A DNA stretch of 33,378 nt from a virus. The notes beneath the pieces were generated by a model, which made no database searches, was not told the origin of the DNA, and was given only the letters and a program-made list of their open reading frames with translations. Below, in pieces: positions 1 to 33,378 of the stretch. A program made the translations under genes and the position numbers. Location of the stretch: positions 1-33,378 of the IMG/VR virus record IMGVR_UViG_3300030104_002790; one strand, written 5' to 3'. Positions within the stretch are counted from its first letter, which is position 1. Each line of letters begins with the position of its first letter.

Positions 1-167
1 ATGGCAGTAATCTTATTCCCAGATACACCACCAAATATAGACCCTGAAACAAGTCCGTTAAAAATGTACGAACCTGTGTCCACAAATTTTTCTGTGTCAT
101 CGATGTCTCTTGCGAGTTGGGTGTAGTCATCTCCAATCTCTTTTACAATCTCTTTTAAAAAATCCAT
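1..167 (-). CDS. uvsX: UvsX RecA-like recombinase, N-terminal part (runs off the left edge)
   Basis: Only the first 55 full codons are present; the gene continues beyond base 1. The start is the ATG at 165-167 and the protein opens MDFLKEIVKEIGDDY. Further on come GSYIFNGLVSGSIFGG (about residues 33-48) and VSGNKITA, which is the run-up to the Walker A loop in cyanophage UvsX proteins; the loop itself lies outside the window. UvsX is the T4 RecA homologue: it forms filaments on single-stranded DNA and performs strand exchange in recombination-dependent replication, helped by UvsY (22258-22692). It lies 2 bases downstream of a 56-residue gene in the gp43 operon. The call rests on N-terminal similarity and gene order. 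Confidence 0.88.
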   Translation of the reverse strand, partial: MDFLKEIVKEIGDDYTQLARDIDDTEKFVDTGSYIFNGLVSGSIFGGVSGNKITA

Positions 168-169
168 AA

Positions 170-340
170 TTACAATACAAATCCAAATTCTTCACGGGCA
201 ATTTTCTTGTAGGCACCACCTGGATTTTCCTCACGGATACCTTTAATAGTATTCAGTTTTTGATAAAGGGCAGCGTCTCCACCAAGGCGAAGGGCACTGA
301 CAATCGTAGCAAGTTCTTTATCGTTAATAGGAAGTTCCAT
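170..340 (-). CDS. 56-residue conserved small protein between gp43 and uvsX
   Basis: A short open frame starts at ATG 338-340 and stops with TAA at 170-172. Its start overlaps the gp43 stop by one base (TAATG), a typical coupled junction in this genome. The protein opens MELPINDKELATIVSALRLG and ends ARREFGFVL-like (AREEFGFVL). It has an amphipathic helical look, with a central GGDAALYQKL segment and no membrane segment or cysteine. I do not recognise a domain. Its position between polymerase and recombinase genes suggests a small replication accessory protein, which is inference only. The reading frame is clean and fills the gap exactly, so the gene is likely real. Confidence 0.72.
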   Translation of the reverse strand: MELPINDKELATIVSALRLGGDAALYQKLNTIKGIREENPGGAYKKIAREEFGFVL

Positions 341-2835
341 TAGGAGAAAAATAATTCCAGGTTTACAGTTTTTTCGACATTCCAGCCGATGGCATCCAAA
401 ATGGATTTCAGTGGTTCCAAAAATGACTTATCAAATTGTAGGTCATAATCAATGTATTTGTCAATGTCAAGTTCCTTTGGAAAGTCTTGGATGAACGAGA
501 TAACATTCTCATGCATTGGGTTCGGTTTCTTCAAATAACAGAACTTAATTTTCTCACCATTTTTGATGAGTGAGTATTTGTTATCCAGTTTGTTCTTCTT
601 GATATAGTGATTAAAGAGCAATGCTCCGCGACAATGAATGGGTGTGCCTTTGATGTATATACTAGAAGAAGATTTGTATTTTACTACATCAGAAACAGAT
701 CTTGGGAATGAGATTTGTTCTGGTGGGAGACTCTTAAACTCAGCACGAGACCGGTCAATAAAGTCAATCACATCCTCCTCTGTGCCACTCATCATTATAT
801 TCAAGGCATCCTTAATCATCTTTCTGCATGGAGCAGGGGTAGATGATTTTACTGCCTCAATACCCATCATCTTAAGTTTGGGTTCAGAATACTGAACTCC
901 CTCACTGTTCCATACGTTGAGAATGTATCGCTTCTTCGCGGTCCAGATACCACGATCAGCAATATTCTCACGCTTCATTTGCATTTTCTGATCATACGCC
1001 GATACATACGACGCCAATTCCCCATAACACTTATCGATGTACGGTTCCAACTTATCCCGACAGACCGTATCAAGTAACTCCACAACCTTTGCTTTATCGC
1101 TAGACTTACTAGCAAAAAATTTATCAACAAGAGGTCCAAGATTAAGATAAATTGAATCTGTGTCAGATGCAATTACGTAGTCCTCATCGGTTGTAGACAA
1201 CAGTTTATTTAGATACTCATTCATCTTACCTTCTATCCATCTGATGGACACCTGTCCTGATAGGGTAATTGCCTCTGCATTGGCAAGTTTGTAGTACCTA
1301 AAATACTGGTTACCGATAGCGCCATAAGCAGAGTTAAGAGAGATCTTCTTAGCCATTTGGATATTGTTGCACCGGGCAATCTCTTTTTCCAGCGCCTTAG
1401 TTGGTGTCTTTTCATACTCCTGTTTTGCTTGAAGCATTTTCTTTTTAAAGATCACCCTGTCTCCATACATCTTTTCCATAAGTTCTGGTAGGAACCCACG
1501 GATATCTTTGCGATACATCGCACCATTGGCGCATACCGCATTATCCTTATGCAGTTCAAAGTTTATCTCTTCATTAAGGATTCTATCAACTGTAGCCGTT
1601 GGGTGTCTTTCGTCGAGTAATGTCTCTGGCGAGATGTTGTATTGCATAATGAGATGAGGATACAGGCTATTAAGGTCAAAAGACACCACCCAATCATACT
1701 TTCCCGGAATCGGTTCCTTGACATATGCCCCCGCATATTTTTCGTTTTTGTCGGACCTAATCTTTGGAGGGATAACAATATCCCTTTTCTTCAGATAATT
1801 GTAAATGATATTGTCCCACATGCGAACCTGATAGAACACATCCGCATAATTAACCTTAGCATCATATGCCATAGTCAATGCGAGTTCAATCAGTTTCATC
1901 TTGTCTTCCAAACGGTCAACAAGTTCTACGTCAACTATATTATATTCGATAAACTTCTGCCACCCTTTCGTATAGAAATCTTTAAAGGTGTCAAACTCAG
2001 AGTGATCAAGTTTCTTTTGACCTAACTCCACCTCAGCTATGTAGTCAAGTCGATATGACTCCTGTGCCTTGTATGTAAATTTTTTATACAAATCAAGGTA
2101 ATCCAGTTGGGTCAGACCACCAACATCAAACACGATTTGCTTTCTACCTTGAATATAAAGTTCTCCTTCCGTTACAAGACCCCAATTAGAGAAACGCTTC
2201 ATAAGTTTCTCCCCCAGAACGCGATTCAATCTTTTACAGATGTACGGAATATCAAACATCTGAATGTTCCATCCAGTCACAACATCAGGGACATCCTGCA
2301 TCCAATAACTGATGAAGTGATTTAAAAGTTCTTGTTCGGTGGGACAATGATGGTAGGTTACATTTTTCTGTTTGTTGAGGAAGGGTCTTTGTCCCCAAGT
2401 AATAATCTCCTTAGTGGTATAATCTTGAATAGTGATCGCAAGGATTTCTTCCTGAGCAGACTCTACATCAGGAAATCCATATTCAGCAGTTGTCTCAATA
2501 TCTAAGGTAACCAGTTTGATTTGATTGATATCAAACTTGATCTCATTCTCTGGATATTTTTCAGAGATGTATTGATAAATGTATCTGTCATTACCATAGA
2601 TGGAGAATCCATCTACCTCATCATACTTCTTATAAAATTCTCTACAATCCCGTACAGTTCCGGGATGAATTTCCTCTACTGATTGTCCACTTAATGTTCT
2701 ATACTTAGTATCCTTCTTTGATTTGACAAATAGGGTAGGGAAAAACTCATCACGAAATTCATATCTTCTCCCATTCTCAACGCCGCGAACCAGAACCTGG
2801 TTCCCAATCAATTGAACATTAGTATAAAACTTCAT
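340..2835 (-). CDS. 43: gp43, family B replicative DNA polymerase with proofreading exonuclease
   Basis: This 831-residue protein is the phage replicative polymerase. All expected motifs are visible. Exo I is LDIETT at residues 111-116 (D112, E114). Exo II is NIQMFDIPY at 190-198. Exo III is YNIVDVELV at 298-306. Polymerase motif A is SFDLNSLYP at 385-393, motif B is KKISLNSAYGAIGN at 496-509, and motif C is ASDTDSIYL at 556-564. It is somewhat shorter than T4 gp43 (898) but has no missing catalytic residue and no split. It works with the clamp gp45 and loader gp44/gp62 encoded elsewhere in the window. Its start overlaps the upstream 77-residue gene by four bases and its stop overlaps the next gene by one. 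Confidence 0.98.
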   Translation of the reverse strand: MKFYTNVQLIGNQVLVRGVENGRRYEFRDEFFPTLFVKSKKDTKYRTLSGQSVEEIHPGTVRDCREFYKKYDEVDGFSIYGNDRYIYQYISEKYPENEIKFDINQIKLVTLDIETTAEYGFPDVESAQEEILAITIQDYTTKEIITWGQRPFLNKQKNVTYHHCPTEQELLNHFISYWMQDVPDVVTGWNIQMFDIPYICKRLNRVLGEKLMKRFSNWGLVTEGELYIQGRKQIVFDVGGLTQLDYLDLYKKFTYKAQESYRLDYIAEVELGQKKLDHSEFDTFKDFYTKGWQKFIEYNIVDVELVDRLEDKMKLIELALTMAYDAKVNYADVFYQVRMWDNIIYNYLKKRDIVIPPKIRSDKNEKYAGAYVKEPIPGKYDWVVSFDLNSLYPHLIMQYNISPETLLDERHPTATVDRILNEEINFELHKDNAVCANGAMYRKDIRGFLPELMEKMYGDRVIFKKKMLQAKQEYEKTPTKALEKEIARCNNIQMAKKISLNSAYGAIGNQYFRYYKLANAEAITLSGQVSIRWIEGKMNEYLNKLLSTTDEDYVIASDTDSIYLNLGPLVDKFFASKSSDKAKVVELLDTVCRDKLEPYIDKCYGELASYVSAYDQKMQMKRENIADRGIWTAKKRYILNVWNSEGVQYSEPKLKMMGIEAVKSSTPAPCRKMIKDALNIMMSGTEEDVIDFIDRSRAEFKSLPPEQISFPRSVSDVVKYKSSSSIYIKGTPIHCRGALLFNHYIKKNKLDNKYSLIKNGEKIKFCYLKKPNPMHENVISFIQDFPKELDIDKYIDYDLQFDKSFLEPLKSILDAIGWNVEKTVNLELFFS

Positions 2836-3065
2836 TCATCCTCATCATTAAAAAATGAATCATACTGACCACTGCTGCCAGGTTCCCTATTATCCAACAT
2901 ATCCATGATTTCGTCAAACTTTTTAGTTTGCTCCATATTCATAAGGATCTCGGATAGTTGTTTTACAACTAGAGGTTTTTCATTTACTGCGGCAGATTTA
3001 ATTGCAGCACGAATATGTGATTCCGCATCACACAAATGATCAAGTGTTTGTTTAGATAATGCCAT
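2832..3065 (-). CDS. 77-residue conserved hypothetical protein upstream of gp43
   Basis: The frame opens MALSKQTLDHLCDAESHIRA and ends in an acidic tail, YDSFFNDEDE. The first 60 residues look helical (DHLCDAESHIRAAIKSA, then QLSEILMNMEQTKKFDEIMD), with no membrane segment and one cysteine. It is coupled on both sides: a one-base overlap with the gene before it and an ATGA overlap with gp43 after it. I do not recognise a family. The constant place directly before polymerase suggests it is co-translated with gp43, but no function can be read from the sequence. The acidic C-terminus ending in an FF pair could be a protein-contact tail; that is speculation. Confidence 0.72.
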   Translation of the reverse strand: MALSKQTLDHLCDAESHIRAAIKSAAVNEKPLVVKQLSEILMNMEQTKKFDEIMDMLDNREPGSSGQYDSFFNDEDE

Positions 3066-3340
3066 TAAATCTGACCTTTGTAACTATCAAGAATTTGTTG
3101 TGTTGGTTCTGTAAGGGTTAGGATCTTATCAGAACTCATCATAAAAGTATCATCAGGGGTAAACCCTTCCAACCAGCGATTTAGATACAGGTTACCACCT
3201 TCTCCCAGAATGACCTCATATGGTTTGGTCAGTTTACAATCTGGTTCACCAATGTCAGCTCCTACTTCTTCAATCTGCGAGATTAACTTGGACTGGTTTG
3301 TTAGAACTATCAGTTTGATTGTCTTGTCTTGTTGTTCCAT
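3065..3340 (-). CDS. Small Sm-like-barrel candidate A (91 residues)
   Basis: The core TIKLIVLTNQSKLISQIEEV (residues 7-26) is followed by KPYEVILGEGG, LNRWLEGFTPDDTFMMSSDKILTLTEP and a C-terminal DSY. This order (K-L-x-L-xx-G/S-x-x-I, then P, then xW in a strand, then F-xI-xx-D-xILTL, then Y) recurs in the proteins at 3270-3668 and 20178-20573. I infer that the three are paralogues with a small beta-barrel fold resembling Sm/Lsm proteins. The function is unknown; the fold call comes from the pattern only. The start at 3340 lies 71 bases inside the upstream gene, in another frame, an unusually long overlap. No later start keeps the conserved first strand. Confidence 0.7.
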   Translation of the reverse strand: MEQQDKTIKLIVLTNQSKLISQIEEVGADIGEPDCKLTKPYEVILGEGGNLYLNRWLEGFTPDDTFMMSSDKILTLTEPTQQILDSYKGQI

Positions 3341-3668
3341 CTTTTTTATAATTTACAATATCAGTGGTGTACATTTCTTTAAGTTTGATTACCGGATCAA
3401 CCATCGTAATAATCCAGTCAGCAACAACAGGAATGGTCTCCTCCACGGCAAGGGGCATCCAGGGGAAAAGAGAAACCTCATACCCTGCCTGCTTCCTTGG
3501 ACCCTCAGACTGCTCTGTGAGGAGTTCTGGGTGGCGCATCTTGACGACACAGGGTCTGTTCAGAAAATACCCAACAACCCTCTTATCCTCATCCTCACCG
3601 ACAGTCATCTCACTAACGTCAGCAATGATGTCCTCACCGGACTTTAGCAGCATTAATTTAATAGTCAT
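3270..3668 (-). CDS. Small Sm-like-barrel candidate B (132 residues) with C-terminal tail overlapping the next gene
   Basis: The protein opens MTIKLMLLKSGEDIIADVSE, close to the first strand of its neighbour at 3065-3340 and to the protein at 20178-20573 (VKLKSGEEIFAKV). Later come FLNRPCVVKM, a variable loop, YEVSLFPWMPLA and VADWIITMVDPVIKLKEMY, matching the PW and the final strand of the family. The last 24 or so residues (from KDGTTRQDNQ) are hydrophilic, have no counterpart in protein A and are read from bases that also encode the start of that gene. The tail may therefore be a late extension after loss of a stop. It is coupled by an ATGA-type overlap to the gene at 3665. Function is unknown. 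Confidence 0.72.
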   Translation of the reverse strand: MTIKLMLLKSGEDIIADVSEMTVGEDEDKRVVGYFLNRPCVVKMRHPELLTEQSEGPRKQAGYEVSLFPWMPLAVEETIPVVADWIITMVDPVIKLKEMYTTDIVNYKKDGTTRQDNQTDSSNKPVQVNLAD

Positions 3669-3964
3669 GATTCTACTTTTACTTCTACTTTTTTCTCAAC
3701 TTTTTGTTTGACTTCAACTGGGGGAGCAGGGATAGGATGATACCGTCGATACCGGGCAGTTTCAAAAGTCTCAAAGACCTCCTCTGGATTACCATAACAG
3801 GTCTTCTTTCTAACCTCAACAATCTCATCATAAGGGTCAGACTTAACGTCTGGCCACTCACGTTGAGCGTTCTCAGTAACTTGACGACTGATCACTTCAT
3901 AATCAACACCGTCCCCAGAGACAGGTTGAACGCATTCCACGTATTCTTTTTGTTTAGGTGCCAT
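3665..3964 (-). CDS. 99-residue hypothetical protein with Pro/Lys/Val-rich tail
   Basis: The frame opens MAPKQKEYVECVQPVSGDGV. The middle contains REWPDVKSDPYDEIVEVRKKTCYG and ETFETARYRRYHPIP. The last 25 residues are low-complexity (PAPPVEVKQKVEKKVEVKVE), with alternating Lys/Glu and Val, likely an extended charged tail. There is no membrane segment, and two cysteines are present. It lies two bases after the 55-residue gene and overlaps the start of the 132-residue Sm-like gene by four bases, inside the gp43 operon. I do not recognise a family and propose no function. Continuous coupling with its neighbours makes a real gene likely. Confidence 0.7.
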   Translation of the reverse strand: MAPKQKEYVECVQPVSGDGVDYEVISRQVTENAQREWPDVKSDPYDEIVEVRKKTCYGNPEEVFETFETARYRRYHPIPAPPVEVKQKVEKKVEVKVES

Positions 3965-3966
3965 GA

Positions 3967-4134
3967 TCAGAAACTCTTACTGTGAACATCAATCTCACCA
4001 TCATCGATGTGAGCATGGTCAATATTAATGTGAACATTGCTCTCAAGGATTACAGCAATCCTTTCTAGATTGTCAGCAATCCTGTTGATGTCCTGCCCAA
4101 AACGGGCGAGGAGCACAGAGTCGGTCATGGACAT
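3967..4134 (-). CDS. 55-residue first gene of the gp43-uvsX operon
   Basis: The frame starts at ATG 4132-4134 and stops with TGA at 3967-3969. The protein opens MSMTDSVLLARFGQDINRIA and continues through a helical, probably coiled-coil segment (DNLERIAVILES) to a His/Asp-rich end (HINIDHAHIDDGEID). A GGGAGATGAG run at 4143-4152 gives a ribosome binding site about ten bases upstream. A second ATG at 4126-4128 (residue 3) is an alternative start. It is the first gene after the promoter at 4156-4184, with a leader of only about 15 bases. The His/Asp pattern could bind metal, but that is a guess. Confidence 0.68.
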   Translation of the reverse strand: MSMTDSVLLARFGQDINRIADNLERIAVILESNVHINIDHAHIDDGEIDVHSKSF

Positions 4135-4155
4135 GGACTAGTCTCATCTCCCAAT

Positions 4156-4184
4156 ATTATATCAAGAAAAAAGAGGGGCGTCAA
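4156..4184 (-). promoter_or_regulatory. Sigma70-type promoter embedded in the hsp20 terminator, drives the gp43-uvsX operon
   Basis: Read on the minus strand, the -35 element is TTGACG (4179-4184, five of six consensus bases) and the -10 is TATAAT (4156-4161, six of six), with a spacer of exactly 17 bases. The -35 lies inside the terminator hairpin at 4172-4208 and the spacer contains its six-T tract. Transcription would start near 4149, just before the 55-residue gene. This is a host-type (early) promoter by sequence; the assignment of the downstream operon is inference. Confidence 0.75.
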
Positions 4185-4208
4185 CTGGATTTTGCCAGTT
4201 GCCCCTCT
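4172..4208 (-). terminator. Rho-independent terminator after hsp20
   Basis: On the minus strand an outer 7-bp stem (4202-4208 with 4172-4178) and an inner 7-bp stem (4195-4201 with 4182-4188) are separated by a three-base bulge at 4179-4181. The loop is six bases (4189-4194), and the hairpin is followed by six T. It lies 36 bases after the hsp20 stop. The bulge and the inner 3' arm hold the -35 element of the next operon's promoter. Confidence 0.85.
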
Positions 4209-4243
4209 GCGGCGACGATATTTAACAAGGTAGCCGCTACTAT

Positions 4244-4678
4244 TTAGAGGTAGTCCTTCCTCTTATGATACTCAGGTACGATCCTACCTAACACAACACT
4301 CAGCAACCCATCCTCAAAGCTAACTGATCTAACTTCCGTCTCGTCACTGAGGGTCCATGATCTAGTGAAAGATCTCTGAGCCATTCCTCGATGGACATAG
4401 TTTGTTCCGGTTTCTTTGTCTTCTTTTTGTCCTTCGACAAAGAGTTTTCCGTCTTGTGTGTAGACATAAACTTCTTTCTTTTTGAATCCCGCTAGAGCAA
4501 TTTCAAGTCTTGATTCTACATTACTGACTTGTACTAAATTATATGGCGGGTAATTTTGTGTTGTTTCGTGTAGGTCGAATACCCTATTTAGGTAATCATT
4601 CATACCAATACTGTTCTTAGAGATCTTATCCAAGAGCTCAGGAAGATCTGACGCAGTAAAGCGTGTGAGATTAGTCAT
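4244..4678 (-). CDS. hsp20: Hsp20-family small heat shock protein
   Basis: This 144-residue protein has the alpha-crystallin domain of IbpA-type chaperones. VESRLEIALAGFKKKEVYVY (about 54-73) opens the domain. Then come GKLFVEGQKED, the YVHRGMAQRSFTRSWTL segment and SFEDGLLSVVLGRIVPE near the end, with the usual GLL motif. The N-terminus (about 50 residues) is helical and phage-specific. Small Hsp20 proteins hold unfolded proteins in the cytoplasm, and cyanomyoviruses commonly carry one. The start has a strong site (AAGGAG eight bases upstream). It is transcribed alone, between a late-type promoter at 4738-4745 and the terminator at 4172-4208, which fits a role during particle assembly (inference). 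Confidence 0.95.
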   Translation of the reverse strand: MTNLTRFTASDLPELLDKISKNSIGMNDYLNRVFDLHETTQNYPPYNLVQVSNVESRLEIALAGFKKKEVYVYTQDGKLFVEGQKEDKETGTNYVHRGMAQRSFTRSWTLSDETEVRSVSFEDGLLSVVLGRIVPEYHKRKDYL

Positions 4679-4737
4679 CTGTACTTCTCCTTATTAAAGC
4701 GAGATTTGATTGTATGGACCCCGAAGGCATCCAAACA

Positions 4738-4745
4738 TATTTATA
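4738..4745 (-). promoter_or_regulatory. T4-type late promoter (TATAAATA) for hsp20
   Basis: TATAAATA on the minus strand, 60 bases upstream of the hsp20 start and just past the preceding gene's terminator. It matches the T4/cyanophage late -10 element recognised by gp55-loaded RNA polymerase. It has no -35 match, as expected for late promoters. Confidence 0.6.
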
Positions 4746-4756
4746 ACACGGGACAC

Positions 4757-4781
4757 AAAAAAACGGGGTAGTGAACCCCGT
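4757..4781 (-). terminator. Rho-independent terminator after the 385-residue gene
   Basis: A perfect 7-bp GC-rich stem (ACGGGGT at 4775-4781 with 4763-4769) with a five-base loop is followed on the minus strand by seven T. It starts 18 bases after the stop of the gene at 4799-5956, isolating it from hsp20. Confidence 0.88.
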
Positions 4782-4798
4782 ATGTTTTTATTCGGTTA

Positions 4799-5956
4799 TC
4801 AGAAAAACTTTTTGTCAGCAAGGTCCCCCAATACTGGTTTCATTATCGGAGAAGCTCCTGCAAGAAATTTATTCCAAGCAGTGCTATCAGAACCCTCAAA
4901 TGGAATAGCAGTTTTGTGATTTCCCTTGATGACCATTCGATCAAAAGCAACTTCACGTTCACAAAAACTATTGTAGAGATTTACAAAGCGAGCGACAAAT
5001 GGTTCGTTTCCTTTAATGATGCCATTACCTTCAACAATATCAGATTGTTTCAGACTTTTTGCTTTTGGATTCACTTGTCGATGAGTGGGACCATAATCAA
5101 TAAAATACCACTTCATCATCAAAGAGAAAGAATCAATTTGATTCTTTTTATCAATCCAATCAATATACTCATGAAAGGTTTTCAGGAAAAGAGAACCTGC
5201 AACAGTTGCATTTCCTTGTACCTCTGTAGCACACTTCCACTTGGTAAATGCAGTAAGATACTTTGAGGTATACTCTTCTCCAGCAAGTTTTCTTGCTGTG
5301 GTCATATAAGAGTGTGATGGGCATACAAATTCAGCACCATCAAGAGTTCCAGCGATACCGATTTTAAATGGTTTGAGATACTCAAACAACTCCACCGCCC
5401 AAGTTTCCTTTGCATAATAAGCAGATTTAAATTTATCATCACCACTTTGATTGGTGCGATAATTGCAATCAGTGTTATGGTCTAAAGACTCAATACGGAT
5501 CATTTCTTCGTAAGATAAATTCTTACGATGAAGTTTTAAAGAGATAACAACTCTTGCATCAGGATTGCGTCCACAAGCATATCTCTTTGATGCGCGGTTG
5601 TTTCCCTTAGTCAATACAATCTTGAGTTCGGGTCGGCAATATGCAGACAAAGTATCTGCTGCATCATTTGAGTATCCGCCACGATTCTCAATATGACGTT
5701 TCTGATTACCATATCGAAGTTCATCAATACGGTTATAAGTAGGATCGCTCCAGAGATCACCGACTCTACCAGAACATATGACGGTAGATCCCTCAGCAAT
5801 TTCTCCAGAGTTGTATTTTTCAATTACGTCTTCCATAAGAGGAAGACCCTCTGGAGCATTGTCTATGGTTCCAAAACCTTGTAAATACTCTTTTGTCTTT
5901 TCATCTACTTTGTTTTCATAACATTCGTAGACGCGAAGCAATTCCTTAAATGCCAT
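4799..5956 (-). CDS. 385-residue protein with a possible ParB-like N-terminal domain; monocistronic
   Basis: I do not firmly recognise this protein. Residues 60-143 follow the layout of ParB/sulfiredoxin-fold domains. A strand leads into DPTYNR (71-76), then an I..(R)GG segment (89-94), then IVLTKGNNRASKRYACGRN (113-131) where ParB proteins have their conserved G-H/N-R turn, then VVISLKLH. The rest (HNTDCNYRTNQSGDD, later FKIGIAGTLDGAEFVCP, and a helical C-terminus) gives no motif I know. GGAGG lies upstream of the ATG at 5956. The gene has its own perfect-consensus promoter (6034-6062), a 5' leader hairpin and its own terminator, so it is probably an early gene acting alone. A DNA-binding or nuclease role is only a guess from the fold pattern. 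Confidence 0.8.
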   Translation of the reverse strand: MAFKELLRVYECYENKVDEKTKEYLQGFGTIDNAPEGLPLMEDVIEKYNSGEIAEGSTVICSGRVGDLWSDPTYNRIDELRYGNQKRHIENRGGYSNDAADTLSAYCRPELKIVLTKGNNRASKRYACGRNPDARVVISLKLHRKNLSYEEMIRIESLDHNTDCNYRTNQSGDDKFKSAYYAKETWAVELFEYLKPFKIGIAGTLDGAEFVCPSHSYMTTARKLAGEEYTSKYLTAFTKWKCATEVQGNATVAGSLFLKTFHEYIDWIDKKNQIDSFSLMMKWYFIDYGPTHRQVNPKAKSLKQSDIVEGNGIIKGNEPFVARFVNLYNSFCEREVAFDRMVIKGNHKTAIPFEGSDSTAWNKFLAGASPIMKPVLGDLADKKFF

Positions 5957-5998
5957 TTTAGCCTCCTGTGTTTTTGCTAAATTTAAATTTTTTGACGT

Positions 5999-6027
5999 AT
6001 CGACCGGGTTTATGGGTTATGGTCGAT
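5999..6027 (-). other. Inverted repeat at the 5' end of the predicted leader RNA
   Basis: A perfect 7-bp inverted repeat, ATCGACC (minus strand, 6021-6027) and GGTCGAT (5999-6005), has a 15-base loop. The predicted start of the transcript from the promoter at 6034-6062 falls at about 6027, so the RNA would begin with this stem-loop. It may stabilise the leader or bind a regulator; this is inferred from position. Confidence 0.5.
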
Positions 6028-6033
6028 TTAAGT

Positions 6034-6062
6034 ATTATAAGGGAAAACCCCAGGAATGTCAA
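6034..6062 (-). promoter_or_regulatory. Perfect-consensus sigma70 promoter for the 385-residue gene, inside a terminator
   Basis: On the minus strand TTGACA (6057-6062) and TATAAT (6034-6039) are separated by exactly 17 bases, a 12 of 12 match to the housekeeping promoter consensus. The -35 forms the apex of the terminator hairpin at 6046-6077 that ends the upstream operon. The predicted start is near 6027, and the gene starts at 5956 after a leader of about 70 bases. Confidence 0.85.
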
Positions 6063-6077
6063 GCATTCTCTGGGGTT
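6044..6077 (-). terminator. Rho-independent terminator of the gp45-gp62-regA-psbN operon
   Basis: An 8-bp outer stem (6070-6077 with 6046-6053) and a 5-bp inner stem (6064-6068 with 6054-6058) are separated by a single-base bulge at 6069 and closed by a five-base loop. The T tract is short (TTTT). It follows the psbN-like stop by about 46 bases. Confidence 0.72.
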
Positions 6078-6122
6078 CGGGTTTCCGATTGTAGAGTGTG
6101 CCGCACGAAAGACACAACTTAT

Positions 6123-6242
6123 TTAGTGCTCGTGCTCCTCAAATGAATCATCTAAGTCCTTGGATGGTGGACCAAAAGAAAGATAAATGCCGTATGAGGT
6201 CATTATTACCATTGCCAGACAGATGATTACGATTATGTTCAT
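6123..6242 (-). CDS. psbN: PsbN-like photosystem II assembly peptide (39 residues)
   Basis: This short frame (ATG 6240-6242, TAA 6123-6125) encodes one hydrophobic segment (about residues 3-22, IIVIICLAMVIMTSYGIYL) followed by FGPPSKDLDDSFEEHEH. That tail is the hallmark of PsbN, whose cyanobacterial members end FGPPSKEL..PF..HED. Length and layout (N-terminal membrane anchor, acidic soluble tail) fit the family, usually 43-46 residues. PsbN is not a photosystem II subunit but is known from plants to help assembly and repair of the reaction centre in the thylakoid membrane. The gene overlaps the regA stop by four bases (ATGA), so it is translationally coupled to it and is the last gene of the replication operon. 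Host origin is inferred. Confidence 0.85.
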   Translation of the reverse strand: MNIIVIICLAMVIMTSYGIYLSFGPPSKDLDDSFEEHEH

Positions 6243-6676
6243 TCTGTTTCTTGAGGTTTAGTCTTCTTACCAATGTTATATTTTTGTTCCAAAACCCAAT
6301 CTGATTTGTCTTTATATGCTAAGACTTTGATTTGATTAAGAGGAGCAATGTCAGAGACGGTATCTGGTTTTACAACAGAAATCAATCCCCAGTCTGCCAG
6401 AAGACGGGTAATACGATTGCGACGTTGTACATCATTTAATGTAAGGTTGGCATGTTTACCATCCAGGGCAAACAGTTCCTTAAAGTGTACGATGTAATAT
6501 CTTCCCTGCTTGTGTAGAATGTGGCAGGATTGATAGAGTTTTTTCTCTTTTCTACTCGCTACACCAATACGTGTGAGTGTTTCTCTGACTTTTAAAAAAT
6601 CATCTGGTTCATTAAGCATCACTTCTACCATTTGGTCTTGCGACCATTCAACAGTAGGTTCCACTGTAGAAGTCAT
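6239..6676 (-). CDS. regA: RegA translational repressor
   Basis: This 145-residue protein aligns with T4 RegA (122 residues). DDFLKVRETLTRIGVAS is at 25-41, LYQSCHILHKQGRYYIVHFK at 47-66, then RRNRITRLLADWGLI and a C-terminal LEQKYNIGKK. RegA binds the start regions of early mRNAs and blocks their translation, including its own and clamp-loader genes in T4. It carries about 15 extra N-terminal residues; the T4 start would match the Met at residue 16, but the ATGA overlap with gp62 favours the start given. The order 44-62-regA is the T4 order, here interrupted by inserted genes between 44 and 62. Confidence 0.95.
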   Translation of the reverse strand: MTSTVEPTVEWSQDQMVEVMLNEPDDFLKVRETLTRIGVASRKEKKLYQSCHILHKQGRYYIVHFKELFALDGKHANLTLNDVQRRNRITRLLADWGLISVVKPDTVSDIAPLNQIKVLAYKDKSDWVLEQKYNIGKKTKPQETE

Positions 6677-7041
6677 TTTGTGCCTCCAATATCAAGTCGT
6701 TGTTTAATAAAGTTAATCTGTTCTCTAGTAAGAATCTTCAGAGCTTGTGATGCCTTTTCATTACTATAACCATAGTATTGTTTGACACATTCCAGATCCG
6801 TGACTTTATCCTTACGGAGCCAGGGAGAAAATCTCTTCTTTTTCCTCAGACTATTTAGATAAAAAGAATATTGCATGTCTTTGTCCAGGTGAGAATTTTT
6901 GTTCATCTCATTGGCAAACATCACACAATCCAGATGTCCTGATAGACAACGATTGATAATATAAGGAGGATAATCCTTTGTGTGTTCTGTCAGATCCTCT
7001 TTATTAAAGTTGATAGAATTAAGCCAGTCCTTCAGTTCCAC
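6673..7041 (-). CDS. 62: gp62, small subunit of the sliding-clamp loader
   Basis: The 122-residue protein opens MELKDWLNSINFNKEDL and contains YPPYIINRCLSGHLDCVMFANEMN (about 24-47), the best conserved part of T4-type gp62. KRFSPWLRK and a C-terminal ALKILTREQINFIKQRL follow. gp62 forms the loader with four copies of gp44 (8891-9835) and opens the gp45 clamp on DNA. It is clearly shorter than T4 gp62 (187), as usual for the cyanophage form. It overlaps regA by four bases and the glycosylase gene before it by ten, so all three are probably translated in a chain. Confidence 0.93.
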   Translation of the reverse strand: MELKDWLNSINFNKEDLTEHTKDYPPYIINRCLSGHLDCVMFANEMNKNSHLDKDMQYSFYLNSLRKKKRFSPWLRKDKVTDLECVKQYYGYSNEKASQALKILTREQINFIKQRLDIGGTK

Positions 7042-7427
7042 AGTTCTTCCTCAATATATCTTTTAAGTTCCTTGTCCTCAACATCATCTGGGATCTCATT
7101 CTTGTAAAAGATCCTGTAACTATCAGACCCATACTTACCAATACCAAAGAGTTTGGTGGCATCCTCACCGTCCCACTTAAGTATATCATGAGTCATACGC
7201 ATGATACGATGTGCCCTGATATTAAACATACCAAGTGGTTTAATAAACTCAGATAGACTATCATGTTGCCACACTTTAAGGAACTCCTCTGGTGTGGGTG
7301 TCATCTTGAATAGTTCAGTAAGGATTGGTTTTACCTGATTGCGGGAGGTTAGGTTAAGACAGATGACACCAACCATGTGCTGCCATACGTTCTCTACCTG
7401 TTGTTGGACCATCAGTTCATCAACCAT
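7032..7427 (-). CDS. MBD4-like HhH-GPD DNA glycosylase, single-domain
   Basis: The 131-residue protein covers just the catalytic domain of MBD4-type mismatch glycosylases. WQHMVGVICLNLTSRNQVKP is at 15-34, TPTPEEFL at 43-50 and LSEFIKPLGMFNIRAHRI at 58-75. The hairpin and catalytic block is LFGIGKYGSDSYRIF at 93-107, followed by EDKELKRYIEEELW. D102 lies where MBD4 has its catalytic Asp, in the same IGKYG-x-DSYRIF context. No iron-sulfur cysteine cluster is present, as in MBD4. Known relatives remove T or U opposite G; the substrate here is inferred. The gene overlaps dam by eight bases upstream and gp62 by ten downstream, so it is expressed with replication proteins and a methyltransferase. 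Confidence 0.85.
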   Translation of the reverse strand: MVDELMVQQQVENVWQHMVGVICLNLTSRNQVKPILTELFKMTPTPEEFLKVWQHDSLSEFIKPLGMFNIRAHRIMRMTHDILKWDGEDATKLFGIGKYGSDSYRIFYKNEIPDDVEDKELKRYIEEELWN

Positions 7428-8247
7428 AATTAAAAAGTAAAAGTTCCTTACGATCTTTCTGTTCTCTCATATATTCCCCGACAGATCTCATGGTGTAAGT
7501 CAGGTCAAACTCACCAGTTTTCCATCCCTTGAAACGATCTTTGACCAATTGAGATGAATTATAAGATACTAGTTGGTGACCAATATGCCTATCACAATTG
7601 AGAGCAAAATCATCATGATTAAATCCATTATGCATGCTTCCTTTTTTACCATACAGATTGTCCTTGATATCGTAGGGCGGATCAAGATAGGTAAATGACT
7701 CCTTGCTATCAGTGAGCAGTTCTTCATAACTAAGATTAGTAATCTTCCAATCCTTAATTATTTGAGAATACCCTGTGAGTTTTTCAATTCCTCGCATTGA
7801 GAAGTTGGAGACACTTGCTTGTTTGCTGAAGGAGGATGATTCAGTGAGACCACTAAAGCTACACTTGTTAACGATATAAAAAGCAATACCGCGAGCGAGA
7901 TTTGATTCGTAAATGTCATTTACAGTCTCCTTTGCTGTGAGAAATAATTTTCTTGCGGACTCGGGATCAGGATTTCTTGACTTAGCACCCTGAAGTTCTG
8001 AACATAAAGCAACTCCCTCATCCTGTAGAACCCTCCAGAAGTTATACAGAGGTTCATACAGATCATTTACCCATACATCAAGATGAGGAAATTTCTTGGT
8101 GATATGAATGGCAACACTACCACCACCAAGAAATGGTTCACGATACTCCTTATAATCACGAAGGTCTGGAATGTAAACATCCATTTTAGTGCAGGCACGG
8201 GATTTGCCGCCAGGATAACGAAGAGGAGTTTTCAGTGATTTCATCAA
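7420..8247 (-). CDS. dam: Dam-type DNA adenine-N6 methyltransferase
   Basis: The 275-residue protein has the class of motifs of D12/Dam enzymes. PLRYPGGKS at 8-16 and REPFLGGGSV at 36-45 form the S-adenosylmethionine site. VNDLYEPL at 60-67 and the catalytic DPPY at 189-192 follow. It transfers methyl groups to adenine N6. T4 Dam acts on GATC, and the same site is plausible here but cannot be read from the protein alone. Such phage enzymes may protect DNA from restriction or mark replicated DNA. It overlaps the upstream membrane-protein gene by four bases and the MBD4-like gene by eight. Confidence 0.95.
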   Translation of the reverse strand: MMKSLKTPLRYPGGKSRACTKMDVYIPDLRDYKEYREPFLGGGSVAIHITKKFPHLDVWVNDLYEPLYNFWRVLQDEGVALCSELQGAKSRNPDPESARKLFLTAKETVNDIYESNLARGIAFYIVNKCSFSGLTESSSFSKQASVSNFSMRGIEKLTGYSQIIKDWKITNLSYEELLTDSKESFTYLDPPYDIKDNLYGKKGSMHNGFNHDDFALNCDRHIGHQLVSYNSSQLVKDRFKGWKTGEFDLTYTMRSVGEYMREQKDRKELLLFNYG

Positions 8248-8435
8248 TAAAGTCTGCCGCTGCTGGGTCCTTGAATGACAACTTCAATACTATCAAGAAT
8301 ACGAGTAAGGGAAGATGCGTATACCCGATATCCAGTCCCAACATAAAGTTGTCCCAGGACTACAGATACCGTAGCCGTTCCCCAGAAAATATAATAGAAT
8401 CTTGATTTAACTTGGGCTTTCAGTTTCTTTTTCAT
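8244..8435 (-). CDS. 63-residue conserved membrane protein
   Basis: The chosen start at 8433-8435 gives MKKKLKAQVKSRFYYIFWGT. A hydrophobic stretch at about residues 13-32 (FYYIFWGTATVSVVLGQLYV) is probably one membrane span with the basic N-terminus inside. GTGYRVYASSLTRILDSIE and a short Gly/Ser/Arg end (PSSGRLY) follow. I recall this type of short protein (KKK…YYxFWG-A-VSVxxGQLYVG) as common in cyanomyoviruses, without known function. An in-frame ATG 33 bases upstream would add eleven basic residues; I prefer the internal start because the charged-then-hydrophobic layout begins there. It overlaps the gene before it by 29 bases and dam by four. Confidence 0.7.
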   Translation of the reverse strand: MKKKLKAQVKSRFYYIFWGTATVSVVLGQLYVGTGYRVYASSLTRILDSIEVVIQGPSSGRLY

Positions 8436-8622
8436 TGTTGTAATACGCAATCGTTTTGTGAAATTCATCTAGTGGATCGGGATATTTATCAGGATATTGA
8501 ATCCTGTTTATTCTTTCTTTGAACTCTTTGAGTTCTGGGATATGTAGGTATCCTAGCACATCAATGAGCACCTTTAGTTCTTCATCATCAATTTTGATGT
8601 TTCGGATGTCATAGTGTTTCAT
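8407..8622 (-). CDS. 71-residue conserved hypothetical protein
   Basis: The frame opens MKHYDIRNIKIDDEELKVLI and continues DVLGYLHIPELKEFKERINR, two helical segments rich in Asp/Glu/Lys, then a proline-rich stretch YPDKYPDPLDEFHKTIAYY and a polar end. There are no cysteines and no membrane segment. It overlaps purS by four bases (ATGA) and runs 29 bases into the following membrane-protein gene. I do not recognise a family. Its coupling in the chain purS to dam indicates a real gene, but nothing points to a specific role. Confidence 0.68.
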   Translation of the reverse strand: MKHYDIRNIKIDDEELKVLIDVLGYLHIPELKEFKERINRIQYPDKYPDPLDEFHKTIAYYNNEKETESPS

Positions 8623-8894
8623 TTAATTCCCTTAGGAAACTCTTCAATCTCCTCCAAATCATACTCCCAATCCTCAATAACTGGATTGGCATAGAGACGA
8701 TCAGAAAGAAGATCCAATTCTTTTCTTGCTGCTTCTTCACTTTCTGCTTCTAACCAAACATCAATCACCTTACCCAATCGCAATTTTTTGATGTTTAGTT
8801 TGGATAGTCTTCTAGAGGCATCCCTAACAGCATTGCCAGGAGAGTCATCAACCTGTGACCTTAGACGGATGAATACTAGTCCTTTAAATTTCAT
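8619..8894 (-). CDS. purS: PurS, small subunit of phosphoribosylformylglycinamidine synthase
   Basis: The 91-residue protein has the PurS pattern: a first strand MKFKGLVFIRLRSQV, the helix GNAVRDASRRLSKL (20-33), RLGKVIDVWLEAES (39-52) and the diagnostic LYANPVIEDWEYDLE (67-81). PurS bridges the PurL synthetase and PurQ glutaminase subunits in the fourth step of purine synthesis. No PurL or PurQ is in this window, so it would have to work with host subunits or with genes elsewhere. It overlaps gp44 by four bases, making it part of the replication operon. The pathway gene PurM lies at the right edge (32632-33378). The supply of purine nucleotides for phage DNA is the likely purpose. Confidence 0.9.
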   Translation of the reverse strand: MKFKGLVFIRLRSQVDDSPGNAVRDASRRLSKLNIKKLRLGKVIDVWLEAESEEAARKELDLLSDRLYANPVIEDWEYDLEEIEEFPKGIK

Positions 8895-9835
8895 TTGAAT
8901 TCACACTCCACCATAATTTCAGTAAGGCAAGCTAACATGTTTATTTCTTGATCCGCCACAAATGCCATTTGATACTGATACTTAGCGAGAGTAAGCACAG
9001 CAGCAGGAACACTATTCGGAACCATGGAATCATAACAAGCATCGTAAATACGACGCAGAAGGACGTTAGTATCGTTATCAAGGTTATTGACAACCCATTT
9101 ACGTACTTCGGAGAAATCCTTCTCTTTAAGTTTTTTAACCAAGTCATTTACTTTTACATCACTGAAGGTTGCGAGAATACCAGAATCAATTTTGCCACTA
9201 GAAGAATAACGTTGACACTCATTAAGAACACGCCGCCAATCAGGGAAGTGTTTGTTAATGAGTTCTACCAAGACCTTGTTATCATATTCAATACCTTCTG
9301 TATCCAGGACTTCTTGGATACGCTTGAAGAAGGATGCGGCAATGGCGGGTTTTTGCTTTCCTCCAATTCCGAATTCAACCACTGTGCAACGGGAATGAAG
9401 TGGTTCAAGGATTTTGTTTTTGAAGTTGCAGGTGAAGATGAATCTGCAGTTACTACTAAACTCCTCAATAAACGCCCGTAGGAGGAGTTGTACATCGTTC
9501 GTTGTGTTATCTGCCTCATCAATGATGATGACTTTGTGTTTCGCAGTTGAGCAAAGCGAGACGGTCGAAGCGAAATTCTTCGCAGTATTTCTGACGGTAT
9601 CAAGGAATCTTCCCTCATCGGATCCATTGATGACATAGTAATCTACTCCAAGTTGATTGCAGAGTGCTTTAGCTACTGTAGTCTTTCCACACCCCGCTGG
9701 ACCAGATAGCAGCATGTTTGGTATCTCACCCTTATCTAGGAAGTCTTGGAAGGTCTTCTTAATGTTTGTTGGTAAAATACAATCTTCAATAGTTTTGGGT
9801 CGATACTTTTCAACCCAGAGAAATTCATCACGCAT
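8891..9835 (-). CDS. 44: gp44, AAA+ ATPase subunit of the sliding-clamp loader
   Basis: The 314-residue protein matches T4 gp44 (319). EKYRPKTIEDCILP is at 9-22, Walker A GPAGCGKTT at 45-53 and Walker B VIIIDEAD at 102-109. A sensor-1 region FIFTCNFKN and the SRC motif with the trans-acting arginine (148-150) complete the set. Four copies with one gp62 load the gp45 clamp at primer ends using ATP. The C-terminal third is helical, as in other loader subunits. It is followed by PurS (four-base overlap) rather than directly by gp62 as in T4, with five genes inserted between them. It is preceded by the AbrB-type gene with an eight-base overlap. Confidence 0.97.
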   Translation of the reverse strand: MRDEFLWVEKYRPKTIEDCILPTNIKKTFQDFLDKGEIPNMLLSGPAGCGKTTVAKALCNQLGVDYYVINGSDEGRFLDTVRNTAKNFASTVSLCSTAKHKVIIIDEADNTTNDVQLLLRAFIEEFSSNCRFIFTCNFKNKILEPLHSRCTVVEFGIGGKQKPAIAASFFKRIQEVLDTEGIEYDNKVLVELINKHFPDWRRVLNECQRYSSSGKIDSGILATFSDVKVNDLVKKLKEKDFSEVRKWVVNNLDNDTNVLLRRIYDACYDSMVPNSVPAAVLTLAKYQYQMAFVADQEINMLACLTEIMVECEFK

Positions 9836-9974
9836 GTTCTTTTTTCACCAAAGTAAACGAACCATCATCATTAGGAATCCACTCTAACACATCCCCCTCT
9901 TTCCATCCAGTTTTTTCCAGAAGTTCCTTGGGAAAGGTTAAGACTCCATTCTCATCAACTGTCAATTTTTTCAT
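9828..9974 (-). CDS. 48-residue AbrB/SpoVT-type DNA-binding protein
   Basis: A frame from ATG 9972-9974 to TGA 9828-9830 encodes MKKLTVDENGVLTFPKELLE then KTGWKEGDVLEWIPNDDGSF and TLVKKEHA. This is one complete swapped-hairpin AbrB/MazE module: a strand, G-x-LTFPKELL-x-xxGW-xxGD-x-LEW and a closing strand. Such proteins dimerise and bind DNA, acting as transcription regulators or antitoxins. There is no toxin gene next to it, so a regulator role is more likely. AbrB-type regulators are common in cyanobacteria, so host origin is possible. It overlaps speD by four bases and gp44 by eight and fills the gap between them exactly. Confidence 0.82.
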   Translation of the reverse strand: MKKLTVDENGVLTFPKELLEKTGWKEGDVLEWIPNDDGSFTLVKKEHA

Positions 9975-10306
9975 TCTAAAGGGCGGATAAATTCATGTGA
10001 AACAATATCGGTTGCCTTCAATTGTTCTCTTAGATATTCTACACCAACTTCTGGCATAGAGATGTCCCCACATGTAAATATGTCACACACTGCCATTCCC
10101 TTTTCGGGCCAGGTGTGAATACTAATATGGGACTCGGCAAGCAAAGCAAATCCGGTTACACCTTGAGGTTCAAACTTATGAACGTTTAGATGTAGTAGAG
10201 TTGCTTTTACCTCTTTAACGGTCCTAAACAGGATCATCCTAATTAACTCAGCATCATCAATGATCTCATCAGAACAACCTTTTAGTGTGAAAAGAATATG
10301 TTTCAT
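9971..10306 (-). CDS. speD: SpeD, S-adenosylmethionine decarboxylase proenzyme
   Basis: The 111-residue protein is a bacterial class SpeD. The self-cleavage site is in LLAESHISIHTWPE (residues 55-68). Cleavage between E58 and S59 turns S59 into the pyruvoyl group; H64 (processing) and C74 (proton donor) are both present. GVTGFAL precedes the site and VCDIFTCG follows. The enzyme makes decarboxylated S-adenosylmethionine for spermidine synthesis. Cyanophages are known to carry speD, and polyamines could help DNA packing. It lies three bases after the unknown gene at 10310 and overlaps the AbrB-type gene by four bases. Confidence 0.95.
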   Translation of the reverse strand: MKHILFTLKGCSDEIIDDAELIRMILFRTVKEVKATLLHLNVHKFEPQGVTGFALLAESHISIHTWPEKGMAVCDIFTCGDISMPEVGVEYLREQLKATDIVSHEFIRPLE

Positions 10307-10309
10307 TGA

Positions 10310-10837
10310 TTATACCCAATCTGGTTTACGGGATGGGAGACGAAGATAATTAGATGCAACCCAAGGTTTGGACGCGATATAACGCCTGTAAGCAGTAAAA
10401 GTGTCAATGCTTGTGTCAAATTTAAATTCATCAGGTCCCGCAAATACAAATGGTTTTGGGTCTTTACCAGAGCGTCCTGTAGGGTCTCCTGTAGGCAGTA
10501 TCTCCTTTGCTGCTAGCAGAGTGCGGTGGCAAGTGTGAACCTTGCCATAACGGGCAGTGTACTCATCACACATGGCAAGTCCATGAGAGAGCAGCCACTG
10601 CCAGTTCATCACAAAGTCGTTTGCCCAAACGGTACAAGGATGATGACGAAAGGCACCCTTCTCAGTGGCATAGGGAGTTCCGTCTGCTTTAGGAAGTGTG
10701 CCAAATCCATGACCCCACTTGTCAGAGCATACGATAGCAAGCATCTGACAGGTCTCTAGAGGCATCTTAACAATATGTTTGTCAGGTAGGACCCTGGCAG
10801 ATTCCCAAGGACTAGGAGAGGTCACAAAGATATTCAT
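10310..10837 (-). CDS. 175-residue conserved protein, possible endonuclease-V-like (pyrimidine dimer glycosylase) fold
   Basis: The protein opens MNIFVTSPSPWESARVLPDK and contains HIVKMPLETCQML (21-33), then EKGAFRHHPCTVW (59-71) and a helical WQWLLSHGLAMCDEYTARYG. The spacing H21 to E28 with a D-x-H-hydrophobic context resembles the H16 to E23 block of T4 endonuclease V (DenV), where E23 is catalytic. A later His followed by a long helix also has a counterpart. DenV uses the N-terminal amine of residue 2, but Met would probably not be removed before Asn2 here, so the same chemistry is uncertain. A conserved cyanophage protein is sure; the DenV link is a weak inference. It lies three bases after the oxygenase gene. 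Confidence 0.75.
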   Translation of the reverse strand: MNIFVTSPSPWESARVLPDKHIVKMPLETCQMLAIVCSDKWGHGFGTLPKADGTPYATEKGAFRHHPCTVWANDFVMNWQWLLSHGLAMCDEYTARYGKVHTCHRTLLAAKEILPTGDPTGRSGKDPKPFVFAGPDEFKFDTSIDTFTAYRRYIASKPWVASNYLRLPSRKPDWV

Positions 10838-10840
10838 AAT

Positions 10841-11398
10841 CTAGTTAAAGTTAGAGTTCAATATTACTCTAGTATTATGGTTTTGAGGGACATGTCCAGT
10901 ATGGAAGTATAATCCATCAAATACCACAAGTCGATTTGCTTTTGGTTCAATCTCCTTTTTGATTGTTAACCAATTTTGATCAATTTTAGTATCACCCTCA
11001 AATTTCTCATTGTAAATGACGGTATTCCCATCAGAATCATTTAGGTAAAAAATTGAAGCGGTATGTTGATTTGGATTGTCAATGTGAGCATCACATTTTC
11101 TTCCACCAGGAGTATACATCGTCATATCTAATCTGGATCTCATGACGTTTTCACATCCTAAGGCTTTCTGCATATTTACAATGAGATCAGTAAGAAGACC
11201 AGCAGCGTAATTATCGCAAAAAGTATTTGGTTGCTGTACTATCCAACAATTAAATCCATGTTTTCCAAGACCCTCTGACTCAAATACACCAGCAGTAATA
11301 TTCTCTTGATAATACCACGCCTGGTTCCAACCTAAACACCCATAGGTGATTAGGTCGAAGTATTGTTGAGGAGCAAAATTATCAAATACTTCAATCAT
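10841..11398 (-). CDS. 2-oxoglutarate/Fe(II)-dependent oxygenase
   Basis: The 185-residue protein has the double-stranded beta-helix signature: H105-x-D107 in CDAHIDNPN, the distal H166 in LYFHTGHVP and R177 in NTRVILN, which would bind the carboxylate of 2-oxoglutarate. The order HxD, then H about 60 residues on, then R ten residues later, fits P4H-like oxygenases. Many T4-like cyanophages carry several such genes. The substrate is unknown; hydroxylation of a protein or nucleotide is possible. The stop of this gene is followed by the 175-residue gene, and its start overlaps the gp45 stop by four bases, tying it to the clamp gene. Confidence 0.88.
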   Translation of the reverse strand: MIEVFDNFAPQQYFDLITYGCLGWNQAWYYQENITAGVFESEGLGKHGFNCWIVQQPNTFCDNYAAGLLTDLIVNMQKALGCENVMRSRLDMTMYTPGGRKCDAHIDNPNQHTASIFYLNDSDGNTVIYNEKFEGDTKIDQNWLTIKKEIEPKANRLVVFDGLYFHTGHVPQNHNTRVILNSNFN

Positions 11399-12069
11399 GC
11401 TGCTACAGCAAAAGTGGAATCTGGTTCCAGAGCGATGTAGTAAGTAAGGTCATGACTTGTGCTAGTAAACCTAGACAGAAGTTTTTGAGAGACAACAACC
11501 TCATAAGTTCCAGGAAGAACTTTAATGTTTTCTACCTTGAAGTTAAAGGAGAACTCAGCACTAGTTTCTCCAACAACAATAGCAAAGTCATTGGAGGTGT
11601 CATTCTTCTTGTCACGCACAACAAGTTTGACAACACCATTCTCACCGACCGCAGACAGGTCTGGAAGTTGATACACGGCAGCTGCTTTCAGCAGTTTGTC
11701 TAACTGATCAGTGCTCACCTCAAAGCAGACATCTTCACTTGGAAGGGTAATCTCTTTATCAGGTGGTGTGACGATTACCTGAGGATCAGCAAAGAAATAC
11801 TTGGATCGCATCTTACCCTCACGGATAACAACATACCCATCATTCTTGAAGTCAAGTTCAGGACTTTGATGCAGACTCATCCCATTAAGAAACTGGTTGA
11901 GATCATAGACACCAAAATCTCTAACGAACTCCTCACTAACAGTTGCTTCCGCAAGAATGTTTTTCATCACACTGATGGTGCGAAGTTTACTACCTTTCTT
12001 GAAGAGGATTGATTGATTGATTGAAGAGAAATTCTTCAGGACTGAGAGGGTTTTATCAGAAAGTTTCAT
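11395..12069 (-). CDS. 45: gp45, sliding clamp (DNA polymerase processivity factor)
   Basis: The chosen start gives 224 residues beginning MKLSDKTLSVLKNFSSINQS, matching the T4 gp45 N-terminus (MKLSKDT..LLKNF..IN). A longer frame from 12087 would add MKIRNP but has no counterpart in T4. Further matches are VYDLNQFLNGMSL, FKVENIKVLPGTYEVVVSQK and the C-terminal YYIALEPDSTF. The trimeric ring holds the polymerase on DNA and, in T4, also activates late transcription with gp55. No clear ribosome binding site precedes either start. The gene overlaps the DUF3310 gene by 14 bases. Confidence 0.95.
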   Translation of the reverse strand: MKLSDKTLSVLKNFSSINQSILFKKGSKLRTISVMKNILAEATVSEEFVRDFGVYDLNQFLNGMSLHQSPELDFKNDGYVVIREGKMRSKYFFADPQVIVTPPDKEITLPSEDVCFEVSTDQLDKLLKAAAVYQLPDLSAVGENGVVKLVVRDKKNDTSNDFAIVVGETSAEFSFNFKVENIKVLPGTYEVVVSQKLLSRFTSTSHDLTYYIALEPDSTFAVAA

Positions 12070-12523
12070 AGGGTTGCGAATTTTCATTACAAAGGCCAGC
12101 GAAGTGGTAAAGGAGAATGCAATAGTGAATTGCTTTCAGAATATCTTGCTTTGACTTACCATCTTTTTTACCAAAGCGAGAGAGGTATTTGATAGCATTG
12201 GATCGACAGAAAGGTTCTGCGTCACCAATGCCCTCAATGAGATCCAAGGTTTGAGTCTTAGATTCTTCCGAAGTATAATGGGAACGATAGGTCATTCCCA
12301 GATAATCAGTCACCTCTTTGAGGATTACATCCTCATTGTACTTCCAACGACCGTTTGTGTTGTCAGTAGTGGGGAGTTTAGGAATATCAACATTAAAACT
12401 AATGCTGTCAGTTGCCTCTCCTCCCCCATAAATTACACCACTTAGATCTAAGTTGTTCATAGGATAATCTTCCTCAAATGTTCCATCCATAATTGAGTTT
12501 ACTAAACTCCATGCGTTCACCAT
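12056..12523 (-). CDS. DUF3310-domain protein
   Basis: The C-terminal half (residues 80-140) has the DUF3310 pattern: a conserved HY pair (82-83), TLDLIEGIG (92-100), SNAIKYLSRFGKK (108-120) and DILKAIHYCILLYH. The first 75 residues are polar and less conserved, with a Gly-rich VIYGGGEATDS. DUF3310 occurs in many phages, sometimes labelled as a nucleotide kinase-like (SaV) protein, but the biochemical role is not settled. It lies six bases after the MoxR-type ATPase gene and overlaps gp45, so it belongs to the replication operon. Function in nucleotide supply is a weak inference. Confidence 0.82.
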   Translation of the reverse strand: MVNAWSLVNSIMDGTFEEDYPMNNLDLSGVIYGGGEATDSISFNVDIPKLPTTDNTNGRWKYNEDVILKEVTDYLGMTYRSHYTSEESKTQTLDLIEGIGDAEPFCRSNAIKYLSRFGKKDGKSKQDILKAIHYCILLYHFAGLCNENSQPYETF

Positions 12524-12529
12524 ATTCTA

Positions 12530-13624
12530 TCAAATAGCACTGTATGTGTCAATGGACTGTGAATCCTCAGAGGGCATCACAAAGTCAGCATCAACCTTGT
12601 CATACAGTTCCAGGAATGCCTGCTTGGTCTCATCATCAAAACGATTGACGCAAACCTGAATTGCCTTTGCCTTGTCACCGAAGATGCTGTATGCCTTCAC
12701 AATGTGGACCAGGCGACGGGTGCTGATGATTTCCTCAATACCACCATCATAGAAGGTCTTGCGGATGATGTCAGCCCAATCGGAAAGACGCTTACAGAAG
12801 TTCTCATCATCACAGAGTTTGCCAAGGATCTTCTGCTCTGTAGCAGCAGTGGGATACTCCTGCTCAAAGGTTACTGGGAATCGCTCAAGGAAGGCTTCGT
12901 TAAGCACGTTAGTTCCAATAAATCGTCCATCGTCGGATCCTTTGCCTTTAGTATTGGCGGTTGCGAATACTTGGAAACCTTCTGAGGGCGTAATGAATTT
13001 GCCAATCTTCTTGAGGAAAACTCCTTTTCCTTCGAGAATAGATTGGAGACAAAGGATTTTGTTTGAGGCGAGATCGATTTCGTCAAGGAGCAGGATTGCT
13101 CCGCGTTGGAGTGCCTCAATGACTGGGCCATTGTGCCAGACGGTCTCACCATTAACAAGACGGAAACCGCCAATAAGATCATCTTCATCTGTTTCTACCG
13201 TGATGTTGACGCGAATAAGTTCCCGACCCAATTGAGCACAGGCTTGTTCCACCGAGAAAGTTTTACCATTACCAGAGAGTCCAGTAATGAACGTAGGGTA
13301 GAATAGACCGGATTTAATAATCCTTTTGATATCACTGAAGTTACCAAAACTGACGAAGGAAGAATCTTTAGCTGGGATAAGGTTCTGTTCGATTGCGGGG
13401 AGAGCAGCGGGACCATTATAAGATGTCTCTAACTCATTAACTTTTTTCTGGGTTACCTCCAGATTCCATTTACCACGACCAACCTTATACTGGGTCAGTT
13501 TGTTAGTGATGGTTTGATAGTTTGTATCATTCATCAAGCACCAGGCACGAACATCAGCAGCGGTAAACTCTGTGCCGTAAAGTGACTGGAGTGAGGTGCG
13601 AACGTACTCGGGTGAGAGCGCCAT
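12530..13624 (-). CDS. cobS: MoxR/CobS-type AAA+ ATPase
   Basis: The 364-residue protein has an N-terminal helical domain (1-85) and an AAA+ core. Walker A is GLSGNGKT at 115-122 and a CobS/MoxR-type ETDEDDLIGGFRL segment is at 144-156. Walker B is ILLLDEID at 177-184, sensor 1 is VFATANTKGKG around N224, and FLERFP near 246-250 holds the arginine finger. Cyanophage genomes usually call it CobS, a cobaltochelatase subunit in vitamin B12 synthesis. Its partner at 13924-16083 contains a protease-like motif and a VWA domain, and no CobN is present here. A MoxR-type chaperone acting on proteins is therefore at least as likely. The start lies about 20 bases after a possible promoter region. Confidence 0.92.
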   Translation of the reverse strand: MALSPEYVRTSLQSLYGTEFTAADVRAWCLMNDTNYQTITNKLTQYKVGRGKWNLEVTQKKVNELETSYNGPAALPAIEQNLIPAKDSSFVSFGNFSDIKRIIKSGLFYPTFITGLSGNGKTFSVEQACAQLGRELIRVNITVETDEDDLIGGFRLVNGETVWHNGPVIEALQRGAILLLDEIDLASNKILCLQSILEGKGVFLKKIGKFITPSEGFQVFATANTKGKGSDDGRFIGTNVLNEAFLERFPVTFEQEYPTAATEQKILGKLCDDENFCKRLSDWADIIRKTFYDGGIEEIISTRRLVHIVKAYSIFGDKAKAIQVCVNRFDDETKQAFLELYDKVDADFVMPSEDSQSIDTYSAI

Positions 13625-13645
13625 GTGTTTTGTTTAACTGAAGTC

Positions 13646-13651
13646 ATTATA
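13646..13651 (-). promoter_or_regulatory. Possible -10 element (TATAAT) before the cobS-like gene
   Basis: TATAAT on the minus strand lies 22 bases upstream of the ATG at 13624, in a 69-base gap. The -35 region is poor (CTGAAC at 16 bases, three of six matches). If active it would start transcription close to the ATG and would need an activator. Confidence 0.35.
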
Positions 13652-13693
13652 GAGCAGAATGAGGCAGGTTCAGGGGCACAGTGGACAGTTTGC

Positions 13694-13927
13694 TCATTGG
13701 ATAAATTTTTTTATACTCTGTTCCCATTCCTTCAGACTGCTCTGACAATCAGGGGGTTCAGGATCTTTGTATCCTTTTATCTTCTTCCATTTTTGTCTCA
13801 TGGCCATAAGAATCCATGAAGATGCAAGACTATCAGGACCATTCTCTAGTAACTCAAGTTCCCTTTTGTTACTAGTGAATGATTTGTATTCCTCTCTCCA
13901 GTTAGAATCATCGTAAGGTTTGGTCAT
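13694..13927 (-). CDS. 77-residue conserved protein between the CobT- and CobS-like genes
   Basis: The frame opens MTKPYDDSNWREEYKSFTSN and contains GPDSLASSWILMAMRQKWKK and a C-terminal LKEWEQSIKKFIQ. It is helical, basic and Trp-rich, with one cysteine and no membrane segment. It overlaps the stop of the CobT-like gene by four bases and is followed by a 69-base gap before the CobS-like gene. The fixed position between the two partners suggests it works with them, perhaps as an adaptor, which is inference from place alone. I recognise it only as a recurrent cyanophage small protein. Confidence 0.72.
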   Translation of the reverse strand: MTKPYDDSNWREEYKSFTSNKRELELLENGPDSLASSWILMAMRQKWKKIKGYKDPEPPDCQSSLKEWEQSIKKFIQ

Positions 13928-16083
13928 GCGACTAGAGAGATGAATTCGCCAAGAACTTTCTTATTTAGTTTCTTTACCTTAAGAGATTTGATGAAGGCAG
14001 ATTTGATCTTTGCTTTACTAGCACCCTCATCAACCTCAAATTCAGCATCCTGTGAGAGTGAACTTGAGGAAAGTCCAAAGTATGCGTGATAACCGGCATT
14101 CTTGACACTGAAACTCCTAAGTTTTTTCCACTCACTCATGGCTTTCTTATACTCATCACACCATTCATTGTGGTCACATAATCGTTTGATGAAACTGGTA
14201 GCATCACGATTCTCAAGCACACGAATACCAATAAAGTTTACCGTTGGAAACTTATCACGCAGATTTCTCAGAAGCATCTCTGTAAAACCACACCAACCAT
14301 AAGGGACCTGATAGGTGGTGCCAATCTTACGATCCCTGAGGAATGTGGTGCCACCATACAGTTGGCGATGTCCCATATAAGGTTCGGCTTCCCAATGACG
14401 CTGAACCTCTACATGACGACCAAGATGACCTGCCTCACCATCAGTTAGAACAATACACTGAACCTTTTGTAGTTTGTTCTCCTTCTGAAATTTAGGAAGG
14501 ATCTGATGCATACAGCACAGTGCTTCATTAAGAGGAGTGCCTGACAATGTTAGCCTATCAGGAGTAGAGTATGGCATACCATACATGCTGTAGTTTAGAG
14601 CAATCCTCCAGATGTTAATCATCTGCTTCTCAAGTTTCTTAGTATTTGTCTTACTAGAAAGAATATTCATCATAGAGAAGTGATCAGAGATACAGAGTTG
14701 ATTCTCCTTTCTTTCATATGCCCATTTAAGTTCCACGGGCACATATTCTCCCGCATCATTCATCTCTGGTCTCTTCCATTCATTAGTAAACGCATAAACG
14801 TCAAATGGAATGGAGGTTTTATTACAGAACCAGATCAGATTGTAGAGTTGTTTTACGGTGTCAAGAAGGACCCTGTTCATAGAACCTGACCAATCAAGAA
14901 TAAAGATCAATCCATGGTTCTTACCATCAGCAAGGGTGGTGACCTTCTTAAAGAGATCCTCATTATACTTGTAAGTATGGAGTTTGGAACAATCAAGAAC
15001 ACCAGTGCGAGCAGTGGTAGCACGAGCATAGGAATCTGCTGCCTTACGACACTCAAACTCTTTTACCAGATAGTTGACCTCTTTCTGAGCACTACGCTTA
15101 AATGTCAAGTATTTAGTATCGGGATACTTAAAGGTATCGGTATGACCTCTCTCCAAATAGGTATTAAAGAACCTATCAATACTTGCATGGACATCATCAT
15201 TTTCAGCAATGATGTGTTTTAGGTCAACCGTAGGAATCTCAACATAAACATTCTCCTGAGTATCACCATCGATAAGATCCTCCAGTTTCTCCTGTAATGA
15301 ATCAGCAGTGCGAACCTCAGGCTCAATATCCTTTGATGGAGCATCACCAGCACGATCACCATTCACAGATTCGTCAGTCTCACCTGTGGTATCTTCATTC
15401 ATATCATTAGATCCACCCTCACCCTCAGCAGAGGGAGATTCCAGTGGTTGCTCTATTGACTCATCCCCTGGTTGCTGTGAATCACCACCCATGTTAGGCA
15501 TGGGGAAATTGGTAGTATCTTTTTCTTCCTTATCCTGTTCTTTCTTACAAAACTTATATAAAATCTCTGCTGCGAACAATGCCTCATCAAAAGTCTCACA
15601 ACCATCGATGATACGGATGATTGCCATTTCTTCTTCGGTGAACTTGATGTCTAGAAAATTACCGATCTTAAAAAATAGATTTGCACGATCAGCAAGGTTA
15701 AAATCATCAACATCCCCGTCAGATATAGAGAAGAAGTCCTCGTCATTGAGTTCCCGGTATCCGTTGTAAAACGTTTTAGCAAGTCCAGCATACTTTCTCT
15801 TCATCAATTTTTCAATTCTAGCATCCTCAACCACATTCACGAACTGCATTGGAACAGCGACTTTTTCCAACCAGTTCTCATCAGGGGTGAAGAGTGCGTG
15901 TCCTACCTCATGTCCCACCAGCAGGTCATAAACGGTGTTGCTTGCCTTCTCCCACATAGGAAGTGTCAGCACACGGGTGTGAACATTAAAGCAGGCAGTC
16001 TGTACTTTCTTATGCTCTACAATCAGGTCTTCAGTGGCAAGGAGTTTGGCGAGTTGAGATTTGATTTCGTGTTGGACTGCCAT
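13924..16083 (-). CDS. cobT: CobT-like protein with HExxH metalloprotease motif and VWA domain
   Basis: From the start chosen here (MAVQHEIKSQLAKLLAT, ATG 16081-16083) the protein has 719 residues. HEVGH at 58-62 is a zinc-protease motif. About 24 residues on, VNVVEDARIEKLMKRK (83-98) offers E86 as a third zinc ligand in a CobT-like E-x-x-R-x-E-x-L context. Residues 185-265 are acidic low-complexity sequence. A VWA domain begins LIFILDWSGSMN (391-403) with the metal-site DxSxS, and later has IVLTDGEAG. It is annotated as CobT or peptidase in cyanophages. The pairing with the MoxR-type ATPase suggests a two-part ATPase/VWA machine acting on proteins. An upstream ATG (16128) would add 15 residues that lie in the terminator region. 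Confidence 0.9.
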   Translation of the reverse strand: MAVQHEIKSQLAKLLATEDLIVEHKKVQTACFNVHTRVLTLPMWEKASNTVYDLLVGHEVGHALFTPDENWLEKVAVPMQFVNVVEDARIEKLMKRKYAGLAKTFYNGYRELNDEDFFSISDGDVDDFNLADRANLFFKIGNFLDIKFTEEEMAIIRIIDGCETFDEALFAAEILYKFCKKEQDKEEKDTTNFPMPNMGGDSQQPGDESIEQPLESPSAEGEGGSNDMNEDTTGETDESVNGDRAGDAPSKDIEPEVRTADSLQEKLEDLIDGDTQENVYVEIPTVDLKHIIAENDDVHASIDRFFNTYLERGHTDTFKYPDTKYLTFKRSAQKEVNYLVKEFECRKAADSYARATTARTGVLDCSKLHTYKYNEDLFKKVTTLADGKNHGLIFILDWSGSMNRVLLDTVKQLYNLIWFCNKTSIPFDVYAFTNEWKRPEMNDAGEYVPVELKWAYERKENQLCISDHFSMMNILSSKTNTKKLEKQMINIWRIALNYSMYGMPYSTPDRLTLSGTPLNEALCCMHQILPKFQKENKLQKVQCIVLTDGEAGHLGRHVEVQRHWEAEPYMGHRQLYGGTTFLRDRKIGTTYQVPYGWCGFTEMLLRNLRDKFPTVNFIGIRVLENRDATSFIKRLCDHNEWCDEYKKAMSEWKKLRSFSVKNAGYHAYFGLSSSSLSQDAEFEVDEGASKAKIKSAFIKSLKVKKLNKKVLGEFISLVA

Positions 16084-16113
16084 GTGGTTTGTCTCGTATA
16101 CACCTATAATACC

Positions 16114-16137
16114 AAACCCCGACCGCATGGCCGGGGT
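16114..16137 (-). terminator. Possible weak terminator or hairpin before the CobT-like gene
   Basis: A 9-bp stem with one G-U pair (16129-16137 with 16116-16124) and a four-base loop is followed on the minus strand by only TTTGG. The GC-rich hairpin may attenuate transcription from the small gene at 16176. A TATTAT sequence at 16106-16111 follows it, but no -35 element is present. Confidence 0.5.
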
Positions 16138-16175
16138 ACTAGGTGACAGTTCTCCGATTGTCCTTTACTGTTTTC

Positions 16176-16361
16176 CTAATCCGTTAAAATTGATTTACAA
16201 ATTGATTTACACACCGATTGAGTTTCATCACACTCAATTATACAATCATAATAATCGTTAATTCGATCTGCCTCGTCCAGAGTGCGATCTATGGTTCCCT
16301 CAAGTCTATGAACACTTTGCTTCCATCCTGCCAACTGATTATATGACATTAAATTATGCAT
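16176..16361 (-). CDS. 61-residue Cys-containing hypothetical protein
   Basis: The start at 16359-16361 has a good ribosome site (GGAGC, six to seven bases upstream), which supports a real gene. The protein opens MHNLMSYNQLAGWKQSVHRL and ends with CIIECDETQSVCKSICKSIL. Four cysteines lie in the last 25 residues and could bind metal or form a small fold. The CKSICKSI part is coded by a near-perfect 12-base tandem repeat at about 16186-16210. I know no relative. It stands alone between gaps of about 120 bases upstream and 90 bases downstream. Confidence 0.6.
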   Translation of the reverse strand: MHNLMSYNQLAGWKQSVHRLEGTIDRTLDEADRINDYYDCIIECDETQSVCKSICKSILTD

Positions 16362-16384
16362 AATGTGCTCCGTATAGAACAGTC

Positions 16385-16409
16385 ATAATGAAGAGGTTTG
16401 GATCATTAT
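16385..16409 (-). repeat. 7-bp inverted repeat in the gp46 to 61-residue gene gap
   Basis: ATAATGA (16385-16391) and TCATTAT (16403-16409) can pair around an 11-base loop, and a further TCATTAT lies about 20 bases away. The whole gap 16362-16480 holds this repeat, an A/T-rich CTAAATA sequence near 16431-16437 and the ribosome site of the next gene; I see no clear terminator or full promoter. Confidence 0.35.
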
Positions 16410-16480
16410 TCCCCTCAATTCTATCATTATTTAGTCAGCGTATGCTAACTTAATGAAGTTCCTGTTATGTTTATCTTTCT

Positions 16481-18217
16481 TTACGTGGGTTCTTCCTTGT
16501 TGTCCGATGGTACAATACGCGAAAATCCCTTGATCTTTTCAAACCGCATGACACTTTCAAACCTGTCATGTAGGTCCGTCTTATGGGATATCACAAAGAT
16601 GTTAGCATCCTTGACAACAAAGCGGATGATCTTCATAAATTCATCCGTGCCAAATCCATCCAAAGAACTATCAAATACCTCATCCATAATCAATAGATTA
16701 GTATTGACAGAGTTCTTCATCCGTGCCACCTCACGCCAGGTGAACAACAGTGCCAGGTCTATTCTCATCTTCTCTCCCTCGCTGAAAGAAGAATAAGAGA
16801 AATTCTCATGGATTGGGGACTGGACGGTTTCGTTAAATTCCTCATCAAGTGTGAAGTTGATGTAGAAATCCATCATCTGAAGATAACGATTTACTTGCTG
16901 ATTTATCAGCGGTAGATACTTCTTAATGATTTTGGATTTAACGCCACCGTCTTTTAGTAGACTATACGAAAAATCGTAATAGTTGATCGTGTCCTTACGT
17001 TGAGCGAGTTCGTCGTATGTTGTTCTTAAGTTGTCTTTAAAGGATTCTAACTTCTCATCTTCAATATTTCTATTTGCAAGTTGATCGGTAATTCTTTGAA
17101 TTTCCGATTCCAGATCTCTGACTTGTCGTTGACATCCAGAGACCTTAGTATTGTTTTTAGAAATGCCATGCGTTAGGGAAGTAATCTCCTTACTTAACTG
17201 TAAAAATTGACGCTCTCGCTCTTCTTCCCTATTAATCGCTTCTTCCAGTTCCTTATAACCGGATTGCAACTCTTTGGCTTTATTTTGAGCGTCGGTAATT
17301 CTATTTATTCTGAAGGTCTCTTCTATATTCTGCTCACAGGTAGGGCAGACCGTATTCTCTGTGAAAAATTTATGTTCTTTTGTAATTCTTGATACCTTAT
17401 TAGAAATCTTACCCTTCAGATTTCCAAGTTTTTTCAGGGTATCTGGGGCACCGGTAAAAGAAGCCATCACCTTTTCAAGGTCATCAATCTCCTCAGTGAT
17501 GTGAATGTTATCATGCATCAATTCATTCTCCTCATTGAGGAGTTTTTCAATATGAGTTTCCTTGTCTTTAATATTCTGTTTTCCCCTGTTCTCAAGTTCC
17601 TCAATAAAGTTTTTCTGCATATCAACCTTATCGGTCAATGATTCTTTCTTCAGAGTCAATACCTTTACATCATCCCTCTGCTGACGCAGTTTATCTTTAA
17701 GGATGCTATTCATTGTGGAGAATATCTTTATATCAAGTAGATCCTCAATCACCTCCCTACGATTATTTGTGTTCAACTGCATGAAAGGAGTAAACCCAGC
17801 CGAACCCAGGATAACAATCTGAGTGAATGACTTATAGTTCATTTTGATGACGTTCTGCTCCAACCATTTCTGTTGATCGTTAGCAGCAGCAAACTGATCC
17901 ATCATGGAATCATTTCGCCATATCTCAAATAGGTTTGGTTTAATCCCACGAACAATTCTCCAATCAGTATTATTGATAGAGAAACAGACCTCTACCCTAC
18001 AATCTTTCTCATTGGTAGAGTTAATCAACTGGGGTTTGTTAATCTTACGAAAGGGTTTCCCAAACAAGGCAAACGTCAATGCGTCGAGCACGGTGGACTT
18101 ACCTGAACCATTTGTTCCAATGATTAGATTCGTATGATTTTTAGTGAAATCAACCTCAGTATATTGGTTGCCAGTAGAAAGAAAATTTTTCCAACAAATC
18201 TTCTCAAATAAAATCAT
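16481..18217 (-). CDS. 46: gp46, SbcC/Rad50-like recombination ATPase
   Basis: The 578-residue protein has the Rad50 layout. Walker A GTNGSGKST is at 34-42 and the Q-loop region near FTQIVILG (131-138). A long coiled coil is broken by the zinc hook CPTC at 291-294. The signature FSEGEKMR is at 478-485 and Walker B LLIMDEVFD at 508-516. With gp47 it forms the nuclease that resects DNA ends for recombination-dependent replication and helps degrade host DNA. The start overlaps the DUF3110 gene by 14 bases. T4 gp46 has 560 residues, so it is full length. Confidence 0.97.
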   Translation of the reverse strand: MILFEKICWKNFLSTGNQYTEVDFTKNHTNLIIGTNGSGKSTVLDALTFALFGKPFRKINKPQLINSTNEKDCRVEVCFSINNTDWRIVRGIKPNLFEIWRNDSMMDQFAAANDQQKWLEQNVIKMNYKSFTQIVILGSAGFTPFMQLNTNNRREVIEDLLDIKIFSTMNSILKDKLRQQRDDVKVLTLKKESLTDKVDMQKNFIEELENRGKQNIKDKETHIEKLLNEENELMHDNIHITEEIDDLEKVMASFTGAPDTLKKLGNLKGKISNKVSRITKEHKFFTENTVCPTCEQNIEETFRINRITDAQNKAKELQSGYKELEEAINREEERERQFLQLSKEITSLTHGISKNNTKVSGCQRQVRDLESEIQRITDQLANRNIEDEKLESFKDNLRTTYDELAQRKDTINYYDFSYSLLKDGGVKSKIIKKYLPLINQQVNRYLQMMDFYINFTLDEEFNETVQSPIHENFSYSSFSEGEKMRIDLALLFTWREVARMKNSVNTNLLIMDEVFDSSLDGFGTDEFMKIIRFVVKDANIFVISHKTDLHDRFESVMRFEKIKGFSRIVPSDNKEEPT

Positions 18218-18479
18218 GTTCTTCTTCTTCGGGTGGAATTACAACGTCATGTTTTGTGATGATAGTATACTTGTAATCATGAATCTCACAAGTCTTTATC
18301 ATAATTTTATCTTCGACTTCGATGATGTGCATCTCAGGGGCACCCTCATCCTCTAGCATCATAGCATATCTTGTGGCATCGTCCTCGTCCTCAAAGAGAT
18401 ATAAGATATCCTCTCCGTCATCATCTGATACAGAGTAAGCACCCTCAGTTTCTTTACCATATATGGTTAGAATATACAT
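18204..18479 (-). CDS. DUF3110-type protein between gp46 and gp47
   Basis: The 91-residue protein opens MYILTIYGKETEGAYSVSDD, then DILYLFEDEDDATRYAMMLE and APEMHIIEVEDKIMIKTCEI, and ends VVIPPEEEEHDFI. The FEDEDDA-x-RYA-x-LE block, the single Cys and the terminal PPE match DUF3110, a family I know from cyanobacteria and plants with no assigned biochemistry. It suggests capture of a host gene. It starts at the stop of gp47 (one-base overlap) and overlaps gp46 by 14 bases, so it is made together with the nuclease subunits. A part in their control or stability is possible but only inferred. Confidence 0.8.
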   Translation of the reverse strand: MYILTIYGKETEGAYSVSDDDGEDILYLFEDEDDATRYAMMLEDEGAPEMHIIEVEDKIMIKTCEIHDYKYTIITKHDVVIPPEEEEHDFI

Positions 18480-19540
18480 TAGACTAACTCACAGGCTTCC
18501 TGGTATATTTCTTGGATAATTTTTTGAACAATGGTCTTATCAAGATCACATGTGCTTGCTTCTGCTTCCTCAATATACCTATTCAGAATAGAAATGGTAT
18601 CTTCAGATTCTAAAGCATCAAACTCATCATCTCCATACCATCCACCAAACTCAAAGTTCTCAGAAACTTTTAACTCAGCAATTCCTACCGCATAAAGTTT
18701 ATCAATAAATTTCTCAAACTTCTTAGTGTTAGTTTTCTTTCTGACAATGACCTTTACAATCTTGTTCTCATACTCACGAGCATCAAACGTCTGATAATCT
18801 GTATCCTCATAATAGATGATATGAAACAATCTATAGGGATTATCTATGTGAAAATGCTCAAGAGTTTCTGTATCAAAGATGGTGAATCCTCTACTGTCAC
18901 CAACATCTGTCCAGAACATTTCGTATGGATTTCCTAAGTAGAAGATCCGTCCATCATTCGATCTAGTGTGATAGTGACCGCTGTAGACCTTGGAGAACTT
19001 TGAATATAATTCGCTCGCATGGCCATGATCCATGACGATCTGTTTATTAACTCTAAATCCGTTGAGCTCAAGGTGCCCCATCGCGACCTTGCAAGATGTC
19101 TTTTCAATACGTTGATAAGTTTCTTTCTCATTTTCCTGATTGATCCATGGAATAAACAATGTATTCAGTCCACCCAGTTCTACTTCCGTAGTCTCTGAAT
19201 ATACCTTTACATTTTCATACTCACGGAGCAGAAGATTTACAGCATTAACATCATTAGTATTCTTATAGTATGCTGTATGATTTCCAACAATGGTATGAAC
19301 TGTGATGCCCATATCCTTTAGACGATCAAAGTAATGACTCTTTGCCCATGTCAACGCGGAGAAATCGATACCCTTTCTGCTGTCAAAAGTATCACCCATA
19401 TCAACAACTACAGAGATACCACTCTCTTCCAAATATGGAAAGAAGACATCCTCATAGAATCTTAAGAAGTAATCATGAAACAGCTTGGAGTTCTTACGAG
19501 CTCCAATATGCTGATCAGTAATAATGGCAACCTTCATCAA
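18479..19540 (-). CDS. 47: gp47, Mre11/SbcD-like nuclease
   Basis: The 353-residue protein has the five metallophosphoesterase motifs: TDQHIG (D9, H11), VVDMGDTFD (D47, D50), GNHTA (86-90), GHLELNG (155-161) and SGHYHTR (187-193). It pairs with gp46 as the Mre11/Rad50-type complex that processes double-strand ends. The C-terminal part, from about residue 240, is the usual cap and partner-binding region. T4 gp47 has 339 residues. It overlaps gp55 by four bases at its start and the DUF3110 gene by one base at its end. A start one codon later (second Met) is equally possible. Confidence 0.97.
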   Translation of the reverse strand: MMKVAIITDQHIGARKNSKLFHDYFLRFYEDVFFPYLEESGISVVVDMGDTFDSRKGIDFSALTWAKSHYFDRLKDMGITVHTIVGNHTAYYKNTNDVNAVNLLLREYENVKVYSETTEVELGGLNTLFIPWINQENEKETYQRIEKTSCKVAMGHLELNGFRVNKQIVMDHGHASELYSKFSKVYSGHYHTRSNDGRIFYLGNPYEMFWTDVGDSRGFTIFDTETLEHFHIDNPYRLFHIIYYEDTDYQTFDAREYENKIVKVIVRKKTNTKKFEKFIDKLYAVGIAELKVSENFEFGGWYGDDEFDALESEDTISILNRYIEEAEASTCDLDKTIVQKIIQEIYQEACELV

Positions 19541-20073
19541 CCACGTAATTTAGAATGGACGTTATCCTTAATTTGATTATAGTCCGAATAGTTCGATCCG
19601 TCAAGGGTGTTGTTGTCGTCGAACACCTCACTGTAACCAGATCTCTCAATAATCTTGTTTTTAATTTCTAGTTGGCGTTTTTCCCTTTGGATCCTGCGGA
19701 GAAACGCATAATGAATGATCTGCGTAAAGTAAGCAAAAGGATTTTGGGATTTCTCAGGATTAAAATTATGTATGTACTGAACGCAATTTTCGATTCCATC
19801 AGAGATCATATCCTCCTTAAACATGTAGTTTACAAAGTTTGGCTTGAAGGACAGATGATTTGCGATCTTCAAGAAACACTCACCAATATAGCGCGGAATG
19901 GGTGGTTTGGTATCCCAGTGTTGGGATCTATCCTGTTTCGTAGGTTCTCTGCCATATTTCACAAGAAAAGTTCTTTCTACCTCACTACGATAAGCAACTA
20001 GAGCAGCAAGCAATTCTTTATTGTTTACATAATGCTCGGATCTTTTTCTTCTAGTCATACCCGGCTGGATCAT
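19537..20073 (-). CDS. 55: gp55, late-transcription sigma factor
   Basis: The 178-residue protein carries YVNNKELLAALVAYRSE (15-31), like T4 gp55 at the same place. MISDGIENCVQYIHNFNPEKSQNPFAYFTQ, quoted here only by its two halves DGIENCVQYIHNF and NPFAYFTQII, is the sigma region 2 part that reads the late -10 element. It replaces the host sigma factor on RNA polymerase and, with the gp45 clamp, opens promoters of the ATAAATA type found here before many genes. A good sigma70-type promoter precedes it. A Met at residue 6 (MTRRKR) is an alternative start. It overlaps gp47 by four bases. Confidence 0.95.
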   Translation of the reverse strand: MIQPGMTRRKRSEHYVNNKELLAALVAYRSEVERTFLVKYGREPTKQDRSQHWDTKPPIPRYIGECFLKIANHLSFKPNFVNYMFKEDMISDGIENCVQYIHNFNPEKSQNPFAYFTQIIHYAFLRRIQREKRQLEIKNKIIERSGYSEVFDDNNTLDGSNYSDYNQIKDNVHSKLRG

Positions 20074-20097
20074 AAGTTTATCTCATAATATGTATAG

Positions 20098-20126
20098 ATT
20101 ATATCATCTTAACGAACAGTTGACAA
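20098..20126 (-). promoter_or_regulatory. Sigma70-type promoter for gp55-gp47-gp46
   Basis: On the minus strand TTGTCA (20121-20126, five of six matches) and TATAAT (20098-20103, six of six) are 17 bases apart. The predicted start near 20091 is about 18 bases before the gp55 ATG. It places the late sigma factor itself under host-type control, as expected for a gene needed before late transcription. Confidence 0.78.
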
Positions 20127-20177
20127 GGTGCTCAAATAACTGTACAATTACCTTTGTGGAGGTTGATAGGGATTGTA

Positions 20178-20573
20178 TTAAGTACTTTTAAATATCTTTT
20201 CTAGGATCTCTTTAACATCCTTGGTGTTTCCTAGATACCCCATTCTCCTATTAATCTTAGAATTATTATTAGAACCAGTCTTGTCCGATTGACGAACAAA
20301 GTCCTGATACATCACTATCATTTCTATATCGGAAGATTCTGACATCGTAAGAACATTATCCATATTAATTATAAACATATCCTCTGTTGTTGTCTTTAAC
20401 CAGGGCTCTACACGATATCCCATCGTTCCTGATTTACCTTTTATTTCAGATACGATAATAGGATTAGATACTAATAACATTGTCCTATCATCCTCATCGG
20501 ATGCAGCAACCTTTGCGAATATCTCTTCTCCAGATTTTAGTTTTACCGTACAGTAAAAATCGTCTTCTATCAT
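20178..20573 (-). CDS. Small Sm-like-barrel candidate C (131 residues)
   Basis: The protein opens MIEDDFYCTVKLKSGEEIFA, then LLVSNPIIVSEI, GYRVEPWLKTTTEDMFIINM and DNVLTMSE, then a Tyr-containing helix. These elements line up with the proteins at 3065-3340 and 3270-3668 (KL-x-SGE-x-I, P, PW, F-xI-xx-D-xILT). The last 35 residues are a hydrophilic tail followed by DVKEILEKIF. I infer a third paralogue of the same small-barrel family. Function is unknown. It overlaps the uvsW start region by four bases (the uvsW stop lies inside its start) and so belongs to the uvsW unit. Confidence 0.72.
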   Translation of the reverse strand: MIEDDFYCTVKLKSGEEIFAKVAASDEDDRTMLLVSNPIIVSEIKGKSGTMGYRVEPWLKTTTEDMFIINMDNVLTMSESSDIEMIVMYQDFVRQSDKTGSNNNSKINRRMGYLGNTKDVKEILEKIFKST

Positions 20574-22045
20574 ACTTTTAATTGAATAGTGATTATCTCA
20601 TAGTTAAAGTTTTCTTCATTATACGTTTTAATTCTTTCTATGAAATGATTAAGTGTGTAATTACGTCTTGATTTGGTGGAACAATCGTCAGAGATGTCAT
20701 AAAGGGTTGCCTTTACTTTTCCTTTTCCCTTTCTAAGAACTCGTCCAATACTCTGAAGATTGCGGATTCTTGATTTACTTGGAGAGGCAAAGATAACATT
20801 ATGGAGTTTTTTAATATTGATACCTGTACTAAAAGTTCCATAAGAGGCAACGATGACAGCATTGTTTTCTCTTTCGGTTATCTCTCTTACCTGTTCCCTC
20901 TCTACAGCATCTACACCACCATGTACAAAGAATACCTTACGGTCATCTCGCTTGTTATTATTTATCAAATCGTAGAGCACCTTTCCGTGTGCCTCAACCC
21001 TAGCAAAAAGAACAAGGGTGTTTCCCTTAAGGTCTAGGGTAAGATTTTTAATAAATCTATTACGCTGTTCGTGGCTGATTAAATACTGTATCTCATCCTC
21101 ATATGTTTCAAACTTCTGAGGTGGGTGTTTGAGTACAAGACATTGTATATCAAGTTGAGATAGGTGTCCCTGTCTCATCAATTCATCAGTCCTTGTTACC
21201 TTATATGATGGTCCAAACAATCCCTCAAGAACCCATTTATGTGTCTGAGTACCATCCAAAGTTCCAGTAAAACCAAAACGATACTTAGCATGATGAAGTT
21301 TCGTCATAATCTGAATTAAAGATTTAGACTTGAATAAATGCGCTTCATCGCCTATAATAACACCATAGTCCTCAAAGAAAGATCTATCTAATTTATAGAC
21401 AGATTGCCACGTCGTAATTGTTACTGGGGCATCATTACTCTTCTCCCTACCAGAATAGATACGGTGGCAATATGAATCAGCATCCCAACCATAATCTAGA
21501 AAGTCCTTATACATCTGTTCTACAAGAGATGTCGTCGGAACAACTAATAGTATTTTTTCTCCTCTCTCAACGTAATATCTTACTAACGAATAAATCATCA
21601 GAGATTTGCCGGAAGCAGTGGGCGATATCAATAGTTTTCTATTATGCTTTAGGGCACCGTATACTCCCTCAACTTGATACTTCCTGGGAGTATGGGCACA
21701 AATGGAATGCATGTAATCTTTAACACCCTCTAACGATATACCATCGTTCTCCTCATACGGGGTGCCATACCATTGATTATCCTCAAACTTATAGGTATAT
21801 CCATAGTTCTTACAGAACTGAATTATCTTATCCAACAGACCAACATAGATCTGTTTGGAACGCATGTCATATAAATGTATCTCTCCATTCCAATTCCTAC
21901 CACGATACTGTGGCATGAACTTGGCATTTGGAACCTCAAATTTAAAATGATCCCTTAACTCATACTCGATATGAGGTTCTGTATTGATCTTTAAAAATAC
22001 TTCGTTGGATTTAGAAATAACAAGATTAGCCGTCGTGTCAATCAC
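20570..22045 (-). CDS. uvsW: UvsW, DEAH-type recombination helicase
   Basis: The 491-residue protein has an N-terminal domain like T4 UvsW (YELRDHFKFEV, then YRGRNWNGEIHLYD) and a full helicase core. Walker A SPTASGKSL is at 141-149, DEAH at 233-236, GFTGTL at 258-263, VIVASYGTFSTGIN at 397-410 and QSIGRVLRKG at 431-440. UvsW branch-migrates and unwinds R-loops and recombination intermediates, switching replication from origins to recombination. The start codon is GTG at 22043-22045, as no in-frame ATG lies between it and an upstream stop. A late-type promoter lies 22 bases before it, in line with late expression of UvsW in T4. Confidence 0.96.
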   Translation of the reverse strand: MIDTTANLVISKSNEVFLKINTEPHIEYELRDHFKFEVPNAKFMPQYRGRNWNGEIHLYDMRSKQIYVGLLDKIIQFCKNYGYTYKFEDNQWYGTPYEENDGISLEGVKDYMHSICAHTPRKYQVEGVYGALKHNRKLLISPTASGKSLMIYSLVRYYVERGEKILLVVPTTSLVEQMYKDFLDYGWDADSYCHRIYSGREKSNDAPVTITTWQSVYKLDRSFFEDYGVIIGDEAHLFKSKSLIQIMTKLHHAKYRFGFTGTLDGTQTHKWVLEGLFGPSYKVTRTDELMRQGHLSQLDIQCLVLKHPPQKFETYEDEIQYLISHEQRNRFIKNLTLDLKGNTLVLFARVEAHGKVLYDLINNNKRDDRKVFFVHGGVDAVEREQVREITERENNAVIVASYGTFSTGINIKKLHNVIFASPSKSRIRNLQSIGRVLRKGKGKVKATLYDISDDCSTKSRRNYTLNHFIERIKTYNEENFNYEIITIQLKV

Positions 22046-22066
22046 AAAGATCCATTCATCTACAAA

Positions 22067-22074
22067 TATTTATT
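22067..22074 (-). promoter_or_regulatory. Late promoter (AATAAATA) for uvsW
   Basis: AATAAATA on the minus strand, overlapping the TAA stop (22073-22075) of the 61-residue gene, 22 bases before the uvsW GTG. It matches the late element found before the head and tail genes. Confidence 0.55.
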
Positions 22075-22258
22075 ACATATTCTCAAATTGATGTTCTAAC
22101 ATAATCCTATAGAAGTGATCCCTCATAGCGAGCAAATCTTCCTGCTCCATAGGATCACCACCAGACCATTTATTGGCAGCCTGTGATAATCCAGTGTGAA
22201 TGACACGGACTGCCTCTATTGGTAATTCTAAACGATAATACTGATCGTCTTGTTCCAT
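22073..22258 (-). CDS. 61-residue hypothetical protein between uvsY and uvsW
   Basis: The protein opens MEQDDQYYRLELPIEAVRVI and contains LSQAANKWSGGDPMEQEDLL and AMRDHFYRIMLEHQFENM. It looks like a compact helical protein, acidic, without cysteine or membrane segment. It starts at the uvsY stop with a one-base overlap (TAATG), so it is probably translated after UvsY. I do not recognise the family. Its place between two recombination proteins suggests a role there, or a small transcription co-factor, but the sequence itself does not say so. Confidence 0.7.
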   Translation of the reverse strand: MEQDDQYYRLELPIEAVRVIHTGLSQAANKWSGGDPMEQEDLLAMRDHFYRIMLEHQFENM

Positions 22259-22692
22259 TATCCTAATCCTGAGTTAAATCTCATGAACTCGATTGCGTTT
22301 TTAATTTGATAGGTGCGGTTGGAAATTTGTTTGAGAATACTCTCAATATATACAAGCATCGTGTCGTAGTAATCAATCTTAAGGCATACTGTAGATAATT
22401 TTTCGTCTGCGTCCAGATACTTTTGCATCGTATCCTTATCGCGAATTTTTTTAGGGAAAGGATGTTCAACGTATACTTCGGGATCCGCTTTTCCACTGAA
22501 GTATTCGTACCTTTCGTGTCTGATGTTTTTTCTCTGCTGTTCCGCTTTCTTTCTCATTAGAAAGATGGTATTATATAAATCAAAATACTTCGCATGTAGA
22601 CAGGGAATATTTAAAGACTCTGTATGTAAATTGTCATTGTCAATTTTTGAATCTTTTTCCCACATCCCCTGAAGTTTATCAAGGTCGATCAT
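22258..22692 (-). CDS. uvsY: UvsY, recombination mediator
   Basis: The 144-residue protein has the layout of T4 UvsY (137): IDLDKLQGMWEKDSKID at the start, a helical LHAKYFDLYNTIFLMRKKAE, RHERYEYFSGKADPE (about 59-73), and a C-terminal LVYIESILKQISNRTYQIKN then IEFMRF. UvsY binds single-stranded DNA and the gp32 protein and loads UvsX. The YEYFSG motif before a D-P-E turn is diagnostic for the family. It overlaps the structural gene before it by four bases. Expression together with a late structural protein suggests it is also made late in infection (inference). Confidence 0.94.
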   Translation of the reverse strand: MIDLDKLQGMWEKDSKIDNDNLHTESLNIPCLHAKYFDLYNTIFLMRKKAEQQRKNIRHERYEYFSGKADPEVYVEHPFPKKIRDKDTMQKYLDADEKLSTVCLKIDYYDTMLVYIESILKQISNRTYQIKNAIEFMRFNSGLG

Positions 22693-23258
22693 AAAGGATT
22701 ATTGTTCAGATCAGTAAGGTTGTATATAGTATACTTGAAAGTTGCCTCTGCTGTAAAGTAGTCAATATCAGTGTCAGTGGCATCAAACGAAATAGTTGAT
22801 AAAGCAACTGGAAACAAATCTTTAAAGTTCACATTAAACTTTGCTACCAGGTTGCTGCTAAGGATTTGTAATGTACCGTCAGAATAAATGTTATCACCAT
22901 CCTCTACAACTGTACCAACTGCTTCTTCTTCTAATTTAGCAAACTCTTGAAGAGTCTCTGGGAATCCAAGACCACGAATCCAGTTTTGAATTTCCATATA
23001 ATTTACAAGATCCTCATCAACCAAAAATCTAATAGTTAGATCTCCAAATTCAACCTTGTCTCCAGGAACAGGAATGTCTCTAAGGTAGTTTGGTTGAACA
23101 GCAACGCCAAGATCAAGGGATGGAATGTTTGCCTGATTACAAAAGAATGCTGCTCCAGGACTTCTTTTTAGGGAAAACTTAAACCCTGTTGGTGAAAGAA
23201 AATTTCTATTTTCTAAAGGAGTCCCTGTCCTTTCCTTAGGTTTTTTTCTAGTAGCCAT
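22689..23258 (-). CDS. Tail-tube-like (gp19-related) structural protein
   Basis: The 189-residue protein has a basic N-terminus (MATRKKPKERTG) and then a core that follows the layout of gp19 in this same window. FCNQANIPSLDL and IPVPGDKVEFGDLTIRFLVD correspond to gp19's FMCKAAALPAQN and VPFRGRTFKVAGDR followed by a WTVTIIND strand. The later YFTAEATFKYTIYNL matches gp19's final strand TIEEFTVEFQVQSI. A tail-tube or baseplate-tube initiator protein is likely, by fold only. It follows a late promoter at 23278-23285 and overlaps uvsY by four bases, unusual company for a virion protein. Confidence 0.68.
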   Translation of the reverse strand: MATRKKPKERTGTPLENRNFLSPTGFKFSLKRSPGAAFFCNQANIPSLDLGVAVQPNYLRDIPVPGDKVEFGDLTIRFLVDEDLVNYMEIQNWIRGLGFPETLQEFAKLEEEAVGTVVEDGDNIYSDGTLQILSSNLVAKFNVNFKDLFPVALSTISFDATDTDIDYFTAEATFKYTIYNLTDLNNNPL

Positions 23259-23277
23259 TATTAATATAGTTTTTTAC

Positions 23278-23285
23278 TATTTATC
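23278..23285 (-). promoter_or_regulatory. Late promoter (GATAAATA) before the tail-tube-like gene
   Basis: GATAAATA on the minus strand, 20 bases before the ATG at 23258 and just after the gp23 terminator. It matches the NATAAATA late consensus described for cyanophages. Confidence 0.58.
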
Positions 23286-23293
23286 TAATAGTA

Positions 23294-23318
23294 TAAAAAA
23301 AGGGGTCTTGCGACCCCT
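23294..23318 (-). terminator. Rho-independent terminator after gp23
   Basis: A 7-bp stem (AGGGGTC at 23312-23318 with 23301-23307) with a four-base loop is followed on the minus strand by a run of seven or more T. It lies 25 bases after the gp23 stop and closes the head gene block. Confidence 0.9.
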
Positions 23319-23342
23319 TGATGTAATCTCTGTGAGAAAGAC

Positions 23343-24746
23343 TCACATGAGGTTCTTAACAGCAACGCGACGATAGTAGCGGTTAGCGTTAACACGCAGG
23401 CGACCCGCGCCAACGGTGGTTCCTTCTGCGAATGGGTTTGCGACCATGCCGTAGCGGGTCTTAAAGCCAATCTTGGGCTGGAAGGTGTTCTCGCCAACGG
23501 CACGAACCATCTGAAGGGGAACGTAGGGGCAATAGAACAGACCAGCGTCATAAGGGGAAGTACCCTTATAACCAACAACGTAATACTGGTTACCACCAGC
23601 AGCGTTAGCGGAGGTGAGGTTAGCAGAATAAGGATCGATGTATACACGATACTTACCTTGCAGAACACCAGCGAAGGTGTTACCAGTGTCATCAACGTTA
23701 AGGTTAGCGTTGAGGGCAGGGGTGTAATCAAGTACACCAGCCATGGTCAGGGCGGAAGCAACGTCTGCGGAGCAGAGGATCATGTTGCCCTTTCCTCTAC
23801 GAGTTCTTTGTGCGATAGCGTTAGCATCGCGCTCGATTTGGAACAGGAGACCCTTGAACTTCTCAACACTCCAGCGACCGTTAGAGTCGATGTCGAGGTC
23901 GAAGATACCAGCGGTAGCGGTATTAGAAACGGCACCTTGCTCAGCAGTCTTATAGACGGTTCTGATAACTTCACGGTTGATCTCAGCCAGGATCTCAGAA
24001 GAGAGGATGTTGGCGAGTTCCGCTTCAGCGTTCAGACCATGGATTGCCTTGAGGTCTTGTGCCAGTTCCAGTGAATACTCAGCTTTCAGAGCTCTGGACT
24101 TAGCGGTGACGGTGATTTTCTCAATCGAGAAAGCCATTTCGTTGAAGTTGTCACCAGAGGTGCCCAGATCTTCAGCGTCGTCAGTACGCATACCCTGACC
24201 AACATCATAACCGGTCGAAGAGGCGGTTGCGACGGGGTTCAGAGCAGCAGGGTTGCTACCAGATTGTGAGGTAGTACCCATACCAGCGGCGACATCGGTC
24301 ATGCCGTTGGTGAGGTCGAATCCTTCATTCTGACCAGCAAATGCGGTGTCTGCTTCGTTGAACAGAGCTTCGGTTCCACTTTGTGAAGTGTACTTGGAAC
24401 GCATTGCGAAGATCAGTCCGGTAGGACCAGACATGGGTTGTACGCCAGCGAGGTCATAAGCGACCAGGTTAGGCATAGAGCGTCTGATCAGGGAGATCAG
24501 AACAGGGTCAAAACCGGCAACGGTTTGACCACCAGCGGAAGTATATCCGCCATTACCAACAGCGTTGGTGGGTTGCTCAGTAAGCATACCGCCATGTTCA
24601 AATGCGGCTTGCTCTTGGGCGAATTTTTCTTGGTTTTCTAACAGGACTGCGGTTACAGCTCTACGATGGGGATCAGAGATCTTGTCGCATCCCTCAGCGT
24701 TGAGGAGAGGTGCCCACTTTTCCTGCAGATGCTCAGATTGGAACAT
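23343..24746 (-). CDS. 23: gp23, major capsid protein
   Basis: The 467-residue protein is the T4-type major head protein of cyanophages. It has FAQEQAAFEHGGML near 42-55 and the well-known MPNLVAYDLAGVQPMSGPTGL region (here 91-111, quoted in part). MRSKYTSQSGTEALFNEADT, EMAFSIEKITVTAKSRALKA and the C-terminal KIGFKTRYGMVANPF also match. LLNAEG (14-19) fits the prohead-protease rule, cleaved after a Glu two residues beyond a hydrophobic one, though this is not proven. The gene uses G/C-rich codons more than its neighbours, consistent with high expression. It has a terminator after it; the 41-base gap before it holds only an AAGG ribosome site. Confidence 0.97.
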   Translation of the reverse strand: MFQSEHLQEKWAPLLNAEGCDKISDPHRRAVTAVLLENQEKFAQEQAAFEHGGMLTEQPTNAVGNGGYTSAGGQTVAGFDPVLISLIRRSMPNLVAYDLAGVQPMSGPTGLIFAMRSKYTSQSGTEALFNEADTAFAGQNEGFDLTNGMTDVAAGMGTTSQSGSNPAALNPVATASSTGYDVGQGMRTDDAEDLGTSGDNFNEMAFSIEKITVTAKSRALKAEYSLELAQDLKAIHGLNAEAELANILSSEILAEINREVIRTVYKTAEQGAVSNTATAGIFDLDIDSNGRWSVEKFKGLLFQIERDANAIAQRTRRGKGNMILCSADVASALTMAGVLDYTPALNANLNVDDTGNTFAGVLQGKYRVYIDPYSANLTSANAAGGNQYYVVGYKGTSPYDAGLFYCPYVPLQMVRAVGENTFQPKIGFKTRYGMVANPFAEGTTVGAGRLRVNANRYYRRVAVKNLM

Positions 24747-24787
24747 TTGCTTTGTACCTTTAAGTTTACGGTTTGAGTTTAATATAT

Positions 24788-25924
24788 TCAGTGTGCTAAG
24801 GTCGAACCCAGCATTTTCAGGTATGCAGCCATCTGACCTGAGTGTTGATCACCAGGTGCTGCGTTGTCTACACCCTCAGAAAGGGTTTCGGTTTTAGCTG
24901 CTGCGCTCTCTTTCTTGGAGTTGAAATACGACTCCTTCAGAGTGTTCAGCTTCTCACGATATGCTTCCTCACTTTCAAACTCTACACTTTCGGCAAGTGA
25001 AGCGAGCTTCTCTTTTTGAGTCTGCGCGAGACCCTCAGATACTTGGTCTAGAACTCCATCAGCAACCGACTCAGAAAGGCGGGAATTGAGGGAAATATTC
25101 TTTTCTATTTGCTCGTTGAGTTTTGTCTCCATGTCATCAAGTTTTTCTACCATGCTCTCAAGAACATCATACTTTTCATCAGGGATTTGTACATAATGCT
25201 CTTCAAAAAGACTCTTCATTCCAGAAAGGAACGATTCAGTCATCTCGGTCTTGAGTGCATGTTCAATTACAAGTGCGTTCTCAGTGAACCACTCGTCTGA
25301 AACATACTCCAGATATGAGTCAACTCGCTCAGCGAGTTCGGCTCTTGCTTCAGCAACTCCCTCTTCAAGTTTCGCAGCATACTGCGATTCAAGAATTTCG
25401 GTTGCTTCAGCGATCTTGGACTTAAGTGCGGCCTCGAAAATTGTTCTGGCCTTCTCTTTGAATTCCTCAGAGAGATCTTCACCGCCAAGAAGTGCATTGA
25501 CATCTTCTTCGATATCAATTTCGGTGAGTTGAGGTGCCTCGGCATAAGTTGCCTCGTCCTCTTCCTCTACTACTTCTTCCTCTGTTGCTTCTTCTTCGGA
25601 TACTACTTCATCTACGATTTCTTCGCCTTCTTCGATAGTATCCTCATCATCCAGGTCCTCTTCCTCCTTCATGCCCTTCATGGGTTCAGCAGGTTTTGCA
25701 CCCTTGTTGACTACATCCTTAACACCCTTGAGGGGACCACTAGGAGTCTTCAGCTTTGCTGAATCGTCATCTGGTTTATAGTTCTCGGGGGTAGGACCAC
25801 CGAGATCTTCGTATGAACCGGCGATGGAGGTGTCCATCCCCTCGGCGGGTTTCGCCCCGGCATTGACAGCAGTCTTGGATTGCTTTGTGCCTACTTCCAT
25901 TTCTTGTAAATCTCCACGAGACAT
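24788..25924 (-). CDS. 22: gp22, prohead core scaffold protein
   Basis: The 378-residue protein has the place and composition of gp22. A polar N-terminus (to about 85) leads into a long acidic region (86-135, mostly Glu/Asp). A helical, coiled-coil-like part from about 140 to 330 follows (e.g. EEFKEKARTIFEAALKSKIA), then an end reading GDQHSGQMAAYLKMLGSTLA. Such scaffolds shape the prohead and are then cut by gp21 and lost. It is longer than T4 gp22 (269), mainly through the acidic N-terminal part. A late promoter lies 37 bases upstream and gp23 follows 41 bases downstream. Confidence 0.93.
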   Translation of the reverse strand: MSRGDLQEMEVGTKQSKTAVNAGAKPAEGMDTSIAGSYEDLGGPTPENYKPDDDSAKLKTPSGPLKGVKDVVNKGAKPAEPMKGMKEEEDLDDEDTIEEGEEIVDEVVSEEEATEEEVVEEEDEATYAEAPQLTEIDIEEDVNALLGGEDLSEEFKEKARTIFEAALKSKIAEATEILESQYAAKLEEGVAEARAELAERVDSYLEYVSDEWFTENALVIEHALKTEMTESFLSGMKSLFEEHYVQIPDEKYDVLESMVEKLDDMETKLNEQIEKNISLNSRLSESVADGVLDQVSEGLAQTQKEKLASLAESVEFESEEAYREKLNTLKESYFNSKKESAAAKTETLSEGVDNAAPGDQHSGQMAAYLKMLGSTLAH

Positions 25925-25960
25925 GTGAACGCTCCGATTATCCTGGATAAAATCTATATT

Positions 25961-25968
25961 TATTTATA
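25961..25968 (-). promoter_or_regulatory. Late promoter (TATAAATA) for gp22-gp23
   Basis: TATAAATA on the minus strand in an A/T-rich stretch 37 bases before the gp22 start. A perfect T4 late element. Confidence 0.65.
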
Positions 25969-25992
25969 AATTATAATATTTTATGTATCAGA

Positions 25993-26646
25993 TTAGATAC
26001 TATTAAGGAAATCATTGAACAGATTCAGTTTCTGCTCATCCAATTTCCTCTGAACTGTGAGTTTATCAATGGAGTTTCTAATCTCCTCTGCCTTCTTCTC
26101 ACGAAGAAGAGTTCCTTCCCAAACCCACTCTTTACCTTCCATAATTCCCTCAACGAATGCATCGGGAGCAGAAGGATCTGCCACAATATCAGCAGCAGTT
26201 GCTAACATAAAGTCATCACCAACAATATTAACTCCCTCTTTTGTCATCTTAAGGGAACCAATTCCACGAGAGGAAACACCGAGTTTTACACCCTCACCGA
26301 TAAGTGAAGATGCGATATTACCCATAGGGGTATTAAGGATCTTTGCCTTACCAACAAAGTTAGAACCGTGCTCTCTTAAAGATACGATCTTGTGAGAAAC
26401 CCTATCGAGATTAACGGTTGGTCCATCGGGATGGCCGAGTTCACCGAGTGCTCTGCCAGAAGTAACATTACTTTCATTATAACGAGCAACTTCCTTACGA
26501 AGTGTCTCCATGGGATACATACGACCATTACGGTTCTTGATGTTTCCTTGAAGGAAAACTCCCTCAATATACATGGACTTCTTACCAGACTTTGTTTTCT
26601 CTATGAGAAACTTGACTGACTCGATTTCTTCTCTAATAAGTTTCAT
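25993..26646 (-). CDS. 21: gp21, prohead maturation protease
   Basis: The 217-residue protein is the T4-type prohead serine protease. NRNGRMYPMETLRKEV is at 38-53, the catalytic His block GELGHPDGP has H72, and KLGVSSRGIGSL has S125 or S126 as nucleophile. DDFMLATAADIVADPSAPDA follows. It cuts the scaffold and the capsid N-termini before DNA packaging. Length is close to T4 gp21 (212). The start overlaps the stop of the unknown gene by one base (TAATG). The C-terminal 40 residues are helical and basic, as is usual for the pro-form. Confidence 0.96.
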   Translation of the reverse strand: MKLIREEIESVKFLIEKTKSGKKSMYIEGVFLQGNIKNRNGRMYPMETLRKEVARYNESNVTSGRALGELGHPDGPTVNLDRVSHKIVSLREHGSNFVGKAKILNTPMGNIASSLIGEGVKLGVSSRGIGSLKMTKEGVNIVGDDFMLATAADIVADPSAPDAFVEGIMEGKEWVWEGTLLREKKAEEIRNSIDKLTVQRKLDEQKLNLFNDFLNSI

Positions 26647-27212
26647 TAGTGTGGTCCCCCAGCAGATTGAATTTGTTGATAATGAAGAGTTCCACTGCCA
26701 TCACCAAAAGCAGCGACCATGAATGATCCTCTTAATTCTGCGTATGATGTGTCTAACAATCCCGCAGGATTTCCTGAGGATGAATTGTGATCAACCACGA
26801 TTCTTGTTCCATGGAATCCATCTCTACCCGCATTATTATTAACGGTCTTTACGATCTTATGTGTAAAATCATAATCAGATTGACCAGTTACGCTGAGACT
26901 CACAGCATCACCAACTCCAAATGGGGATCCGGTTCCTTCAGCAAAATCAATCGTTGTTGTTGCTCCGGTTGTAATCCCAATCACCCTATTTGACTGCGGT
27001 TTGCCAAGACTAAGAACCTCTGACTCTCCAGAGTGAACAAAGTAATTAGCAACCGTAGCAGTTGGCAGAGTTCCAATGGCGACATGTGCTCCAGCACCTT
27101 TTGCCACAACTCTTAAATATTCTGACTGGTGTGCGGTTTTATCAACACCTCTCCTATTTGCTGCGCTAGCAATAGGTAAGGCGGAATTAATTCCTACTGG
27201 GTTATGCGCCAT
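26646..27212 (-). CDS. 188-residue probable virion protein between gp67 and gp21
   Basis: The protein opens MAHNPVGINSALPIASAANR and is rich in Gly, Ala, Ser, Thr and Val with little charge. Segments such as RVIGITTGATTTIDFAEGTG and SVTGQSDYDFTHKIVKTVN suggest all-beta structure. It ends GTLHYQQIQSAGGPH. T4 has gp68 at the matching position, but this protein is not acidic or helical as gp68 is, so I do not call it that. A head decoration or other surface protein is likely from composition and place. A late promoter lies 25 bases before its start, and it overlaps gp21 by one base. Confidence 0.75.
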   Translation of the reverse strand: MAHNPVGINSALPIASAANRRGVDKTAHQSEYLRVVAKGAGAHVAIGTLPTATVANYFVHSGESEVLSLGKPQSNRVIGITTGATTTIDFAEGTGSPFGVGDAVSLSVTGQSDYDFTHKIVKTVNNNAGRDGFHGTRIVVDHNSSSGNPAGLLDTSYAELRGSFMVAAFGDGSGTLHYQQIQSAGGPH

Positions 27213-27236
27213 TATCCTTAAAGATCATTTAGTAGT

Positions 27237-27244
27237 TATTTATT
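27237..27244 (-). promoter_or_regulatory. Late promoter (AATAAATA) before the 188-residue gene and gp21
   Basis: AATAAATA on the minus strand, 25 bases before the ATG at 27212, in the 40-base gap after gp67. Confidence 0.58.
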
Positions 27245-27252
27245 AGTCTTTA

Positions 27253-27468
27253 TCACTCTTCATCAGGTTCAGAAGAAATTTCCTCTTCCTCATCCTCTAC
27301 AGTTTCCTCAGATTCCTCAGGTTCTAGCTCACTAAACAGTGAACTTGCCACCTCAGGCTTGTAAGCATCAATTTTTTCTGCGGATTTTGCAAAGAGAAGT
27401 TCCTTAATCTTGTCACTGACTTGTGAGGGTGACTCATCAGTTGTGATCATATCTAAAAGGTCATCCAT
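27253..27468 (-). CDS. 67: gp67, small prohead core protein
   Basis: The 71-residue protein has the size and design of T4 gp67 (80). It opens MDDLLDMITTDESPSQVSDK, continues with a helical IKELLFAKSAEKIDAYKPEV and closes with a very acidic tail (EEPEES... and EDEEEEISSEPDEE, quoted in part). gp67 is needed for the internal core of the prohead with gp22. It is placed between gp20 and gp21, as in T4. A late promoter that overlaps the gp20 stop lies 28 bases upstream of its ATG. Confidence 0.85.
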   Translation of the reverse strand: MDDLLDMITTDESPSQVSDKIKELLFAKSAEKIDAYKPEVASSLFSELEPEESEETVEDEEEEISSEPDEE

Positions 27469-27495
27469 TTAAGTGAATTATATACGACTAATGAG

Positions 27496-27503
27496 TATTT
27501 ATA
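27496..27503 (-). promoter_or_regulatory. Late promoter (TATAAATA) for gp67
   Basis: TATAAATA on the minus strand, containing the TAA stop of gp20 (27499-27501) within it, 28 bases before the gp67 ATG. The stop codon and the late -10 element share bases. Confidence 0.6.
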
Positions 27504-29166
27504 TCTCCCCACCTTTGGGTATTTCAGGTGCCTCTGTTGATGAACCATCAATCTCAGGTTCCATCTGAGGTTTTCCTAGATCATTACCAGCAGCAGACTC
27601 CGGTGCGAATGGCAATCCGGTTGCTGGATCAATCGTTGCTGGATCAGGAATTACACCAGTTTTAATTTCTTTTTTGATGAGTTTATCCTGTTCAATGATC
27701 TCAATATCTGTCTGACGGAGAATATGGCGTCGAACATAATCCTGTGAATAGTATTTTCCGACATAAGGTTCAGCAGTTTGAGCAAGTGTCAACCGCTCAT
27801 TCATCAATTCAGCATCTTTTAGTTCGGAGAAATGGTTGTCATATAGGAAATCATACTGAATATGCTCACTCATAATCTCCCAATCCTCGGGAGTAATTAC
27901 ATTCTTCAGGAGCAATTGGGTCTTCAACATGTCATTAAACATGTTAGCAAATCTCTTTCTCAGACGACCCACAAACTTAGTAAACTTCAGTTCGTCTCTC
28001 AGGATTTCAGAAGATCTCCCCAGGTTAAACCCACCTTCTCCATCCATCCTTGAGGGAGGAACGTTAAGCGAACGGTAGAGTTTCTTTTTAAAATATTCAA
28101 TATCAGTGATTTCGCCCAGGTTCTGTCCTCCGGGGAGAGTGGAGATTTCAGTTCCTCTTCCACCCTCACGTCTTGGGAGCCAGAAGTCCTCAAGCATTGC
28201 CATGTACTTTTTGTCATCACGAATTTCTCCTGTGTCAGCATTGTATACGAGTTTGTTGCGATAACGCATCATCACATCACGAAGATATTGTTCCGCCTTT
28301 TGCTTAGGAAGATTACCAACGTCAATGTAAAAAATTCTACGCTCAGGAGCACGGGACAATCTGTAGATGACCAGTGAATCCTCAATCATTCTAAGCTGAT
28401 TGAGTGCCTTGATTGCCTTATGAAGATACGAAAGGGTTGTTCCTTTATTACGATCTACAAGACCAGATGTACAATACGTGATAGCATCTTTCGCAATCTT
28501 GACCCCATTGTTCCCACCACTCACCGTGGGATTACTCATAGGGTATTGTGACTTCGGATTATAAACAAAATATTCCTCAATCTCTGGGAAATTATAATCC
28601 ATTGGATTATCACTTCTCAATCTAAAAGTAGCGTTAGCTTTATCTCCGGGTTTTTTCTTTTCTTGTCTGATATATCTCATCTTCATTGCGTCAATATAAC
28701 GCAATTCTTGGATACCTGCACCAGGATCCTTTAGGTCAATGATTTTATGGTAGTAAATGCGACCATCAACATACCAGTTACGATAGATTTCGTGTGCCTT
28801 CTTATCAAAATCCAGAAGGTCAAGGATATATTTAAACTCTTTACGGATTATATTTTTAATACCATCACTAGCATTTAAATTAGAAAGTTCAATCTCAACC
28901 GGACTATCATTTGTATCAGAAACGATTGCCTCATTTACAATGTCCTCAATAGCACTATCACACTCAGGGTGAAGTGACATCTCACGATATCTTTTTATGA
29001 GATCAAACTCAGTTCTAAATACGCCTTCAATGTCTACATAAGACCCAAAAAAACCACTACTCGCGTAGTGATCAGACCCGTCCTCATTGTTAGGAGGAAC
29101 GGGTGAGACCGCTGACGGCGATAGTGGTTCTGTGTCCTCAATTGAGAACCCAAATAACTTGGACAT
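27499..29166 (-). CDS. 20: gp20, portal vertex protein
   Basis: The 555-residue protein matches the T4 portal (524). EFDLIKRYREMSLHPECDSA is about 53-72, AIEDIVNEAIVSD follows, and then YVDGRIYYHKIIDLKDP and GIQELRYIDAMKMRYIRQ. FWLPRREGGRGTEISTLPGG and PPSRMDGEGGFNLGRSSEIL come later. Twelve copies form the vertex through which DNA enters the head. The last 50 residues are Pro/Glu-rich and variable. The EISTLPGGQNLGE region is the usual target for cyanophage surveys. A late promoter lies 28 bases upstream. Confidence 0.97.
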   Translation of the reverse strand: MSKLFGFSIEDTEPLSPSAVSPVPPNNEDGSDHYASSGFFGSYVDIEGVFRTEFDLIKRYREMSLHPECDSAIEDIVNEAIVSDTNDSPVEIELSNLNASDGIKNIIRKEFKYILDLLDFDKKAHEIYRNWYVDGRIYYHKIIDLKDPGAGIQELRYIDAMKMRYIRQEKKKPGDKANATFRLRSDNPMDYNFPEIEEYFVYNPKSQYPMSNPTVSGGNNGVKIAKDAITYCTSGLVDRNKGTTLSYLHKAIKALNQLRMIEDSLVIYRLSRAPERRIFYIDVGNLPKQKAEQYLRDVMMRYRNKLVYNADTGEIRDDKKYMAMLEDFWLPRREGGRGTEISTLPGGQNLGEITDIEYFKKKLYRSLNVPPSRMDGEGGFNLGRSSEILRDELKFTKFVGRLRKRFANMFNDMLKTQLLLKNVITPEDWEIMSEHIQYDFLYDNHFSELKDAELMNERLTLAQTAEPYVGKYYSQDYVRRHILRQTDIEIIEQDKLIKKEIKTGVIPDPATIDPATGLPFAPESAAGNDLGKPQMEPEIDGSSTEAPEIPKGGEI

Positions 29167-29193
29167 GATTTATTTGCTAAATTTTCCTACGAC

Positions 29194-29201
29194 TATTTAT
29201 T
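29194..29201 (-). promoter_or_regulatory. Late promoter (AATAAATA) for gp20
   Basis: AATAAATA on the minus strand, beginning within the TAA stop of gp19 (29200-29202), 28 bases before the gp20 ATG. Confidence 0.6.
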
Positions 29202-29811
29202 AGCCGTCCTCAGGTGTAGAATCAGATGCGGAAAGTCCAGGTGCTAAGATGTTAATCGACTGTACTTGGAATTCCACAGTGAACTCTTCAATCGTGTCAC
29301 TAGAATCATAAGAAAGATCAATCTGAGATACGTTTGTTGGGAAAATATCAACAAACTCATATTGTGCTAACGTAGAATTAGCTTCACCAGAATTATTGGT
29401 GGACGATAACACAGCACCACGACCCAGTTGATAAACGGTTGCGTTTACCATGTAAGAAGCGGGGTTGGTAGCGCCAAGGTTGTTATCCAACTTAGCAATC
29501 TGCTCAGTCCATTCTTCCATTGATCTTCTGAGGTTGAACTTCTCATCATTGATGATAGTTACCGTCCAGGTGTCAATGGTTCTGTCTCCAGCAACTTTAA
29601 AAGTTCTACCTCTGAAAGGAACATCGATTGAAGCGATGTTTTGTGCGGGCAGTGCTGCTGCCTTACACATGAACTTAAAGTCATCTGCGTTCCATGATGT
29701 AACGCTCTCGGGGAGCGTAGCAAGTTCTACCTCAAACAGATTGGGGCGGGCCCCGCCGCCAATCAGTTTGGATTTAAAGGTAGAAATTGAAGTGTTTGGT
29801 CTTGTGGCCAT
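29200..29811 (-). CDS. 19: gp19, tail tube protein
   Basis: The 203-residue protein matches T4-type gp19 (163 in T4). It has FEVELATLPESVTSWNADDF (22-41), KFMCKAAALPAQNIASIDVP, FRGRTFKVAGDRTIDTWTVT and MEEWTEQIAKLDNN. QIDLSYDSSDTIEEFTVEFQ is close to the end. Hexamers stack to make the inner tube of the contractile tail. A strong ribosome site (AGGAGG) lies before the ATG. An insertion of about 30 residues after position 100 (ATNPASYMVNATVY) and a polar end explain the extra length. Confidence 0.95.
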   Translation of the reverse strand: MATRPNTSISTFKSKLIGGGARPNLFEVELATLPESVTSWNADDFKFMCKAAALPAQNIASIDVPFRGRTFKVAGDRTIDTWTVTIINDEKFNLRRSMEEWTEQIAKLDNNLGATNPASYMVNATVYQLGRGAVLSSTNNSGEANSTLAQYEFVDIFPTNVSQIDLSYDSSDTIEEFTVEFQVQSINILAPGLSASDSTPEDG

Positions 29812-29830
29812 TTTTGTATCCTCCTATTGG

Positions 29831-29837
29831 TATTTAG
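29831..29837 (-). promoter_or_regulatory. Variant late promoter (CTAAATA) before gp19
   Basis: CTAAATA on the minus strand, 20 bases before the gp19 ATG, next to a 12-base perfect palindrome GATAATATTATC (29837-29848) that overlaps the gp18 stop. One base off the ATAAATA core, so activity is less sure. Confidence 0.4.
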
Positions 29838-29846
29838 ATAATATTA

Positions 29847-32093
29847 TCAAACTCTACCAGCTACTTCCTGGAAGCTAACCCCAGAACGGGTAGCAACGAA
29901 GGAGAGAGTGATGAAGTTAATAGATTTCGCGGGTTTCAGGAAGATGTCCGCCCTGAATTCATTATTATCGATAACATCAGGTGTGTTATTTGAAGAGTCG
30001 CATATGACAAGGAATCCAGAGAGACCTCGTTTTGCTTGTACATCACGGAGGAAGGGTTCAACGATATTTCTGAAGTTTGCTCTCGTCAACTCATCATTGA
30101 GTTCAAAGAGTTGTGCTTCTGCTGCTCTCTCAAGTGCTTGCTCAATCGTCAGGAACAGACGACGAACATTGATTCTATCGAACGCGGATGCGAAAGATAG
30201 GGCAGTCTTATCACCAAAGAGGAGTGTTCCAACACCAGGTTTAGTGATGACTGGGTTAACTCTCAGAGGATACAGTTTATCTCTCTGTGCTTTAGTTGGG
30301 TTGTATGCGAGTTTGATCGCATTGTTGATGATACCACGCTGCTCACCTGCGGGTGAGAACCATGGATATGCCTGAAGTGCTGTTCTTGCCATCAGACCAG
30401 CAACGTCACCGTTGGTTGGAATGTAGCGGAACTTGTTATTGAAGCGGTCAAAGGTGAACTTATAACCGGTATCAAATACCGCATAGGAGGAAGAATTCAG
30501 AACCGAGAAATAACCAACCAAGTTATCGGTCTGAGTCGAAGTATTGGTTACGTTAACCAGACTTGCTCTGTGAGGACCAATAACTGCTACACAATCCTTT
30601 CTTTCTTCTGCGAGAGAGATCAGATAGTTTGCTTTTGCCTGACTATCAGATTCGGCTCCCAGTCCAGGACCCATGATCAGGAAGTCAACAGCAATCTCAT
30701 CCTTGTTCTCAAAGAGTCTATAAGAGGTTTGGAGGTTACCAATAGAAGTTGTCATTCCGCCATTGTTTCCAGTAGCAGGAATTCCACCAGAGTAATCTCT
30801 ACCACCACCAAGGGAGTAAGTTACGTTGCCGAGAGCACTGAATGTTACATCCTGTGCTGCTTGTCCCCAAACACCAGCGCCTGTGCCTACAGGGGTGAAG
30901 GATGCGGACTTAGTACCGGAAACAGAGGTGAAACCAACTGCTCTTGGATGCGTATTGTGATGAGCATCTGAAGCATTTGATGGATTGCCACCAGCAAATA
31001 CATTTGCTGAGAAATCTGCCAGATAATCTTTGTAGTAGTTCCTTTGTGGAGCGTTTACATTAGAGATTGAATCAAGTGCCTTAGAAAGACTCAGGTGCTT
31101 CTCAAGGATGTTACCCTGAATACCACTGACTGATCCATCATCATCTACCACAACAACGTGGATTCCGTCACCAAAACCGTTTCTAGCAGTAGAATAGGTA
31201 TTAGCGACCGGTTTTGGTGCCAAAGACTTCCAGAACACTGTGCTGTTAGTCAGACCCAAAGTCTGTGAATCGTACCAATCAGCGATGGTCGATGCCGTCA
31301 TCGTGCCAGCATTAAGTCCGAGACTATTAATACCAGAGGAATTAACAAAGTGTAGTGTTTGTGCTGCGGCAAACGATGCGCCAGCATTTCCTTCTGCGTA
31401 AGTAACTCTAGTTTCTGTTGCTCCACCGCCGACAGTTTCTACACGAGAAACCACCTTAACATCTAGTGTACTTGCTCCACCGCTAGTATCACTGCTGATG
31501 CCGGTGATAATACCCTTCAGGTATCCTACAAAAGCGGTAGTGGTTCCAAGTCCAGCAATAGTGGTGCTGACTGAGGCGGTTACGCCGAAACCAATCGTGG
31601 CACCAATTTGACCTGGAGCGGTTGTAGCAACACCAACAACCTGGTCAGCAATATTATCAATTGTACAGACTTTTAAACCATTTGCCCAAGAACCGGGATT
31701 CTTAGCAGCATAGTTATAATTTGTTGCTTCGTCGTAGTTATTAATATAATCGTCGTAGTTCTTAATACACAGAGTGGTGGTGCTTGCGATGCCAACACCA
31801 GCGTTTGCGTTCTTAAGGTTAGCGCCATTAGTTCTAACTACCTTCAGAACTCCACCATATGAGAGGTAGGATGCTGCGCTCATCCAATACTCATATTGCG
31901 AATCCGTAGATAGTGGCTTACCAAATACATTGATAAGATCTTGCTCAGTAGTTACATCAATAGGATCATCTACAGGTCCAAGCGGGAAGGGTCCAGCAAT
32001 AGCACCAATGTTGTCCAATACATTACCAGCTCTCCCTACTGTTAAGTCAACCTCCCTGGTCAATACTCCGGGAGATAATTGAGGAGTCGCCAT
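29847..32093 (-). CDS. 18: gp18, contractile tail sheath protein
   Basis: The 748-residue protein has the sheath N-terminus PQLSPGVLTREVDLTVG (4-20), then AGPFPLGPVDDPIDVTT. The C-terminal core has AYPWFSPAGEQRGIINNAIK, LYPLRVNPVITKPGVGTLLF, NVRRLFLTIEQALERAAEAQ and FRADIFLKPAKSINFITLSF. It forms the outer tail layer that contracts to drive the tube through the host wall. It is longer than T4 gp18 (659), with a variable Gly/Ser/Thr-rich middle (about 150-330) that would sit on the outside of the tail. A late promoter lies 37 bases before its start. Confidence 0.97.
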   Translation of the reverse strand: MATPQLSPGVLTREVDLTVGRAGNVLDNIGAIAGPFPLGPVDDPIDVTTEQDLINVFGKPLSTDSQYEYWMSAASYLSYGGVLKVVRTNGANLKNANAGVGIASTTTLCIKNYDDYINNYDEATNYNYAAKNPGSWANGLKVCTIDNIADQVVGVATTAPGQIGATIGFGVTASVSTTIAGLGTTTAFVGYLKGIITGISSDTSGGASTLDVKVVSRVETVGGGATETRVTYAEGNAGASFAAAQTLHFVNSSGINSLGLNAGTMTASTIADWYDSQTLGLTNSTVFWKSLAPKPVANTYSTARNGFGDGIHVVVVDDDGSVSGIQGNILEKHLSLSKALDSISNVNAPQRNYYKDYLADFSANVFAGGNPSNASDAHHNTHPRAVGFTSVSGTKSASFTPVGTGAGVWGQAAQDVTFSALGNVTYSLGGGRDYSGGIPATGNNGGMTTSIGNLQTSYRLFENKDEIAVDFLIMGPGLGAESDSQAKANYLISLAEERKDCVAVIGPHRASLVNVTNTSTQTDNLVGYFSVLNSSSYAVFDTGYKFTFDRFNNKFRYIPTNGDVAGLMARTALQAYPWFSPAGEQRGIINNAIKLAYNPTKAQRDKLYPLRVNPVITKPGVGTLLFGDKTALSFASAFDRINVRRLFLTIEQALERAAEAQLFELNDELTRANFRNIVEPFLRDVQAKRGLSGFLVICDSSNNTPDVIDNNEFRADIFLKPAKSINFITLSFVATRSGVSFQEVAGRV

Positions 32094-32129
32094 GTTTTGT
32101 TTCTCCGTTAATCTCAGTTTGTCTAAGAA

Positions 32130-32137
32130 TATTTATT
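32130..32137 (-). promoter_or_regulatory. Late promoter (AATAAATA) for gp18-gp19
   Basis: AATAAATA on the minus strand, 37 bases before the gp18 ATG, in an 80-base gap. It opens the main structural transcript. No clear terminator for the upstream genes is visible in the gap. Confidence 0.62.
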
Positions 32138-32173
32138 AAAAGGAGGGTTTTCACAGGGGAATCCTGACGTGAA

Positions 32174-32395
32174 CTACCAATCGGGATACTCCCACTTGAC
32201 TGAAGATTTTTTTACCCTTGTTTTACAACACTCTTTACATTCATATGAGTATGAAGAGGCAACTGCTCCCCTATCTTTTCTTGTTCTGTAGAATCCATCA
32301 ACCAAATTTTTTAGTTCTCCACAAACCCTACATTTACGATCCTGTAGTAATAGATGTCCTAATTGTATCTGACCATCAAAGTCCAAGGATCTCAC
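32174..32395 (-). CDS. 73-residue zinc-ribbon-like protein
   Basis: The protein opens MRSLDFDGQIQLGHLLLQDR and has two cysteine pairs, CRVC at 22-25 and CKEC at 53-56, plus C57, with FYRTRKDRGAVASSYSYE between. This CxxC-x27-CxxC layout would bind one zinc ion. A basic TRVKKSS follows, then a Trp-rich end. Similar short proteins are frequent in cyanophages. Nucleic-acid binding is plausible but not shown, and the absence of H-N-H residues argues against a nuclease. It overlaps the gene before it by 20 bases and is the last gene before the gp18 late promoter. Confidence 0.72.
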   Translation of the reverse strand: MRSLDFDGQIQLGHLLLQDRKCRVCGELKNLVDGFYRTRKDRGAVASSYSYECKECCKTRVKKSSVKWEYPDW

Positions 32396-32651
32396 CCCTT
32401 CTTATTTTATCCAATCTATCCAACTTCCAAGCAATATAATCTATAGTTGGAACACATTGGGTATTCCAACCAACAAATCCTTGTGATTCACCTGATGGTA
32501 TTGTCCAACATGGGGCATCATCATTCTCAAGGTCTAATGATTCCCTGTAGGCATCATCGCCCATCATTACTACTGCTTGCTCTGCCTCATTTAATGAGCA
32601 GAATGAGCTAAAGCATTGTCTTCTTATAATATCAGGGAGATGCTGTTTCAT
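32376..32651 (-). CDS. 91-residue conserved hypothetical protein after purM
   Basis: The frame opens MKQHLPDIIRRQCFSSFCSL and contains NEAEQAVVMMGDDAYRESLD, CWTIPSGESQGFVGWNTQCV and a helical DYIAWKLDRLDKIRRGE. It has four cysteines at scattered positions and no membrane segment. It starts 20 bases inside the end of purM and runs 20 bases into the zinc-ribbon gene, so the three form one unit. I do not recognise a family, and the only clue is the link to purM. Confidence 0.68.
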   Translation of the reverse strand: MKQHLPDIIRRQCFSSFCSLNEAEQAVVMMGDDAYRESLDLENDDAPCWTIPSGESQGFVGWNTQCVPTIDYIAWKLDRLDKIRRGEILGL

Positions 32652-33378
32652 TTACCTCTCCTATAATCCATGACTTCATTCCACAATTTAAAGCATCATT
32701 AACAACTTCGGGTGGCACTATCAAACAGAATCCAATACCGAGATTGAATACTCTCCTCATCTCCTTTTCTTCAATATTACCAGCCATCTCAATCTTTGTG
32801 AACAATTCTGGTCTGTCCCATGACCAGTAATCAACATTAGCAGTTAGACCCTGTGGCAAACATCTAGGAAGATTTTCTGGAATACCACCACCAGTGATAT
32901 GCGCCATTCCAAGAATGGGAATTTCATCTAAAAGTTTTTGAATCATTGGTGAGTAGATTGTTGTAGGTGTCAACAATTCTGGCATCTCCTTATACTTAAT
33001 ATAATTTCTCCACAACATATCATTGACGAGAGAATAACCATTACTGTGAAGACCACTACTCTCAATACCTATAATCTTATCACCCGGTTTAATAATACTT
33101 CCGTTAACAATATCCCTCTTCTCTACTATACCTGTACAAAATCCAGCAAGGTCATAATCAGTTGCCCTGTAATGTTCAGCAGTTTCTCCGCCCAACAAAT
33201 CTATCTCTGCTATCTCACAACCCTTAACAATACCATCAATAATTTGTTCTACGTTATCATCAATTTTTTTAGTGGAGATATAATCAAGGAAGTATAATGG
33301 TTTTGCGCCACAACAAATTACATCATTGACACACATTGCTACAAGATCTTGTCCGATAGTAGTGTAATCAAAAGCAAT
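32632..33378 (-). CDS. purM: PurM, phosphoribosylaminoimidazole synthetase, C-terminal part (runs off the right edge)
   Basis: The visible 248 codons start inside the gene. The frame stays open through 33378 with DYTTIGQDLVAMCVND, so the Met at 33336 is not the true start. Clear PurM signatures are GAKPLYFLDYIST, LLGGETAEHY, YDLAGFCTGIVEK, the glycine-rich GLHSNGYSLVND and HITGGGIPENLPR, plus FNLGIGFCLIVPPEV near the end. PurM closes the imidazole ring of AIR using ATP, the fifth step of purine synthesis. Together with PurS (8619-8894) it would raise purine supply during infection. Cyanophages often carry purM with purH, purL and purN outside this region. Confidence 0.95.
   Translation of the reverse strand: MAFDYTTIGQDLVAMCVNDVICCGAKPLYFLDYISTKKIDDNVEQIIDGIVKGCEIAEIDLLGGETAEHYRATDYDLAGFCTGIVEKRDIVNGSIIKPGDKIIGIESSGLHSNGYSLVNDMLWRNYIKYKEMPELLTPTTIYSPMIQKLLDEIPILGMAHITGGGIPENLPRCLPQGLTANVDYWSWDRPELFTKIEMAGNIEEKEMRRVFNLGIGFCLIVPPEVVNDALNCGMKSWIIGEVNETASP

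Follow-up and report, generated by a model that had tools for sequence, protein, structure and literature searches.

Introduction

Several known kinds of viral element bear on the locus described here. Promoter early stem-loops, or PeSLs, were reportedly described by Arbiol et al. in 2010 and by Comeau et al. in 2014. Their occurrence in T4-like phages is cited in PMC4503421. Trans-acting small RNAs are also known from phages, and 24B_1, sar, and AgvB act on mRNAs or on a small RNA (reviewed in PMC12197685). In marine T4-like cyanophages, CfrI, manA, wcaG, and glnA have been listed as non-coding RNAs (PMC2864571, PMC12197685). Dip of phage phiKZ affects RNase E, and impaired processing or biogenesis of 5S rRNA is suspected in infection (PMC8545117). 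A literature search for cyanophages in connection with antisense RNAs to 5S found none, an earlier report being possible, for instance in the Syn9 transcriptome (Doron et al., 2016).

The window analyzed here is the whole stretch of 33,378 nucleotides of the IMG/VR virus record IMGVR_UViG_3300030104_002790. It carries what looks like a small-RNA gene, apparently not described before, that is present once per genome in most of the marine cyanophages examined.

Organization of the Locus

All parts of the element lie on the minus strand (Table 1), on which hsp20 is followed in order by CTAAATA, GTAGC, the leader, the terminator hairpin, the T tract, TATAAT, small ORFs, and gp43. From what is known of T4, we take CTAAATA to be a late promoter of the gp55 type.

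Table 1. Features of the element and its neighborhood in the window.
Feature	Position	Strand	Remark
gp43 DNA polymerase	340..2835	-	
First small ORF downstream of the early promoter, 55 codons	3967..4134	-	
-10 box TATAAT	4161-4156	-	extended: TG at 4164-4163, one base upstream
-35 box TTGACG	4184-4179	-	in 3′ arm of hairpin and bulge
T tract, T6	4172-4167	-	
Intrinsic terminator hairpin	4172..4208	-	AGAGGGGC-AACTGG-CAAAAT-CCAGTT-(GAC)-GCCCCTCT
Hairpin bulge GAC, 3 nt	4182-4180	-	
Hairpin loop CAAAAT	4194-4189	-	
Predicted small RNA, 69 nt	4167..4235	-	predicted +1 = G4235; end in T tract
Leader GGCTACCTTGTTAAATATCGTCGCCGC	4209..4235	-	GGCTACCTTGTT (4235-4224) + AAATATCGTCGCCGC (4223-4209); antisense to host 5S rRNA
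Conserved leader part AAATATCGTCGCCGC, 15 nt	4209..4223	-	exact reverse complement of WH7803 5S rRNA
GTAGC spacer, 5 nt	between CTAAATA and predicted +1	-	
CTAAATA, presumed late-type (gp55) promoter	4241..4247	-	encloses TAA stop of hsp20 (4246-4244)
hsp20 (PHROG 432)	4244..4678	-	
TATAAATA, likely late promoter of hsp20	4738..4745	-	

The first-pass annotation had described a sigma70-type promoter fused with the hsp20 terminator upstream of a gp43-uvsX operon, and its anatomy is borne out by the coordinates. TTGACG and TATAAT are found exactly where it placed them, 17 bases apart; TT of the -35 box belongs to the inner stem, GAC is the bulge, and the final G closes the outer stem, while the spacer extends over the T tract. 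The fold of the terminator region (z = -3.2) is better than those of all 200 shuffled sequences, and T6 follows it directly. Downstream lies gp43, and the left edge of the window holds a reading frame that, judged by eye, is presumably the beginning of uvsX. The opposition of a late hsp20, with a TATAAATA of its own, and an early gp43 operon is a fair reading of this arrangement. TTGACG-17-TATAAT is one of only four sites with 11 of 12 matches in the first 20 kb, besides one with 12 of 12. The latter, a perfect TTGACA-17-TATAAT at 6034-6062 (minus strand), is the sole such site in those 20 kb and lies directly upstream of a 385-aa ORF at 4799-5956. A perfect hairpin at 4763-4781 has T-rich tails on both strands, though its neighbor genes are on the minus strand.

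Across related cyanophages, both the pairing of the hairpin and the promoter are conserved. A -10 box with at least 4/6 matches is located 17-18 bp from TTGAC in 106/106 metagenomic copies with enough downstream sequence, the spacing being 17 bp in 104 of them and the matches at least 5/6 in 94, in a set retrieved with a hairpin-core anchor that itself contains TTGAC. Of 16 isolate genomes read by eye, 11 have the terminator and the early promoter fused; the remaining five (S-PM2, Syn9, S-SM1, S-RSM4, and S-RIM44) have the late promoter, leader, and hairpin without a -35 box or early promoter, and in some metagenomic copies another late promoter occupies the place of the early promoter downstream of the hairpin. 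The fusion is real and conserved, but the overlap is not an essential part of the element, because the element persists without it; the early promoter is an add-on and not the core. The first-pass annotation made no mention of the late promoter that immediately precedes the hairpin, nor of the conserved leader, which is complementary to 5S rRNA.

An asymmetric bulge in the hairpin co-occurs with the -10 box (116/7 versus 31/14; Fisher p 5e-5, an optimistic value given that the sequences are related), an association that fits, suggestively, with a bulge existing to house TTGAC. The GAC bulge would thus be present because the 3′ arm also serves as the -35 box. Two copies, L161 and L178, have TATAAT in place of the T tract, followed by a second, displaced, and separate terminator. 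A similar TTGAC-in-terminator layout, possibly convergent, is seen in T5-like Salmonella phages (L013, 1501-1541; weak blastn match), and this likeness was set aside, the blastn match being weak and the covariance model described below finding no match.

Conservation and Gene Settings

IMG/VR was scanned twice independently, with an anchor on the hairpin core that was blind to the leader and with an anchor on the late promoter and leader that was blind to the hairpin. The core-anchored scan found TATCGTCG upstream in 102 of 107 copies; in 74 of these 102, TAAATA stands at one fixed distance, 8 nt before TATCGTCG, and canonical late spacing occurs only there. The leader-anchored scan yielded 139 places; the exact core was present in 68 of them, and inspection showed a stem-loop in each of the remaining 71, among which are L161 and L178. 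In the family alignment, 10 of the 13 pairs of the hairpin change on both sides with pairing kept, and covariation reaches 0.384 against 0.155-0.213 for slid pairings. The apical sequence of the hairpin is conserved beyond base pairing, and the leader, which is located outside the early promoter, equals or exceeds the hairpin in conservation.

In T4, TATAAATA occupies -13 to -6, and therefore +1 should be the G of GAATATCG. In the core-anchored copies, near-invariant bases begin at this predicted +1, and positions -4, -3, and -1 are also biased. The conserved unit comprises the late promoter (TAAATA), then GAATATCGTCGNCGC from the predicted +1, and then the covarying hairpin with its T tract, and it is predicted to specify an RNA of 55-70 nt; late-promoter geometry, conservation, and the terminator together suggest the extent of the RNA given for the window in Table 1. 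Many copies, e.g., L025, L034, and L060, could form an additional small hairpin (GGC..GCC or CGTC..GACG) between leader and terminator, which appears to change along with leader position 12.

With a 101-base query, 289 cyanophage records contained the block, each at one place and most with 76-95% identity. A covariance model built from 36 diverse copies found exactly one copy in all 16 positive phage genomes and all 13 large viral contigs (29/29), and no copy in P-SSM2, P-SSM4, P-HM2, S-SSM7, T4, or one T5-like phage. Leader variants gave pattern matches only near chance in P-SSM2, P-SSM4, P-HM2, and S-SSM7, and searching P-SSM4 and P-HM2 separately with the model turned up no convincing copy. 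Within the reach of model and patterns the element is absent from these four genomes and is therefore not essential. No Rfam family matched at the gathering threshold, nor at E values up to 10. A host homologue of the whole RNA was considered and rejected, the best matches of the model in Synechococcus being only the 25-nt antisense-5S stretch.

Three gene settings are found among the isolates. First, the element lies between hsp20 and the gp43 operon in S-SM2, S-SKS1, S-CAM1, S-SRM01, and S-CAM3, in one of them with a small gene after hsp20. Second, it leads from hli or small genes to psbA-side ORFs in S-WHM1, P-SSM7, Syn33, S-8S29, S-H35, S-RIM8, S-RIM2, S-SM1, Syn9, and S-RSM4. Third, in S-PM2 and S-RIM44 it is flanked on one side by an hli-type gene or a small gene and on the other by a structural gene in convergent orientation, with no same-strand gene directly downstream.

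Complementarity of the Leader to Host 5S rRNA

The 15-mer AAATATCGTCGCCGC has exactly two exact matches in Synechococcus WH7803, both antisense to 5S genes that were confirmed as such by Rfam; the complementarity to host 5S is contiguous and specific within the host genome, as would be expected of an antisense small RNA. The 27-nt leader of the window and 5S are calculated to form a 25-bp duplex in two runs at -43.1 kcal/mol, and the leader of the copy L108 reaches -43.7 kcal/mol. All 15 bases of the consensus leader are paired, with G-U at the first, at -26.3 kcal/mol, which none of 1000 shuffled 5S sequences equaled, and its best value against 16S, parts of 23S, and two tRNAs is -16.9 kcal/mol. 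Alignment by eye with E. coli 5S would place the target region around helix V/loop E.

16S rRNA was rejected as the target, with -31.1 kcal/mol against -43.1 kcal/mol for 5S and a match confined to a small subtype. The stretch concerned, CGGCTACCTTGTTA (approximately 4225-4238, minus strand), matches the 3′ region of 16S rRNA as well, being its exact antisense over 14 nt at the site of universal primer 1492R, and the extended leader containing it is common to this subtype (e.g., L016, L091, L108, L118, and L125). A T4 equivalent was also rejected, since no T4 late promoter is followed by a convincing leader antisense to E. coli 5S.

If the pairing matters, phage leaders should vary as host 5S does. 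The 5S variants at the complementary positions in 300 host-family genomes are CTTCG, CTTTG, CGTTG, TTTTCG, TTGTCG, and CGTCGGCGC, of which CTTCG and CTTTG occur mainly in genomes of 1-2 Mb, probably Prochlorococcus. In exact scans, whose counts come from related and hence not independent sequences, T at leader position 8 occurs in 14 contigs, 13 of them with the hairpin, and A or C in seven, none with the hairpin; T at position 10 occurs in 53 contigs, all with the hairpin, with no instance of A or G; and T at position 7 is accompanied by the hairpin in 10/10. Among the host 5S counterparts of leader position 8, the T variant is common, A is present in one genome, and C in none listed, and the T variants of positions 7 and 10 are likewise found in host 5S. 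Position 8 is the strongest case because replacing G by T would disrupt the duplex with the common 5S but re-establish it with the variant, whereas positions 7 and 10 are weaker tests because C-to-T keeps G-U pairing. The leader variants pair best, or equally well, with the matching host 5S types. There are exceptions: C at leader position 9 occurs in five contigs, three of them near-identical (ATCGCCG; L474, L475, L476, L478, and L479), and no such 5S is present in 400 host-family genomes, and S-PM2 and S-RIM8 carry G at position 12, where pairing to WH7803 5S calls for C or U. Leader variation thus appears for the most part to follow that of host 5S.

Proposed Role and Alternatives

Our proposal is that T4-like cyanophages carry here a small-RNA gene in single copy. 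At late times of infection, RNA polymerase directed by the late sigma factor of the phage would initiate just after (N)TAAATA, copy the 5′ leader first, and stop at the built-in terminator. The product would be an RNA of 55-70 nt that acts in trans, its antisense segment pairing around helix V/loop E with 5S rRNA that is free or still a precursor. The pairing would most likely impede 5S maturation or entry into new 50S subunits, and marking for decay would also be possible. Where an early operon lies downstream on the same strand, the 3′ arm of the terminator would double as the -35 box of its promoter. Judged from the sequences, a trans-acting phage RNA that pairs with host 5S rRNA is rather probable; that it hinders 5S maturation or 50S assembly is put forward tentatively, being somewhat doubtful. 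For the scheme as a whole, in which a late small RNA of most marine T4-like Synechococcus cyanophages attacks the ribosome supply of the host via 5S, with leader variants adapted to the 5S types of different picocyanobacterial hosts, we see even chances. Several points count against the proposed RNA: 5S in finished ribosomes is largely buried, the element is apparently missing from four genomes, leader positions 9 and 12 show exceptions, and late-promoter spacing is canonical in only 74 of 102 copies.

It seems unlikely that the locus is only a composite terminator and early promoter of the PeSL type, with a 5S likeness that is a functionless relic or a coincidence. Such a composite would account for the fusion in 11/16 isolates and in all core-anchored copies and would agree with the PeSLs of T4-like phages cited in PMC4503421, but not for a leader outside the promoter no less conserved than the hairpin, for the persistence of the element without an early promoter, for one copy per genome instead of many, or for leader variation that appears mostly to track host 5S.

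We regard as improbable a cis-acting attenuator, in which late transcripts from CTAAATA would run on past the hairpin into gp43 or genes of the psbA region and the sensed molecule might be free 5S. The position of the element upstream of such operons in most genomes would suit it, but the fold gives no sign that leader and terminator pair with each other in an alternative way, and the next gene in S-PM2 and S-RIM44 is convergent. The prospects are just as slim for 5S pairing that merely stabilizes the RNA or carries it to the ribosome, where the conserved CTGGCAAAATCCAG hairpin would act: conservation of the apical sequence beyond base pairing speaks for this, but several lineages have a different apical sequence (ATGACAAGACCAT, CTGCCAAATAACAG) and yet keep the leader. 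A DNA-level element, such as a site of recombination or replication whose sequence is shared with host rRNA operons, is very improbable, for although three gene contexts imply that the element or its flanks were shuffled, hairpin covariation and a conserved block that opens at the predicted RNA start are signs of RNA.

Comparison with Known Systems

If a late phage RNA does pair with host 5S as proposed, RNA instead of protein is the means by which a widespread group of marine viruses acts against the production of ribosomes in the host, and the sequence of the leader would offer a clue to host range. S-PM2 and Syn9, published infection systems on Synechococcus for which RNA-seq has reportedly been published (Puxty 2018 and Doron 2016, respectively), carry the predicted gene, at 124971-125027 in S-PM2 and 164132-164185 in Syn9.

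Like a PeSL, the element belongs to T4-like phages, unites a terminator stem-loop with an early promoter of the sigma70 type, and is placed in modular fashion; such a promoter joined to a terminator stem-loop is present in the window and in the core-anchored set. PeSLs, however, are characterized by many copies per genome as recombination points, whereas here there is one match in each of the 29 sequences; the element also has a conserved leader and a late promoter, exists without an early promoter, and its leader is antisense to 5S. With 24B_1, sar, and AgvB it would share the use of a short phage RNA base-pairing with another RNA, as predicted here, but the cyanophage element matches ribosomal RNA instead. 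It differs from CfrI, manA, wcaG, and glnA in having no Rfam match, in not being antisense to psbA, and in not resembling a riboswitch-like 5′ UTR. A possible effect on host 5S biogenesis would be common to the element and Dip, although Dip is a protein and its effect on 5S is indirect. Phage small RNAs as such are already known, and the novelty would lie in the target class, with a viral RNA directed against a host ribosomal RNA.
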